Source: Myxococcota bacterium (GTDB lineage: Bacteria > Myxococcota > B64-G9). Taken from it: 64,000 bases of DNA. The stretch is taken from positions 1-64,000 of the forward strand of contig JAKLGA010000016.1 in NCBI GenBank assembly GCA_022710975.1, in the 5' to 3' direction. A model generated the notes under the pieces. That model had not been told where the DNA came from, did no database searches, and was given only the letters and a program-made list of their open reading frames with translations. Shown in pieces: positions 1 through 64,000 of the stretch (positions are counted from its first letter, which is position 1; each line of letters starts with the position of its first letter). The position numbers and the translations under genes were made by a program.

Positions 1-1
1 C

Positions 2-103
2 GGGCACCTCGAGGAACGGGTCCATGAGGCCCTCGAGGGAACGCAGGCGGAGATGATTCGAAGCGCGTTCCGCCATTCAGGCCTCAGACTACATGGTCGT
101 TAG
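2..103 (+). CDS. Possible C-terminal tail of a truncated protein
   Basis: An open frame enters from the left window edge and stops at TAG 101-103. It gives about 33 residues rich in charged and amphipathic helix-forming residues (Glu-Glu-Arg-Val near the start, ending Arg-Leu-His-Gly-Arg). It reads like the last helices of a protein, perhaps a transposase-type C-terminus, but it is too short to assign. It converges on the minus-strand gene that ends at 120. It may be chance. Confidence 0.25.
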   Translation, partial: GHLEERVHEALEGTQAEMIRSAFRHSGLRLHGR

Positions 104-119
104 ACGATGGTCGCAAGAG

Positions 120-608
120 TCAATAAGGAGTGTCCCCAGCGCTGGGCGTCCACTCGGTCTCCGCGATGATCTTCTCGACGATGACCATGAAGGCCCAGAT
201 CACCCCGGACATGCCCCACATAGAATCGAAGCCGCGGCTCACCTCCACGCCGTTGACCTCGATGCTCAGGTGGATCCCGCCGCAATCGATGCAGCCCCAC
301 ATCGACTCCAGCCCGTCGAAGTCGATCTCGGAGAGGAAGCGCCGGAGTTGGTACGCCTCGAATTCGTCCAGAGAACCCGTATGGGCCCCGGCCGGGCCGA
401 ACGCCCCGTTCCCGTCGAAGCTCAGGGCTCCGTTCTCCTCGATGGTCAGGTCGAACCAGTATTCGGGGCCAAGCCCACCCCGGTACGAGTAGTGGATCAC
501 GCCGATGACATCCTCTCCTTTGCCTCCACCGTCCGTGTCGCAGCCGGCGAATGCCGCCGCGGCGGAGAGCATCAACCCAAGGAAAGTGAGATGGCGAGTC
601 CGCGTCAT
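120..608 (-). CDS. Lipoprotein of the duplicated two-gene cassette (copy 1)
   Basis: A 162-residue lipoprotein: basic N-terminus, hydrophobic stretch and lipobox FAGC, so it is probably an envelope lipoprotein. The start at 608 is chosen because its ATG overlaps the stop of the upstream gene (ATGA, 605-608), which implies translational coupling, and because the paralogue at 18769 starts at the same residue. The body is acidic and probably beta-rich, with a helix rich in Leu-Arg-Arg-Phe-Leu-Ser-Glu-Ile-Asp. It is clearly homologous along its length to the lipoprotein at 18769-19251. The DNA around the start (about 85 bp) is nearly identical in the two copies. No known domain recognised; function unknown. 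Confidence 0.85.
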   Translation of the reverse strand: MTRTRHLTFLGLMLSAAAAFAGCDTDGGGKGEDVIGVIHYSYRGGLGPEYWFDLTIEENGALSFDGNGAFGPAGAHTGSLDEFEAYQLRRFLSEIDFDGLESMWGCIDCGGIHLSIEVNGVEVSRGFDSMWGMSGVIWAFMVIVEKIIAETEWTPSAGDTPY

Positions 609-976
609 GCCCTGCGCCTCCTGAGCTTTAGCCAGCCCAGCCCGAGCAAGAGCCCCAACCACGTTATCTCACCCGGCCCTGCCTGGGCGCAGCCCGTGTT
701 CCCATGTTCGTCTTCCCCTGGGCAGGCATCGAAGGGCTCGGGCTCGGTGGTGACGCAGACGCACGCAGCCCGGTCGCACCACTCGCCGTCTGCGCAGTCC
801 GCATCCTCGAGGCAGGCGCACGCCGAGGCGTCCCAGCAGGAGCAGTTCACGCAGCGGTACCCCGTCGGGCAGTCCGCGTCCGCGGAACACATCGGCCCCG
901 CGGCCGAGGCTGGGCTCACGAGAAGCGTGAGCAGCCCAACCAGCAAACCCGCCAGGAGAATCCCGAACCCCCGCAT
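605..976 (-). CDS. Secreted Cys-rich protein with MYXO-CTERM-like tail (cassette copy 1)
   Basis: A 123-residue protein with a cleavable signal peptide ending near SPASA, a central segment with about a dozen cysteines in short CxxDADC-type spacings, then a Cys, a hydrophobic helix and a terminal Arg cluster (KLRRRRA). That tail matches the MYXO-CTERM sorting-signal pattern, so cell-surface anchoring after processing is expected. The ATG at 976 follows GGAGGTCGGGGGC, and a promoter is visible at 1016-1044. The gene is the first of a two-gene unit with the lipoprotein at 120-608. Signal peptide and tail resemble the protein at 18155-18772, but the central cargo does not. Confidence 0.8.
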   Translation of the reverse strand: MRGFGILLAGLLVGLLTLLVSPASAAGPMCSADADCPTGYRCVNCSCWDASACACLEDADCADGEWCDRAACVCVTTEPEPFDACPGEDEHGNTGCAQAGPGEITWLGLLLGLGWLKLRRRRA

Positions 977-1015
977 GCCCCCGACCTCCGTGCTGCGAAG
1001 CCGCCTGCAACTCCG

Positions 1016-1044
1016 AGCCTACCAGCGCCGACCGCAGCCGACAA
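1016..1044 (-). promoter_or_regulatory. Sigma-70-type promoter for the cassette at 120-976
   Basis: Read on the minus strand this is TTGTCG, 17 bases, then TAGGCT preceded by GCTGG. The same layout occurs before the paralogous cassette (18087-18115) and before the gene at 23157. The distance to the ATG at 976 leaves a leader of about 33 bases containing GGAGGTCGGGG. Confidence 0.6.
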
Positions 1045-1059
1045 GGCGAGCCTCCATGG

Positions 1060-1302
1060 GACGGGAGTGGCCAGGACTCCACCTTGCTGTAGCAGGCCAC
1101 ATCCACCACGTCGCTCCCGCCCATCTGGACCTTGACCGTGTGGTTCCCGGGCCCGAGGTCCACCGGGCGTTCGATGGACCAGGGCGGCCCGACGCTCGAG
1201 CTGGTAGTTGGGCAGGTGCCGCCAGGCATCCATCCAGTCGAACAGGGCCTCGACCAAGGAATGCTTGGGATCCTTCAGGTTGCCGTCGCCGGTCATGTTC
1301 AT
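1060..1302 (-). pseudogene. Degenerate gene remnant
   Basis: Within the gene-poor stretch 977-1419, the minus strand holds protein-like sequence split over two frames. From ATG 1302 it reads about 38 residues that include an Ala-Leu-Phe-Asp-Trp-Met-Asp-Ala-Trp-Arg helix and end near Gln-Leu-Glu-Arg-Arg. A second frame then continues with a beta-sandwich-like stretch containing LGPGNHTVKVQM, running to about 1060. Neither piece makes a complete protein, so this is probably a decayed or recombined gene. The rest of 1303-1419 shows nothing I recognise. Confidence 0.35.
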
Positions 1303-1419
1303 CCCCCTGTTGAAAGAGGTTCGGTCGCTGCCACCCAGCAGCCGTACCTCACCGCACTGACAAGTGGGCAGGCCCATCCCAACCAAGCGTCGTTCAAGGT
1401 GCAGCGAGTAGCTGCCGGG

Positions 1420-1977
1420 TCACTTCACAGTCCGCAGTACCCTCAACAGGTCGGACGTCCGGATCCCCTCGAGCCGCAATCCGCTCGGGCTCACCAGCAC
1501 GAGTCCGCCGGCGGGGTGCACGGCAGCAGGCGTCTTCCGCGGCCGGGCGCGAGGCCTGCCCACGGGCTTGGACGCCGGCCGACCCCGGGGCCGACCGCGC
1601 TTCTTGGCCACCTTACCCTTCGGCCGACCGGGCTTCCTGGCCGTTGTGACCTTGGCCTTGGCCTTCTTGTCCCCACCCTTCCCACGCGAGCTGGCGGGCT
1701 TCAGACCCATGGAGGTTTCCCAGCGCCGCAGGGTCAGGTCGGCGAACTTCACAGCCTTCGCCGCCTCGCGCCTCGAGGCGCCGGAGTCGATCAGCGCGCG
1801 GAACTTCTCCACGACCCGCGTCCGCTTGGCGGCACCGAAGCCGCGGCGGCCCGGGTGTGGACGACGGCCGGGCTTCGGGGCCTTCTTGGCGGCTTTCTTG
1901 GTGACGGCCGGCTTGGTGGCCGCGGGCTTTGGTTCGGGCTTCACCGCCGCCTCAGGGACCTTGGCTACTTCGCTCAT
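1420..1977 (-). CDS. AT-hook / HTH DNA-binding protein with IS66-accessory-like C-terminus
   Basis: A 185-residue, very basic protein. Residues 1-50 are a Lys/Ala/Pro-rich tail like those of histone H1-type bacterial proteins. Residues about 50-90 resemble a helix-turn-helix (RVVEKFRALIDSGASRREA). Residues about 112-150 carry AT-hook cores (GRPKG, RGRPRGRP, GRPRARP). The last 30 residues (VSPSGLRLEGI...LLRVLRTV) resemble the C-terminal motif of IS66-family accessory proteins. The natural inference is a transposon accessory protein recruited as a nucleoid or regulatory protein, but no transposase lies nearby. Alternatively the tail similarity is chance and this is an ordinary AT-hook regulator. 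Confidence 0.75.
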   Translation of the reverse strand: MSEVAKVPEAAVKPEPKPAATKPAVTKKAAKKAPKPGRRPHPGRRGFGAAKRTRVVEKFRALIDSGASRREAAKAVKFADLTLRRWETSMGLKPASSRGKGGDKKAKAKVTTARKPGRPKGKVAKKRGRPRGRPASKPVGRPRARPRKTPAAVHPAGGLVLVSPSGLRLEGIRTSDLLRVLRTVK

Positions 1978-2148
1978 GCGGGGCCTCCAAGTTCGCCTCT
2001 GAATGCCGCGAGAGTAGCATCGGCCGGCGCGGCTGTCGATACGGACTCACGCTCGGGTGTGCCAGCGTCGACGTCCTCGTCGAAGCGGTGACGGCGCGGG
2101 CCACCTGCATCGTCCAGCCAGCGCGACCCTCGACCAGGACCAGGAAGA

Positions 2149-5100
2149 TCACCGCACCCTGGGCACCACCGTCGTCGTGGAGATCGCCCCGCTCGGGTCG
2201 ATGGCCACGATGGTGGACCCGGCCGTGTTCGTCCAGGCGATGGTCGCCACGCCGAAGGGCGAGTCCTGCACGATCTCCACCGTGGCCTGGTCGGCGCCTG
2301 CCAGGGCCTCGGCGAGATCCGCGGCCGAGGTGCCGTAGTCGTCGGCCAGGTCCTCCACCCCGAGCAGCGGGTAGACGTAGTCGCCGACCGGAGGAACGTC
2401 ATCCCCGTCCAGCACCAGGCCGTCCGGCTGGTTGACTCCAATGGTCACGCACCTGCCCGCGGTCATCACCTTGCCCTGCTGAATGCAGCGCTCGAGCGGG
2501 TCGCAGACGTTCGCCTCGTGGCCCGGCTCCAGGCCGATGTCAGCCCGGCACACCAGGCTGGGCACCAGCACCACCTGACCGTTCTCGTCGAGCACCAGGT
2601 TGTCATCCTCGAAAACGTTCGAGCCCGTGCACCAGGTGGCCACCGAGCGCGCCGCGGCCGGCAGTCGGAGCACCCGCCCGGCGCTCGCGTTCACCGGCGC
2701 CCTGAAGTAAGCCGTGCCCATGTTGCCCTCGGCCTCGGTGCCCGTGGCCTGGAACTGGTCGGACTCCAGCCGGCTGTGGTTCTCGGCCGAGACCCGCACC
2801 ACGATGGGCACGTCGTAGAAGGGCAGCGCGACCCGGCCATCCGGACCCTGCTGGACCCGGAACGCGCAGGCCTCCTCGGCGCAGGCCGCCGAGTTGTTGA
2901 TGTCGCAGCCCAGCTCCGCGCAGTCGGGCACCAGGCCGCAGGGCTTGCCCACGGTCGGGTTCTCCGAGCACCAGGCGTGGGTGCGCACGTGGCAGGTGCC
3001 GCGGAAGGTCTTGGACTGGTACTCGGCGTCGACGAAGGCGCTGAGGATCTCGCCCGTGCGCTCACCCGGGCTCAGGCTCAGGTAGGGCACGGTGGCGCCG
3101 AGGTCGCGCAGGATGCGGGTGTCGGCGCTGGTCCAGGTGACCCGGCTCACGGCCTGGTTCCAGACGGGCTCGCTCAGGTAGTTGCGAACCGCCCGGTGCA
3201 GCCCGGCGATCTCGGCCAGGACGGCGTGGCCGAAGAAGGCGCGGGAGACCTCCTCGGCGCTGTACTGCAGCTCCTCTCCGGTGGTGCCTTCCGGGGTCCG
3301 GTCCAGGAAGACGGCGCCGGCCTGGCCCATCTGCTGGGTGAGGAGAGACGTGCGTCGCGCGATCTCCTCGGTCAGATCCTCGAGGCTCATCTCGGCCCGG
3401 ATGAAGAAGTCCGGATCGCCCTCGAGGAATGAACCGAGGCTGGCCTCAAGCGCCTCCACGTCGAGCAGGTAATCCAGGTCGTACTGCGCGGTGACGATGT
3501 CGCCGGACACGCTGACCTCGTAATCGGGCAGAACCACCGCGTGTGAGCCCGTCTCGCCATCAGCGCCCACGTAGCCTTCGCTCACCTCCACGACCTGCTC
3601 CTGGAAGTTCTCGAAGCGGTTGTACAGCATGCTGTCGGTGAACGACTCCTCGCCCGTGTGCTCGATGCCGAGCAGGTGGTTGGTCACGTGTCCGGGTTGG
3701 GCCACGTCCGCCAGGCCGTGCACGAGCCGTCCAAGGTGCAGGAGTTGACCGCGGCTGGCGCTCTGGACCCCCGCCGCCTCGAGCATGCCCCAGAGCCCGT
3801 CGAGGCAGGAGTTACCCGCCTGGACCTCGTTCGAGGGGCGGCACTGGTTCGGCCACTCACGCACCGGCACCACGCGATCGCCGAAGAAGTACTCGGTGCA
3901 GCGCTGGACCGGTACGGAGCCCAGGTCATCCTCGCTGCCGTGGAAATGAAGGCCGGACTCCGGGTAGGCGTTTCGGGCGCAGCCCGCCGGCACGGCCTGC
4001 GGCAGGCGGAAGTCGGCCGGGAACTCGCAGGTCATGCCCTGGCAGTACAGCGTATCCCCCTCGAACGGGTTCGGAACGGCGAAGGTCTTGGTGGTGAAGC
4101 CCACGCTGGAAGCCGAGGCTCCGGCCAGGAACTGGCAGTCCGGCTCGGAGCCGGCCAGGCAGCGCTCGGCCAGGTCCTTGTAGACGGACGGATCGATCCT
4201 CTCGTCCAGGACAGGCCCGATGGGAGTCGGCCCGTTGATCAGGCAGTTCATGGTGCAGTGCTGGCTCCAGAGGTGCAGCTCCTCGGGCGGCCTGCAATCG
4301 TGGGCGCTGCAGTGCGACGCGACCGCGGCCAGGTAGTTGGCATCGGTGGAGTGGTACACCCGCGCGATGGCCGCGCTGTCCAGGAAGAGGTTGTCCAGCC
4401 AGTGCCCACTTCCACCGTTCTGGAACATCATCAGCCCCGCGGTCGCCAGGTTGTCCACCGGATGCCAGATCACGTCGCCCAGCGGCTTGTCGGCGAAGTC
4501 CGCCGGGGTCGCGGTCGATTGGTTGCGGCGGTACAGGTCGGCGCTCAGGACCGGGGAGTGCTCCTGGTCGACCACCAGCATCGGGCACAGGCTCTTGAGG
4601 TAGGCCGTCAGATCTTCCTTGGCCTTCAACACTGCGCCATACAGACCGAACGCGGGCGCGATCACCTCCAGCCAATCCGGGACGTAATCGTCGAGGACCT
4701 CGGCCACCTTCTCCTCGCACAGGTTCTTCAGCTCCTCGGTGGTGGCCAGGAACAGGACCTCTCCCAGCATGCCCTCGTCGAGCGACGCGTCCTCCCGCAT
4801 GTACTGGCCCGGGTAGTTGTCGTGCTGGCCGGGGAACTGCTGGTCGATGAGCAGGAAGTGGTTGTGGGACGCGAAGGAGGCCCCCAGGATGCCGCCCAGG
4901 TCCAGGGAATAGGAGAGGGTTGGCAGGTAGCCCATGAGGTCCGAGCCCTCGTTCCGGGCCGCGACCTCCCGGTAGTTGTCCACGAACCTGGCCTCCTCGG
5001 CCAGGGGGCGCCGGAAGCTGACGCCCGGGCCCGCGCTCACGCCCTCCCCCGCCCCGACCAGGATGGCGCCGATCAGCCGTAGCTCGGGCCGGCCGCTGCG

Positions 5101-5235
5101 CAGCATGTAGAGCACCGCCTCCCGGGCGAGGGCCTCATGGCTCTCGCCGTTCCACGCCCTGGCCTCAGGAACTGCCAGGCTCTGCAGCGCCATCACCGCC
5201 GCCAGGCACACCGGTAGACACACGAATCGCCTCAT
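2149..5235 (-). CDS. Large secreted S1/P1-nuclease / Zn-phospholipase C superfamily protein
   Basis: A 1028-residue exported protein. The signal peptide ends ARA before W28, so the mature protein would begin with Trp and has His at mature position 6. This is the N-terminal zinc-binding arrangement of S1/P1 nucleases, related to Zn-dependent phospholipase C. Residues about 505-516 carry H506-x3-D510-x5-H516 followed by further His, matching the HxxxD...QPxH zinc motif of that superfamily. The family is usually 250-300 residues, so about 450 residues lie inserted between W28 and the motif, with another 500 after it, including a Cys-rich part near 745-785. Start ATG 5235 follows GGGAGGATGTGTC. 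It is the last gene of an operon with 5283 and 6464. Hydrolase activity is inferred; a catalytically dead surface protein is possible. Confidence 0.7.
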   Translation of the reverse strand: MRRFVCLPVCLAAVMALQSLAVPEARAWNGESHEALAREAVLYMLRSGRPELRLIGAILVGAGEGVSAGPGVSFRRPLAEEARFVDNYREVAARNEGSDLMGYLPTLSYSLDLGGILGASFASHNHFLLIDQQFPGQHDNYPGQYMREDASLDEGMLGEVLFLATTEELKNLCEEKVAEVLDDYVPDWLEVIAPAFGLYGAVLKAKEDLTAYLKSLCPMLVVDQEHSPVLSADLYRRNQSTATPADFADKPLGDVIWHPVDNLATAGLMMFQNGGSGHWLDNLFLDSAAIARVYHSTDANYLAAVASHCSAHDCRPPEELHLWSQHCTMNCLINGPTPIGPVLDERIDPSVYKDLAERCLAGSEPDCQFLAGASASSVGFTTKTFAVPNPFEGDTLYCQGMTCEFPADFRLPQAVPAGCARNAYPESGLHFHGSEDDLGSVPVQRCTEYFFGDRVVPVREWPNQCRPSNEVQAGNSCLDGLWGMLEAAGVQSASRGQLLHLGRLVHGLADVAQPGHVTNHLLGIEHTGEESFTDSMLYNRFENFQEQVVEVSEGYVGADGETGSHAVVLPDYEVSVSGDIVTAQYDLDYLLDVEALEASLGSFLEGDPDFFIRAEMSLEDLTEEIARRTSLLTQQMGQAGAVFLDRTPEGTTGEELQYSAEEVSRAFFGHAVLAEIAGLHRAVRNYLSEPVWNQAVSRVTWTSADTRILRDLGATVPYLSLSPGERTGEILSAFVDAEYQSKTFRGTCHVRTHAWCSENPTVGKPCGLVPDCAELGCDINNSAACAEEACAFRVQQGPDGRVALPFYDVPIVVRVSAENHSRLESDQFQATGTEAEGNMGTAYFRAPVNASAGRVLRLPAAARSVATWCTGSNVFEDDNLVLDENGQVVLVPSLVCRADIGLEPGHEANVCDPLERCIQQGKVMTAGRCVTIGVNQPDGLVLDGDDVPPVGDYVYPLLGVEDLADDYGTSAADLAEALAGADQATVEIVQDSPFGVATIAWTNTAGSTIVAIDPSGAISTTTVVPRVR

Positions 5236-5282
5236 GACACATCCTCCCGTTTGGCCTGTGCAGCAGGCCTGCTGTTGTACTG

Positions 5283-6467
5283 CTACTGGACCAGAGAATC
5301 CGGGATCTCGACCCGACTCAGCGTGTCGATGCCCCCTACGAAGATCCTGCGATGGTCTCGCGTGCTGACGACCGCCTCGAGCGACTCCTCGTCGATCCAG
5401 GCGCTGGCCAGCCCCTCGCCCGAGCTCATGTCCACGACTGCCAGGATGGCCGGCGGATCGTTGAAGGAGTAGGCCAAGGCTATCCGGGTCCGGCTCAGCA
5501 GCGTGCCATCCTCGCACCAGGCCGAGTGGAGGTTCCCGTCCTGGCCAAGGTACGCCCAGGAATCGAGATCACGGACCCACCACCCGTCCGACAGGCCTCC
5601 GCCACCGGTCAAAGCCCTCAACTCCTCGTCGATCTCGACCCAGTCGAGCGGATCTGTATCCTGCTCGAGCTCCGTGACCTGGTTGGTATCGAGATCGAGC
5701 ATGACGTGGTTGGGGCTTGTCCCGTCGGTGCGCCGATACCCGGTCAGGATGCGATGGCCGTCGAAAGCGAAATGAACGACGGCGCCGTACATGCCCGGGA
5801 TGTCCACTCGCCGCTCCACGGTCAGCTCGCCCGTCTCGAGGTTCAAGAATGGCACGTCAATGCCCGAGGTAGCAGACTCCGCCTGGCTGTACCCCTTGCC
5901 CACCCCGAGAGCGAACACCGCCAGCGACCCTTCACCCAGGGGCTCAAGTCCCGAGAAATTCCGGCCAGCAAGATCGTAGGTGTTCTCGTTGTAGGGTGAG
6001 TCAGGGTCCCGGTAGGACGGGAACTCCCAGAGCGCGTCCAGCCCGCGGGTGGCCAGGTCCACCTTGCCCATGATCATCCTGGAGGGCGAGGCCGAGGGGA
6101 AGTGGGAGTTGCCGTAGTAGGCGTAGACCTTGCCCCCGATGCGCTTGATGCGGCAGTAGCCGTCGGGCCTGTCCGGGTCCTCCCCCAGGGTCACCCGGGC
6201 CTTCTCCATGAGGGTCTCGGCGTCGTAGAGGATGACCTCGCCGCCCATGGAGCAGGCCACCACCTCGGTCTCGTCCTCGCTCAGGGTCACGTCGGCCAGG
6301 AACTCGTCGTGGGTGCTCCTGGTCAGGAACTCGAGCTTCAGGAGCCCGTCGGGGTTCACGTCGCCGTCCAGGGAGCCGTCCGAGTTGCCCTGGTGACCCT
6401 CGCCGCAGCCAGCGAGCAGCCCCGCGGCCAACAGGCCGGCGACCAGCGTCAGCTTGAAGGTCCTCAC
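5283..6467 (-). CDS. Lipoprotein, probable beta-propeller
   Basis: A 394-residue lipoprotein with lipobox LAGC. The body has repeated four-strand segments with short Asp-rich turns, typical of a beta-propeller, but no named family is recognised. The start is GTG at 6467, overlapping the TGA of the upstream gene (GTGA, 6464-6467) and preceded by GGGGGAGGACAGCC; this implies coupled translation. It sits between a membrane-anchored coiled-coil protein and the large S1/P1-type protein, so it may act with them at the cell surface. Confidence 0.8.
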   Translation of the reverse strand: MRTFKLTLVAGLLAAGLLAGCGEGHQGNSDGSLDGDVNPDGLLKLEFLTRSTHDEFLADVTLSEDETEVVACSMGGEVILYDAETLMEKARVTLGEDPDRPDGYCRIKRIGGKVYAYYGNSHFPSASPSRMIMGKVDLATRGLDALWEFPSYRDPDSPYNENTYDLAGRNFSGLEPLGEGSLAVFALGVGKGYSQAESATSGIDVPFLNLETGELTVERRVDIPGMYGAVVHFAFDGHRILTGYRRTDGTSPNHVMLDLDTNQVTELEQDTDPLDWVEIDEELRALTGGGGLSDGWWVRDLDSWAYLGQDGNLHSAWCEDGTLLSRTRIALAYSFNDPPAILAVVDMSSGEGLASAWIDEESLEAVVSTRDHRRIFVGGIDTLSRVEIPDSLVQ

Positions 6468-7105
6468 GGCTGTCCTCCCCCGGAGACCTGGCCCTGCATG
6501 GTCAACGCCGACCGCTCGGCCCACAGCTTCTTCATCTCGCCCTCATGCTCCTGTGCCCTGCGCTGGTGAAGCTCCGCCGAACGCTCGAGCAGCGCGCGCT
6601 CCTCCGGGTCGCTGGCCTCGGCCGCGTCGGCCTGGAACCGGGCCGCCTCGTGGGCGTTGTGCCGGCCCAGCCACTTCTCCTGGTGGAGGCGCCGGTCGAG
6701 ACGATACACCGCGCTCATGACCGGGTCCACCCGCTCGGCCGCGGTCGGGGGCCGGTAGGACTGGGCCCGGCTGAGCTCCGCCATGACCGGCGGGAGCCCG
6801 GCCGCCCTGCGCGTCTCGTCCATGGACACCACCTGGGCACGGACCTTGGTCACCCGGGGCCGGTCGTTCACAGGTCGGTCGGCGGGGGTCGGCGCAGCCG
6901 GGGCGTCAGCTGCGACCGGCCCGGCCACGGCGTCAGCGCCCTCGAGCCCCTGGTCGCTGGCCAGTTCCTCGGGTTCGTCGGCCGGGGCAGCAGAGGGCTC
7001 CTGGCGCGTGCTGCCGAACATCAAGGCAATCAGCGCCAGGGTCGCCAGGGTAGGTACCGCGGGCACCGCCAGGATCTTCAGGGTTCGTTTCGTCGGCTTG
7101 GTCAT
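6464..7105 (-). CDS. Membrane-anchored periplasmic coiled-coil protein
   Basis: A 213-residue protein: a short basic N-terminus, one transmembrane segment at about residues 10-30 without a lipobox, an Ala/Pro/Glu linker to about 90, and a helical, heavily charged C-terminal half with Glu/Arg/His-rich heptads. Start ATG 7105 follows GGAGGCCACG. It is the first gene of the 7105-2149 operon and lies just downstream of a sigma-54-like promoter. The architecture recalls membrane-tethered chaperones that assist secreted hydrolases, but the lipase-chaperone motifs are not visible, so the function is unknown. Confidence 0.75.
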   Translation of the reverse strand: MTKPTKRTLKILAVPAVPTLATLALIALMFGSTRQEPSAAPADEPEELASDQGLEGADAVAGPVAADAPAAPTPADRPVNDRPRVTKVRAQVVSMDETRRAAGLPPVMAELSRAQSYRPPTAAERVDPVMSAVYRLDRRLHQEKWLGRHNAHEAARFQADAAEASDPEERALLERSAELHQRRAQEHEGEMKKLWAERSALTMQGQVSGGGQP

Positions 7106-7139
7106 CGTGGCCTCCGCAACGTGGTTGGCTCGTGGCCAA

Positions 7140-7156
7140 CGCACGGATCGTGCCAA
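7140..7156 (-). promoter_or_regulatory. Candidate sigma-54 (-24/-12) promoter
   Basis: On the minus strand TTGGCACG-ATCC-GTGCG matches the sigma-54 consensus TGGCACG-N4-TTGCW with exact GG-to-GC spacing and one mismatch in the -12 box. Transcription would start near 7129, giving a leader of about 24 bases with a ribosome binding site before ATG 7105. An inverted repeat (GTTGGC / GCCAAC, 7124-7140) abuts the -12 box. Confidence 0.55.
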
Positions 7157-7205
7157 CCAAAAAACCCAATGATTTCGTGCGAGGCTCCATCCAGCCGAAA
7201 GTGCC

Positions 7206-7226
7206 GTGCCTGATTTTTTCAGGCAC
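7206..7226. repeat. Inverted repeat GTGCCTGA / TCAGGCAC
   Basis: A perfect 8-bp inverted repeat with a TTTTT loop. Its left half resembles the recurring CCTTCCGTGCCTGGCTCTCTCAGG motif at 15.07, 17.73 and 19.35 kb. It has no trailing T-run, so it is not a typical terminator on either strand. Confidence 0.5.
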
Positions 7227-7911
7227 GTGTCCGGATTCCGGTCACTCCCCAAACGGGGCAGATGGGAGCTGGCGAAGGGCTGAAGAATCCAGGCAGCACC
7301 GGTGCAAAGGATCGGATCGCCTCACGGCGGGGGTGGCGACAACTCGGCTGTGGTCATCGCCTGCAGCGACATCGGGTCATCGTCGTTGAAGTACGGATGG
7401 CGGCTCTCCCCTGCGGGGCTGACCAGCCGGATGAAGTAGCCCGGGGGGGGCTTCGCCCACCCGGGCGGTGTGACATCAACGAGCGGGGATCTCACCCGGG
7501 TGGGCTTCGCCCACCCGGGCTGCGGCCGAGCGGTGCCGCTCGGCCGCGGCCGACTACGTGAACACTCGCTCCCGATCAGAAGAGTGCGATTCAGCTCGAA
7601 GGCGTTGTAGATCGGGACGTTGGAGATCGGTTTCGTCACCCGGCACGGCGAATTCGCGGCACTTTCAGTCCGTTGCGTGGTGACGATTGGGTTTTCGACC
7701 GGAAAAACAGGCCCGCAGAACGATCGAGGATGCGTCGAAACCCTGTACCTCGATGGTGCCCGCTTGCGCGTGGGGACCATTTGGCTTCCGCCCTCACAGG
7801 CTGCCCGGGGTGGATGCACACGGACGGCTCGCGAGCGATTCCAGACCAGGGAGTGGCTGGGCCGTAGGTGCTGCCTACCTGAGGATCACCCCGGGTGGCT
7901 CGCGGCCGGGC
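7227..7911. other. Gene-poor stretch with repeat and possible gene remnant
   Basis: No convincing gene. It contains the two-hairpin repeat at 7486-7579. The minus strand from about 7440 to 7322 reads as a protein-like tail (YFIRLVSPAGESRHPYFNDDD) with no credible start. The part from about 7600 to 7760 is visibly richer in A and T than its surroundings. This looks like decayed sequence into which repeats were inserted. Confidence 0.4.
7486..7579. repeat. Two-hairpin dispersed repeat, copy 1
   Basis: Contains a CCCGGGTGGGC / GCCCACCCGGG hairpin, then GCGGCCGAGCGG / CCGCTCGGCCGC, then a conserved tail ACTACGTGAACACTCGCTCC. The other copy is at 27921-28017. The first hairpin core also occurs alone just upstream at about 7440-7466. 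Confidence 0.75.
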
Positions 7912-8361
7912 TCAGTCGATGCACACGCCGGTGAACCCCTCCACGCCGTCGTGTTCCATCACTTCGCAGTGGCACCCGAATACCGTGGTGAGCGCCGAGC
8001 ATTCCCCGATCTCGTGCTCACCACTGCACAAGGCGCCCTGGGACGCTCCGAGGCACTTGCCCTGGCAGTGCACCTGGGACCAGCACGGACAGCCCGCGTC
8101 TCCGGTCGGGCAGGTGCAGGCCTCCACACCGCTTCTCCATTCACCTCCCAGGGCCAGGCACTCTGCCTCCGGGAGCAGGTGGTCACAGGTCGGAGCGGGC
8201 TCCGAGTCGCAGGGAGGAGGGGCTGTCTCGCAGGAGCCGTCCAGGCAGCGTTCACCCTGGCCGCAGTCGGAGTGCTCCTTGCACTCGGAGCAGGCCTGAA
8301 GAGCGATGCAGACGAGCAGAGCGGCCAGGAGCCCGTAGAACATGTGACTGGCGTGCTTCAT
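7912..8361 (-). CDS. Small cysteine-rich lipoprotein
   Basis: A 149-residue lipoprotein with lipobox LQAC and about 20 cysteines after the anchor. It begins with the CxxHSDCGQGERCLDGSC pattern common to myxobacterial surface lipoproteins. ATG 8361 is preceded by GAGGATCGGG; upstream in-frame ATGs lack a ribosome binding site. It is transcribed divergently from the lipoprotein array beginning at 8538, so the two share the 8362-8537 control region. Disulfide-stabilised envelope protein of unknown function. Confidence 0.8.
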   Translation of the reverse strand: MKHASHMFYGLLAALLVCIALQACSECKEHSDCGQGERCLDGSCETAPPPCDSEPAPTCDHLLPEAECLALGGEWRSGVEACTCPTGDAGCPCWSQVHCQGKCLGASQGALCSGEHEIGECSALTTVFGCHCEVMEHDGVEGFTGVCID

Positions 8362-8537
8362 CCCGATCCTCGTCCCGCGGTTGTCCATGCTGCCAGTGCA
8401 GCTTAGCACACATCACCCCTCGCAGACCTGCTTGCAGGGGGACGGGACCCGGGTGCCCGTTGCCCTCCTGCCCGGGGCCTTGCGCCGCGGGTTTCAACGG
8501 GTGGAAGCTAGGTACAGATCCTCCGGGAGGGATGGGA

Positions 8538-10013
8538 ATGCACATCAGGATCGCCATCCTCGGGATTCTCCTCGCTGGCTTGGTCGCTGGCTGCGACTCG
8601 AAGTCGGAGCCGGAGCCCTGCGTCCCGGACTGCACCGGGATGCAGTGCGGGTGGGATCCCGTGTGCGACCAGATCTGCGGCACCTGCCCGTCGGACGAGA
8701 CCTGCGAGGTGGAGACCGGGCGCTGCCTGTGCGTGCCTGACTGCGCGGACCGATTCTGCGGCCCGGACCACTGCGGCGGGAGCTGCGGCACCTGCCCGGC
8801 GACGATGACCTGCAACCCCTGGATGCACTGCCAGGGCGAGGCCGGGCTGGGCCAGGCCTGCGGCCTGGGTGTGGACAGGGGCGCGGTGGTGAGCTGTACC
8901 GCGGGCCTCACCTGCGTCGACTTCATGTTCGAACCCGATACCAGGCCCTGTGAAGGGGACGGCTGGTGCACGTCCTACTTCCCGGATGGCTGGAACCCGA
9001 AGTGCATCGACGGAGGGTGCCGGGCCTCGCTGTGCGCCGCGACCTGCTCGCCAGCGAACGGCCCGGACTGGTGCCCCGCGGGCTTCGACCCGCTCTCCTG
9101 GAAGGACACCTGCGTTTGCGTGCCGACGTCCAGCTCGCCCTCGATTCCGGCCGGGGGCGACTGCACGCTGGGCCCGATCCACTACATCGGTCACAGCTGC
9201 GAGGAGGGCGACTGGTGCCTCGGCCTGCTCCGCCCGGACGGGCCGGCCTGCGACGACTACCGCGACTGCGCGGACACACTGGTGCCCGGCCCGGGCCATG
9301 ACTGCGTGGGCGGCCACTGCATGTTCGCCCGCTGCGTGGAGCCCTGCGGACCGGACTGCCCGGCGAGCTGGAGGCTCTACCAGCTCCCGAACTATCCCTG
9401 CATCTGCATGAGACCCTATCCGTACACTCGCGGACAGGGCGAGCCCTGCACCGCCAACGAGGTGAACGCCGAGGCGGGCAACTGTCACCAGGAGCTGGGC
9501 TGCATCGCGCGACCGCCCGACCCGGTCGGTGCCCCGTGCCCCCAGGGCGACGGGGACTGCCGGGCGTACTTCCCGGCGAGCTTCAACCCGGACTGCGTGG
9601 ACGGCGGTTGCGGCACGTCCGTCTGCGCCTATCCGTGCGCCGTGCTGCCCTGCGACTGTCCGGACTTCCTCCCCGTGGACATGAATGGCGAGTGCTACTG
9701 CCTGCCGAACCCCGCGGGGGTGCCCGCGGCGGCCGGTGAGCCCTGCACCTTCGGAGAGATCAACGACCCGGGCTGCCCGCTGGAGTGCGCCGAGGGCCTC
9801 TTCTGCTTCGGATTCACTCCGGAGACAGTGAACGAACCCTGTGCGACCGACGTGGATTGCCTGGCCTCGGTCTCACCGAACTGGAATCCCGACTGCGTCG
9901 AGGGCGGCTGCGGGGTCTCTTTCTGCATCGCCCCTTGTGTCGACCACGTTTGTGACGAGGGTTTCACGCCGCTGGACGAGGACTTCGGTTGCTGGTGCTA
10001 CCCGAGCCAGTAG
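8538..10013 (+). CDS. Cys-rich modular lipoprotein, array member 1
   Basis: A 491-residue lipoprotein with lipobox VAGC followed by Asp-Ser-Lys. After the anchor come one or two Cys-knot-like units (CVPDC...CG...GGSCGTC), then about four modules of roughly 85 residues with the pattern PCxxxxVNxxAGxC...CLG...PCxxxxDCxAxxxxxWNPxCVxGGCGxSxC...GxCYC. The second ATG (8538) is preferred: GGGAGGG ends 6-7 bases before it, whereas ATG 8532 almost touches it. This position also aligns with the TTG starts of the next genes. First gene of a run with 15-base gaps. Its leader is nearly identical to that of the gene at 15416. No named domain; probably an extracellular disulfide-rich protein. Confidence 0.85.
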   Translation: MHIRIAILGILLAGLVAGCDSKSEPEPCVPDCTGMQCGWDPVCDQICGTCPSDETCEVETGRCLCVPDCADRFCGPDHCGGSCGTCPATMTCNPWMHCQGEAGLGQACGLGVDRGAVVSCTAGLTCVDFMFEPDTRPCEGDGWCTSYFPDGWNPKCIDGGCRASLCAATCSPANGPDWCPAGFDPLSWKDTCVCVPTSSSPSIPAGGDCTLGPIHYIGHSCEEGDWCLGLLRPDGPACDDYRDCADTLVPGPGHDCVGGHCMFARCVEPCGPDCPASWRLYQLPNYPCICMRPYPYTRGQGEPCTANEVNAEAGNCHQELGCIARPPDPVGAPCPQGDGDCRAYFPASFNPDCVDGGCGTSVCAYPCAVLPCDCPDFLPVDMNGECYCLPNPAGVPAAAGEPCTFGEINDPGCPLECAEGLFCFGFTPETVNEPCATDVDCLASVSPNWNPDCVEGGCGVSFCIAPCVDHVCDEGFTPLDEDFGCWCYPSQ

Positions 10014-10028
10014 GTCGGAGGGATGGGA

Positions 10029-12398
10029 TTGAAGCTGCGAATGCTCCTCTGCGTGTTCCTCCTCGTCAGCGTGGCCGCCGGCTGCGACTCGAAGTCCGAC
10101 CTCTGCATACCGGCCTGCGAAGGCAGGCAGTGCGGGATCGACTCCCTGTGCGGCCAGAACTGCGGCCCCTGCCCCTTGGACGAGACCTGCGACGAGGAGA
10201 CCGGACGTTGCCAGTGCGTACCCGACTGCGCGAACCGCGCCTGCGGCCCGGACCACTGCGGCGGGAGCTGCGGGGAGTGCCAGGCGCCGCTCTCCTGCAG
10301 CCCCGAGTTCCGCTGCGAGGGCGAGGTGGGGCAGGGCGCGGCTTGCGGCAGGGGATTGCCGGGGGGCGCGATCGCGACCTGCGCCGAGGGGCTGACGTGC
10401 CTGGAGGTCGTGTTCGAGCCGGGCGCCATGCCCTGCACCACGGACGGGGACTGCCTGGCCTTCTACCAACCCGACTGGAACCCGGTCTGTGTGGCGGGCG
10501 ACTGCGTGGCCTCCCTGTGCGTCGATGGCTGCGCGGGCGGGTACGGCCTGGACTGGTGCCCGGACGGCTTCGATCCGCTCTGGGACGACGAGCGCGAGGA
10601 GTGCCTCTGCGTGCCGGTAGGAGGCTCGACCGGGCTGCTGCCTGGGTCGCCCTGCACCCTGGGGCCCGTCAACCCCGGCGCCGGGAACTGCCAGGTGGGT
10701 ACCTGGTGCTGGGCGTTCATGGACCAGGACCTGCCCACCTGCGCCGCGGAGCAGGACTGCGTGGACGCGGGGTTCGAGCTCCCGGGCCTGGACTGCGTGG
10801 CCGGGCACTGCATGGTCGCCTCCTGCGTGGAGCCGTGCACGGAGGACTGTCCTGGGTTCCAAGGCGATCCCGAGCCCTACCACTTCCCTTGCTATTGCGA
10901 CGCCAACTACCTGGGGACCCAGGCCGCGGGCGAGCCCTGCGCCTTCGAGGCGGTGAACGCCGAGGCGGGCGATTGCATCGAGGGCTTGAGCTGCCTGGGC
11001 TTGGCTCCCGACACGGAGTTGGCCCCTTGCCCGAATGGGGACTCCGACTGCAGTGGCTACACTGACCCTGGGTTGAACCCGGACTGCGTGGAGGGGGGCT
11101 GCGGGGCCTCGTTCTGCTCCGCGCGCTGCGAGGCGGACGGGTCGTGCGAGGACGGTTTCTCGCCCCAGACCGTGGGTGGCTCGTGCTACTGCATCCCCTC
11201 CCCGCTGTATTGCGACAACGTCATCCTGGGCGATCCGTGCGCCTTCGAGGATGTGGTCAACGTGGACGCCGGCCCCTGCCAGTGCGACCTGACCTGCCTG
11301 GGCACGCTACCCGATCCCCAGGGGCCGGCCTGCGCCGACGACGTGGACTGTCGGGACGCCCTCGGCGAGATCTACAACCCGGAGTGCGTGGGGGGCCGGT
11401 GCGGCACCTCCTACTGCGCGACCACGTGCCACGAGGGCGTGTGTGACTCGGGCTTCGAGCCCCAGGATTTCGGAGGCGTGTGCTATTGCGTCCCGGGGGT
11501 GCCCGTCGGCTCCCAGGACCTGGGGGATCCTTGCACCTACGGCCCGGTCAACGAAGGCGCGGGCTACTGCCTGGCCGGCCTCGGCTGTATCGGGATGGCG
11601 CCCGATCCCGTGAACGCACCATGTCCGAATGGGGACGCCGACTGCGCCGCGTTCATGGACGCGCAGTGGAATGCAGAATGCGTGGACGGCGGCTGCGGCG
11701 CGTCCCTCTGCGCAGCGCGCTGCGTGGATGGCGCCTGTCCTGACTGCGGCCCGGCCGTGACCGTCTCGGGCGAGTGCTACTGCGGCTTGATGGGGTCGGT
11801 GGACCCTGCAGACCGCGAGGCAGGGGAGGCCTGCGTCTGGGACGTGGTGAACCAGGATCCATGCATCGGGAATTGCGAAGCCAGCCTCAACTGCCTCGGC
11901 ATGGCGCCAGATCCCATAGGCATGCCCTGCGTGGCGGAGGCGGACTGCCTGGCCTTCCTCCCGGAGAGCTGGAACGTGGACTGCGTGGACGGCGGCTGCG
12001 GGGCGTCCTTTTGCTCAGAGGAATGCATCGGGGGGGCGTGCCATCCTGGGTTCGGTCCTTCCGTCCTGGCCAACGGTGATTGCTACTGCATCCCGGCAGC
12101 CAACGACACCCCGCGCTGCCCCGGGGAGCCCTGCACCTTCGTGCTGGTGAACGTCCTCGCGGGCGTGTGCGCGGAGGGGCTCGCGTGCGCGGGCGTGCTC
12201 AGCGAGGAGGGCGCCGCGCCCTGCCCGAACGGGGACGCGGATTGCCTGGCGTTCTACAACGCGGGCTGGAACCCGGACTGCACGGGCGGGCGGTGCGGGG
12301 CTTCCTTCTGCGCCGTGCCCTGCGTGGCCGGCGCGTGCGACGCGGGCCTCACGCCCGTGGACGTGGGCGGGACGTGTTACTGCAGGGCGAGCAAGTAG
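10029..12398 (+). CDS. Cys-rich modular lipoprotein, array member 2 (TTG start)
   Basis: A 789-residue lipoprotein with lipobox AAGC-DSK, a Cys-knot-like N-terminal unit and about eight of the 85-residue PCxxxxVNxxAGxC...GGCGASFC...GxCYC modules, making it the longest module array here. TTG 10029 is chosen over ATG 10023 because GGAGGG ends just before the ATG but 7 bases before the TTG, and the paralogue at 13958 has only TTG at this point. It starts 15 bases after the previous stop. A 173-bp part (11290-11462) is almost identical to part of the next gene, showing recent exchange. Function unknown. Confidence 0.85.
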   Translation: MKLRMLLCVFLLVSVAAGCDSKSDLCIPACEGRQCGIDSLCGQNCGPCPLDETCDEETGRCQCVPDCANRACGPDHCGGSCGECQAPLSCSPEFRCEGEVGQGAACGRGLPGGAIATCAEGLTCLEVVFEPGAMPCTTDGDCLAFYQPDWNPVCVAGDCVASLCVDGCAGGYGLDWCPDGFDPLWDDEREECLCVPVGGSTGLLPGSPCTLGPVNPGAGNCQVGTWCWAFMDQDLPTCAAEQDCVDAGFELPGLDCVAGHCMVASCVEPCTEDCPGFQGDPEPYHFPCYCDANYLGTQAAGEPCAFEAVNAEAGDCIEGLSCLGLAPDTELAPCPNGDSDCSGYTDPGLNPDCVEGGCGASFCSARCEADGSCEDGFSPQTVGGSCYCIPSPLYCDNVILGDPCAFEDVVNVDAGPCQCDLTCLGTLPDPQGPACADDVDCRDALGEIYNPECVGGRCGTSYCATTCHEGVCDSGFEPQDFGGVCYCVPGVPVGSQDLGDPCTYGPVNEGAGYCLAGLGCIGMAPDPVNAPCPNGDADCAAFMDAQWNAECVDGGCGASLCAARCVDGACPDCGPAVTVSGECYCGLMGSVDPADREAGEACVWDVVNQDPCIGNCEASLNCLGMAPDPIGMPCVAEADCLAFLPESWNVDCVDGGCGASFCSEECIGGACHPGFGPSVLANGDCYCIPAANDTPRCPGEPCTFVLVNVLAGVCAEGLACAGVLSEEGAAPCPNGDADCLAFYNAGWNPDCTGGRCGASFCAVPCVAGACDAGLTPVDVGGTCYCRASK

Positions 12399-12415
12399 GA
12401 TGGGGAGGGATGGGA

Positions 12416-13942
12416 TTGAAGCTGCGGACGACATTCTTCTTGCTCCTCCTCGGCAGCCTGCTCGTGGCCTGCTACTCGAAGCCCGCGCCGGATTCCTGCG
12501 TGCCGGATTGCGACGGCAGGCTATGTGGCGAAGACGGATGCGGAGGGAGCTACGGGGAGTGCGTGGCCCCCTTGACCTGCACTCCGGCCGGCCAGTGCCA
12601 GGGGCACGCCCGCATGGGCGAAGCCTGCCGGGCGTCCGAGGAGTGCGAGAGCGGCCTGTGTGTTCAATTTGGGGGCGGCGAGGGCTACTGCTCCCTCCTC
12701 GACTGCCAGGGCCCGGCCGACTGCGTGAACCAGGCCGCGGGCGAGGACGCCCTGATGTGCTGCGCGCCGGGGGACGGCCTCGGCTCGTGGTGCGAGAAGA
12801 TCATGCCCGGCTTCGCCTGCGGGGATCAGGACAAGACATGCGGCGGGTCCTGCGAGGGCCAGGGGGACTCGGCCTGCGCCCCCGGCCACCGATGCCTGTA
12901 CACTGACTGCGGCGTCTGCTCGCACCCCTGCGAGACCCAGCAGGACTGCCTCGACTGCAACTCCTCCCCGGATGCGGCTTTCATGTGCGTGCTGATCGGC
13001 GGCGGCGAATCCTTCTGTCTCACCCTGTCTGACAACACGTGCACCGCCTCCTCCCAGTGCTGCCTGGGCGATGTCTGCTCGGTCTACATCGACGAGACCG
13101 GCAACGCACTTCAGGGCTACTGCGGCTCCAGAGGCACCTTGGCGACCGGGGCCGCGTGCGACCCAGACGACGACCAGTGCAAGGGCATGTGCCTCGAGGG
13201 GCACTGCTCGGAGGCGTGCGAGACCGACGCCGACTGCCCGGGCCAGACCACCTGCAGGGGGTTCACCTTCTGCAAGGTCCAGGAGGGCACGGGCGAGTGC
13301 GCGGTGTGCACCGAGACGTTCGACGAGGTGAGGATGTGCCTCTGGACCCCGGTCGGCACCCAGCCGGCCGGTGCGCCCTGCGCCTCCGGCGCGATCCACG
13401 CCGGAGCGGGCGACTGCATGGCGGGCCTGACCTGCGTGGCCTTCGACGCCACCGACGCGCCCTGCGCGACCGTGGCGGATTGCGCGGCTGTGTTCGAGGG
13501 GAACGCCGAGTGCGTGCCCGGCACCTGCGGCGACCCGGACCACTGCGCCGCATCCATGTGCATCCCTCCGTGCGTTGTCGGACGCTGCGAGGACTGCTTC
13601 GTTGCGGTGCTGGGCGATCCCGAGGGGTGCTTCTGCTCGCCTGAGTTCACCTCCGGGGCGCCAGGGGACCCGTGCCCCTTCGGGCTGGTGAACTCGGAGT
13701 TCTGTCACGGGAGCTGCGAGGCCGGCATGACCTGCCTGGGCACGCTACCCGATCCCCAGGGGCCGGCCTGCGCCGACGACGTGGACTGTCGGAACGCCCT
13801 CGGCGAGATCTACAACCCGGAGTGCTTGGGGGGCCGGTGCGGCTACTCCTACTGCGCGACCACGTGCCACGAGGGCGTGTGTGACTCGGGCTTCGAGCCC
13901 TTCGACGAGAATGGCACCTGCTATTGTCGGCCGAGCCCGTAA
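12416..13942 (+). CDS. Cys-rich modular lipoprotein, array member 3 (TTG start)
   Basis: A 508-residue lipoprotein with lipobox LVAC. The first half differs from its neighbours, with CxxDxDC and CCxxG patterns resembling Dickkopf-like Cys-rich units. The last 200 residues contain two of the 85-residue modules shared with array members 1 and 2. Segment 13728-13900 is about 98% identical to 11290-11462. TTG 12416 follows GGAGGG with correct spacing, while ATG 12410 directly abuts it. The start is 17 bases after the previous stop. Probably a surface protein of the same system. Confidence 0.85.
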   Translation: MKLRTTFFLLLLGSLLVACYSKPAPDSCVPDCDGRLCGEDGCGGSYGECVAPLTCTPAGQCQGHARMGEACRASEECESGLCVQFGGGEGYCSLLDCQGPADCVNQAAGEDALMCCAPGDGLGSWCEKIMPGFACGDQDKTCGGSCEGQGDSACAPGHRCLYTDCGVCSHPCETQQDCLDCNSSPDAAFMCVLIGGGESFCLTLSDNTCTASSQCCLGDVCSVYIDETGNALQGYCGSRGTLATGAACDPDDDQCKGMCLEGHCSEACETDADCPGQTTCRGFTFCKVQEGTGECAVCTETFDEVRMCLWTPVGTQPAGAPCASGAIHAGAGDCMAGLTCVAFDATDAPCATVADCAAVFEGNAECVPGTCGDPDHCAASMCIPPCVVGRCEDCFVAVLGDPEGCFCSPEFTSGAPGDPCPFGLVNSEFCHGSCEAGMTCLGTLPDPQGPACADDVDCRNALGEIYNPECLGGRCGYSYCATTCHEGVCDSGFEPFDENGTCYCRPSP

Positions 13943-13957
13943 CCAGGAGGGCTGCGA

Positions 13958-14995
13958 TTGAAGCTCCGAGCTGTTCGCCTTCTGACCCTCATGGCCGCCC
14001 TGGCGCTGGCCCTGCCCCTGGGCTGCGACGAGGGCACGAGTTCACCGGACGCGGCGGTCGAGGACGGAGACGGAGAGGCGGATGCCGGGCACGACGGGGC
14101 GTCGGATGGTGTGGACGAGCTTGATGCCGCAGATGGCGCCGATGAGGCCCAGCCACTGCCCTCGGTCTGTCCGCCCTGCGTCCCGGACTGCACGGATAAG
14201 CAGTGCGGCTCGGACGGGTGCGGAGGGGAGTGCGAGAACTGCCTCGAGACCGGCCAAGGGAATGTCTGCATGGGCAACAGGTGCAGCTTTGCGGACTGGG
14301 GTGACTGCTTCACACACAAGTGCGGCCTGGATCCCATGTTTGGCACGTTGCTCTGCGGCACCTGCCCTGTGGGTTGGGACTGCAATTGGAATGTCGGACT
14401 GTGTGACTCGCCCACAGGCGAATGCAGTGGCGTGCCCGAGACCGGGCTCTGCCTGTCCGGCCGCGCGGTCACCTGCCAGGCAGGCGAGCTCTTCTACCAG
14501 GACTGCGAGTTCGAGGCCTGCCGCCTCGACCCGGCCACCCTGGAGGCCGGCTGCGAGGAGGTGCCCTGCCTGGCCCGTTGCTTCGGCCGCACCTGCGGCG
14601 ACGACGGCTGCGGCGGGAGCTGCGGGAGCTGCGCTGCCGGCCGGACCTGTCAGGCCGACCTCGGGGTGTGTGTGCCCGAGAGCGGCTGCGGGGAAGTCGG
14701 TGCGGCCGGGGAGTGCCAGGGCCACACCCTCGTGACCTGCGAGGCGGGTGCCATCCAGACCGAGGCCTGCCTTCCGGAGGGCAAGCTCTGTGTCTCTGCG
14801 GAGCCCGGAACCCGGGCGGGTTGTTGCATGCCGAAGGGCGACGAGCCCTGCGGCGACCTGCCTGCCTACAACCAGTGCGAGGGCACCTACATCCTCTCCT
14901 GCGACCACGGGGCGCTCAGGCTCGAGAACTGCCGGTGGGTTGACAGCTCGTTCTGCAAGCGCACCGGGATGCAGTCCCTGGCCTGCGGGTTCTGA
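13958..14995 (+). CDS. Cys-rich lipoprotein, array member 4 (TTG start)
   Basis: A 345-residue lipoprotein with lipobox PLGC, an Asp/Glu/Ala-rich linker to about residue 70, then Cys-knot-like units (CVPDCTDKQCGSDGCGGEC and a second with CGDDGCGGSCGSC) separated by other disulfide-rich segments. TTG 13958 is the only plausible start; GGAGGG lies 8 bases upstream and no nearby in-frame ATG exists. This start supports the TTG choice in members 2 and 3. It is the last of the four closely spaced genes. The 14996-15415 gap carries a hairpin-array repeat before the fifth paralogue. Confidence 0.85.
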   Translation: MKLRAVRLLTLMAALALALPLGCDEGTSSPDAAVEDGDGEADAGHDGASDGVDELDAADGADEAQPLPSVCPPCVPDCTDKQCGSDGCGGECENCLETGQGNVCMGNRCSFADWGDCFTHKCGLDPMFGTLLCGTCPVGWDCNWNVGLCDSPTGECSGVPETGLCLSGRAVTCQAGELFYQDCEFEACRLDPATLEAGCEEVPCLARCFGRTCGDDGCGGSCGSCAAGRTCQADLGVCVPESGCGEVGAAGECQGHTLVTCEAGAIQTEACLPEGKLCVSAEPGTRAGCCMPKGDEPCGDLPAYNQCEGTYILSCDHGALRLENCRWVDSSFCKRTGMQSLACGF

Positions 14996-15065
14996 TGACG
15001 GCGCCGCGCTCGCGGGTGCCAACCACCTGCAACGAGTTGTCCGCACGGTAGACGATTCGTTTGCT

Positions 15066-15317
15066 GACCTTCCGTGCCTGGCTCTCTCAGGAATTTCTTT
15101 TGAGGTGAAGGCAGGAGGGGAGCCTGGCTTGACTGCCTTCGAGGCCCTTCCGCTTCTACCCTCGAGGAACTGCCCTGAGTGGACCAGGTTTCCAAGCGCC
15201 TCGACGAGGCCGGGTTTCCAAGCGCCAATGGGGCGCGCAGGAAACCAAGGTTTCCAAGCACCTCTGGTGCTCAGGAAACCTTGCCCAGAGGGGGCACACG
15301 GGCGATCGGCAAACACC
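15066..15317. repeat. Hairpin-array repeat element, copy 1
   Basis: About 250 bp in the 14996-15415 gap. It opens with GACCTTCCGTGCCTGGCTCT, continues through an arm conserved with copy 2 (17729-18048), then has three GGTTTCC and two GGAAACC blocks. These form perfect hairpins: 15213-15246 (inner stem GCGCC/GGCGC) and 15246-15283 (CAAGGTTTCC/GGAAACCTTG with inner stem GCACC/GGTGC). It ends in GGGGCACACGG-CGATC-GCAAAC. No coding potential. The rest of the gap is leader for the gene at 15416. Confidence 0.8.
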
Positions 15318-15415
15318 CTGCTGCGATTCGCAGTGGCCACGCTTCAGCCCCGGGGCCTTGCACGCTGGGCGCCGGTGGGTGGAAGCTGGGGCCAGATCCT
15401 CCGGGAGGGATGGGC

Positions 15416-17695
15416 ATGCAGGTCCGCACCGCTTTCCTTGGGATGCTCGTCGCCGGCCTCCTCGCCGGCTGCGACTCGAAGCCCGAGCCTGGTCCCTGCG
15501 TCCCAGCCTGCGCCGGGATGCAGTGCGGCGACGACGGCTGCGGGGGGAGCTGTGGCTCCTGCCGGCCGGATGAGCTCTGCGACGCGAACTCCTTCTGCGT
15601 CTGCGCCCCGGACTGCGCCGGCAAGGAGTGCGGTGACAACGGCTGCGGGCAGACCTGCGGCGCGTGCCCGCCGGGCGAGCGCTGCGATCCAGGGGGTCAG
15701 TGTCAGCCGGGCTGTACACCGGACTGCGACGCCAGGGATTGCGGCGACGACGGCTGTGGTGGGAGCTGCGGCGACTGCCTGGACTGCGCCAGGGCGCCAG
15801 CCCCGGAGCGCTGCATCGTCGACCGGGGCTGGTGCGAGTGGCAGTGTTGCCCGGACTGCACGGGGCAGGAGTGCGGGTACGACGGCTGTGGGGGGAGCTG
15901 CGGCACCTGCGCGGAGGGTGAGCAGTGCAGTGAATCGGGCCACTGCGTCGAGGCGCCTTGCTGCGAAGGCCTGGAGTGCGGGCCGGATCCTTGCCTCGGC
16001 AGGAGCTGCGGGACCTGCGGGCACGCTGCGATTTGCAGCCCTCAGGGCCAGTGCGAGCCGATCGAGATCTGCCCCGACCTCTCGGGCACCTACGAGCTCA
16101 CCAACTACTGCCTCATCGAATTCTGGGGTGATGTCGTGATCGAACAGGTCGGCTGCGCGATCACCTACACCATGGACGCGGTCGAGTGCACGGGCCGGCT
16201 CGACGCGCAGCTCGATCTCGAGGTGGAGTGCGGCGGCCTGGGCTTCCCTTGCCACGGGAAGGCCAGCCTGACGACCCCCTTCTGGATCGTGTGCTCGCCC
16301 CAGTGCTCCTTCATCCTGCAGCGCCATGACCTGGGCGCGGTCTGCACCTCCCACCGGGATCCGGTCTGCACGGCCGAGGGCGAGCTGTGCGGCGTGGTGG
16401 TGAACGATGGAGGGCTGGCGACTCGCTGCGTCCGGATCCTCCCCGAGGGCCGCGAGCCCGGGTCCTTCTGCGACGAGGGGGCGGGCCTGCTGTGCGTGAA
16501 CTCCCTGTGCGTGGACCACTCCTGCGGCGCCGTGTGCGTGGACGACCTGGACTGCGTGGGCTACCCGGGGACATCGTGCCAGAACGTGCTCTACACCCTG
16601 GAAGGGGTGACCGGCTCCATCCGGAGCTGCACCCAGGTGAACGCCGGGGAGACCGCCTGCCGCCGCACCCCCGACTGCGCGCCGTCGAGGGTATGCTCCT
16701 TCCGCGCGACCGACGACGACGTGCTCGAGGTCTGCCGCCCGCCCAACCCGGGCGGCTTCCCGCCCGGCTTGGCCTGCACCCAGGGCTTCGAGTGCGAGAC
16801 CGGCCTGTGCCTGTGCGGGGCGGCGCTGTGCGCGGTCGGGGACCAGGGCTTCTGCTCGGAGCTCTGCCTGGACTCCCTCGACTGCGTGCAGGGCTCGGAG
16901 TGCGGGCCGGTGATGGTCCAGGACCTCGGCGGCGGCGCGCACGAGCTGTCCGCCTGCGTGCGCGATCCGGATCCGGACGCCTGTGGGCGGCACGCCGACT
17001 GCCCGGCTGGCCGCTCCTGCCAGGTGTTCCTCGACGCGGACGGCCTGTCGCTCGTCACCGAGTGCCAGTACGGGTCCGGCCCCGGCCACGACAACACGGG
17101 CGAAGCGTGCGCTGGCCCGACCGATTGCTTCTCCGTGTGGTGCGGGAACTGGGGCTACTGCCTGGGGGTGTGCGTCTCGGACGCCGACTGCCCCACCTTC
17201 GACACCGCCACGGCCTGCCTGACGGACGCCAACTGCGAGCTGGGCACCTTGTGCGAGGCAGGCCTGTGCCGGCGGGTGTTCGGCTGCACGACGTACGTCT
17301 TCTACCTGGGCGACGACGGCTCGGGTCAGCCGGTGTACGACACGACCAACCTGTGCAGGCCGGAGAGGCACCCCTGCGCCCTCGACGCGGACTGCCGGCC
17401 GGGCGAGGCCTGCCGGCTGGACACCAACTCGACCGCCACCGCCGCGGTCTACGTGTGCGACGCGGGCGGTCCGGGCGCCGGCCAGCTCGGAGCGAGCTGC
17501 GAGGCGGGCGCGGACGTGTGCTGGACCGGGCATTGCCTGATCGAGGGCGAGGGCGGCCCGGGCCTCGAGTACTGCACCCGGGCCTGCGTGACCGACGCCG
17601 ACTGCGAGCCCATGGACACGTACTCTTGCCAGGCCATCCGCGTGGACGTGCGCCCGGGCTTCGTGTCCTTCGTCCCGGCCTGCGCGAGGCGCTGA
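15416..17695 (+). CDS. Large Cys-rich modular lipoprotein, array member 5
   Basis: A 759-residue lipoprotein with lipobox LAGC-DSK. Residues about 25-205 are five Cys-knot-like units (CxPDCxGxxCGxDGCGGSCGxC). Residues about 215-300 form a beta-rich domain starting SGTYELTNYC with paired cysteines, resembling small beta-barrels. The remainder is a long series of CxxDADC-type disulfide units. ATG 15416 aligns with the start of array member 1 and follows GGGAGGG at 7 bases. The leader GGTGGAAGCT-GG-CAGATCCTCC is shared with 8500-8530. It is separated from the first four genes by a hairpin-array repeat, so it probably has its own promoter. Confidence 0.85.
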   Translation: MQVRTAFLGMLVAGLLAGCDSKPEPGPCVPACAGMQCGDDGCGGSCGSCRPDELCDANSFCVCAPDCAGKECGDNGCGQTCGACPPGERCDPGGQCQPGCTPDCDARDCGDDGCGGSCGDCLDCARAPAPERCIVDRGWCEWQCCPDCTGQECGYDGCGGSCGTCAEGEQCSESGHCVEAPCCEGLECGPDPCLGRSCGTCGHAAICSPQGQCEPIEICPDLSGTYELTNYCLIEFWGDVVIEQVGCAITYTMDAVECTGRLDAQLDLEVECGGLGFPCHGKASLTTPFWIVCSPQCSFILQRHDLGAVCTSHRDPVCTAEGELCGVVVNDGGLATRCVRILPEGREPGSFCDEGAGLLCVNSLCVDHSCGAVCVDDLDCVGYPGTSCQNVLYTLEGVTGSIRSCTQVNAGETACRRTPDCAPSRVCSFRATDDDVLEVCRPPNPGGFPPGLACTQGFECETGLCLCGAALCAVGDQGFCSELCLDSLDCVQGSECGPVMVQDLGGGAHELSACVRDPDPDACGRHADCPAGRSCQVFLDADGLSLVTECQYGSGPGHDNTGEACAGPTDCFSVWCGNWGYCLGVCVSDADCPTFDTATACLTDANCELGTLCEAGLCRRVFGCTTYVFYLGDDGSGQPVYDTTNLCRPERHPCALDADCRPGEACRLDTNSTATAAVYVCDAGGPGAGQLGASCEAGADVCWTGHCLIEGEGGPGLEYCTRACVTDADCEPMDTYSCQAIRVDVRPGFVSFVPACARR

Positions 17696-17728
17696 ACTAT
17701 ACCCAGGCAGCGCCGCCACTCATTGGAT

Positions 17729-18048
17729 GACCTTCCGTGCCTGGCTCTCTCAGGAGTTTCTCTTATGGTGAAGGCAGGAGGGGAAGTTGCCCAGGCGGGC
17801 TGGCTCGCTTCTAGGCCCTCCTACTTCTACCCTCGAGGAACTGCCCGGAGTGGACCAGGTTTCCAAGCGCTGAAAGCAAGGTTTCCAAGCGACCCTGGGG
17901 CAAGGTTTCCAAGCGCCCCGACAAGGGGCGCGCAGGAAACCTTGCAGGAAACCCAGCCCCCGAAAAGGGGCGCGCAGGAAACCCAGCCCAGAGGGGTGTG
18001 CGCAGGAAACCTAGCCCAGAGGGGGCACACGGACGATCTGCAAACGCC
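17729..18048. repeat. Hairpin-array repeat element, copy 2
   Basis: About 320 bp in the 17696-18154 gap, homologous to 15066-15317 but with more repeat blocks: three GGTTTCC (17858, 17880, 17904) followed by four GGAAACC (17935, 17947, 17977, 18005). The strongest hairpin is 17901-17944: CAAGGTTTCC, inner stem GCGCCCC, loop GACAA, GGGGCGC, then GGAAACCTTG. The element ends with GGGGGCACACGGACGATCTG. No gene is visible here. Confidence 0.8.
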
Positions 18049-18086
18049 CGGCCCTGCGCTCATTGGGGCATTCATTGGGGCCGGCC

Positions 18087-18115
18087 TTGTCGGCCTCGGT
18101 TGGCGCTGGTAGTCT
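18087..18115 (+). promoter_or_regulatory. Sigma-70-type promoter for cassette copy 2
   Basis: TTGTCG, 17 bases, TAGTCT preceded by GCTGG. It is conserved in sequence and position with the promoter of cassette copy 1 (1016-1044, minus). The downstream leader to ATG 18155 is also conserved. Confidence 0.6.
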
Positions 18116-18154
18116 CGGAGTTGCAGACGGCTTCGCAGCACGGAGGTCGGGGAC

Positions 18155-18772
18155 ATGCGGGGGCTCGGGATTCTCCTGGTGGGTTTGCTGGTTCTCCTCG
18201 CCGCCACCGCTCGCGCGGACGTGGCCTTCTGCTTTGTCCCGGACTGCTGCTACGACCGGTTCATCCAGGAGCAAGACCTCCAGGACGCGGCCCTGGCGCT
18301 GGCCGAGGTCTCCGAAGTCAGGGCGGGCGGGATCAGCGTGAGCCTGCTGCAGATGCCCATCTACTGCGTGGGCGGGATCGCGTGCTCGCCTGCGGACTTC
18401 CCGGGGGAGCTCATCCTGCCCGGGACCTCGCCTTGCGGGCTGGGTGCCTGGGAGGTCGACACCTTCCAGGTGGGCGACGTCGCGATCTTCCTGGTGGACC
18501 AGGCGAGCGGCTGCCTGCTCGCGGCGATGCCAACGGACGCCGAGGGCGCTGTCTGCAAACAGCAGACGCTGCTGCCCCTGGGGTTCGCGCTGGCGCAAGG
18601 GCTCCGGCCTGAAGATGAATGCAGGACCACCAGCCAAGCGGCGGGCTACTACCTGTGCGATGACCCGGATTCGAACGGCGGCTGCGTGCAGACGGCGGGC
18701 GGGAGTGGAGGGCTGGGGACACTGGCGCTGATGGGGATGGGCTGGTTGACGTTCAGGAGGCGCAGGACATGA
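18155..18772 (+). CDS. Secreted protein with MYXO-CTERM-like tail (cassette copy 2)
   Basis: A 205-residue protein: signal peptide ending near ARA, a central domain of about 150 residues with paired cysteines (CFVPDCC, CVGGIAC, CGL, CLL, CDDP), a Cys in GGCVQTAGGSGG, a hydrophobic helix and the tail TFRRRRT. The ends match the protein at 605-976, including the DNA for the Arg cluster, but the central domain is unrelated in length and sequence. Start ATG 18155 follows GGAGGTCGGGGAC. Its stop overlaps the next start (ATGA). Predicted to be surface-anchored through MYXO-CTERM processing; function unknown. Confidence 0.8.
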   Translation: MRGLGILLVGLLVLLAATARADVAFCFVPDCCYDRFIQEQDLQDAALALAEVSEVRAGGISVSLLQMPIYCVGGIACSPADFPGELILPGTSPCGLGAWEVDTFQVGDVAIFLVDQASGCLLAAMPTDAEGAVCKQQTLLPLGFALAQGLRPEDECRTTSQAAGYYLCDDPDSNGGCVQTAGGSGGLGTLALMGMGWLTFRRRRT

Positions 18773-19251
18773 CGCGGACTCGCCACCTCACTTTCCTTGG
18801 GTTGATGCTCTCCGCCGCGGCGGCATTTGCCGGATGCGGTGAGGGCGGCGGGGACAGCGACGCGGACGTGATCGGGGCGATCCGCTACTCCTATGAACAT
18901 GGATACGGTGGCGACGCCTCGTACAGCCTGACCGTCGAGGAGAGCAACGACCTGAGCTTCTCCGGCCAGGGGATCGCCGGCCTGGACGGGAGCTACACGG
19001 GCTCGATCTTCTGGATCGATGGGGACCAGCTCCGGCGCTTCCTCTCCGAGATCGACTTCGACGGCCTGGAGTCGCAGCTGGACTTCCTGGATACGCCCAC
19101 GTTCAACGTGCTCGTCGAGGTCAACGGCGAGGAGGTGGGTCGCGACTTCTGTGAATCCGAGTTCCTGCCCGGGGTGGTCTGGGCGCTCAAGAGCCTGATG
19201 GAGAAGATCATCGCGGAGACCGAGTGGACGCCCACCGGCGGGACGCCTTGA
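18769..19251 (+). CDS. Lipoprotein of the duplicated two-gene cassette (copy 2)
   Basis: A 160-residue lipoprotein with lipobox FAGC, homologous throughout to the lipoprotein at 120-608: the same signal peptide and the shared ADVIGAIRYSY-like and LRRFLSEIDFDGLES segments, ending with an IIAETEWTP motif in both. Translation is coupled to the upstream gene through the ATGA overlap. Conservation of the pair and the overlap suggests the two products work together, perhaps as a surface protein and its periplasmic partner, but no activity can be assigned. Confidence 0.85.
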   Translation: MTRTRHLTFLGLMLSAAAAFAGCGEGGGDSDADVIGAIRYSYEHGYGGDASYSLTVEESNDLSFSGQGIAGLDGSYTGSIFWIDGDQLRRFLSEIDFDGLESQLDFLDTPTFNVLVEVNGEEVGRDFCESEFLPGVVWALKSLMEKIIAETEWTPTGGTP

Positions 19252-19342
19252 CGATGGCGTGGATGCCCCTGTGACCCTGCGGGAAGTGGCCCCCTCAAGG
19301 GTGCTACCTGCCTGCAGCCAGGGGTCCGCGCAGTCGAACCAT

Positions 19343-19400
19343 TCGTTGGCCGACCTTCCGTGTCTGGCCGTTCAGGATTCTCTCTCGGGTGAAAACTGGA
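19343..19400. repeat. Short fragment of the hairpin-array repeat family
   Basis: CGTTGGCCGACCTTCCGTGTCTGGCCGTTCAGG-type sequence matches the opening of the elements at 15066 and 17729 without the hairpin array. It lies between the convergent ends of the genes at 19251 and 19419. Confidence 0.5.
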
Positions 19401-19418
19401 GATGCTGGCACCTGCGGA

Positions 19419-22400
19419 TCAGGGGGAAGCCCGCCTCGTCCGCGAACGGAGAACCGCCAGCCCCAGCAGAAGCAGCGACAGCGTGACAAGGCCCTCGGGT
19501 GCCGTGGTGCCGCACCCGCAGCCAGGCCCTACCGAAGTCGATCCGTCGTCCGGGTCCGTCTGAGCATCCTGGTCGGGCTCCCCGTCCTGCTCCCCGTCAG
19601 GCAGCCCGGCATCTTCCTCGGGTGAGATCGTGCCGTCATCCTCGGTCTGGGCGCCGTCCTCGCCGTCGGCCGCGTCCTGGTCCAGGCCGTCCGCGCCGTC
19701 CTCCCCGGCGTCCTCCTCCTCGACGCCTCCATCCTGAGACGCCACGCAGACTCCGGCCTGGCAAGTGCCCGTCTCGCAAGGCTCGCCATCCGCTGCCGGT
19801 GGGTTGGTGCAGGTCCCGCTCGCAGGCTCGCACACGCCAGGCAGGTGGCAGGAGTCGAGGGCCAAGCACTCCAGGGGTTCTCCGACGCATCCACCGCTGA
19901 CGCAGCGATCGGCCTGGGTGCAAGCATCCCCGTCGTCGCACGGGCCCTCGACGGGAGTGCTCACGCAGCCGAGGGTGGGCTCGCAGGAATCGAGGGTGCA
20001 GGTTTCCTGATCGTCGCAGTGGAGCGCCGCGCCAGGCTGGCACGAGCTGTCCAGGCAGGTCTCTGCGCCATTGCACAGGTTCGCATCCGAGCAGTCGGAG
20101 TCGGCCTCGCACTCGTGGCAACCCTCGTCGGCCAGATCTGTCGCGCCGTCGCAGTCGTTGTCGAGGCCGTCCGCGCAGGCCGGGCTGCCGTGGGGTCCCT
20201 CGAAGGCCGCCGGGTGGATGGCCGGGTCCAGGTCCTGGCAGTCCGTGCCTCCGCAGGCCACGTCCACGAAGCCGTCGCCGTCGCGATCCATGGGCCCGCC
20301 GCGGCATTCGCCATCGACGCAGGCGTCGGCCAGGCTGCAGGCATCGTCGTCGTCGCAGAGCGTCCCGTCGTTGGCTGGCGCATCACGAGCGCAGTTCCCG
20401 AACGCATTGCAGAACTCGGGGGCGTCGCACGGGTCGGCCGCGGGCCGGCACTCGGTAGAGGGAGATGCATGGTTCGGCAGACACTGGCCCTGGGCATCGC
20501 AGGTGTCGGGCGCCGTGCACACGGACGAGGTCTGGTCGCCGCAGGAGGTGCCCAAGGAGAGGCTGGTGCACGTCCCGTCCGCGTCCGCGCCGAGGGCAGC
20601 CGAGCAGACCACGCAGTCGTCCTGAGCGCCGCCGCCGCAAGCCGTGTCACAGCAGAACCCGTCCACGCAGGCGCCGCTACGGCAGTCGTCATAGCGCTGG
20701 CAGGCGGAGCCGTCGACAGCCCGCTGGATCATCCGGCCCACCACCCGGAGGCTTCGGTAGGGCATCTCGGGCATGTTCCGCGGGTAGAGGAGCATGGATC
20801 TGCCGTCCCCTAGCGAGGCCAGAGGCGACGGGGGCGGATAGTTCACGGGCAGGTCCTGCGCGACGAGGGTCGGGGAGTCGGATTCGAGCTCCCGGCTCAC
20901 CTGGGTGACGTAGACGTCATTGCCCCCCCCTGCGTTTGGTGAGATGAAGCTGAGGACGAAGGCGGAGCCGTCGAAGACGAGCGACGGCTTGTCGCAGACC
21001 GGAGAATCGAACAGCAGGATCATGGGCGTATCCAGCACGTGCCCGTCCGTGCTCACGCGGGTGCCCCGGCACGCGCCGCCAGCATTCGTCACCACCAGGT
21101 AGGTTTCCCCATCGAAGGCCGCCGCGCACTGCCCCCCCTCTGCGATGTAGGTGGCCACGCCGGTGTTCACCATGGTGCCCTGCGCATCGTAGAACTCGCC
21201 AATCATCTGCGGGTAGGAAGCGAACACGAGGCAGTTCTCATGGTCGCAGGCCTGGCACTTCAACCACCGATTGTCGGTCGGGTAGGTGCGGGAGCCTGCC
21301 AGGACGAAGGAAGAATCCAGGAAGTACAGCTCGACCGGGGAGGCGGCGACAGAAACCAGCTTCATCCTCTCGTTCTGTGAAGCGGCAGGGCGGGAGTTGC
21401 TGTGGCTCAGCGCGATCTCCGGGGAATTGAGCGGACGCGCCTCCGGGTCGAATAGCTGGCCCCGGATTCCGAAGGCTGTATGGGCAGTGCCGTCAATCCA
21501 GGCCACGAGGAACGCCGAGACGCCTGAGGCGACCACGGGATCCCTGTACAGGCTGGCGTTTGCGGTCTTCAACACCACCCCGCTCGGGTCCAGGGCTGTT
21601 CCGGAAGCATCGAACCGGGCGCCGTAGACTTCCTCCTCTGGAACCTCGAAGAAATCATAGTAATGGGATCGGTAACGTTCCTCGACCCAGACAGCGAGGT
21701 ACTCCCCGAATCCCGTCCCGATCGCGGGCATGCTCTGCAACGGCGCCTTGGTCGGGATGCCGAAGATCCCGTCCGGATCCAGCTCGCACTCCTCGGAGAT
21801 GCCTATCGCCATACCCTGTGGGGCCCAGGTCAGAAAACTCGTCTGCCCATTGGAAGCTGCGTCGAATCTACCCACCTCCGGCATGGACTTTCCAACGGTG
21901 CTGAACACCTCAATGCTGCAATCGATGCTCCCGAGCTGGTCGATGCGACCCGCCATGAGGTGGGAGTCATATCCACCCGGCGTCGGGTGCTCGCTCCAGA
22001 AGACGAAGAAGGAGGAGCCGAACACCTCGATTTCCCTGTTGTAGAAGTCGTAGTCGGTCGTGGTGAGGAGCTGTCCACCTGGGAACACCACCTCGCCCGC
22101 AGGGGTCACGTAGGTGCCGTAGAATTGGCGCCTGTCTGGTTCCCTGAAATCGTTCCAGCCGACGAAGTACCGGATTCCGTCCGAGGCTATCGCTGGGTGG
22201 TTCTCGCCGTTTTCGGTCGCGGCGATGGCGATTCCGTCCGGATCAAGGAACTGCCCATCGGCCGAGATCCGCGTGGCGTAGATATCGGTCTGCCCCGCTC
22301 TCTGGTCTGGCCAGACCACGAGGCACTCGCCTGTGAGGCACGCGATTCGGGGCTCCATGTAACGGTGGTCGTTGATGGCCATCGGCAGCGGAGTGATCTG

Positions 22401-22988
22401 CCCAAGCGCCCCGTCAGGGTTGATGGAGGTAAGTGCCGCGTTCAGGTTCGGGTCGGTCAAGACGACCCAGAAGTCCTGGCCGTTGAAGGCGACGTCGGCC
22501 GGTGCGAAGGCCGCTTGCCCGAGCCCGACGGCCGGCTGATCGAGGAGTTCACCAATGGGAGACACTCGGCTGAAGAACAGTTCGCTGGGCTCCGGCGACA
22601 GGTCCCGTTCCCAGACAACGAGGTAGACACCCCCTCCGAAGGCTATTTGGGGGTTCCTGTTCGAGCCCTCACCAGTGGTGGAGAGAGGTATACCGAATGG
22701 ATCCAAGATCTCTCCAGCGGAGGAGACCCTGGTCACGAGCACATCACTGGTATTCGGGTCGCCGAGGGAGGTGGGCGAATCCCAGGCGAAGACAAAGTCA
22801 GTCCCGTCTGTGGCGACGGAGATCATGTATGTGGGAGTGGCTACCGGGATGGGAGGGATGAGCTGGAACTCGGGCCCGATCGTCACCCCCTTGGACTGGC
22901 CCGGACCGGCCAGCGCCGCGGGCGGCGCGATCGCGAACAGCGCTGCCAGTGCACCCGCCGCGAGGAATCTCCTCGGTCCCCTGTGCAT
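19419..22988 (-). CDS. Giant MYXO-CTERM surface protein with beta-propeller, Cys-rich and MopE-type regions
   Basis: A 1189-residue protein. Signal peptide ends PPAALA near residue 29. Residues about 35-740 carry repeated segments with YLVVW-D-R and the GxxLDPxG motif, suggesting one or two beta-propellers. Next comes a Cys-rich region (CxSGxCVDGFCCDxAC type). Near residue 935 is DRDGDGFVDVACGGTDCQDL followed by DGLDNDCDGATD, the putative metal-binding motif seen in MopE-like proteins. More Cys-rich units follow, then an Asp/Glu-rich linker, and a GCGCG, hydrophobic helix and Arg tail that fits MYXO-CTERM. ATG 22988 follows GGAGGTCGGGGAA. Divergent from 23157. Probably a surface adhesin or metal-binding protein. 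Confidence 0.85.
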   Translation of the reverse strand: MHRGPRRFLAAGALAALFAIAPPAALAGPGQSKGVTIGPEFQLIPPIPVATPTYMISVATDGTDFVFAWDSPTSLGDPNTSDVLVTRVSSAGEILDPFGIPLSTTGEGSNRNPQIAFGGGVYLVVWERDLSPEPSELFFSRVSPIGELLDQPAVGLGQAAFAPADVAFNGQDFWVVLTDPNLNAALTSINPDGALGQITPLPMAINDHRYMEPRIACLTGECLVVWPDQRAGQTDIYATRISADGQFLDPDGIAIAATENGENHPAIASDGIRYFVGWNDFREPDRRQFYGTYVTPAGEVVFPGGQLLTTTDYDFYNREIEVFGSSFFVFWSEHPTPGGYDSHLMAGRIDQLGSIDCSIEVFSTVGKSMPEVGRFDAASNGQTSFLTWAPQGMAIGISEECELDPDGIFGIPTKAPLQSMPAIGTGFGEYLAVWVEERYRSHYYDFFEVPEEEVYGARFDASGTALDPSGVVLKTANASLYRDPVVASGVSAFLVAWIDGTAHTAFGIRGQLFDPEARPLNSPEIALSHSNSRPAASQNERMKLVSVAASPVELYFLDSSFVLAGSRTYPTDNRWLKCQACDHENCLVFASYPQMIGEFYDAQGTMVNTGVATYIAEGGQCAAAFDGETYLVVTNAGGACRGTRVSTDGHVLDTPMILLFDSPVCDKPSLVFDGSAFVLSFISPNAGGGNDVYVTQVSRELESDSPTLVAQDLPVNYPPPSPLASLGDGRSMLLYPRNMPEMPYRSLRVVGRMIQRAVDGSACQRYDDCRSGACVDGFCCDTACGGGAQDDCVVCSAALGADADGTCTSLSLGTSCGDQTSSVCTAPDTCDAQGQCLPNHASPSTECRPAADPCDAPEFCNAFGNCARDAPANDGTLCDDDDACSLADACVDGECRGGPMDRDGDGFVDVACGGTDCQDLDPAIHPAAFEGPHGSPACADGLDNDCDGATDLADEGCHECEADSDCSDANLCNGAETCLDSSCQPGAALHCDDQETCTLDSCEPTLGCVSTPVEGPCDDGDACTQADRCVSGGCVGEPLECLALDSCHLPGVCEPASGTCTNPPAADGEPCETGTCQAGVCVASQDGGVEEEDAGEDGADGLDQDAADGEDGAQTEDDGTISPEEDAGLPDGEQDGEPDQDAQTDPDDGSTSVGPGCGCGTTAPEGLVTLSLLLLGLAVLRSRTRRASP

Positions 22989-23090
22989 TTCCCCGACCTC
23001 CGCATTCGCAAGATGAACCCGACCACACTGTAGCATTTCCGCGCCTGCTTGAATAGGGTCGCACCGTATTCCCGCTTCGTCCTCTTCGCC

Positions 23091-23119
23091 TTGGCAGAGC
23101 AGGTGGATGCTGGTAGGCT
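23091..23119 (+). promoter_or_regulatory. Sigma-70-type promoter for the RCC1-repeat lipoprotein
   Basis: TTGGCA, exactly 17 bases, TAGGCT preceded by GATGCTGG. Start near 23126; ATG at 23157 after ACGGAGGCAGGGGAC. The -10 region matches those at 1016 (minus) and 18110. Confidence 0.65.
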
Positions 23120-23156
23120 GAGCCAAGTGGCGATTCCGAATACGGAGGCAGGGGAC

Positions 23157-25304
23157 ATGCGCAGGGCAGGAGCGGCACTGGTGACAGCCCTTCTCGTCGG
23201 TGTAGTTTGCGTGGCCTGCGGGCGGACCGGACCGGAGAACCCGGGCGGCGGGAGCCTCCTGCGGGTCGAGTCCGAGCCGGCCGGGACGAACTGCCCCGAG
23301 GGCGGCCTGGCCGTGCTCTCTGGCCTCGACCAGGACGAGGACGGCATCCTCGACGACTCGGAAGTCGCCTCGACCGACTACGTCTGCAACGGCGAGAGCG
23401 GCGAGAACGGCGAGAACGGGCAGGATGGCCAAGATGGCCAAGATGGCCACTCCACCCTGATCGACACGGCCGACGAGCCAGCCGGCGCGAACTGCCCCGC
23501 CGGAGGCATCCTGATCTCCACCGGCCTGGATCTCGACGACGACGGGGTGCTCGAACCCGAGGAGGTCACGGCCACCGAGTACGTGTGCAACGGGGAGGAC
23601 GGTCAGGATGGCCTGGCGAGTCTGGTCTCGGTGATGGACGAGGCCGCAGGCGCGAACTGCACGACGGGGGGGCAGGCGATCCGCTCGGGCGTGGACTCGA
23701 ACCGGGACGGGCTGCTCCAGCCCGAGGAAGTCACTGCCACTGACTTCGTATGCAACGGAGCCACGGGGGCCGACGGCCAGCCCGGGCTCACCTCGCTCGT
23801 CCGCCAGGAAGACGCAGCTCCCGGCGACTGCCCCTTCGCTGGTAGGGTCGTGATGACCGGCCTCGACGAGGATGGCGACGGGTACCTGGACGACGAGGAG
23901 GTCAGGGCCACGAGCCACGTGTGCAACGGAGAGCCTGGAGCACCCGGCCACGCGAGCCTGTTCGAGCTCCTGGACGAGCCTGCAGGGGCCAACTGCCCCT
24001 CGGGCGGAACCCTGGTCGAGACTGGCCTGGACACGAACGACGACGGCGTCCTCGACCCGGGCGAGGTGATGGCGACGAACTACGTCTGCGACGGCGGGAA
24101 TCTGGTGCTGCGGGTGAGCAACGCGGAGTGGGGTGGAGTGTGCCAGCGTGGCGGAGTGAAGGTCGAGACTGGGGTGGACGATAACTGGAACGGCGTCCTC
24201 GACGACCCCGAGGTGGACCAGACCCAGTACGTGTGTAACTTGTTCCTGGTGCAGCTCGAATCTGGGTTCTTCCACACCTGCGCTGTTGTGTCCGATGGAA
24301 CTGCACATTGCTGGGGAGTGAACCAGGTCGGTACCATTGGAGACGGGAGCCTCACCCACCGGTGGGTCCCTGTCGTGGTCCACGGGCTCTCCCAGGTGGC
24401 GGGAATTTCTGCAGGCCTCGACCACACCTGCGCCTGGCTAGCCGACGGCACGGTGCGCTGCTGGGGCGCCAACCCGCAAGGCGAGTTGGGTGGTGGGATT
24501 GGCTACGAGGTGACCGAACCTGTCGAGATTCCCGGGATCGACCAGGTCACGGAGCTATCGGCAGGGTTCCGTTTCAGGTGTGCACTCCGCGTGGACGGCA
24601 ATGTCGCTTGCTGGGGCGAGAACAGCCATGGCCAGCTCGGCGACGGGACGACAGTCGACGGGTCCGTTCCCGCGGTTGTGCCTGGACTATCAGGCGTGAC
24701 CGATATCTCTGCGGGCGAGCGCCACGCCTGTGCGGTCCTTGCGGACGGCAGCGTGAGATGCTGGGGCCTGAACGAGGATGGCCAGCTCGGGGATGGGACC
24801 ACGAACGAAAGCCTGGTGCCCGTGCCAGTCGCTGGGCTCACGGAGGTCTCAGACGTTGCCGCAGGCAACCACCACACGTGCGCCAGGTTGCGTTCGGGCA
24901 CGCTGCAATGCTGGGGCCTGAACTCCTATGGCCAGCTGGGCGATGGAACCACGACTGACAGTCTGACTCCGGTTGCGGTCCAATCGCTTATTGGTGTGGC
25001 GGGCCTCACGGCGGGGGAAGATCATTCCTGTGCTAGGCAAACTTCAGGAGCCGCCTATTGCTGGGGGTCGAACATCCAGGGTCAGCTCGGCGATGGGACG
25101 ATGAACTCGCACGCCAGGCCCTCGCTACCGATTGATCTTCTCGACGTGACCTCCATCTCGGCCGGTTGGCTTCATACGTGCGCGACTCTTGGGGCTGGAA
25201 CTGCCTACTGCTGGGGCTACAACAACTATGGGCAACTTGGATTGGGGACCCCAGTTCTGCGTTCCGTTCTGCCTGCCGAGGTCTTCTGGAACATCGCACC
25301 CTGA
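23157..25304 (+). CDS. RCC1-repeat lipoprotein with Asp-rich N-terminal repeats
   Basis: A 715-residue lipoprotein with anchor Cys in VCVACG. Residues about 30-360 are six repeats of about 55 residues with the pattern EPAGANCPxGGxxxxTGLD, then D-N-DGVLDxxEVxAT-YVCNG; the acidic loops may bind Ca2+. Short collagen-like Gly-x-Asp stretches (GENGQDGQDG) separate some repeats. Residues about 360-715 are seven RCC1-type repeats (HTCAxLxDGTVxCWGxN, GQLGDGT) that should close a seven-bladed propeller. ATG 23157 is chosen for the promoter and ribosome binding site. Divergent from the giant MYXO-CTERM gene. Likely displayed on the outer surface; ligand unknown. Confidence 0.9.
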   Translation: MRRAGAALVTALLVGVVCVACGRTGPENPGGGSLLRVESEPAGTNCPEGGLAVLSGLDQDEDGILDDSEVASTDYVCNGESGENGENGQDGQDGQDGHSTLIDTADEPAGANCPAGGILISTGLDLDDDGVLEPEEVTATEYVCNGEDGQDGLASLVSVMDEAAGANCTTGGQAIRSGVDSNRDGLLQPEEVTATDFVCNGATGADGQPGLTSLVRQEDAAPGDCPFAGRVVMTGLDEDGDGYLDDEEVRATSHVCNGEPGAPGHASLFELLDEPAGANCPSGGTLVETGLDTNDDGVLDPGEVMATNYVCDGGNLVLRVSNAEWGGVCQRGGVKVETGVDDNWNGVLDDPEVDQTQYVCNLFLVQLESGFFHTCAVVSDGTAHCWGVNQVGTIGDGSLTHRWVPVVVHGLSQVAGISAGLDHTCAWLADGTVRCWGANPQGELGGGIGYEVTEPVEIPGIDQVTELSAGFRFRCALRVDGNVACWGENSHGQLGDGTTVDGSVPAVVPGLSGVTDISAGERHACAVLADGSVRCWGLNEDGQLGDGTTNESLVPVPVAGLTEVSDVAAGNHHTCARLRSGTLQCWGLNSYGQLGDGTTTDSLTPVAVQSLIGVAGLTAGEDHSCARQTSGAAYCWGSNIQGQLGDGTMNSHARPSLPIDLLDVTSISAGWLHTCATLGAGTAYCWGYNNYGQLGLGTPVLRSVLPAEVFWNIAP

Positions 25305-25413
25305 GCTGGCGTCGGCTAATTCTCCCATCGAGACCACAATCATCACCCACTTCACTCTGCGGATGGGTTAGAATCCACGTAGCTCGAGCCCGGAACTCTC
25401 AGGAGGGAAAGCC

Positions 25414-27834
25414 ATGGGGATCAGCCAGCTCGCGCGGCGGCTCGCCCCGCCGGCCATGCTCGTCGGCCTGGTCCTGTCCGCTGTCGGTTGCGTGGACTAC
25501 GGCGCGACTCGCCTGTGCGAGACCGACGACGACTGCTACCTCGGGCAGACCTGCGACCTCGGCCAGGGGCTCTGCGTCCCCCTCGCCTGCGTACCTGCCT
25601 GCTCCGGCCGGGATTGCGGAGACGACGGCTGCGGCGGGAGCTGCGGCCACTGCCCCGTGGACGAGGAGTGTGGCGAGGACGGCCAGTGCCACGGCAACTA
25701 CCCCTGCTGCGGGACCCGGGAGTGCGGGCCGGATCCTTGTGCCGGCGTGTCCTGCGGCACCTGCGCGATCGGCGAGGCGTGCAACCCGGCCGGCAGGTGC
25801 TCAGGAGACACACCCTGCTGCGGGACCCGGGAGTGCGGACTGGATCCTTGCATGGGCACGTCCTGCGGCAACTGCCAGGCCGGCGCGTGGTGTGACGCCA
25901 GCGGCATCTGCGTCTGGGATTGCCGGCCCGACTGCGCCGGCAAGGAGTGCGGGAGCGACGGTTGCTTCGGGAGCTGCGGCGCGTGTGGTGCCGACGAGTG
26001 GTGCGATCCCAGCGGCCTCTGCCGCTGGGATTGCTACCCCGACTGCGCCGGCAAGGAGTGCGGGCCCGACGGCTGCGGCGGGAGCTGCGGCACCTGCGGG
26101 GCGGACGAGTGGTGCGATCCCAGCGGCCTCTGCCGCTGGGACTGCTACCCCGACTGCGCCGGCCGGGAGTGCGGCGGCGACGGCTGCGGTGGGAGCTGCG
26201 GCACCTGCGGGGCGGACGAGTGGTGCAACGACCTCGGCATCTGCATCTGGGGTTGCCAGCCCGACTGTGCCGGCCGCGAGTGCGGGCCCGACGGTTGCGG
26301 CGGGACCTGCGGCACGTGTGCCCCTGGTGAGGTGTGCGACGCGACCGCCAGGTGCGTGCTCCAGGGCACCCAGCAGGCCGGCGAGCCCTGCGACTTCGAC
26401 ACGGTGAACGTGGGCACCGGGGCGTGTGTCTCCGGCCTTTACTGCCTGGGCGTCCTCCCGGACCCCAGCGGGGAGGCCTGCACCACCACCGCCGACTGCT
26501 TCGATTACCTGGACCCCCTCTGGAACGCGGACTGCTTGGGCGGCTTCTGCGGCGCCTCCTTCTGCTCGCCGGAGTGCGAGAACGGCGCCTGCGACGCAGG
26601 CTTCGTGCCGCAGGACGTCAGCGGCCTGTGCCTGTGCATCCCGTACTGGCAGGACCCTGACCAGGGTCTGCCCGGCAGCCCCTGCGCGTGGGACCAGGTG
26701 AACCCCGAGGCGGGCAGCTGCATGGCCAGCCTGGCCTGCCTGGGCATCCCCCCGGAGCCGCTCGAGGCGCCCTGCCCCGCGGGTCAGGAGGACTGCCTGG
26801 CCTACTTCCCGGCCGTCTGGAACCCCGACTGCGTGGACGGCGGCTGCGGTGTGTCCTTCTGCTCCGCGCGGTGCGACCCCACCGGCGCCTGCGAGGCCGG
26901 CTTCGAGCCGATCGACATCGCGGGCGACTGCTACTGCATCCCCTCCGACCCGACGCCCCAGGCGAAGATCGCCTACGTCTCCAACCGGAGCGGCAGGTAC
27001 GAGGTCTGGGTGATGAACGAGGACGGCTCCGGACAGCATCAGCTCACCTTCGAGGCTTCCGACGCGACCCAGCGCATGGGCGCGCACTCGCCGCGCTGGT
27101 CGCCGGACGGGACCCGCATCGCCTTCCTGTACGGGGCCGGCGATCCCACGCCGGACCACACACGGACCATGGTGATCGACGCGGACGGGACGGATCTGCG
27201 CGAGGTGTCGAGCGCCTCGAGGACCTACTGGGAGCGCATCTCCTGGAGCCGGGACGGGACCGAGATCCTTCAGGAGCTCGACCTGTTCATGAACTCGCAG
27301 ATCCTGGCCATCGACCTGGCGACCGGCGCGACCCGGGTGCTCCTGGACGACACGCCCGACGGCTACCTGATCGCCGTCTCTCCGGACGTCAACCCGGTGG
27401 ACGCCACGCTCGCGTACATCGCGTACAACACCGGCGGCGACTGGGGAGGGCTGCGCGCCCGCGCGTACGCTGGCGGCGCCGAGATCGTGCTGGTGGGACC
27501 GGGCACGGCGGTGAGCGCGCCGAAGTGGTCCCCCGCGGGGGACGCGATCGTCTACGGACTGGAGGATGGTGGGGCCGACACCTTCCACGTCCTCTACCCA
27601 GGCATCGCACCGCAAGCGATCACCATCCAACCTCCGACTGGCTCCCGACCGGTCGATATGGACTGGACGGCCACCGGGTTCGTCTTCAGCCTCACCCAGG
27701 GCGACGGGCACGAGATCTGGATCTGCGACGAGGATGGCGGCGGCGCGCGGGCGCTCCTCGCCGACGGCTGGTACAACAAGCATCCGGATTGGCTGGCCGC
27801 TCCCGCGCTACCGCCCGCACCGTCCCACCGGTGA
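25414..27834 (+). CDS. Cys-knot repeat lipoprotein with TolB/PD40-type beta-propeller
   Basis: An 806-residue lipoprotein with lipobox AVGC. Residues about 55-310 are seven Cys-knot-like units of 37-40 residues, including a nearly exact 111-bp tandem repeat (ADEWCDPSGLCRWDCYPDC, about 25920-26270). Residues about 315-515 hold two of the 85-residue modules found in the 8.5-14 kb array. Residues about 520-800 are WD40/PD40-like blades (AKIAYVSNRSGRYEVWVMN; SPRWSPDGTRIAF), as in TolB-type propellers. ATG 25414 follows AGGAGGGAAAGCC; a TAGAAT box lies at 25369. It links the lipoprotein array modules to a propeller, suggesting one cell-surface recognition system. Confidence 0.9.
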   Translation: MGISQLARRLAPPAMLVGLVLSAVGCVDYGATRLCETDDDCYLGQTCDLGQGLCVPLACVPACSGRDCGDDGCGGSCGHCPVDEECGEDGQCHGNYPCCGTRECGPDPCAGVSCGTCAIGEACNPAGRCSGDTPCCGTRECGLDPCMGTSCGNCQAGAWCDASGICVWDCRPDCAGKECGSDGCFGSCGACGADEWCDPSGLCRWDCYPDCAGKECGPDGCGGSCGTCGADEWCDPSGLCRWDCYPDCAGRECGGDGCGGSCGTCGADEWCNDLGICIWGCQPDCAGRECGPDGCGGTCGTCAPGEVCDATARCVLQGTQQAGEPCDFDTVNVGTGACVSGLYCLGVLPDPSGEACTTTADCFDYLDPLWNADCLGGFCGASFCSPECENGACDAGFVPQDVSGLCLCIPYWQDPDQGLPGSPCAWDQVNPEAGSCMASLACLGIPPEPLEAPCPAGQEDCLAYFPAVWNPDCVDGGCGVSFCSARCDPTGACEAGFEPIDIAGDCYCIPSDPTPQAKIAYVSNRSGRYEVWVMNEDGSGQHQLTFEASDATQRMGAHSPRWSPDGTRIAFLYGAGDPTPDHTRTMVIDADGTDLREVSSASRTYWERISWSRDGTEILQELDLFMNSQILAIDLATGATRVLLDDTPDGYLIAVSPDVNPVDATLAYIAYNTGGDWGGLRARAYAGGAEIVLVGPGTAVSAPKWSPAGDAIVYGLEDGGADTFHVLYPGIAPQAITIQPPTGSRPVDMDWTATGFVFSLTQGDGHEIWICDEDGGGARALLADGWYNKHPDWLAAPALPPAPSHR

Positions 27835-27920
27835 AGATTGGCTGGCACAGGCCGGGGGGGTCGACGCCCGGCCAGTTGGTGCCATCTGGGCTTTTCCTGA
27901 AGAGGAACAGCATTGGACAA

Positions 27921-28017
27921 GGGATCTCACCCGGGTGGGGCTACAGCCCCACCCGGGCTGCGGCCGAGCGGTGCCGCTCGGCCGCGGCCGACTACGTGAA
28001 CACTCGCTCCCGCTCAG
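27921..28017. repeat. Two-hairpin dispersed repeat, copy 2
   Basis: Same order as 7486-7579: CCCGGGTGGGG / CCCCACCCGGG, GCGGCCGAGCGG / CCGCTCGGCCGC, then the ACTACGTGAACACTCGCTCC tail. The first loop is CTACAG instead of TTC and the stem is compensated (GGGGC/GCCCC), so the hairpin is preserved despite sequence change. It sits between the gene ending at 27834 and the tRNA terminator. Confidence 0.75.
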
Positions 28018-28025
28018 AGCCACCT

Positions 28026-28068
28026 AAAGCAAGAGGGACCCACCGGGAAGGTGGGTCCCTCTTGCTTT
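28026..28068 (-). terminator. Strong hairpin terminator downstream of tRNA-Ala
   Basis: A perfect 19-bp inverted repeat (AAAGCAAGAGGGACCCACC and its complement) with a five-base loop, beginning directly after the tRNA 3' end on the minus strand. The arm ends in TTT rather than a long T-run. It could also stop transcription coming from the plus-strand gene at 25414. Confidence 0.8.
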
Positions 28069-28071
28069 GCA

Positions 28072-28144
<73 letters not shown>

Positions 28145-28206
28145 AAGAGCCCGCGTATGATGCCCCGGCGGGCTCCGCCCGTCAAGCGATTTCTCGTCCG
28201 GCCAGC

Positions 28207-28446
28207 CTACCGGCAGGTGGCCGTCCAGGAGCCGTCCAGGAGCTGGTGCTCCTCGCACTGCCCCGACTCGCATGGGCTCTCCACCACGCGGCCCGTGGTG
28301 GTGAAGTCCGAGCAGTACATCAAGGTCCCCCCCTCGCACCAGAAGGTCTGCACGTCGGGATCGCACTCGTCCTCGCCGCCACCGCAGGCCGGGCAGAGAA
28401 GTCCCAGGGCCAGCACCATGAGGATCACCCGCTGGATCGTCTTCAT
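28207..28446 (-). CDS. Small Cys-rich lipoprotein
   Basis: A 79-residue putative lipoprotein: Lys-Thr start, hydrophobic segment, and an atypical lipobox (LLCPAC) before GGGED. The mature part has six further cysteines in about 55 residues, including a CDPDVQTFWCEGG segment typical of small disulfide-rich myxobacterial lipoproteins. ATG 28446 is preceded by GAGGAGGTGGGC. It lies just upstream of tRNA-Ala on the same strand. Function unknown. Confidence 0.7.
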   Translation of the reverse strand: MKTIQRVILMVLALGLLCPACGGGEDECDPDVQTFWCEGGTLMYCSDFTTTGRVVESPCESGQCEEHQLLDGSWTATCR

Positions 28447-28586
28447 GCCCACCTCCTCGCGCCGCCGTCGGGCGCACCGCCTGGCCGATGCAAGCGGCGT
28501 GCCGCACCAGACTGACGTGCTTTCAGGGGGTTGGCTGGATCCGGGGTGTCCCGCGCCGTCACAGCGTGCGGCGCGCCTCGGGCCGC

Positions 28587-29156
28587 TCAGGCGTAGTGCG
28601 CGGCCAGCCAGAACTCCTCCGGGAGCTTCGGGACCTCCAGCTTGACCCCCGGGGGGAAGTCCTCGCCGCTCGTCCCCGCGAGGGCCTTCGCCCCGGGGAA
28701 CTCGCCGTGCTCGGTGTGCGCCGCGGCCGGCTCGAAGAGCTGCGCGACGGTCCAGCCCGCCGGGGCGAGGTAGATCCCGGGCTCGCTGGTCGGCAGCTGG
28801 TGGCGCTCCTCGAGCTGTCGCCACAGCGCGTCCGGGAGCGCGCCGAGCGCGCCCAGGTCGAGCAGCGCGCGCCGCACCTTCACGGGCGAGGGCTCCGTCG
28901 CCACGGCCAGGATCACGCCCACGATGGCGTCCGCGCCCTCCTTGATCCGCGCGTCGGGCTCCTCCGGCCAGTTCACGCTCGTGCCCATGTTCACGTACGA
29001 CGCCCCGGGGCTCACCGCCTCGAGCGTCGCCAGGATCGCCTGGATCTTGTTTCGCGTGAACCCGCCGGCCTCCAGGTGATCGAGCGAGATGCGGCGGCCG
29101 GCGATCAGCAGCGCGTGGTACTTCCCGTCGTCCTCGATCCCGTAGTGTCTTCCCAT
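28587..29156 (-). CDS. Hypothetical cytoplasmic protein
   Basis: A 189-residue protein without signal peptide or membrane segment. It begins MGRHYGIEDDGKYHALLIAG and has a helical centre and a Pro-rich C-terminal third. ATG 29156 follows GGGAGGACGCGCAC. No domain recognised. It is divergent from the large gene at 29395 across a 238-bp gap that holds no other gene. Confidence 0.7.
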   Translation of the reverse strand: MGRHYGIEDDGKYHALLIAGRRISLDHLEAGGFTRNKIQAILATLEAVSPGASYVNMGTSVNWPEEPDARIKEGADAIVGVILAVATEPSPVKVRRALLDLGALGALPDALWRQLEERHQLPTSEPGIYLAPAGWTVAQLFEPAAAHTEHGEFPGAKALAGTSGEDFPPGVKLEVPKLPEEFWLAAHYA

Positions 29157-29394
29157 GTGCGCGTCCTCCCGTGGTGGCCGGCGACCGGCGTGGTATCCCG
29201 TGGAACAGCATCAGCAGACGTCAAAGTCAAACCCTTTCCTCGCGGAGCATGCTGCGCCGTGACAGCCTCGACCCGCCCTGCCCCCTCCCCTGCCTCCGGC
29301 CTCGGGGCTCGCGGCCCCCGGGCGCTTGCCGCGTCGACCCGCGGGTGACACAATCCGCGGCGAACCCCCGGGCCAGATCGGAGCGAGGTGAGGC

Positions 29395-32300
29395 ATGCAG
29401 GAGCTCACGCCGGAGTCCCTCCAGGGAGGCCAGCTCGAGGCGGTCGTGAAGGCGCGCATGCTCACCGACCCGAAGGTGCGCGCGCGCTTCGAGAAGAAGC
29501 TCGCGCCCCAGGACCGCGCGCTGCTCGAGGCCTACGAGCGGGCCTACGGCTGGCGACCGCCCGCGGAGCTGGTGGAGTGGGCGGCCCTCGCGCCTGGCTA
29601 CCGCGCCGTCCTCGACGACGTCTCGGACGTCTGGATGGTGGGCGGCGGCATCGACCACGTGGCCGGCAAGCACGCGCCGAGGCTCGAGCGGCTGGTGCAC
29701 GATCACGACGGACTGCTGACGCTGCTGTGCGGCCTCGAGCTCTTCGGCCACGACCCTTCAGGCGATCGCTGCTTCGCCTCCAGCCTGCCGCACCCGCGCG
29801 AGCTCGCCGAGGTCCACGTCTACAACCACGAGAACGGCGAGCTCGACGGCGACCTGTACCACTCGATCGCCGACTTCGTCTTCAGCTGCTGGGCCCCGGA
29901 GGACGAGGACGGGGAGCGCGACGAGGCCGGAGATCGGCGGCTCCAGGCCGCGTTCCACCGGGAGCGGGAGACCGCGCGCAGGCAGCTCGCCGTCCACGCG
30001 GACGGCCGCGCGCTGTTCGGTCGCATGAAGTGGCTGTGGAGCCTGCCCACGGGCGAGCCGGGCTACCGCTTCGCCGAGGACATGCAGCGGGCGCCGACGT
30101 TCGCGGACTACGAGCGCGAGCGGGAGCTCCTGCCGCGGACGCCGGTGCTCGCCAACTACTGGCTGCTGGCGCACTACTTCCTCGGCAACCTCGGCGCCTG
30201 CGCCGAGGCCGCGGCGCTGGCGCGGCAGGCGCCCGGGACGCTCACCCCCGCGCTGGCCCAGGCGATCCAGGCGCTCCTCGACCGGCCGGCCAAGGCGAAG
30301 CTGGGGAAGCTCCAGCCCGGGGTGCTCGCGGAGCTCCGCCAGGCGGTGCGCAAGAACGCCGACGGGACGCTGCTCGAGCCCGAGGTGCGCGCCGCGCTCG
30401 AGCGCGAGCGCCGCGGCGGCGCGGTCCGGGCCGACCCCGGGGAGCTCGGCAGGCGCCTGCGCGCCGGCGAGGACGGCTGGGCGCTCATCGCCGAGCTCGC
30501 GGACGACGTCGAGGCGCACGACCTGGTCCTGGCGGAGCTGGCCGGGCGGGACGCGGCGCTCGCCAAGACCGTCGAGCGCTACCACCGCGCGCGCGCCGAG
30601 GAGGACGCCTGGAAGGAGTGGCCCAGCCGCTGGGAGGAGGAGGCGTTCGATCGGCGCCTGGCGCCGGTCGTCGGCGCCGCCTTCCGCGCCGGGCTCAGGT
30701 TCGACAGTGATCACCAGCGCGCCGCCTCGTCGCTGGTGAACACGCTCGCCTTCCTCGACGACGCCCAGTCCATGGACAGCTTCGCCGCGGCCATCGAGGC
30801 GCTGCGGATGGACGACGAGCGGTTGGAGTACGTCGTGAGCGCGCTCGTGCGCAGCCGGCAACCCGCCGCGCGGGGGCTGCTGGTCAGGGCGGCCTGGCGC
30901 TTCTTCGACTTCTTCGACGCCACCGTCAAGGCGCAGACGAAGCGGGAGGCCGACCGCTCGATCGACACCCTGTTCCAGGTCGACAACCACCTGCTGCCGG
31001 CCCTGCTGGCCGCCATCCGCGCCGGGGACGAGGCGTCGGAGAAGCTGGTCGACAAGGTGCTGTCGATCACCGACCACATGTCCGTGCTCGGGGTGGCCTA
31101 CGCCGAGGCCTTCCGCCAGGTGGGCGAGAAGAAGCTCACGCGCCACGTCCAGATGGCCGCGGGCTACTGCATGCTGATCGACGGCTTCACCGGGGAGTGC
31201 CTGCCCGGCTACGCGCACTACAACTTCGCCGAAGCCGCGCTGGCCTGCGCCCGGATCAACCCGCCCAAGGCCGAGCAGACGCTGCGCGGCATCGTCGCCC
31301 GGGAGCGCGAGCCGACGCTCTGCCTGGACGTGGTGGGCGGCGCGCTGGCCGGCCTGCTGGCGCTCGCCCCCGACGACGCGGAGTTGGTCGCCTGGGCCGA
31401 CCGCATCCTCGCCAACCGCACCGGCGAGGAGCGGGTGTACGGGGCGCTGCGCGGCGTGGCCGCGGGCCAGGTGCGCGCGGCGCGGGGCTGGATCCGCCCC
31501 CACGCCTACACCGGCACCAGCTCGAACCACATCCTCGAGCATGCGCTGGTGCAGGAGGCCGCGCGCGACGCGCTCGTGGCGCTGGGCGAGCCCGCGGCGC
31601 CGCCCTTCGACGAGGCGGACGAGTTCGCCAGCGGCGTGCCCAGGCAGGAGCTGCCGGCCGCGCTGCGCCAGCGCCACAAGCACCTGACCGAGTACGTATT
31701 CAAGCGCATCCGCGAGGCCGGGCTGCGCAGCCCCGAGGTGATCGAGATCGGCGGGGAGGTCCTGCGCGACGCCCACCGCTTCAGCGCCGACGAGGGCGCC
31801 CGCGCGCGCTCGGTCGAGGAGCGCAAGGCCGGGCTCCAGGCCATGCTGGCGCAGGGGCCGGCGTGCCTGCCGATGCTCGCCTCCCTGCTCGGGGTCGAGG
31901 GCGTGGCCGGCTCCCGGCGGACCATCGTGCTGTACGTCATGGGCATGATCGCCGAGGTGCCCGCGCTGTTCGCCAGGCTGCGCACGACTCCGGCCGCCGA
32001 GGTGCGCGCGCTCCTCGAGGCGCCGACGCCGGAGGCGATGGGCCTGCTCGACCTGGTGGCCGGCTGGGCCCTGGCCACCCAGGGCGAGGAGGCGCACGCC
32101 GCCCTGGAGCGGGCGGCCGCCTGGCGCCTGTCCCTGTACGGCGGCGAGTACGACCACTGGGCGGAGAACGAGCCCACCGGGCCGCGCCTGGCGCGGCTGC
32201 TCGCCCGCGCGCCCGCGGCGGCGGCGCGCGTCGCGGAGCGCGTCGCCGCGCTCGGTAACTACCACGTCAGCAGGGCGTGGCAGCCCCAGGACCCTCCGGC

Positions 32301-32640
32301 GCCGCTGGCCGGCCTCGGCGACGCGGCCGAGATCACCCTCGGCATGAGCGTGGCCAGCCCCGGCTGCGACGGGCCGCGCTACACCTGCGCGCTCCGCCTC
32401 TCGGGCGCGGAGGTGGCCCTGACCTACCTGGCGGAGGACATCAGCTGCGAGGGCATCCTCGACGAGCGGCGCTACGAGCAGGCGGGCGTGTTCACGGCGG
32501 GATCGCCCGAGGAGGCGCGGGCCGCGGTGGACGGCATCTGCCGGGCGCTCGCGGCCGTCGGCTTCGCGCCGCCCGCGGCCCGCAAGGCCGTCCGGGGCGG
32601 CAAGAGCGCCAAGGCCGCCCGGAAGGGCAAGCGGGCGTAG
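29395..32640 (+). CDS. Large cytoplasmic alpha-helical protein, function unknown
   Basis: A 1081-residue protein with no signal peptide. Residues about 90-165 resemble the Leu- and aromatic-rich core of SMI1/KNR4 (SUKH) domains, weakly. Residues about 270-960 are Ala/Leu/Arg-rich helices compatible with HEAT or ARM-like repeats. The last 20 residues are Lys/Arg-rich (GGKSAKAARKGKRA), suggesting nucleic-acid or membrane contact. ATG 29395 follows GAGGTGAGGC. The high third-position GC gives a long antisense open frame that is not a gene. If the SUKH-like similarity is real, a contact-dependent immunity role is one possibility, but no toxin is adjacent. Confidence 0.8.
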   Translation: MQELTPESLQGGQLEAVVKARMLTDPKVRARFEKKLAPQDRALLEAYERAYGWRPPAELVEWAALAPGYRAVLDDVSDVWMVGGGIDHVAGKHAPRLERLVHDHDGLLTLLCGLELFGHDPSGDRCFASSLPHPRELAEVHVYNHENGELDGDLYHSIADFVFSCWAPEDEDGERDEAGDRRLQAAFHRERETARRQLAVHADGRALFGRMKWLWSLPTGEPGYRFAEDMQRAPTFADYERERELLPRTPVLANYWLLAHYFLGNLGACAEAAALARQAPGTLTPALAQAIQALLDRPAKAKLGKLQPGVLAELRQAVRKNADGTLLEPEVRAALERERRGGAVRADPGELGRRLRAGEDGWALIAELADDVEAHDLVLAELAGRDAALAKTVERYHRARAEEDAWKEWPSRWEEEAFDRRLAPVVGAAFRAGLRFDSDHQRAASSLVNTLAFLDDAQSMDSFAAAIEALRMDDERLEYVVSALVRSRQPAARGLLVRAAWRFFDFFDATVKAQTKREADRSIDTLFQVDNHLLPALLAAIRAGDEASEKLVDKVLSITDHMSVLGVAYAEAFRQVGEKKLTRHVQMAAGYCMLIDGFTGECLPGYAHYNFAEAALACARINPPKAEQTLRGIVAREREPTLCLDVVGGALAGLLALAPDDAELVAWADRILANRTGEERVYGALRGVAAGQVRAARGWIRPHAYTGTSSNHILEHALVQEAARDALVALGEPAAPPFDEADEFASGVPRQELPAALRQRHKHLTEYVFKRIREAGLRSPEVIEIGGEVLRDAHRFSADEGARARSVEERKAGLQAMLAQGPACLPMLASLLGVEGVAGSRRTIVLYVMGMIAEVPALFARLRTTPAAEVRALLEAPTPEAMGLLDLVAGWALATQGEEAHAALERAAAWRLSLYGGEYDHWAENEPTGPRLARLLARAPAAAARVAERVAALGNYHVSRAWQPQDPPAPLAGLGDAAEITLGMSVASPGCDGPRYTCALRLSGAEVALTYLAEDISCEGILDERRYEQAGVFTAGSPEEARAAVDGICRALAAVGFAPPAARKAVRGGKSAKAARKGKRA

Positions 32641-32690
32641 GCCGATCCTCGCGGAGGCCCCGGCGCCTGGGGCGTGCTACAGTCCGGGCC

Positions 32691-33449
32691 ATGGGTGGAG
32701 GGTCACGCCGCCTTCGGGATCTCCTGTGGGTCGGCCTCGGCCTGGCCGCGGGCGCCCTGGCCCTGGGCGCGGCCTGGCTCTGGGAAGAGGAGGCCCATCG
32801 CTGGTTCGACCCCGAGCAGCGCCTCCGCGCCCGCGCCCTGGCGGCGGTGCGCGACGGGGATTCGCAGGCCGCCATCGCGGCCTTCCGGGAGCTGCGGGCT
32901 CTGCCCGGCCCGCGCGATGATGCCTGGGACGACGGCCACGAGCTGGGGCTTTCGCTCTGCCGCCTGGGCCGGGTGGACGAGGCCCTGGCCGAGCTCGCCG
33001 CTCTGCCCCCGGGGGCGCGCGACAGCGCAGGCCGCGCGTTCCTGTGGTCCCGCTGCCTGGCCGAGGCCGGCCGCCTGGAGCAGGCCCTCGCCCTGCAGCG
33101 CCGCGGGCTGGACGGGTCGGAGGGCGCCGCCCGCTGGCGGCGGCTGGCCGCGCTGCAGGCCGCGCGCCCGGCCGGGCCGCTCGACTTCGCCCTCGCCTCC
33201 GAGCGCGTGCCCGTCCGGCTGCTGCGCGCCGCGGACGGCGAGCTGCGCTGCCCGGGCCAGGCCCTGCTGGCGGCCGGGTGCGGCGAGCGCGGGGAGCGCC
33301 TGGCGTGCCTGCCGGCGACCGGCGTCCCCTGGAACGACACGGACTACCCCTTCGGCCAGAACAAGAAGACCTGGAGCTGCCGGGGCACCGGCCCGGTGCG
33401 GGCCGAGGCCGAGCCCATCCCCGTCTTCGCGCTGTGCGCGCCCTGGTGA
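32691..33449 (+). CDS. Membrane-anchored TPR-like protein A (tandem paralogue)
   Basis: A 252-residue protein: one N-terminal transmembrane helix (residues about 10-28), a TPR-like helical middle (AIAAFRELR; LGLSLCRLGRVDEALAELA; AEAGRLEQALALQRRG), then a C-terminal domain with CPGQALLAAGCGERGERLAC and two further cysteines. The next gene has the same architecture and length, so the two are tandem duplicates. No ribosome binding site precedes ATG 32691; a TACAGT box at 32678-32683 would place the transcript start at about the ATG, suggesting a leaderless message. Probably periplasm-facing and possibly a partner of protein B. Confidence 0.75.
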   Translation: MGGGSRRLRDLLWVGLGLAAGALALGAAWLWEEEAHRWFDPEQRLRARALAAVRDGDSQAAIAAFRELRALPGPRDDAWDDGHELGLSLCRLGRVDEALAELAALPPGARDSAGRAFLWSRCLAEAGRLEQALALQRRGLDGSEGAARWRRLAALQAARPAGPLDFALASERVPVRLLRAADGELRCPGQALLAAGCGERGERLACLPATGVPWNDTDYPFGQNKKTWSCRGTGPVRAEAEPIPVFALCAPW

Positions 33450-34207
33450 GGTGGATCGTGCGCGCGCGGAGCCTCTGCTGCTTCCTCCTCGGCCTGGCCC
33501 TGTGGGGCGCGGGTGTGGGCGCCGTGTGGGCCCTCGACCGCTGGAACCTCTGGTTCCCGGGCGAGAGCGAGCGGCTGCGGCTCGCGTTCGCCGAGGCGCG
33601 CGACCTCGGCCGGCACGCGGAGGCGCTGGCCGCCCTCGATCAGCTGGCCGAGCGCGAGCACGACGCGTGGCTGCTGATCGACCGGGCCGAGATCCTGTCC
33701 GCCCTCGGGCGGCCGGCCGAGGCGGTCTCGCTGTACCTCGAGGCGCAGGCGCGCGGGGAGCGAGGCGCCTGGCTGCTCGACCGGCTGGCCGAGGCCCAGG
33801 CCGCCGCCGGCGATCTCGACGGGGCCATCCACGACCTGGTGCGGGCCATCGACCAGGACGCGCGCCCCTGGGGCGACGAGCGGCGCTTCCTGGCCGAGCT
33901 CCTGGCGCGGGCGGGGCTCCCGGCGGACGGGGGCTGGTGGCGGCGCTCGAGCGGCTTCCGCCTGGTCACCTCGGCCGCGGGGCGGGCCGTGTGCGCCCCG
34001 GAGGAGCGCCTGGTCGGCGGCGGCTGCGGCCGGGAGGGCTGGCTGCTGGCCTGCCCGGCGCCGCTCGGGGCGGACTGGCCCTCCGCGCCCGGCGATCAGC
34101 ACCGGCGCCTGGGCGGCGCGCACGCCTGCCCGCCAGCCGAGAGGGCGGAGACCTGGGCCCTGTGCGCCGGCCCCCTCCGGGCCGAGGCCGAGGACCGGGG
34201 CGACTAG
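33446..34207 (+). CDS. Membrane-anchored TPR-like protein B (tandem paralogue)
   Basis: A 253-residue protein starting at GTG 33446, which overlaps the stop of protein A (GTGA), implying translational coupling. N-terminal membrane helix (FLLGLALWGAGVGAVWAL), TPR-like repeats (AEALAALDQLAEREHDAWLL; GRPAEAVSLYLEAQARG; GDLDGAIHDLVRAI), and a C-terminal domain with CAPEERLVGGGCG and LLAC matching protein A. Sequence identity is modest, so the duplication is old. An alternative start is GTG 33458. Confidence 0.75.
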   Translation: MRWIVRARSLCCFLLGLALWGAGVGAVWALDRWNLWFPGESERLRLAFAEARDLGRHAEALAALDQLAEREHDAWLLIDRAEILSALGRPAEAVSLYLEAQARGERGAWLLDRLAEAQAAAGDLDGAIHDLVRAIDQDARPWGDERRFLAELLARAGLPADGGWWRRSSGFRLVTSAAGRAVCAPEERLVGGGCGREGWLLACPAPLGADWPSAPGDQHRRLGGAHACPPAERAETWALCAGPLRAEAEDRGD

Positions 34208-34425
34208 CGAGTGGCAGGTGCCACCCCATTTTTGGCCGGGCTCGACCCCCCAGAAAACCACAGACATCACGCGTGGTTCGGGGTGAATCCCTCTTCATGG
34301 AGGGAGGAGGCGCCAGAGATGCGCCGCAGGCCCCCATCCTGCTGCCTTCACCCTGCATGAGTCTTCTGCCCGTATTCCCTTTCTTTCCGCGATGCTGGGC
34401 GTGAGCCCTGCAGGTGCCACCCTCC

Positions 34426-34441
34426 TGGCGCGTGGCTTGCA
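34426..34441 (+). promoter_or_regulatory. Candidate sigma-54 promoter
   Basis: TGGCGCG-TGGC-TTGCA matches the sigma-54 consensus TGGCACG-N4-TTGCA at every position but one, with the invariant GG and GC correctly spaced. Transcription would begin near 34452, about 40 bases before ATG 34491. It lies directly after a GCAGGTGCCACC dispersed motif. Confidence 0.55.
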
Positions 34442-34490
34442 CTGCCGCGAGGGCTCGAGGCCCGAGGTGTGCCCTGTCGTGGAGGTTCCC

Positions 34491-35525
34491 ATGGCGCGCT
34501 CGCCGATCTCGCTCTGCCTGCTGCTGTCCGTCTGCCTCATCCCTGGCTGCCTCACCTACGGCGCGCTCGACCCCGGCGCCGGGCCGGATGGAGGCCAGGA
34601 CGGCGGTCAGGACGGCGACGTCCACCAGGACGACTCCGCGCCGCCCGGCCCGTGCAGCGGCCCGGCGTACGTGCGCCTCGGTGGCGAGGGAGCCTCCCCC
34701 GTGGTCGTGACCACGGACTGGCTGGTGATGGACTGCTGCGAGGGCGTGTACCTGACCTTCCACGGGCCCACGTCCGCGCTCGGCCCGCTGCGCGCCATGC
34801 TGCGGGTGTGGGGCGGGCCCCAGGGCCTGAACGGCGAGTTCGCCTTCGACGGCGAGGCGGAGTCGCCCATGGCCGGGCTGGCGAGCCTCGAGTCCGACCC
34901 CTGGACCTTCGAGCCGCTCGCGGGCTGGGCGCGGATCGAGGAGCGCGAGCAGGTGGATCACATCTCCCCCCTCGTCGTGACCCTGTGCGCCCACGCGACC
35001 GGCGAGGGCCCGCTCGCTAGCCAGGGGACGGAGGTGTGGGTCGAGCGCGCGGTGCTCGCGCCCATGGAGTGGGCGGAGCGCTGGCAGATCAGGCTGCTCG
35101 CGGACCCGGACCTCAGCGCGCAGGACGCCCTCGCCCTGCCCCTCGATTCGCTCGCGCTGCGCGACGGGGCCTGGGCCGACCTGTGGAGCCTCGCGTCCTA
35201 CGGCCACGCGGAGCACGAGCTGCGCTGGAACGAGTGGCACTCGACCGAGGGCATGCTCGCCGTGCTCCCGCCCGTGGGGGTGCAGGGCCTGCCGTTCGTG
35301 GTGGTGGCGGACGGCGCGCCCGCCTACCTGGGGGCGTTCATGACCCCGCTCTCCTCGCTGAGCTTCGGGGGGCCGGTCATCCTGATGCCGCCCGGGGACG
35401 GCCTGGACCCGCGCGCGCTGCGCATCGAGCGCTCCTACGCGGACCCGCGGCCCGGCTCGCCCGATCCGCGGGAGGACCCGCGGGTGCTCGCGGTGCTCGG
35501 GGAGACGGGGCGGCTGGCGCCCTGA
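34491..35525 (+). CDS. Lipoprotein, function unknown
   Basis: A 344-residue lipoprotein with lipobox IPGC, then a Gly/Asp/Gln-rich linker (DGGQDGGQDGD) common in myxobacterial surface lipoproteins, then about 280 residues predicted to be beta-rich with few cysteines. ATG 34491 follows GGAGGTTCCC; a longer frame upstream lacks a ribosome binding site and would bury the signal peptide. The 34208-34490 gap holds no gene, only a sigma-54-like promoter and two GCAGGTGCC motifs. Confidence 0.75.
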   Translation: MARSPISLCLLLSVCLIPGCLTYGALDPGAGPDGGQDGGQDGDVHQDDSAPPGPCSGPAYVRLGGEGASPVVVTTDWLVMDCCEGVYLTFHGPTSALGPLRAMLRVWGGPQGLNGEFAFDGEAESPMAGLASLESDPWTFEPLAGWARIEEREQVDHISPLVVTLCAHATGEGPLASQGTEVWVERAVLAPMEWAERWQIRLLADPDLSAQDALALPLDSLALRDGAWADLWSLASYGHAEHELRWNEWHSTEGMLAVLPPVGVQGLPFVVVADGAPAYLGAFMTPLSSLSFGGPVILMPPGDGLDPRALRIERSYADPRPGSPDPREDPRVLAVLGETGRLAP

Positions 35526-35577
35526 GGGGCCCCCGCCCCGGGTGGCTGGCACCTCCGACGCGAGAGCTCACCCACGT

Positions 35578-36036
35578 CTACCGCCACAGCCCGTGCTCGA
35601 CCTGCGGCGCGGGCGGGGCCGGCAGGTTCGCGCTGAGCTGGAGCTGGTAGCCGCAGAAGCCCACCAGCAGGTGCAGGTCCGCGTGGCAGCGCGTCACCGA
35701 GAGCAGCTCGGGCTCGCCCCCGGCGCCGCGGTGGTAGAACACCACGTGGCTCGCGCCCGTGAAGCTCAGGCTGTCACCCCGCCGGAGTGTCCCCGCGAAC
35801 ACGGGCGCGCCGCCGTGGAGGCCGCCCTGGGCGAAACCGAGCGCCTCCCCGGCGCTCTTGAAGCCCGCCACCTCGAGCTCCTGCACCGGGTCCCCCGGGA
35901 CCACGAGATCGGTGAGGAAGCCCGGCTTGTACTCCGCGTGGAGCTGACCTGCGACGGGTTCGGTGCTCACGTGCGCCTCCTCGGGCCAGGCCACGACCGC
36001 GGCCATCACCCAGAGCATCCATGGAAGGGTCCGCAT
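35578..36036 (-). CDS. Small exported protein
   Basis: A 152-residue protein with a short signal peptide (MRTLPWMLWVMAAVVAW) and a beta-rich mature part containing repeated Gly and aromatic turns and only two cysteines. ATG 36036 is preferred because GGGAGG lies 6 bases upstream; ATG 36042 would directly abut it. No lipobox. It converges with the gene ending at 35525 and is divergent from 36228. Function unknown. Confidence 0.7.
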   Translation of the reverse strand: MRTLPWMLWVMAAVVAWPEEAHVSTEPVAGQLHAEYKPGFLTDLVVPGDPVQELEVAGFKSAGEALGFAQGGLHGGAPVFAGTLRRGDSLSFTGASHVVFYHRGAGGEPELLSVTRCHADLHLLVGFCGYQLQLSANLPAPPAPQVEHGLWR

Positions 36037-36157
36037 GTCCATCCTCCCGGGACAGGGCCTCGCCTGCTGGTGACACGCATTGTACCCCGCCTCGCGGGTG
36101 CCATCGAGGCCTCGCGAGGTGGACCGGATAAAAGGATAGATCCGCCATGCTCGACCG

Positions 36158-36178
36158 TCGTATACAGTGGCCATACGA
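36158..36178. promoter_or_regulatory. Inverted repeat TCGTAT / ATACGA in a divergent promoter region
   Basis: A perfect 6-bp inverted repeat with a 9-base spacer (TCGTAT-ACAGTGGCC-ATACGA) about 50 bases before ATG 36228. It overlaps a TACAGT -10-like box, so it may be an operator. The surrounding sequence (AAAAGGATAGA, 36130-36140) is unusually A-rich for this window. Confidence 0.4.
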
Positions 36179-36227
36179 TGGTGAGTGGTTCCCTGGCGGT
36201 CCAACCCACCCAGAGAGGAGGTTCCCG

Positions 36228-36629
36228 ATGCGCCCCTCCATCGCGATCCTGATCCTGTCGGTCACCTGCCTGGGCTGCAAGACGAACGGCGACCAACCCG
36301 CGCCAGCCTCCGGACACGAAACCGTGGCGGCCGCGGCCGAGGGCTGGAAGGCGCGCTTCCAGGAGGCGATCGACGCCATCGCGGCCGCCGAGGACCCATG
36401 GGCTGCCCTGTGCCAGCGGATCGACACCCTGAGCGCGGCGTACGCGGAGGGAGATCCCGAGGTCCAGAAGGTGCTGAAGTTCGAGGAGGATTGGTCGCGC
36501 CTGGGCGCCAAGCTCAGCAACCTGAAGACCCAGTGCGAGAAGGGAAATAAACCTGTCCTCCCGGCTGGGTCCACCTTCGCGACGACCCTCAAGACCCCCT
36601 GGGAGCGCGTGAAGGCCAAGCTCCCCTGA
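36228..36629 (+). CDS. Small helical lipoprotein
   Basis: A 133-residue lipoprotein with anchor Cys in VTCLGC. The mature part is mostly helical, with one helix rich in Ala/Glu (FQEAIDAIAAAEDPWAALC) and two cysteines likely joined. ATG 36228 follows AGAGGAGGTTCCCG. Divergent from 35578-36036. No domain recognised. Confidence 0.75.
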   Translation: MRPSIAILILSVTCLGCKTNGDQPAPASGHETVAAAAEGWKARFQEAIDAIAAAEDPWAALCQRIDTLSAAYAEGDPEVQKVLKFEEDWSRLGAKLSNLKTQCEKGNKPVLPAGSTFATTLKTPWERVKAKLP

Positions 36630-36860
36630 AGGCGCGACCTCGAATCCTGCGGAGCTGCTCCCCGCAGGTGCCAGGATCATCCTCGAAGAGAATGGAGACC
36701 GGTGGAGGACGGCTGGCACCCGGAGGGGGAATCGGGAGCAACGCGGTCAGGCGCACGCGGCGCGTTTGCGATCCTGGAGCCGAGGCCTCCACCGCCCCTT
36801 GTCCCCCGCTGCCCGTCGCGGTACACCTCATCCAGGCGTCCGGGAACAGAAAGGATCCCC

Positions 36861-37403
36861 ATGTCAGAGCACGTGGAAGCCCTGAGGCCCTTCTTCGGCA
36901 AGATCGCCATCGTCCAGGTGCTCGCCGACGCGGAGGCGTTCTGCTTCGACTGGGACGCGCTGCCGGGCAAGAAGAGGCAGGAGCTCCTCGAGCATCACTT
37001 CGCGGCCGTGGACCAGGCCATGAGGAAGATGAAGGGGGCCGGCTGGCTGGAGAAGTTCCAGCCCTTCGCCCTGCTCGGCCACTCGATCCCGAGCTCGATC
37101 ACCAAGCGGATCGAGTTCTCGGCGCCCCACGAGGGGCTCCTGTTCGTCCACAAGGAGCACGGGCCCATCCTGTACTGCGCGGCCAAGGACGACCCGCGCC
37201 TGGCCATGATGCACGAGAGCGTCGAGGCGCTCCGCCCGGTCGAGTCCTGCTGGGACGACCTCTTCGACGCGAAGAAGCTCGACTTCTCCGAGGAGGTCGA
37301 TCGCTCGGAGTGCGAGGGCTTCACCCTGGGCGAGATCGAGACCATGATGGAGGTCGCGGGCGGCAACACCATGTTCGTCTGCGGCGCGGAGGAGCCCGAG
37401 TAA
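36861..37403 (+). CDS. Hypothetical cytoplasmic protein
   Basis: A 180-residue, acidic, soluble protein with no signal or membrane segment. It contains an FSAPHEGLLFVHKEHGPILY stretch suggesting a central beta-sheet and ends in Glu-Glu-Pro-Glu. ATG 36861 follows AAGGATCCCC; earlier in-frame ATGs lack a ribosome binding site. No family recognised. It is followed by heptanucleotide repeats. Confidence 0.7.
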   Translation: MSEHVEALRPFFGKIAIVQVLADAEAFCFDWDALPGKKRQELLEHHFAAVDQAMRKMKGAGWLEKFQPFALLGHSIPSSITKRIEFSAPHEGLLFVHKEHGPILYCAAKDDPRLAMMHESVEALRPVESCWDDLFDAKKLDFSEEVDRSECEGFTLGEIETMMEVAGGNTMFVCGAEEPE

Positions 37404-37423
37404 GGCGCCTCTGCGGCGCTCCC

Positions 37424-37458
37424 CTCGCTCCTCGCTCCTCGCCCCTCGCTACTCGCCA
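37424..37458. repeat. Heptanucleotide tandem repeat CTCGCYN, 5 units
   Basis: Five 7-bp units (CTCGCTC twice, CTCGCCC, CTCGCTA, CTCGCCA) between the gene ending at 37403 and the gene ending at 37506. A longer array of the same unit lies at 38329-38405, on the other side of the 37506-38252 gene. Confidence 0.75.
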
Positions 37459-37505
37459 CCCGACATCAGGTGCTTCGCTTGTCTGGCACCTTCAAGTGGA
37501 GGGCC

Positions 37506-38252
37506 TCAGAGGGCCAGCCAGGCGGTCAGGCCAGCGCTCGCCACCAGGGCGCCGACCCAGACGAGCAGCCCGTGCCTGCGCGCCTGTCTCGTCAATCGAT
37601 ACCGGTGCGGCCCCACGGCCCACAGGACGGAGGGGTCTGCCAGCGACGCCGCCCCGACCAGCGCGCAGAGGATCCCCAGGGCCAGCAGCGGCACCGCCCG
37701 CGCGCTGCCCGCGGGCGGGACATGCAGGCCGGCCAGGACCGCCCCGGCCACCAGGAAGACCGCCGGCAGGAAGCGCCCGTCGAGCCCGCGCCGGGCCGGC
37801 CGGGGCGCCCGTAGCTCGGGCGGGGCGAAGAACCCGCGGCGGTGCAGCGCCTGGAGCTTGGACCAGACGTCATCCTCGGCCTGGTCGGGATCGTTCCGGA
37901 TCCGTCGATGGCACCAGGCCGGCGGGTAGAGCTCCTCCCCGCCGCTGAACAGGAGCGTCGCCACCCCCGGCCCCTCGGTCCTCGAGCCCAGGACCCAGGC
38001 CGCGGTCCGGAGGCGCCGGAGCACCTCGCCCAGGTAGGCCCCCCAGAGATCGGCCTGGTCGGCCAGGGCCGCGGGGTCGAGCGGCGACGCGCGATGGGTC
38101 CGGCAGAGCTGCGCGAGGATCCTCTCCAGGACCTGGACCGAGGCGAGCGAGTAGTCCAACTCGCTCGAGAACCGGGCCCGGGCCTCGCGCACGGCGCGCT
38201 CGGCCAGGTGCTGCATCCGGGTGTCGAAGTCCTCGGGGTCGCCTGGCGCCAC
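37506..38252 (-). CDS. Membrane protein with soluble N-terminal domain
   Basis: A 248-residue protein: an N-terminal helical cytoplasmic domain (residues about 15-140, with an SSELDYSLASVQVLERIL motif recurrent in bacterial hypotheticals) and three or four transmembrane segments in residues about 160-248. ATG 38252 has no strong ribosome binding site; ATG 38216 is an alternative. The gene is bracketed by arrays of the same CTCGCNN heptamer. Function unknown. Confidence 0.65.
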   Translation of the reverse strand: MAPGDPEDFDTRMQHLAERAVREARARFSSELDYSLASVQVLERILAQLCRTHRASPLDPAALADQADLWGAYLGEVLRRLRTAAWVLGSRTEGPGVATLLFSGGEELYPPAWCHRRIRNDPDQAEDDVWSKLQALHRRGFFAPPELRAPRPARRGLDGRFLPAVFLVAGAVLAGLHVPPAGSARAVPLLALGILCALVGAASLADPSVLWAVGPHRYRLTRQARRHGLLVWVGALVASAGLTAWLAL

Positions 38253-38328
38253 CGGGCCTCTCCGGTTCGAGGGTCATCGCCTGCCGCAACGGCTCCGAGC
38301 ATCTCTGGTCCGGCCCGAGGCGTCAACC

Positions 38329-38405
38329 CTCGCCCCTCGCCACTCGCCACTCGCCACTCGCCACTCGCAACTCGCAACTCGCAACTCGCAACTCGCAACT
38401 CGCCA
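38329..38405. repeat. Heptanucleotide tandem repeat CTCGCMN, 11 units
   Basis: Eleven uninterrupted 7-bp units: CTCGCCC, four CTCGCCA, five CTCGCAA, CTCGCCA. The two runs of identical units show expansion by slippage. The rest of the gap 38253-38752 holds no convincing gene. Confidence 0.9.
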
Positions 38406-38722
38406 TTCTGGCCGGTGCCAGCCACGCTGCATCCACAGGTGCCCGGGTCCGGGGCGCCCCAGCCCTCTCGCGGCGCTTTTCCTCTTGGTCTTCGCGACCA
38501 TCGTCCCATGGGGTGGAGCCATCAGGGCCTGGTCCGCGGGGGCCCGCGTGGCCCCTCCCCCACAGGGTACACGGTGGCGTGTCCGTCTGGCCCCGACCCA
38601 CCGCGCAGGGGAGCCGGACGGGTGCACGAGGGCGATCCGCATCCACGAGCATCCCCTGGAGTCTCACGAGGTTGCACACGGAAAGGCGTGGCCGGGACCG
38701 CCCGCGGTTCGGTCGCGCGCGT

Positions 38723-38739
38723 CTGGCACGGGCCTTGAA
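38723..38739 (+). promoter_or_regulatory. Weak sigma-54-like promoter
   Basis: CTGGCACG-GGCC-TTGAA has the complete -24 box and correct spacing, but the -12 GC is GA, which usually lowers activity strongly. The implied start (about 38750) is only a few bases before ATG 38753. Confidence 0.25.
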
Positions 38740-38752
38740 GGCGCAGTGCTGC

Positions 38753-39910
38753 ATGCCTCCCCATGCGCAGCGCGACGGAGTCTCTCGCTCTCTCGCAGGG
38801 CTCATCGCGCTCCTGGCATGCGGCCCTGCCTGGGCCAACGACTTCCTCGAGTGGCAGGCCCTCCCACCCCTGCGGTTGGTCCGCTTCGAGCCGCAGCGGG
38901 TGCTGCTCGGGACCGCGGAGGGTCGCTGCCTGGCGCTCCACCGGGGCTCGCGCGGGCTCAGGCCGGTCAAGTGCAACACCCGGAAGCTCTTCAGGTACGC
39001 GGAGAGACCCCTGCCGCCGGACGGGCTAATCCCCGAAGATCGCAGCGGCGTGGTCTTCCTGGATTCCGAGGGGACGCGCTGGACCGCGGCCAGCTCCTAC
39101 TGCTCCGAGGGGGCCCACCGGACCGGTCTGCTGTGGAGGAAGAGGCAGCCCTTCCCCACCGCGATCGATCCCTGCAACAGCGTGAGCGCGGTCGAGGTCC
39201 ACGGGGGCAGGGTCTTCCTCGGCACCTGTCACCCGGGCGAGCTCGGCACCTACCAAGGCGAGGGCCTGGTCGTGCAGGACGCCGAGACCGGGGAAGTCCT
39301 CGGTCGCCTCGCCGAGAAGGACGGGCTGAGCGGGGACCTGATCGCCCAGATCCGGGTCGATCCGCTCACCGACACGCTCTGGGTCTTCTCCCAGTGGGGC
39401 TACAACCGGATCGACGACGAGCTGCGCATCCTCGAGTCGGGCTACTTCCAGCTCGACTTCGATCCCCGCACCGGCGCGTCCCGGGTGGTCGTCATCGATC
39501 ACCACGAGCCGATCAACCTCCTCGTCGCCCTGGCCGAGCGCATCGACTTCAAGGATCGCCCTGGCTTCGCCCGCGCGGCCCGTGCCATCCCGCGCCCCGC
39601 CCGCGAGGTGATCAAGCCGTGGCACCTGGAGTGCGCCTCCGGAGGGCTGTGCATGCCGGGCGAGCGGGACTTCCTGCCGGACGACGTCCTCCCGCTGCTG
39701 CCCTTCTTCCTCGAGGCGGCCCACCGCGAGCTCCTGGGCAGCGGTACCTCAGCCATCGACAGCCTCTGCGCCTTCCACGATCACCGGGTCGAGGACCTCA
39801 TGCACCAGCTGTACGGCAACGCGCGCTCCGAGGCGGAGTGGCATATCGCCCGACACTGCATCGAGAAGTACAACAGGAAGAAGGAGCAGGACGGCGATGG
39901 GTGGCGGTAG
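38753..39910 (+). CDS. Secreted protein, probable beta-propeller
   Basis: A 385-residue protein with a signal peptide cleaved after AWA (residues about 13-31, LAGLIALLACGPAWA). Residues about 40-240 show propeller-like strands (GVVFLDSEGTRWTAAS; DPLTDTLWVFSQWGY). The C-terminal third is helical with four cysteines and ends Lys-Lys-Glu-Gln-Asp-Gly. The start is uncertain: ATG 38753 has no clear ribosome binding site. Function unknown. Confidence 0.7.
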   Translation: MPPHAQRDGVSRSLAGLIALLACGPAWANDFLEWQALPPLRLVRFEPQRVLLGTAEGRCLALHRGSRGLRPVKCNTRKLFRYAERPLPPDGLIPEDRSGVVFLDSEGTRWTAASSYCSEGAHRTGLLWRKRQPFPTAIDPCNSVSAVEVHGGRVFLGTCHPGELGTYQGEGLVVQDAETGEVLGRLAEKDGLSGDLIAQIRVDPLTDTLWVFSQWGYNRIDDELRILESGYFQLDFDPRTGASRVVVIDHHEPINLLVALAERIDFKDRPGFARAARAIPRPAREVIKPWHLECASGGLCMPGERDFLPDDVLPLLPFFLEAAHRELLGSGTSAIDSLCAFHDHRVEDLMHQLYGNARSEAEWHIARHCIEKYNRKKEQDGDGWR

Positions 39911-39950
39911 GTCGCGTTGGCCCCCTCCGCAGGTGCCACCCGAATGGGGT

Positions 39951-40004
39951 GCCAGCCACCCAAAGCACAGACGTTTGCCGATCGTCCGTGTGCCTCCACT
40001 CCGG
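39951..40004. repeat. Terminal fragment of hairpin-element family, inverted
   Basis: GCCAGCCACCCAA, then GTTTGCCGATCGTCCGTGTG, then CCACTCCGG. The 22-bp core (39973-39994) is the reverse complement of the end of both hairpin-array elements (15295-15316 and 18025-18046) with one mismatch each. A related copy is at 49098-49153. Confidence 0.65.
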
Positions 40005-40072
40005 GCATCCTTCAAGCGGGTTGCGATCACCTGGCACCTGGGCAAGGGGGGGCGGGAGCCGGAGCTCGCCGC

Positions 40073-41152
40073 CTACCCGAGCGCCTCCTCGTCCAGGGTG
40101 GTGATCTGCAGCCTGGGCTTGCTGCCGCCGGTGTAGCCCACGCGCTTGAGCTCGACCTCCCACTTCCCTCCCGGATGGTTGGTCACCTCCACGAAGGTCG
40201 GCCGCTCGGTGCACCCCTTGCCGGTGTTCGCGTAGATCTCCCTCACCTCGACGCCGGGGTCGTGCTTGTGCTGCTGCGGGTAGGCCTTCACCAGCGCCTC
40301 GTGGGTGTGGCCCAGCACGACGATCTTGAACCTCTCCTGGAGCCGGTAAACATAGGGCGACAGGCCGAAGGCCTCGGCGCGGAGCGCGTCGACCGCCCCG
40401 CCATCACCCTTCGCGGCCTTCCAGAGCTCATACAGGTCCCGGTACCTCGCCTTGACCTCGCCGAGGGTCGGATCCGGCAGGCCCGCGCCCAGCTCCACGA
40501 GGTCCTCGTCCTCGAGCCCGACGAAGCTCATGACCGCGTCCAGGACGGCCTCGGCCAGGGTCTTGCCCTCGTGCTTGGACTTGTGGACGCTCACGAGGTA
40601 GCTGCCGATCGCCGCCGGGCAGTCGGCCGCCTGCGTGGTCTTCGCCAGGACCCGGGTGATGAAGTAGCCGAGCGGGACGCCGTTCACCGGGTCGTGGACC
40701 CGATCGGGGGCGTTGAACATCGCCTCGGCGTGGCCGTGCTCTCCGACCAGGACACCGTCCAGGTAGGAGTTGATGAGCTGCGGGGCCTTGCCGGACCGCG
40801 GGTCGGCCAGGAGGTCGAGGTCCGCCTGGGTCGTGTCCATGTCGTGGTTGCCCTTGACGTAGTACACGTGGGTCAGGTTCCTGAGGCAGCGGTGGAGCAT
40901 GGCCCAGATGGGCCTGTTCGGCGCGGCCCCGATGATGTCCGCGATGGTGGGCGGGACCGCGCCCGCCGGGCACACCCAGTTGTCGAAGAAGTCGCCCAGG
41001 ATGACCAGGTCCTTGACCTCGTCGCCCCGGGTCGAGACCCAACCCAGGAAATCGCACAGCGGCTTCACGTGCTCCTTCCCGAACCACTCGCTCCTGTGCC
41101 GGCGAAGGCCGATGTGGACGTCGCTGATGAAGACCATCTTGTTTGGCGCCAT
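40073..41152 (-). CDS. Calcineurin-like metallophosphoesterase
   Basis: A 359-residue cytoplasmic phosphoesterase with the complete dimetal motif set: D11-x-H13 (SDVHIG), G53-D54-xx-D57 (GDFFDN), G101-N102-H103-D104, a later His (EHGH, about 139-141), and G281-H282-T283-H284. The overall pattern resembles UDP-2,3-diacylglucosamine hydrolase (LpxH/LpxI-type) and related enzymes, but the protein is 100 residues longer than LpxH (helical insert about 160-265), so the substrate is uncertain. ATG 41152 follows AAGGGGAACCCGG. The 41153-41518 gap upstream holds no credible gene. Confidence 0.85.
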   Translation of the reverse strand: MAPNKMVFISDVHIGLRRHRSEWFGKEHVKPLCDFLGWVSTRGDEVKDLVILGDFFDNWVCPAGAVPPTIADIIGAAPNRPIWAMLHRCLRNLTHVYYVKGNHDMDTTQADLDLLADPRSGKAPQLINSYLDGVLVGEHGHAEAMFNAPDRVHDPVNGVPLGYFITRVLAKTTQAADCPAAIGSYLVSVHKSKHEGKTLAEAVLDAVMSFVGLEDEDLVELGAGLPDPTLGEVKARYRDLYELWKAAKGDGGAVDALRAEAFGLSPYVYRLQERFKIVVLGHTHEALVKAYPQQHKHDPGVEVREIYANTGKGCTERPTFVEVTNHPGGKWEVELKRVGYTGGSKPRLQITTLDEEALG

Positions 41153-41518
41153 TCCGGGTTCCCCTTGGTGGGCCGTTCGGCCCGCTCCCTGCTGGCTGTC
41201 CCGCGAGCTTCGAGCAGATGGGAGGTGCGGTACCACGGCCTGCCCGCGCTCGCAAGCCCCTGGCGAGCCCAGGGGCCGCGCGTGGCGACCCTCCGGCAGG
41301 GGCTGGGCCCGGGGGCGCGCTCGAGGACCCCGTACCAGAAACGGCGCCCGGGGCGGCGGCGAGCAGGGCGGTGGCCAGGGCGACCAGGGCGAGCGCCGGG
41401 GACGGGTGCAGCGCCCATGGCCGGGGCCTCCTCTCTCTATCATGGACGATCCTGGCACGCGGATCTGACATGAGCCCTGGGCCGGAAGCGTGCTAGCCTC
41501 CAGGCGAGGAGACACGCC

Positions 41519-42058
41519 ATGAGGACGACCCTCCGCCTGCTCTGGACGGCCCCCGGGCTCGCGCTCCTGGCGGCGCTGGCCGCCTGCCAGGGCGGCGCGG
41601 CCCCGCCCGCGGCCCCTGCCCCACCCGCGGCCCCTGCCCCACCCGCGGCCCCTGCCCCGCCCGCGCCGGACACGCAGCCGGAGGATCTCGTGGAGAACAT
41701 CCGCCCCGACGTGCCGCTGCTCGAGTCGCTCTCCCGCCCGCCGAACGGCAAGCCGGCCGGCTACCGGCTGTGGCCCGACGGGCGCTACGAGGAGCTGGGA
41801 CCGGCCAACGAGCCCCCGGACGCCTGGGTGCTGAAGCTCACCTACACCCGCGCCGACCTGGCCCGGTACCTCGCGGCCGCCTCGAAGGTCGACCTCTCGG
41901 GGCTCAGGCCCTCCTACCAGGCGAGGGCGCGCGACGCATCCCCGCGCCACGTCCGCCTCCAGGCGGGCGGCCAGGTCCGGGAGCTCGACATCACCGGCGT
42001 CCGCGTCCCGGAGATAGAGGCCCTCGAGGCGGCCATGGTCGCCGCCCGGGCCCCCTGA
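41519..42058 (+). CDS. Lipoprotein with Ala-Pro repeat linker
   Basis: A 179-residue lipoprotein with lipobox LAAC, followed by an 18-bp tandem repeat encoding PPAAPA three times, which would form an extended spacer to hold the domain away from the membrane. Residues about 65-179 are a small mixed alpha/beta domain. ATG 41519 follows CGAGGAGACACGCC; a TAGCCT box is at 41494. It converges with 42100. Function unknown. Confidence 0.75.
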   Translation: MRTTLRLLWTAPGLALLAALAACQGGAAPPAAPAPPAAPAPPAAPAPPAPDTQPEDLVENIRPDVPLLESLSRPPNGKPAGYRLWPDGRYEELGPANEPPDAWVLKLTYTRADLARYLAAASKVDLSGLRPSYQARARDASPRHVRLQAGGQVRELDITGVRVPEIEALEAAMVAARAP

Positions 42059-42099
42059 GCCAGGCTCGTTGCAGGTGCCTGGCCCCTGCAGAGGGGGGT

Positions 42100-42777
42100 T
42101 CAGCGATCCGTGCGCGGGTCTCGCGTGGAGGCCGACAGGAGCCGCTCGAGCCGGGGGATGTCGGCGGCCTGCACCCGGTCCGCCTGGCCCCGCAGGAAGG
42201 CGAGCAGGCACTCGAGATCGTAGCTGTCGAGCTTCCTGGCCTGGCCGCCGCCGTCGAGGCGCAGGCGCAGCTCGAGCGTCGGGAGCGACTCTCCGGGCGA
42301 GCACTGGCGGCAGAACGACCGCTCCTCCACCGTCACCCACACCCCGAGCTCGGCGAGCGCATCGGCCTGGGCGCGGAGCGCGCGCAGGGAGGTGAGCAGG
42401 CTCCCCAGGTTCCACAGGGTGCGCTGGCCGCAGCTCGGGCACAGGTAGAAGGCCGGCTCCTCGGGGCGGACGGAGACCGAGTAGCACATGGCGGCGGGCG
42501 CGCGGTCCACGGGCGGTGGCTCGGGCTCCCGGCACCGCCCGGCGAACTCGGCCAGCTGCTCGCACAGCTCCGCGCGGCTGCGGAGCCCGGCCGGAGGCGT
42601 CGCGGGGGTCGGCCGGCCCTCCACCACCACCTCCGGGCGAGCGAGGGCTCCCGGCAGGGGCGGGCTGGGCGAGGAGGTGGTCCCGCGGCCGCTGCGGGCG
42701 CGGATGGCGCGGACGGCCAGCAAGCCCCCCAGGACCACGACGCCCAGGCCGAGGATCGAGATCAGCCATCCGGGCAT
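42100..42777 (-). CDS. Membrane-anchored zinc-ribbon-like protein
   Basis: A 225-residue protein: one N-terminal transmembrane helix (ISILGLGVVVLGGLLAVRAI), a Pro/Ser-rich linker to about residue 70, then a soluble domain with CPSCGQRTLW (about residue 115) and CRQC (about residue 158). The two CxxC pairs suggest a zinc ribbon. ATG 42777 follows GAGAGGTGGCGGGC. No family recognised. Confidence 0.7.
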   Translation of the reverse strand: MPGWLISILGLGVVVLGGLLAVRAIRARSGRGTTSSPSPPLPGALARPEVVVEGRPTPATPPAGLRSRAELCEQLAEFAGRCREPEPPPVDRAPAAMCYSVSVRPEEPAFYLCPSCGQRTLWNLGSLLTSLRALRAQADALAELGVWVTVEERSFCRQCSPGESLPTLELRLRLDGGGQARKLDSYDLECLLAFLRGQADRVQAADIPRLERLLSASTRDPRTDR

Positions 42778-42850
42778 GCCCGCCACCTCTCTGGCAGCGC
42801 CCAGCATAGCATGGCTGCGCGGGGCCCGGAGCCCGCGCCATCGAGACATC

Positions 42851-42976
42851 TCCTCCCTCGAGGAAAATCCTCCGGCCCCGAGCTCCAGCGAAGCCAGGAG
42901 ATCAGGGACGGCTCGGGAGCACTCGAAACGCCGCGCCGGCATCCGGAGTCTCAGGCCCCTGAGCTGCGAGTGGCTG
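42851..42976. repeat. 126-bp direct repeat, copy 1
   Basis: Matches 44995-45120 base for base in length with 9 mismatches by eye. It contains CCTCGAGG, CCGAGC...GCTCGG and CTCAG-GCCC-CTGAG inverted repeats. Lies in the 42778-43063 gap upstream of the beta-helix lipoprotein. Confidence 0.9.
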
Positions 42977-43063
42977 TCCCCCGCCCCCGGAGGGGTGGCC
43001 GCCTCGCTTGCCTTCCGGCCCTCCCCCGCGACACACTCCGGGTCGAAACGAAGGAGACCCCCC

Positions 43064-44521
43064 ATGTCGCGCGTCACCCCCGCGGCGCTCCTGCTGGCCC
43101 TGGCGGCCCTGCTCACCGCCTGCGACGGGAAGGTGTCCGCGCCGGACGCGGGCGGCCACGAGGAGGTTGACGCGGCGGCCCCCGACGGCGACGACGGCGG
43201 GGCGGGGACGGACGAGGGAGGGGATGCGGACCCTCCGGCCTGCGCGGCGCTCGAGACCTTCGAGACGGGCCTGACCCCCGGCGCGGTGCTCCACGTGGCC
43301 ACCTGGGGCAGCGATGCGGACGGGGACGGCAGCGCCGAGCGCCCGTACGCCAGCATCGCCCGGGCGGCGCAGGGCATCGGCCCGGGCACGGCGGTGCACG
43401 TCCACTCCGGGACCTACCCCGGCGGGGTGTACCTGGCCGACCTGGCCGGCGAGGCCGGAGCCCCGATCTGGATCGGCGGCGCCCCGGGCGAGCCGCGGCC
43501 GGTGCTCGAGGGCGGCGGCGGCGGCGTGCAGCTGGTGCGGGTGCGCTACCTCGTCCTCCACGACCTGGAGGTCCGCGACGCCAGCCAGAACGGCGTCAAC
43601 TGCGACGACGGCGGCGAACGCGACGACCCCGAGGCCACCGGCCAGGTGATCTTCCGCGGCCTCCACATCCACGACATCGGCGGCGGCGGCAACGAGGACT
43701 GCCTGAAGCTCTCCGGCGTCCGCGACTACTTCGTGCTCGACTCGGAGTTCGCCCGCTGCGGCGGCGGCATGTCCGGCAGCGGCATCGACCACGTCGGGTG
43801 CCACCACGGCTTGATCGCCCGCTGCCGCTTCGAGCAGATGTCCGGCAACGCCGTCCAGAGCAAGGGCGGCAGCGCGGACATCGAGATCCGCCAGTGCTGG
43901 ATGGTGGACGCCGGCGAGCGCGCGGTGAACATGGGCGGCTCCACGGGCTTCGAGTTCTTCCGGCCGCCGCTGTCGAGCGAGCAGCCGAACGCCGAGGCCC
44001 GGGACATCCGGGTGATCGCCAACGTCATGATCGGCAGCAGCGCGCCGATCGCCTTCGTGGGCTGCGTCGGCTGCCTGGCGGCGAACAACACCCTCGTCGA
44101 CCCGGACACCTGGATCCTGCGCGTCCTGCAGGAGACGACCTCGACGGCCGAGTACGAGTTCCTGCCGACCCGGGACTGCGTGTTCGCCAACAACCTGGTG
44201 TTCTTCGACCGGGGGGCGCTGTCCACGCAGGTGAACGTCGGGCCGGACACCGCGGCCGAGACCTTCACCTTCAGCTCGAACCTCTGGTACGCCCACGACG
44301 ATCCCGGCCGGTCGGAGCCCGACGCCCTGCCGGCGGCCGAGACCGCGCCGATCATCGGGCAGGACCCCGGCCTGGCGGATCCCGCCGCGGCCGACTACCA
44401 CATCGGGCCGGGCAGCCCCGCCGCGGGTCGCGGGACACCGTGGCCGGCGGTCCGGGTGGACGCGGACGGCCGCTGCTTCGCCTCGCCGCCGTCCATCGGC
44501 GCCTACGAGGTCCAGGACTGA
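43064..44521 (+). CDS. Right-handed parallel beta-helix lipoprotein
   Basis: A 485-residue lipoprotein with lipobox LTAC and an acidic Ala/Gly/Asp linker to about residue 60. Residues about 75-480 have the repeating short strands and Asn/Gly/Val turns of pectate-lyase-like beta-helices, with the opening DGSAERPYASIARAAQGI and closing SPPSIGAYEV typical of that group. Such proteins usually bind or cleave polysaccharides; the active site is not recognisable, so activity is open. ATG 43064 follows AAGGAGACCCCCC. It may be co-transcribed with 44570, 48 bases downstream. Confidence 0.85.
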   Translation: MSRVTPAALLLALAALLTACDGKVSAPDAGGHEEVDAAAPDGDDGGAGTDEGGDADPPACAALETFETGLTPGAVLHVATWGSDADGDGSAERPYASIARAAQGIGPGTAVHVHSGTYPGGVYLADLAGEAGAPIWIGGAPGEPRPVLEGGGGGVQLVRVRYLVLHDLEVRDASQNGVNCDDGGERDDPEATGQVIFRGLHIHDIGGGGNEDCLKLSGVRDYFVLDSEFARCGGGMSGSGIDHVGCHHGLIARCRFEQMSGNAVQSKGGSADIEIRQCWMVDAGERAVNMGGSTGFEFFRPPLSSEQPNAEARDIRVIANVMIGSSAPIAFVGCVGCLAANNTLVDPDTWILRVLQETTSTAEYEFLPTRDCVFANNLVFFDRGALSTQVNVGPDTAAETFTFSSNLWYAHDDPGRSEPDALPAAETAPIIGQDPGLADPAAADYHIGPGSPAAGRGTPWPAVRVDADGRCFASPPSIGAYEVQD

Positions 44522-44569
44522 CGGGGCCAGCGAGTGGTACACCCGGACCAGGGCGGGAATGGAGGGGCC

Positions 44570-44935
44570 ATGGCAGGGAAGAAGCTCGACAGCCTCGACC
44601 AGGTGCGCGCGGACGGGCTGCGCGTCCCTTCGATCGCGGAGCGCGAGGCGCTGCGCGCGGCCGCGCGGGAGAGCCCCCGCTACCGGGAGGTGGAGGCGGA
44701 GGTCCTGGAGATCTTCCGCGCGGTGTACCCCGGCGGCAGCGAGACCGACGCGATGATCCTGGAGATCGACCCCAACGAGTTCGATCAGGATCCGTGCTTC
44801 TTCTACGAGCGCGTCGCGGAGCGCTTCGAAGTCCCGAAGGATCCCGCGAACGAGTACTTCGGCGGGTACGGCGGCGCGGTCGCGGACACGATTGCCTGCC
44901 TGTGCAGCCGCCTGAGCCGCGGGGAGGCCCGCTGA
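44570..44935 (+). CDS. Small cytoplasmic protein, unknown
   Basis: A 121-residue, acidic, mostly helical protein without signal peptide; it ends with a short Cys-Leu-Cys motif. ATG 44570 follows GGAGGGGCC. It lies 48 bases after the beta-helix lipoprotein on the same strand and so is probably in its operon. No family recognised. Confidence 0.65.
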   Translation: MAGKKLDSLDQVRADGLRVPSIAEREALRAAARESPRYREVEAEVLEIFRAVYPGGSETDAMILEIDPNEFDQDPCFFYERVAERFEVPKDPANEYFGGYGGAVADTIACLCSRLSRGEAR

Positions 44936-44994
44936 GCAGCCCCTGGCGCGGCGCCACAGGTGCCCGGAGCCCGCGTCAGCGAGATAAATCCCCC

Positions 44995-45120
44995 TCCTCC
45001 CTCGAGGAAAATCCTCCGACCCCGAGCTCCAGCGAAGTCAGGAGATCAGGGACGGCTCGGGAGCCCCCGAAACACCGCGCCTGCATCCGCGGTCTCAGGC
45101 CACTGAGCTGCGAGTGGCTG
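44995..45120. repeat. 126-bp direct repeat, copy 2
   Basis: Second copy of 42851-42976 (9 mismatches by eye, no gaps), between the gene ending at 44935 and the gene ending at 45152. Changes leave the CTCAG/CTGAG hairpin intact. The two copies bracket the 43064-44935 gene pair. Confidence 0.9.
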
Positions 45121-45151
45121 GCGCCCGCGGCGAAGCGGCGGGCGGCCCGGG

Positions 45152-45721
45152 CTAGAGGCAGAGCAACAGCGCGTCGTTCTGGGTCTGGCAGCCCTCGGGG
45201 TAGGGGCTCAGGTTGGCGTCGCAGGCGAAGGTCGGGGAGCTGCCCGCGCACTGGGCCACGGCCTGGAACTCGGTCGGGCAGGAGGTCTCCGAGGCGCCGC
45301 AACCGCTCAGGCAGTCGTCGAGGTCGCCGGGGCCGTTGGTGCAACCCGCCGCGACCACCTCCGGGCAGCTCTGGACGCAGAAGACGCTCACCTGCTGCAG
45401 GCAGGCGGTCAGCACGTCGTTCTGGGAGTCGCAGCCCACCGGCGCCGGGGAGTCATAGGCGTTGCAGTCGAAGGTCGGATTCCCGCCGGCGCAATCCGCC
45501 AGGGCGTCGAACTGGGACCCGCACATCTGCTGGACGGTCCGGCAACCCCCGAGGCAGTCGTTCAGGTCGGCGGGGCCGTTGTCGCAGCCCGCCGCCAGCA
45601 CCGCCGGGCAGTAGATGGCGCAGTAGTCCTCGTCGTCGCCGCCGCACCCGGGCGACGCCAGGATCACCACGAGGGCCATCAGCGAGGAGACGAGGGTGAA
45701 CTTCGTGACCAGCGAGCGCAT
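45152..45721 (-). CDS. Cys-rich lipoprotein with internal duplication
   Basis: A 189-residue lipoprotein with anchor Cys in SPGC. The mature part is two homologous halves of about 75 residues, each with the pattern CxxxCPxVxAAGCxNGPxDLxDCLxGC, then SC-xxF-A-ADCAG-PTF-CDA and QNDxLxxCL, giving eight cysteines per half. ATG 45721 is chosen because GGAGG lies 5 bases upstream; GTG 45727 is in frame but overlaps it. The helical disulfide-linked repeat resembles other myxobacterial surface proteins; function unknown. Confidence 0.8.
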   Translation of the reverse strand: MRSLVTKFTLVSSLMALVVILASPGCGGDDEDYCAIYCPAVLAAGCDNGPADLNDCLGGCRTVQQMCGSQFDALADCAGGNPTFDCNAYDSPAPVGCDSQNDVLTACLQQVSVFCVQSCPEVVAAGCTNGPGDLDDCLSGCGASETSCPTEFQAVAQCAGSSPTFACDANLSPYPEGCQTQNDALLLCL

Positions 45722-45874
45722 GAGCACCTCCAGTTTGCAGGGCCAGCTTGGATTGACGACGAGGACCCCATGTCAGCCATGTCTCCGGTTCCCTGTCAAG
45801 GCGCTGCCCGGGCCGCTCCCGACCGGGGCCGGGGCCGGCCGGGAGCTATCGGAGGCCGGACGGCCGTGGCGCGG

Positions 45875-47581
45875 TCAGGGCTGCCCGACGTCGCCGGAGG
45901 CGTTGTCCTCGTAGGTGTTGGTCGTCGCCCAGTCGCCGTCGAGGGTGACGTTCTCGTCCTGCCAGAGGCCCCAGGCGGCGCTGTGGCGGAGCGTGCAGTG
46001 GCTCATCGTCAGCCGCACCGGCAGGCCGGTGGAGTAGAGATCGACGTTCCCCCGCGAGGCCACGGCGGCGCTGCCGCCGTACTCGACGGTGACGTACTCC
46101 AGGCGGTTGGCGGCGTTGTTGGTGTTGGGGAACACGAGCCCCGACCAGAAGCCGTTCGTGGGTGTGGCGGCGGTGAACAGGATCGGCGCGGCCTCGGTGC
46201 CCACCGCGTGGAGCGCCGCGACGTCGCCGTTGACCGAGACGAAGAGATCGGCGTCGAAGATCAGCGTGGCGCCGGCCGCGAGGGTCAAGACCGCCCCGAC
46301 GTTGATGCTGGTGGTGACGTGGTAGGGCACGTCCAGGGCCTGCCAGGTGCCGTCCTCGGTCACCCAGTCGCCGTTCACCACGATCTCGTCGCGGTCGTTG
46401 CCGGTGTAGGCGCTGCTGGCGTCGAGCTGCTCGGCCGAGTCGGCGAAGACGTAGGCCGGCCCGAGGGTGTTCCCGGTGAGGGTGTTGCCGGTGAACGAGG
46501 GCACCTCCGAGGCCTTGGCGAGGTAGAGGCCGAACCCGCCGCTCTCCTGGATGGTGGTGTGGTCGATCGTCACCCGCACCGGGGCGCCGGTGGAGTCCAG
46601 CATCACCGCCGCCCCGCCCTGCGCGGTCGGCCCGCCGCCGTACTCCACGGTGACGTGGTCGAGGGCGTTCTGCGGGTTCGCCGTGTTGCTGAAGGTGATC
46701 CCGCTCCAGGAGCCGCGGGTCCGGGTCGCCCCGGTGAACAGGATGGGGTCCGCCTCCGTGCCCACCGCGTGCAGCGCGCCCGCGTCGTCGGCCACGGCCA
46801 GGAAGGTGTCCGGCGCGAAGATCACGGTCGCGCCGGGCTGGAAGGTCAGCGCCGCCGTCACGTTGACCGAGCTGTCCAGGTAGTACGGGACGTCGAGGGT
46901 CTGCCAGGTGGCGTCCACGGGCACCTGGTTGCCGGTCACCACGACCTCGTCGCGATCGTTCCCGGTGAAGGTGCTGGAGGCGTCGAGCAGGCGGGCCGAC
47001 TCGGAGAAGACGTGGGCCGGCCCGAGGGCGTTGCGGGTCAGCGTGTTGCCGGTGAACGAGGCCACCTCCGACCGCCCGCACAGGTACAGGCCGAAGCCGC
47101 TGCTCTCGCGCACGGTGGTGTGGTCCATCTGCAGCCGCACCGCCTCGCCGGTGGTGTCCAGCGTCACCGCGGCGTTGTCGATCGCGGCCGTCCCGCCGGC
47201 GTACTCCACGATCACCCAGTCGAGCCGGTTGGCGGCGGTGGCGTTCGTGAGGACCAGCCCGGTCCAGGACCCGCGGACCTGCGTGGCGCCGGTCAGCAGG
47301 ATCGGATCGTCCTGGGTGCCGACGGCCACCAGGGCCCGGGTGCCGCTGAGCCCGAGCTCCACGCCGTCCGAGAAGATGATCTTCACCCCCGGCGAGAGGG
47401 TCAGGGTGACGCCGTCGGCGATCACCGGGCTCTCCGTGGCCAGGTAGCAGCCGGCCGGCAGCGTCGTGTCGGCGTTGAAGGGCGAGGGCAGCGGGACGCA
47501 CTCCTCGTCTTCACCGCCGCAGGCCATGAGCAGGGTGGCAGCCAGGAATCCGGAGAGCACCAGCCTCGTCGCGCGCAGCAT
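45875..47581 (-). CDS. Three-repeat beta-helix lipoprotein
   Basis: A 568-residue lipoprotein with lipobox LMAC. The mature part comprises three homologous stretches of about 165 residues, each with GATLIF or GVKIIF, AVGTEADPILFTGAT, GSWSGLVFSNT, LDHVTVEYGGG and GFGLYL-type segments. This is the repeat pattern of a right-handed beta-helix, like the gene at 43064 but in a different subfamily. ATG 47581 follows AAAGGAGACCTGC. Likely a cell-surface polysaccharide-binding or adhesion protein. Confidence 0.85.
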   Translation of the reverse strand: MLRATRLVLSGFLAATLLMACGGEDEECVPLPSPFNADTTLPAGCYLATESPVIADGVTLTLSPGVKIIFSDGVELGLSGTRALVAVGTQDDPILLTGATQVRGSWTGLVLTNATAANRLDWVIVEYAGGTAAIDNAAVTLDTTGEAVRLQMDHTTVRESSGFGLYLCGRSEVASFTGNTLTRNALGPAHVFSESARLLDASSTFTGNDRDEVVVTGNQVPVDATWQTLDVPYYLDSSVNVTAALTFQPGATVIFAPDTFLAVADDAGALHAVGTEADPILFTGATRTRGSWSGITFSNTANPQNALDHVTVEYGGGPTAQGGAAVMLDSTGAPVRVTIDHTTIQESGGFGLYLAKASEVPSFTGNTLTGNTLGPAYVFADSAEQLDASSAYTGNDRDEIVVNGDWVTEDGTWQALDVPYHVTTSINVGAVLTLAAGATLIFDADLFVSVNGDVAALHAVGTEAAPILFTAATPTNGFWSGLVFPNTNNAANRLEYVTVEYGGSAAVASRGNVDLYSTGLPVRLTMSHCTLRHSAAWGLWQDENVTLDGDWATTNTYEDNASGDVGQP

Positions 47582-47832
47582 GCAGGTCTCCTTTCATCCC
47601 ATCGAGTTGGAGCGGTACCTGAGACGTCCGAGAGCGCGGGCGTATTCGCCGCGTTCGCCATGGCTCCCTCCCGGCGGCCAGGCGAGCACGGACGCGGGGA
47701 TACTGCCATGGACCGGCGGTCCCGGCAAGAGAACCTCAGGCCCCCATTTGGGGGCGCCCGTCCCCCTCCGCGTCCTCCCCGTTGCAGGTGCCCCCGTTGC
47801 AGGTGCCTGGCACCGGGTGCGAGGAGAGTCGC

Positions 47833-47861
47833 TTGACCTCCGTCCGGGTATCAGTTAAATT
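47833..47861 (+). promoter_or_regulatory. Promoter of the nucleotidyltransferase-like pair
   Basis: TTGACC, exactly 17 bases, TAAATT. The expected transcript start is about 47868-47869, at the ATG itself, and no ribosome binding site precedes it, so a leaderless message is likely. Confidence 0.6.
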
Positions 47862-47868
47862 GATACCC
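47846..47868. promoter_or_regulatory. Palindromic operator abutting the start codon
   Basis: GGGTATCA-N7-TGATACCC, a perfect 8-bp inverted repeat whose AT-rich centre contains the -10 box and whose right arm ends at the base before ATG 47869. Occupation would block the promoter, fitting autoregulation as in toxin-antitoxin modules. The HTH-like C-terminus of the 48397 product is the obvious candidate ligand. Confidence 0.65.
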
Positions 47869-48407
47869 ATGAAGCCCACGGAAACCATGGCCGCGTTCGA
47901 CAAGTTCCTGGCCGGGCGGGGACAGAGGCTCGACGCCGTGGTCGTCGGCGGCGCCAGCCTCGGCCTCCTCGGGGTCGCCACCAGGCAGACCAAGGACGTG
48001 GACATCCTCCATCCCAAGCTGCCGGGGACATCCTGGAGGCCTCTCGCGAGTTCGCGGCTCACCACTCCAGGGAGGTCGGCCCCCTGGACCCTGGCTGGCT
48101 CAACAATGGCCCAGCGGACCTGGTCCACGACCTCCCGGCAGGCTGGCAAGAGCGGCTCCAGGTGGCGTTCTCGGGCCACGCCATCGTCCTCCACACGCTC
48201 GGGAGACTCGATCTCCTTCGCTCCAAGCTCTTCGCGTTGTGCGACCGTGGAATCGACCTGCCAGACTGCCTGGCCCTGGCCCCTTCAGCTGAGGAGTTGG
48301 CCGAGATCCTGCCCTGGCTCGAGGTTCGAGACGCGAATCCTGACTGGCCAGCGCACGTCCGCCAGTCTCTCTCCGATCTGGGACGGAGGTTGAAGCATGG
48401 CCTATAG
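47869..48407 (+). pseudogene. Nucleotidyltransferase-like gene with single-base frameshift
   Basis: The reading frame opens at ATG 47869 with VVVGGASLGLLG (residues about 24-35) and a TKDVDIL motif (D43, D45), the GG and DxD pattern of nucleotidyltransferase-fold toxins and DUF6036-type proteins. After KLPG (48026) the frame fails, but the +1 frame continues without stops from DILEASREFAA to TAG 48405-48407. One missing G in the run at 48024-48027 explains it. The repaired protein would be about 179 residues. Every other position is protein-like, so either the decay is recent or it is an assembly error. It overlaps the next gene by 11 bases. Confidence 0.75.
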
Positions 48408-49065
48408 ACGCCAGGCCTCCCCGCCCCCGCTCCTCACCGGAGACGACCTGACCAGGTCCCTGGCCGGGATCGGGATGGCCTTCGCCGCGGCGCCGTCTCC
48501 CGATCCGAACGTCGAGGACACCCTCCTCGCGGCCTCGGTCGAGGGGATGGAGCGGGACGACCTCCGCGTCCTCGCGGTACTCCTCCAGTGGCTCGAGGTC
48601 TACCAGGCCTGGATCCACGCCGATCGGCTCATTCGTGCCGTGTCCGCCGCCGAATCCCCCCGGGTCAAGGCCTTCTGGGCCGCGATCGGGCGCTGGCTGG
48701 GGAAGGATCGCCGGTTCGCCAGGCTGCAGAAGGTCTACCGGGGCCCCAGGCTCGACCTGCTCCGGCAGGGAACCGCGTTCCAGGTGCGCCGCCGGGGAGA
48801 GGACCCGAGGTTCGAGGGGACCCCACTCCGCGTGCCAGCGGGAATCCTCCGGCAGCGGGCCTCGGACGTCCACGCGCCCGAGGACCTGGTCAAGCGGCAG
48901 CCGTGGCTCCGGTTCCGGATCCTCATGGGGCCGAGCTACCGGGCGGACATGTGGGCCGCGCTCACGCGGGAGCCAGCGCTAACGGCCGCGGAGTTAGCCC
49001 GGAGGACTTATGGCTCCTTCGCCACGGCCTGGGGGGTCAAGAAGGACTTCGGGCTGCTGGGGTGA
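48397..49065 (+). CDS. Partner of the nucleotidyltransferase-like gene, HTH-like C-terminus
   Basis: A 222-residue cytoplasmic protein: helical N-terminal half (residues about 15-100), a basic middle (RLDLLRQGTAFQVRRRGEDP), and a C-terminal segment PALTAAELARRTYGSFATAW that resembles a winged helix. ATG 48397 follows GGACGGAGGTTGAAGC and overlaps the previous gene by 11 bases, so translation is coupled. By analogy with AbiE-type modules (HTH antitoxin and nucleotidyltransferase toxin) it may be the regulator or antitoxin, though the gene order is reversed and no sequence identity to AbiEi is evident. Confidence 0.7.
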   Translation: MAYRRQASPPPLLTGDDLTRSLAGIGMAFAAAPSPDPNVEDTLLAASVEGMERDDLRVLAVLLQWLEVYQAWIHADRLIRAVSAAESPRVKAFWAAIGRWLGKDRRFARLQKVYRGPRLDLLRQGTAFQVRRRGEDPRFEGTPLRVPAGILRQRASDVHAPEDLVKRQPWLRFRILMGPSYRADMWAALTREPALTAAELARRTYGSFATAWGVKKDFGLLG

Positions 49066-49097
49066 GGCCCCGCGGAGAAGTGTCCCCGCGGAGAGGT

Positions 49098-49153
49098 GCC
49101 AGCCACCCAACGCAAACCATGGTTGGCCGATCCTGCGTGTGCCGCCACTCCGG
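49098..49153. repeat. Terminal fragment of hairpin-element family, divergent copy
   Basis: GCCAGCCACCCAA, GGTTGGCCGATCCTGCGTGT and CCACTCCGG in the same order as 39951-40004 but more diverged. It lies between the genes ending at 49065 and 49246. Confidence 0.5.
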
Positions 49154-49181
49154 AGTTCCTGGGCGCTTGCCGCTCCCCGTT

Positions 49182-49200
49182 GCAGGTGCCTGGCACCTGC
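49182..49200. repeat. Palindrome GCAGGTGCCTGGCACCTGC
   Basis: Nine-base arms around a single T. Half or whole copies occur in many gaps between genes, for example near 34213, 34411, 36664, 39930, 42071, 47784 and 47799. This is the best-preserved copy and looks like a REP-type dispersed element. Confidence 0.7.
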
Positions 49201-49245
49201 GGAGGGGCGCCTGCGAGGGAGCGCACCCGCGCCGCTCCCGGCCCG

Positions 49246-49860
49246 TCACGGCACGCAGGTGTGGTCCATGCACGGGTTGAAGCGCGCGCACAGGTCGATC
49301 GTGGCCGCGCACAGCGGCAGCGCGAAGGTGTGCTCGAAGGTCTCCCCGTTCTCGAAGCGGATGCTCGCGGAGCCCCGCACCACGCCGCCGGTCACCTCGC
49401 TGAGCGTCACGCTCCCGCCGGTCATGTCCAGGGACGAGGTGCCGGCCAGCGGTTCGCAGGTGGCGTCGTCCTGGACGGCCTCGGCCGTGGCCGCCCGGAA
49501 GGCGCCGGTGGGCGGCTCGGCCAGGTAGGGGTACTGCCCGGGCCCGGCCGGGTCGATGCTCGTGGCGCCCACATCGCCGCTCAGCACGATGGCCAGCACC
49601 CGGGTCGCGCTGGCCTTGTTGCCGCACAGCTGGGTCTGCGTGATCACCCCGCAGGAGTCGGCGTAGCTGGTGAAGTCCAGGGCGATGCCCGCGAGCGCCG
49701 TGGAGCCCACGAAGGGGACCTCGCAGGTGGCCGGCGCGAACACCAGCGCCGAGCCGCCCGTGGGGACGAACCCGTCGAACAGGGTCGAGCCGCCGCCCGA
49801 CGAGCCGCAGCCGGCCGCGGCCAGGAGCGCCACCAGCGGGAGCACCGCGCGTGTGATCAT
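49246..49860 (-). CDS. Lipoprotein, function unknown
   Basis: A 204-residue lipoprotein with lipobox AAGC and a Gly/Ser-rich linker. The mature part is beta-rich with eight cysteines (CEVPF, SYADSCG, LCGN, TCEPL, LCAATIDLCARFNPCMDHTC). ATG 49860 follows GGAGGAGGCGAG. Divergent from 50023. No domain recognised. Confidence 0.75.
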   Translation of the reverse strand: MITRAVLPLVALLAAAGCGSSGGGSTLFDGFVPTGGSALVFAPATCEVPFVGSTALAGIALDFTSYADSCGVITQTQLCGNKASATRVLAIVLSGDVGATSIDPAGPGQYPYLAEPPTGAFRAATAEAVQDDATCEPLAGTSSLDMTGGSVTLSEVTGGVVRGSASIRFENGETFEHTFALPLCAATIDLCARFNPCMDHTCVP

Positions 49861-50022
49861 CTCGCCTCCTCCGGACCGTGGTGATCCGCAGCCGGATTCT
49901 ACCCGCGCGGCGCGGAATCCTCCAGCCCTCGCGCTCCTTCCGTCAGGCCCCGGAGCCCGGTGGTGGACTGCGGCCGGAGGCGGCGGTATGATCGCGCCGT
50001 CCAACCAAGAGGGAGGTGCGCG

Positions 50023-50784
50023 ATGAGGGGAACGCTCCTCGCGGGTCTGGCGCTGGCGGCCACGCTGGCGGGCTGCGGCGGCGGCAGCGGCCAGGCGGGC
50101 TGCCTGACGGACGAGGGCGCCAGGTGCTGGGAGGGCTGGCGGTACGAGGGCTCCGAGGCCCAGGCCAACTGCGCCGCGGAGGGCGGCCAGTTCGCGGCGG
50201 ACGGATGCCCGGCGACCGAGCTGTGCCTGGGCGTGTGCAACGTCGAGGGCACCCCTGTCTACTTCTACTACCCCGGCTTCGCCAGCGCCGCCGAGGCCGA
50301 GGCCTACTGCGGCACCAACTTCACCTGGAGCCTCGGCTGCGGCGGCCCGTCGCCGCCGAGCTTCCTCACCACCCCGTGCGCCACGCTCGGCGGGGTGACC
50401 CTGCCAGGCGGGGCCTGCTACCTGGCCTGCGAGGCGCGGGCCGACTGCCCCTTCCCGCCCCTCGAGTGCGGCAACGAGTACAACCGGGCCTGCAAGCTCG
50501 GGGGCTGCAGCGCGGACACCGACTGCGGGGCGACCGGCTGGATCTGCAGCTACGGCGGCTGCTACATGGCCTGCCAGACGGAGACGCCCGGGGAGGAGAG
50601 CCCGGAGTGCCCGGAGGGCTGGACCTGCAGCGGCGACACCCTCGGGCAGCCGGCCTGCTGGGTGCTGGAACAGACCCCGACCTGCGGCGAACCCTGCCCG
50701 CAGGGGTGCTGCAGCCCCTCGGGGCTGACCTGCTGCCAGCCGCCCTTCTGCGACGGCTCCTGCGCCGGCTCCTCCTGCTGCTGA
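50023..50784 (+). CDS. Cys-rich lipoprotein
   Basis: A 253-residue lipoprotein with lipobox LAGC and about 30 cysteines. The last 30 residues contain CGEPCPQGCCSPSGLTCC, and the protein ends in Cys-Cys. The dense pairing suggests a rigid disulfide-bonded surface domain. ATG 50023 follows GGGAGGTGCGCG. The upstream sequence shares a 28-bp block with the region before the OmpA-domain gene (53996-54023). Confidence 0.8.
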   Translation: MRGTLLAGLALAATLAGCGGGSGQAGCLTDEGARCWEGWRYEGSEAQANCAAEGGQFAADGCPATELCLGVCNVEGTPVYFYYPGFASAAEAEAYCGTNFTWSLGCGGPSPPSFLTTPCATLGGVTLPGGACYLACEARADCPFPPLECGNEYNRACKLGGCSADTDCGATGWICSYGGCYMACQTETPGEESPECPEGWTCSGDTLGQPACWVLEQTPTCGEPCPQGCCSPSGLTCCQPPFCDGSCAGSSCC

Positions 50785-50923
50785 GCGGCGCTGCAGGAGC
50801 CTGCGGAGAGGCACCTGCGGAGAGGGGCCTCAATCACACCGGTGGCGATCGCCGACGTTCTCGATCTGAATTCCGCGGCTGTTTTCGTCAGATCAGGAGA
50901 TGAACGCTCTCTCGGAGGGACGA

Positions 50924-59989: not shown

Positions 59990-60667
59990 CTACTCGCCCG
60001 GGCTGGACTTCTGGAAGTGCTGGTAGTCCTTGAGGGTCCGCCAGTCCCCGCCCCAGCTCCAGCCGAGCTGCTTCAACTTCCGCACGATCGGGCTCCTGGC
60101 GGTGAGCGTGCCGGGCACGGCCGGGTCGTAGGTGGCGCCGGCCGGCAGCACCAGCTTGCCCTTGAGGTAGGGGTTCAGGCGCGGGTTGAGATCGAAGGCC
60201 AGGCCCGCGGCGTGGCCCCGGTCCGAGATCCGGCCGCCGCCGGTGGGGCGCCGGTAGTTGAAGCCCGAGGTGTTGTTGGCCCGCATCGACAGGTCGTCGT
60301 CCCAGACCCCGTCCCTGAGGAAGTCCGGGTGGGAGATGGGGATCACCTTATCGATGGGGAACCGCTCCGCCAGGGCCAGCGCGAACACCTCCTCGAGGTC
60401 CTTCACCACGCGCCGGTCCACCACGAGCTGCCCCTGGTGGAGCCGCCCGTCCATGGAGTAGTAGCGCACCGTGACGAGCCGCTGGCGCTCCAGCACCGCC
60501 CGCGGGCACCTCGGGCTGACGTTGCGGACGGCCTCCTCCCAGGTCATGGCGCTGTCGACGACCGGGGTCTCCGGCGCCGGCTCCGCCGCGGGCGACGGGC
60601 CGGGGGCGCACAGGGCCAGCAGCAGGGCCAGCCCCGGGGCCGCGCGCGGGGTCCTCGCGATCCGCAT
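59990..60667 (-). CDS. M15-type peptidoglycan peptidase
   Basis: A 225-residue exported protein with a signal peptide (LALLLALCAPGPSPA) and the M15 L-alanyl-D-glutamate/D-Ala-D-Ala peptidase layout: SMRANNTSGFNYR, SDRGHAAGLAFDLNP (zinc His and Asp), and the C-terminal GWSWGGDWRTLKDYQHFQ with the third zinc His. Probably cuts peptidoglycan peptides in the periplasm. ATG 60667. It lies downstream of the large Cys-rich protease (60706) on the same strand with a 38-base gap and could share its transcript. Confidence 0.85.
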   Translation of the reverse strand: MRIARTPRAAPGLALLLALCAPGPSPAAEPAPETPVVDSAMTWEEAVRNVSPRCPRAVLERQRLVTVRYYSMDGRLHQGQLVVDRRVVKDLEEVFALALAERFPIDKVIPISHPDFLRDGVWDDDLSMRANNTSGFNYRRPTGGGRISDRGHAAGLAFDLNPRLNPYLKGKLVLPAGATYDPAVPGTLTARSPIVRKLKQLGWSWGGDWRTLKDYQHFQKSSPGE

Positions 60668-60705
60668 GCTGTCCACCGCTCCTCTCCCCGGCCGCCTGGC
60701 CGGCC

Positions 60706-63357
60706 TCACCTGCGCAGCAGGACAGCCCGGCCGAAGTCGCGCGCGCCGAGCGCGACCCGCGGGCCCAGCTCGAGCGCGGACGCGCGCCGGGGCTCCGGCC
60801 GCCCGAAGCGGTACGGGAGCTCCGCGTGGTAGCCGGCGCCCGGGACGCGCGCGTCCACGACCGCGACCAGGTCCCGCTCCGGCACGCGCGCGAGCCGCAG
60901 CTCCAGGCCGAGCGCTCGCCGCGGCGCCTGGTCGTCCGCCGGGAGCGCGAAGCCCGGGTTGCCCCGCGGCGCCTCGACCCCCGCGGGCAGCTCGAAGCGC
61001 ACCTGGAGCGGCGCGGGCCAGCGCCCTCGGCGCTCCAGCACCAGCTCGAGCCCGAGCTCCGCCCCGGCCGCGGGGGCGCCGCGCGCCACGCGCCAGGCCA
61101 GCGCGAAGGGGGCCTCCGCGCGCTTCCCGCACAGCGGGGAGCCGCTCGGGTAGGGGTAGTGCTGGTCCGGCTGGGTGGCCGCGTCGACGGTCACCGCGCT
61201 CACCCCGCCGCAGCGCAGCGCGTCCAGGAAGTCCGCCAGGAAGGGCGCCGACGTCCCGGTCTCCTGCACGTTCGTCTGCTGGCAGGCCGCGTCCACGTCC
61301 CAGGTGTGGCGGCGGTAGCCGCGCGCGAAGGGCGCGTCGGTCATGCGCTCGCTCGCCATGGCCGCGTCCAGCGGGGCGCGCGTCAGCCCCTGGGCCGCGG
61401 ACAGGGCCCACAGCTCGGCCGCGACCTCGTTCTCGTCCATGAGCTGCATCAGCCCGTGGTAGGGGCTGGGCCGCTGCCAGAGCGTCCCGCCCGAGTAGTC
61501 GCGGGTGTCCAGGCTCCACCAGAAGAAGCCCCCGCCCTGCTTGTCGTAGTAGTAGGGGCTGCCCCGGGCGTCGCTCGAGAACCAGGTCGCCCAGCCCTCG
61601 CTCCAGGCCTGGCCCGGCAGGGTGGGCACCCCGATGCAGTGCCGGCCGCCCTCGACCGCGGGGTAGCCGAAGCTGGACATGGTCCAGTGGCCGAGCTCGT
61701 GGGTGGTGACCGCGTCCGACCAGTAGCCCTGGTCCGCGTCGCCGGACATCCACACCTGGGAGTCGAAGTCGAGCCCGAACTCTGTCACCGGCCAGCCGGC
61801 GAAGCACGAGCCGCAGGACCAGCCCACGTCCATGCCCAGCCAGACCACCAGGGGTCCGGGCGCCTCGCCGCTCCAGCGGCTCTCCGAGATACGGTAGACG
61901 TAGCGCAGGTAGTCGAACACCCGGGCCGCGCCGGAGCCCGAGCTGGTGGGGATGGTCCAGGCGCTCGTGGTCGACAGCCCCTCGGCCGGGACCGCCCACT
62001 GCCAGATGCGGGGGTCCGCGCCCAGGCTGCCGATGGTGGCGGTGCCGGCGCCGAGATCGGGGTCGGCCACCACGAAGGCCAGCCCGCCGTCGGCGCGCAG
62101 CCCGGCGGCGAACACCACGATCCACTCGTCCGGCCCGGCGTTGCCCGGGACGGTGACGGTCACCGTGCCGGCCGCGTCGGTCACCTGGGAGTCGTGCATG
62201 GTGCTGCCGGCGTCGGTCAGCGTCCACGAGGTCACCAGGAAGAACATGGCCGGGGCCAGCCAGGGCTCGCCCCAGTCCGTCCAGCCGTCGTTGGGTGAGC
62301 GGGTCTCGTACTGGAAGGTCAGGGTCCGGGTCACCCACTCCCCCTCGGGCGTGCAGGCGCTGCCGATCGGGCTGTCCACGCAGCCCGCCGGGCAGGGGGT
62401 CGTGTCCCAGGCCATGTCCTGGCAGCGCCCGAGCGTGTTCGCGTCCAGGCACGCGGTCTCACTGCCCAGGCACTCCGCCGTCTGCACGCACCCGGCGCGA
62501 TCGCCGTCCAGCCGGCACTCCGAGCCCGGCGAGCAGGGGTAGGTCTCCACGCGGAGCTGGCCGCCGCCCAGGTCCAGGCAGACCTGCAGGTGCGCGCTGT
62601 CCAGGCACCGGCCCGTCATGGGCACGCCGCCGCAGGGATCGACGGGCGCGTCGCACGCGCCGTCCACGCAGGTCTGCTGGCCCAGGCACTCGAGGCAGGC
62701 TCCCCCGCCCCGCCCGCAGGCGTCGCGGGTGTCTCCGGGCAGGCAGCTGGTGCCGTCGCAGCAGCCGGCCGGGCAGGTCGAGGGGTCGCACACCCAGGCG
62801 CAGACCCCGGCCTGACAGTACTGGCCGCCCTGACAGGCGCCGCAGCTCCCGCCGCAGCCGTCGTCGCCGCAGTCCCTGCCCGCGCAGTCGGGCGTGCACA
62901 GCGGCCCGCACACGCTGTAGCCCGAGGCGGCGGTGCAGCTCTCGCTCGGCCCGCAGGTCGCGGGGCAGGTGCCGCCGCACAGGTCCGGGCCCCCGCACTT
63001 GCCCGTGCAGGCGGGGCTGCAGCCCGAGTCGCAGGCGGTGAAGCCCGAGGCCTGGGAGCAGTACTCCCGCGGGCCGCAGGTGTTGGGGCAGGAGAACCCG
63101 CAGCCGTCCGGCCCGCCGCACCTGCCCGCGCAGGCCGGCAGGCAGGCGGCGCAGCCGGTGGCGTCCAGGCTGCAGCCCGCGGGGCAGGTCTCCTTGAGCT
63201 CGGAGGGCTTGCTGCAGCTGTCGACCCAGTACACCTCCCCCTCGAGGCAGACGGTGACCGCGGTCGGCTTGCAGGTCTCGTCCGCGCAGCCGAGGAGCGA
63301 GAGGCCGCCGAGGGTCGCCAGGCCGAGTCGGGTCAGGGCGGTGCGCTTCCAGGTCAT
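60706..63357 (-). CDS. Cys-rich HExxH metalloprotease lipoprotein
   Basis: An 883-residue lipoprotein (lipobox LLGC, C24). Residues about 28-335 hold 40-odd cysteines in Cys-knot-like units (CLPACAGRCGG, CTPDCAGRDCGDDGCGGSCG), the same modules as in the lipoprotein array at 8.5-17.7 kb. Residues about 340-690 contain H553-E-L-G-H557 followed by E587 in WSEGWATW, the gluzincin-type zinc site. Residues about 730-883 are beta-rich, probably C-terminal binding domains. ATG 63357. A surface-anchored protease joined to the array-type Cys modules. It links that module family to hydrolytic activity. Confidence 0.85.
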   Translation of the reverse strand: MTWKRTALTRLGLATLGGLSLLGCADETCKPTAVTVCLEGEVYWVDSCSKPSELKETCPAGCSLDATGCAACLPACAGRCGGPDGCGFSCPNTCGPREYCSQASGFTACDSGCSPACTGKCGGPDLCGGTCPATCGPSESCTAASGYSVCGPLCTPDCAGRDCGDDGCGGSCGACQGGQYCQAGVCAWVCDPSTCPAGCCDGTSCLPGDTRDACGRGGGACLECLGQQTCVDGACDAPVDPCGGVPMTGRCLDSAHLQVCLDLGGGQLRVETYPCSPGSECRLDGDRAGCVQTAECLGSETACLDANTLGRCQDMAWDTTPCPAGCVDSPIGSACTPEGEWVTRTLTFQYETRSPNDGWTDWGEPWLAPAMFFLVTSWTLTDAGSTMHDSQVTDAAGTVTVTVPGNAGPDEWIVVFAAGLRADGGLAFVVADPDLGAGTATIGSLGADPRIWQWAVPAEGLSTTSAWTIPTSSGSGAARVFDYLRYVYRISESRWSGEAPGPLVVWLGMDVGWSCGSCFAGWPVTEFGLDFDSQVWMSGDADQGYWSDAVTTHELGHWTMSSFGYPAVEGGRHCIGVPTLPGQAWSEGWATWFSSDARGSPYYYDKQGGGFFWWSLDTRDYSGGTLWQRPSPYHGLMQLMDENEVAAELWALSAAQGLTRAPLDAAMASERMTDAPFARGYRRHTWDVDAACQQTNVQETGTSAPFLADFLDALRCGGVSAVTVDAATQPDQHYPYPSGSPLCGKRAEAPFALAWRVARGAPAAGAELGLELVLERRGRWPAPLQVRFELPAGVEAPRGNPGFALPADDQAPRRALGLELRLARVPERDLVAVVDARVPGAGYHAELPYRFGRPEPRRASALELGPRVALGARDFGRAVLLRR

Positions 63358-63383
63358 GCCGTCTCCCTCGCCCCCGCCCCAAT

Positions 63384-63620
63384 CTAGCGCAGCCGCCCTC
63401 CGGTGTCAGCCAGGACCGCGTCGATGAGGGCCTGCCACCGGCCGCCCCCGCTGAGCTGGGGGCCGTGCTCGGGGCAGAGGAACTCCATGTACCAGGCCGG
63501 GTGGAGCTCCCCGTACTGCTCGAGCCAGCCCGTGCTGTGCATGCGGGCGCCGCACCCGGGGATGACGCAGTCGGGGTTCGAGTGCCCGAGCAGCTTGTCC
63601 GCGTAGAGCCGCCGCGGCAT
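63384..63620 (-). CDS. Small putative zinc-binding protein
   Basis: A 78-residue protein with CVIPGC (about residues 18-23) and FLCPEH (about 47-52), giving a possible C-x4-C...C-x2-H zinc site. It lies 26 bases upstream of the protease and 15 bases after the partial gene at 63636, so all three could be one transcript. No family recognised. Confidence 0.65.
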   Translation of the reverse strand: MPRRLYADKLLGHSNPDCVIPGCGARMHSTGWLEQYGELHPAWYMEFLCPEHGPQLSGGGRWQALIDAVLADTGGRLR

Positions 63621-63635
63621 GTCACCTCCCGCAGG

Positions 63636-64000
63636 TCAGTCCACGGGCAGGGTCTCGCGGCGCTGCTCGCCGGTCGCCAGCACGACGGTGACGCGGGTGA
63701 GCCGCGCGTGGCTGGCGAACAGCAGCTGGGCCAGCTCCCCGTCCGCGGCGTCCTCGGTGCCCAGCACCTCCAGCCCGAGCAGCGCACCGGTCCGGACGTC
63801 GACGGAGAGCTCCCGCCAGCTGAAGTCCTCCTCGAGCACCAGCAGGCCGAGGGTGGTGCTGAACCGCGCGTGGGCGGCCACGAGCAGCCCCCCGCGCGCG
63901 CGCGGAGCCAGGTCGAGCCCGAGCACCTGGTCGGCCGGGAACGCGTAGGACAGGCTGGCCTCGCCGCCCGGCCACTCCAGCGCGATGGAGGTCTGTCCGC
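63636..64000 (-). CDS. C-terminal part of a protein cut by the right window edge
   Basis: The frame is open from the right edge (codon phase from 63998), giving about 121 residues of Leu-, Val- and Arg-rich beta/alpha sequence with no cysteines. GTG 63926 could start an internal product, but the upstream sequence (SIALEWPGGEASLSYAFPAD) continues convincingly, so the gene starts beyond 64000. Function unknown. Confidence 0.65.
   Translation of the reverse strand, partial: GQTSIALEWPGGEASLSYAFPADQVLGLDLAPRARGGLLVAAHARFSTTLGLLVLEEDFSWRELSVDVRTGALLGLEVLGTEDAADGELAQLLFASHARLTRVTVVLATGEQRRETLPVD

Follow-up and report, generated by a model that had tools for sequence, protein, structure and literature searches.

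The two arrays of GGTTTCC and GGAAACC blocks on either side of the fifth Cys-rich lipoprotein gene in the window (the 64,000-nucleotide stretch analyzed here, from contig JAKLGA010000016.1 of a Myxococcota bacterium) lie inside two members, designated copies A and B, of a dispersed palindromic repeat family. This family is probably best explained as a non-coding mobile repeat of the MITE/BIME type that decays neutrally and in which a hairpin module has been expanded by local duplication. The preliminary description of this DNA had treated the arrays as a free-standing hairpin-array element; both copies belong instead to a wider family of intergenic repeats.

Layout of the window copies

The block counts given in the preliminary description are correct: three forward and two reverse blocks in copy A (3+2, at 15187-15280) and three and four in copy B (3+4, at 17858-18011). 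GGTTTCC blocks start at 15187, 15213 and 15249 in copy A and at 17858, 17880 and 17904 in copy B, while GGAAACC blocks start at 15240 and 15274 in copy A and at 17935, 17947, 17977 and 18005 in copy B. The three closed hairpins reported there also exist, with their AA and NCA internal loops (Table 1). The copies had been placed correctly, except that each element truly starts approximately 8 bp earlier (at 15058 and 17721), and the conserved "arm" described ahead of the blocks is present but belongs to a larger inverted repeat, of which it forms the left half and whose right end follows the array. Both copies sit between co-directional genes.

Table 1. Repeat copies and their parts in the window (positions from the first base of the window; C5 is another contig of the same genome).
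Feature	Positions	Strand	Evidence
Copy A, left arm and middle (type M1)	15058..15183	+	CM match 15058-15201; 81-82% identity to C5 copies
Copy A, GGTTTCC/GGAAACC module inside right arm, 3 forward and 2 reverse blocks	15184..15292	+	Absent at paralogous C5:8669-8818
Copy A, closed hairpin, inner stem GCGCC/GGCGC	15213..15246	+	Fold and hairpin-pattern search
Copy A, closed hairpin, inner stem GCACC/GGTGC, with the one G-C to A-T compensated pair of the window	15246..15283	+	Fold and pair counting
Copy A, right end GGCACACGGGCGATCGGCAAACACC, partly complementary to left end	15293..15317	+	
Copy B, left arm and middle (type M1)	17721..17855	+	CM match 17721-17872
Copy B, module, 3 forward and 4 reverse blocks, predicted nested rod	17856..18023	+	Absent at paralogous C5:6016-6168
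Copy B, closed hairpin CAAGGTTTCC..GGAAACCTTG, inner stem GCGCCCC/GGGGCGC	17901..17944	+	Fold and hairpin-pattern search
Copy B, right end GGCACACGGACGATCTGCAAACGCCC	18024..18050	+	
Lone left arm of the same repeat family, without right partner	19344..19399	+	Weak, CM E 0.1
Degenerate repeat copy with clear right end GGCACACGGACGATCGGCAAACG	39969..40083	-	Weak, CM E 0.37 genome-wide

A dispersed two-arm palindromic repeat

A BLAST search of copy B against its own genome (7.13 Mb in 29 contigs, cited here as C1, C5, C8, C14 and so on) gave 23 matches, most of which fell in the left part or the right end instead of the hairpins. The repeat unit is intergenic and approximately 140-160 bp long, with two arms of approximately 50 bp that form imperfect inverted repeats (GGGCGTTGGCAGACC... 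and ...GGATCTGCCAACGCCC; arm consensus approximately GGGCGTTGGCAGACCCTCCGTGTGTGAATCGCTCCGGGCATTCTTCGAGG). Most copies, of approximately 150-160 bp, have no GGTTTCC block at all; in these, a variable middle separates a left arm (CGTTKGCTGACCTTCCGTGCCTGG...) from a right end (GGCACACGGACGATCGGCAAACGCCC). Copies located away from the lipoprotein clusters, such as C1:93637-93793 and C12:49489-49628, form long, almost perfect palindromes, which indicates that the basic design is that of two inverted arms of approximately 50 bp. Both window copies fall in a diverged subfamily of this repeat.

Using two covariance models and an arm profile, copies were located on most of the contigs searched. The examined stretches contain at least approximately 100 arms, 40 in inverted pairs (approximately 20 elements) and approximately 61 solitary; because these stretches were picked around matches and the genome searches scored candidates only up to a cap, arm and copy counts are minima. 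A few arms are arranged in tandem (for example, C5:191586-191724 and C24:202717-202852). None of the approximately 100 arms falls within a gene called by our own simple codon-bias gene caller. The wider family adjoins unrelated genes and shows no preference for gene ends over gene starts (33 versus 28 for solitary arms and 20 versus 20 for paired arms). A terminator or 3'-end element, at which a cruder gene call had hinted, was rejected on this lack of bias.

As far as the searched genomes show, the repeat is confined to the genome of the window. The preliminary description had looked to covariance-model searches of related genomes, but no copies were found in any of the 192 other genomes searched within the phylum, including 8 of the same family (model R2, with stricter filters), or in 19 related genomes searched with model R1. 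BLAST against 57 relatives returned nothing convincing (two weak matches with E-values of approximately 3e-4, to the hairpin part only). A 19-base right-end pattern produced three single unrelated matches and no real match in the GTDB species genomes, the family was not found in IMG/VR or in plasmids, and Rfam gave no match up to an E-value of 1 for window positions 14900-18300. For myxobacteria, a literature search turned up neither MITEs nor mosaic repeats.

The hairpin module

The module is an imperfect palindrome of approximately 40 bp (GGTTTCC-AA-stem-loop-stem-GCA-GGAAACC) found in only seven loci: both window copies, C5:63.0k, C14:47.8k, C24:145.6k, C28:123.5k and C1:98.2k. In at least four of these (both window copies, C5 and C24), it occupies the same right-arm point, with GTGGA on one side and GGCACACGG on the other. 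Module copies at C28 and C14 are truncated on one side and agree with this point on the side retained, and the C1 module is immediately beyond the left end of a different repeat copy. Block numbers are 1+1 at C24, C28 and C1, 2+1 at C5, and 3+2 and 3+4 in the window. The closed hairpin pattern had four matches across 195 genomes of the phylum, all four in the genome of the window, in which a reversed control of the pattern had none.

Lipoprotein genes and paralogous sites

The fifth Cys-rich lipoprotein gene (window 15410-17695) matches a gene at C5:6190-8571 with approximately 88% identity over 2.4 kb, and the gene together with the left part of copy B has 88% identity to C5:8385-6043. A repeat without the module and with a different type of middle is present both after the C5 gene (C5:6016-6168) and before it (C5:8669-8818), so that paralogous sites gain or lose the module and exchange the repeat. 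Repeat copies also lie upstream of related lipoprotein leaders on C5, while some paralogous leaders are entirely without one.

A second paralogue of the fifth gene is located at C5:10735-12481 (77%), and the C5 and C8 lipoprotein clusters are linked by duplication, their order having changed. A leader and signal-peptide stretch (MRGLGIL..) is common to genes with differing bodies (window 942-1055 and 18025-18189, and C5:9521-9673), which suggests that leaders may have been exchanged between secreted-protein genes. The protein encoded at 18155-18769 carries a MYXO-CTERM domain, which points to Myxococcota as the probable phylum. A composite transposon with MYXO-CTERM cargo was considered and rejected: the proteins encoded between arms at C8, C5, C14 and C17 do not form one family over their full length, and only the leader and signal region is partly common to them.

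Folding and covariation

The predicted fold of the copy B array has an energy of -95.6 kcal/mol, compared to a shuffle mean of -70.4 (z -5.5; 0 of 200 shuffles as good), with the three forward blocks pairing in nested fashion with three of the four reverse blocks. For the copy A array, the corresponding values are -60.1 kcal/mol and -47.1 for shuffles (z -3.8).

When the left arm of each of 21 two-armed copies was paired with every right arm (G-U pairs allowed), own pairs scored 19.5 and swapped pairs 19.7 (p = 0.58), and neither subgroup of the 21 copies differed in its own-versus-swapped scores. Because own pairs are no better than swapped ones, the arms appear to change independently. In the seven closed hairpins, inner stems had a mean run of 6.0 with their own partner versus 5.0 with swapped partners (p = 0.019, from a small sample of related hairpins). 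Two-sided changes are found in only two pairs, in one hairpin each (15249-15280 and C28), which is within the shuffle range (82/500). The outer GGTTTCC/GGAAACC stem has one-sided changes only, and in three of the seven hairpins these are uncorrected.

The own-partner preference of the inner stems leaves room for a folding constraint, to which it may point, but this evidence is weak because the hairpins are few and related. There is little evidence of selection on the folded shape itself, and the covariation beyond controls that characterizes a structured RNA was not observed. The covarying stems of the preliminary description depend on just one G-C to A-T exchange in the window, and the big arms of further copies, the homologues by which covariation could be judged, show none. 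Covariation judged from three hairpins is unreliable. Two readings of the stems had been offered: an array built by copying hairpins fits these results, whereas selection on a folded RNA or cruciform is unsupported, given the absence of arm covariation, the hairpin pairs within shuffle range and the one-sided outer stem.

Mobility and relation to known elements

No target-site duplication was detected in the flanks of 23 copies (mean 3.6 versus 3.5 in shuffled flanks, p = 0.37); old repeat copies could have lost such a duplication. Genes between facing arms in the examined stretches include no transposase-like gene, and the search for a linked transposase proposed in the preliminary description gave no cognate candidate among them. 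The genome contains five Y1_Tnp genes, two of which have arms within approximately 1-2 kb. Y1 genes here (IS200/RAYT-type) carry an upstream hairpin of their own, GTGTCCGG..GTGACCGGATTCCGGTCAC, that is distinct from the two-arm repeat, and it is likely that the genes and this hairpin constitute a separate REP system.

The repeat resembles MITEs in being short, non-coding, dispersed in multiple copies between genes, bounded by inverted-repeat ends, and present or absent at paralogous sites. It differs in that target-site duplications were not detected, no parent transposon or cognate transposase was found among the genes between facing arms, and the arms make up most of the element. Like integron attC sites, the copies are imperfect palindromes beside arrayed genes. 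The boxes of attC are RYYYAAC..GTTRRRY; the end boxes of the window repeat (5' GTT..AAC 3') have the opposite sense, on which ground an attC-like site was rejected, and many copies are unconnected with any gene array.

The claim that no element of such design had been described was too strong, as REP/BIME-type repeats are comparable (PMC2817692), though the window repeat falls outside the definition of a REP. REP/BIME sequences are intergenic palindromes of alternating orientation in which palindromy is preserved, and REPs are defined as short, GT(A/G)G-headed palindromes flanking a RAYT gene (PMC2817692). Shared with these are the intergenic palindromes, the single, tandem and inverted arrangements, and the mosaic composites (PMC2817692). 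By contrast, the repeat unit is longer than typical REPs, the Y1 genes of this genome carry a different hairpin, no GT(A/G)G head was found by inspection of the arm consensus or the hairpin block, and palindromy is not kept by complementary changes in the arms (p = 0.58). The repeat is a palindromic interspersed repeat outside any named family.

Origin of the repeat and alternative explanations

In the explanation that we favor, a two-arm repeat would have multiplied between genes by means of a mobiliser, perhaps since lost, and would then have been copied along with duplicated lipoprotein genes, a step supported at two paralogous sites. The repeat would decay by independent mutation of its two arms, while in a small subgroup a second palindrome within the right arm would have grown into arrays by local duplication and nesting of whole or half hairpins. 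We infer growth by hairpin duplication because the numbers of forward and reverse blocks are unequal. As the module is found at the same right-arm point in most of the seven loci, its insertion and expansion are not directly seen, and this counts against the explanation, as do the lack of a target-site duplication above shuffled flanks, the lack of a transposase between facing arms and the own-partner preference of the inner stems. The repeat most likely has no function of its own; lipoprotein genes recombining homologously at its copies would be a possible side effect.

The small hairpins might owe their compensated changes to active hairpin-templated copying (replication slippage or arm-to-arm correction) rather than to selection. 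This process, which is compatible with a mobile repeat and concerns these hairpins only, would account for the unequal block numbers (3+2, 3+4 and 2+1, also 1+1) and for stems that match their own partners best. With only seven loci, outer-stem changes uncorrected in three of seven hairpins and big arms that are uncorrected too, we regard it as a doubtful though real possibility. A structured RNA acting in cis from the leaders or 3' ends of lipoprotein mRNAs (a regulator, stabiliser or terminator with selected stems) would be in keeping with the co-directional genes around both window copies, the arrays that fold far better than shuffles and the copies upstream of related leaders on C5. It is nonetheless unlikely, considering the lack of arm covariation within copies, hairpin covariation within the shuffle range, a wider family with unrelated neighboring genes and no bias toward gene starts or ends, paralogous leaders entirely without the repeat, and the absence of an Rfam match.

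It is similarly improbable that the repeat is a true REP/BIME system mobilised by a Y1 transposase of the RAYT type, as might be proposed from palindromes that lie between genes in either orientation (single, tandem and inverted) and from the arms near two of the five Y1 genes. The examined Y1 genes have another upstream hairpin, on which basis RAYT mobilisation was rejected; the other three genes have no arm in the surrounding 11-12 kb, and the units are long and without a GT(A/G)G-headed short palindrome. There is also a slim chance that the repeat is a lineage-specific two-tier system, in which a mobile palindrome hosts a second one that multiplies in place as hairpins are copied into other hairpins, and the whole, distributed across the secreted lipoprotein gene arrays, serves as a recombination track shuffling these genes and their leaders.

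The case shows that hairpins which strikingly seem to covary in an array can turn out to be a small part of a repeat family dispersed through a genome. If nested hairpins expand in place, the loci with 1+1, 2+1, 3+2 and 3+4 blocks would offer a natural series for the study of palindrome growth, and the repeats may help to shuffle a large family of secreted Cys-rich lipoproteins.

Other repeats in the genome

Four Y1 genes have an upstream hairpin of the GTGACCGGATTCCGGTCAC type (C4:154010, C1:306895, C5:190227 and C3:17283; loci L114, L117, L106 and L115, respectively). This hairpin is degenerate at C3 and C1, and further copies occur elsewhere in the genome. A second palindromic repeat of approximately 80 bp, GTGGGTCTCCTC..GAGGAGACCCAC, is present at approximately 14 places, among them C5:62894-62976, C14:47604-47767 and C5:65011-65192, and is sometimes in tandem. 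At C5:62.9k and C14:47.7k, mosaic joins are found in which this second palindrome replaces the left arm of the two-arm repeat and is joined to its middle or right part. Several solitary arms (L091:10769-10875, L091:1971-2071, L108:3802-3941 and L106 C5:191500-191600) lead into short direct repeats of the GGAACGAGGAACCAGGAAC type. These form a separate low-complexity repeat, which is found repeatedly next to the palindromic family.
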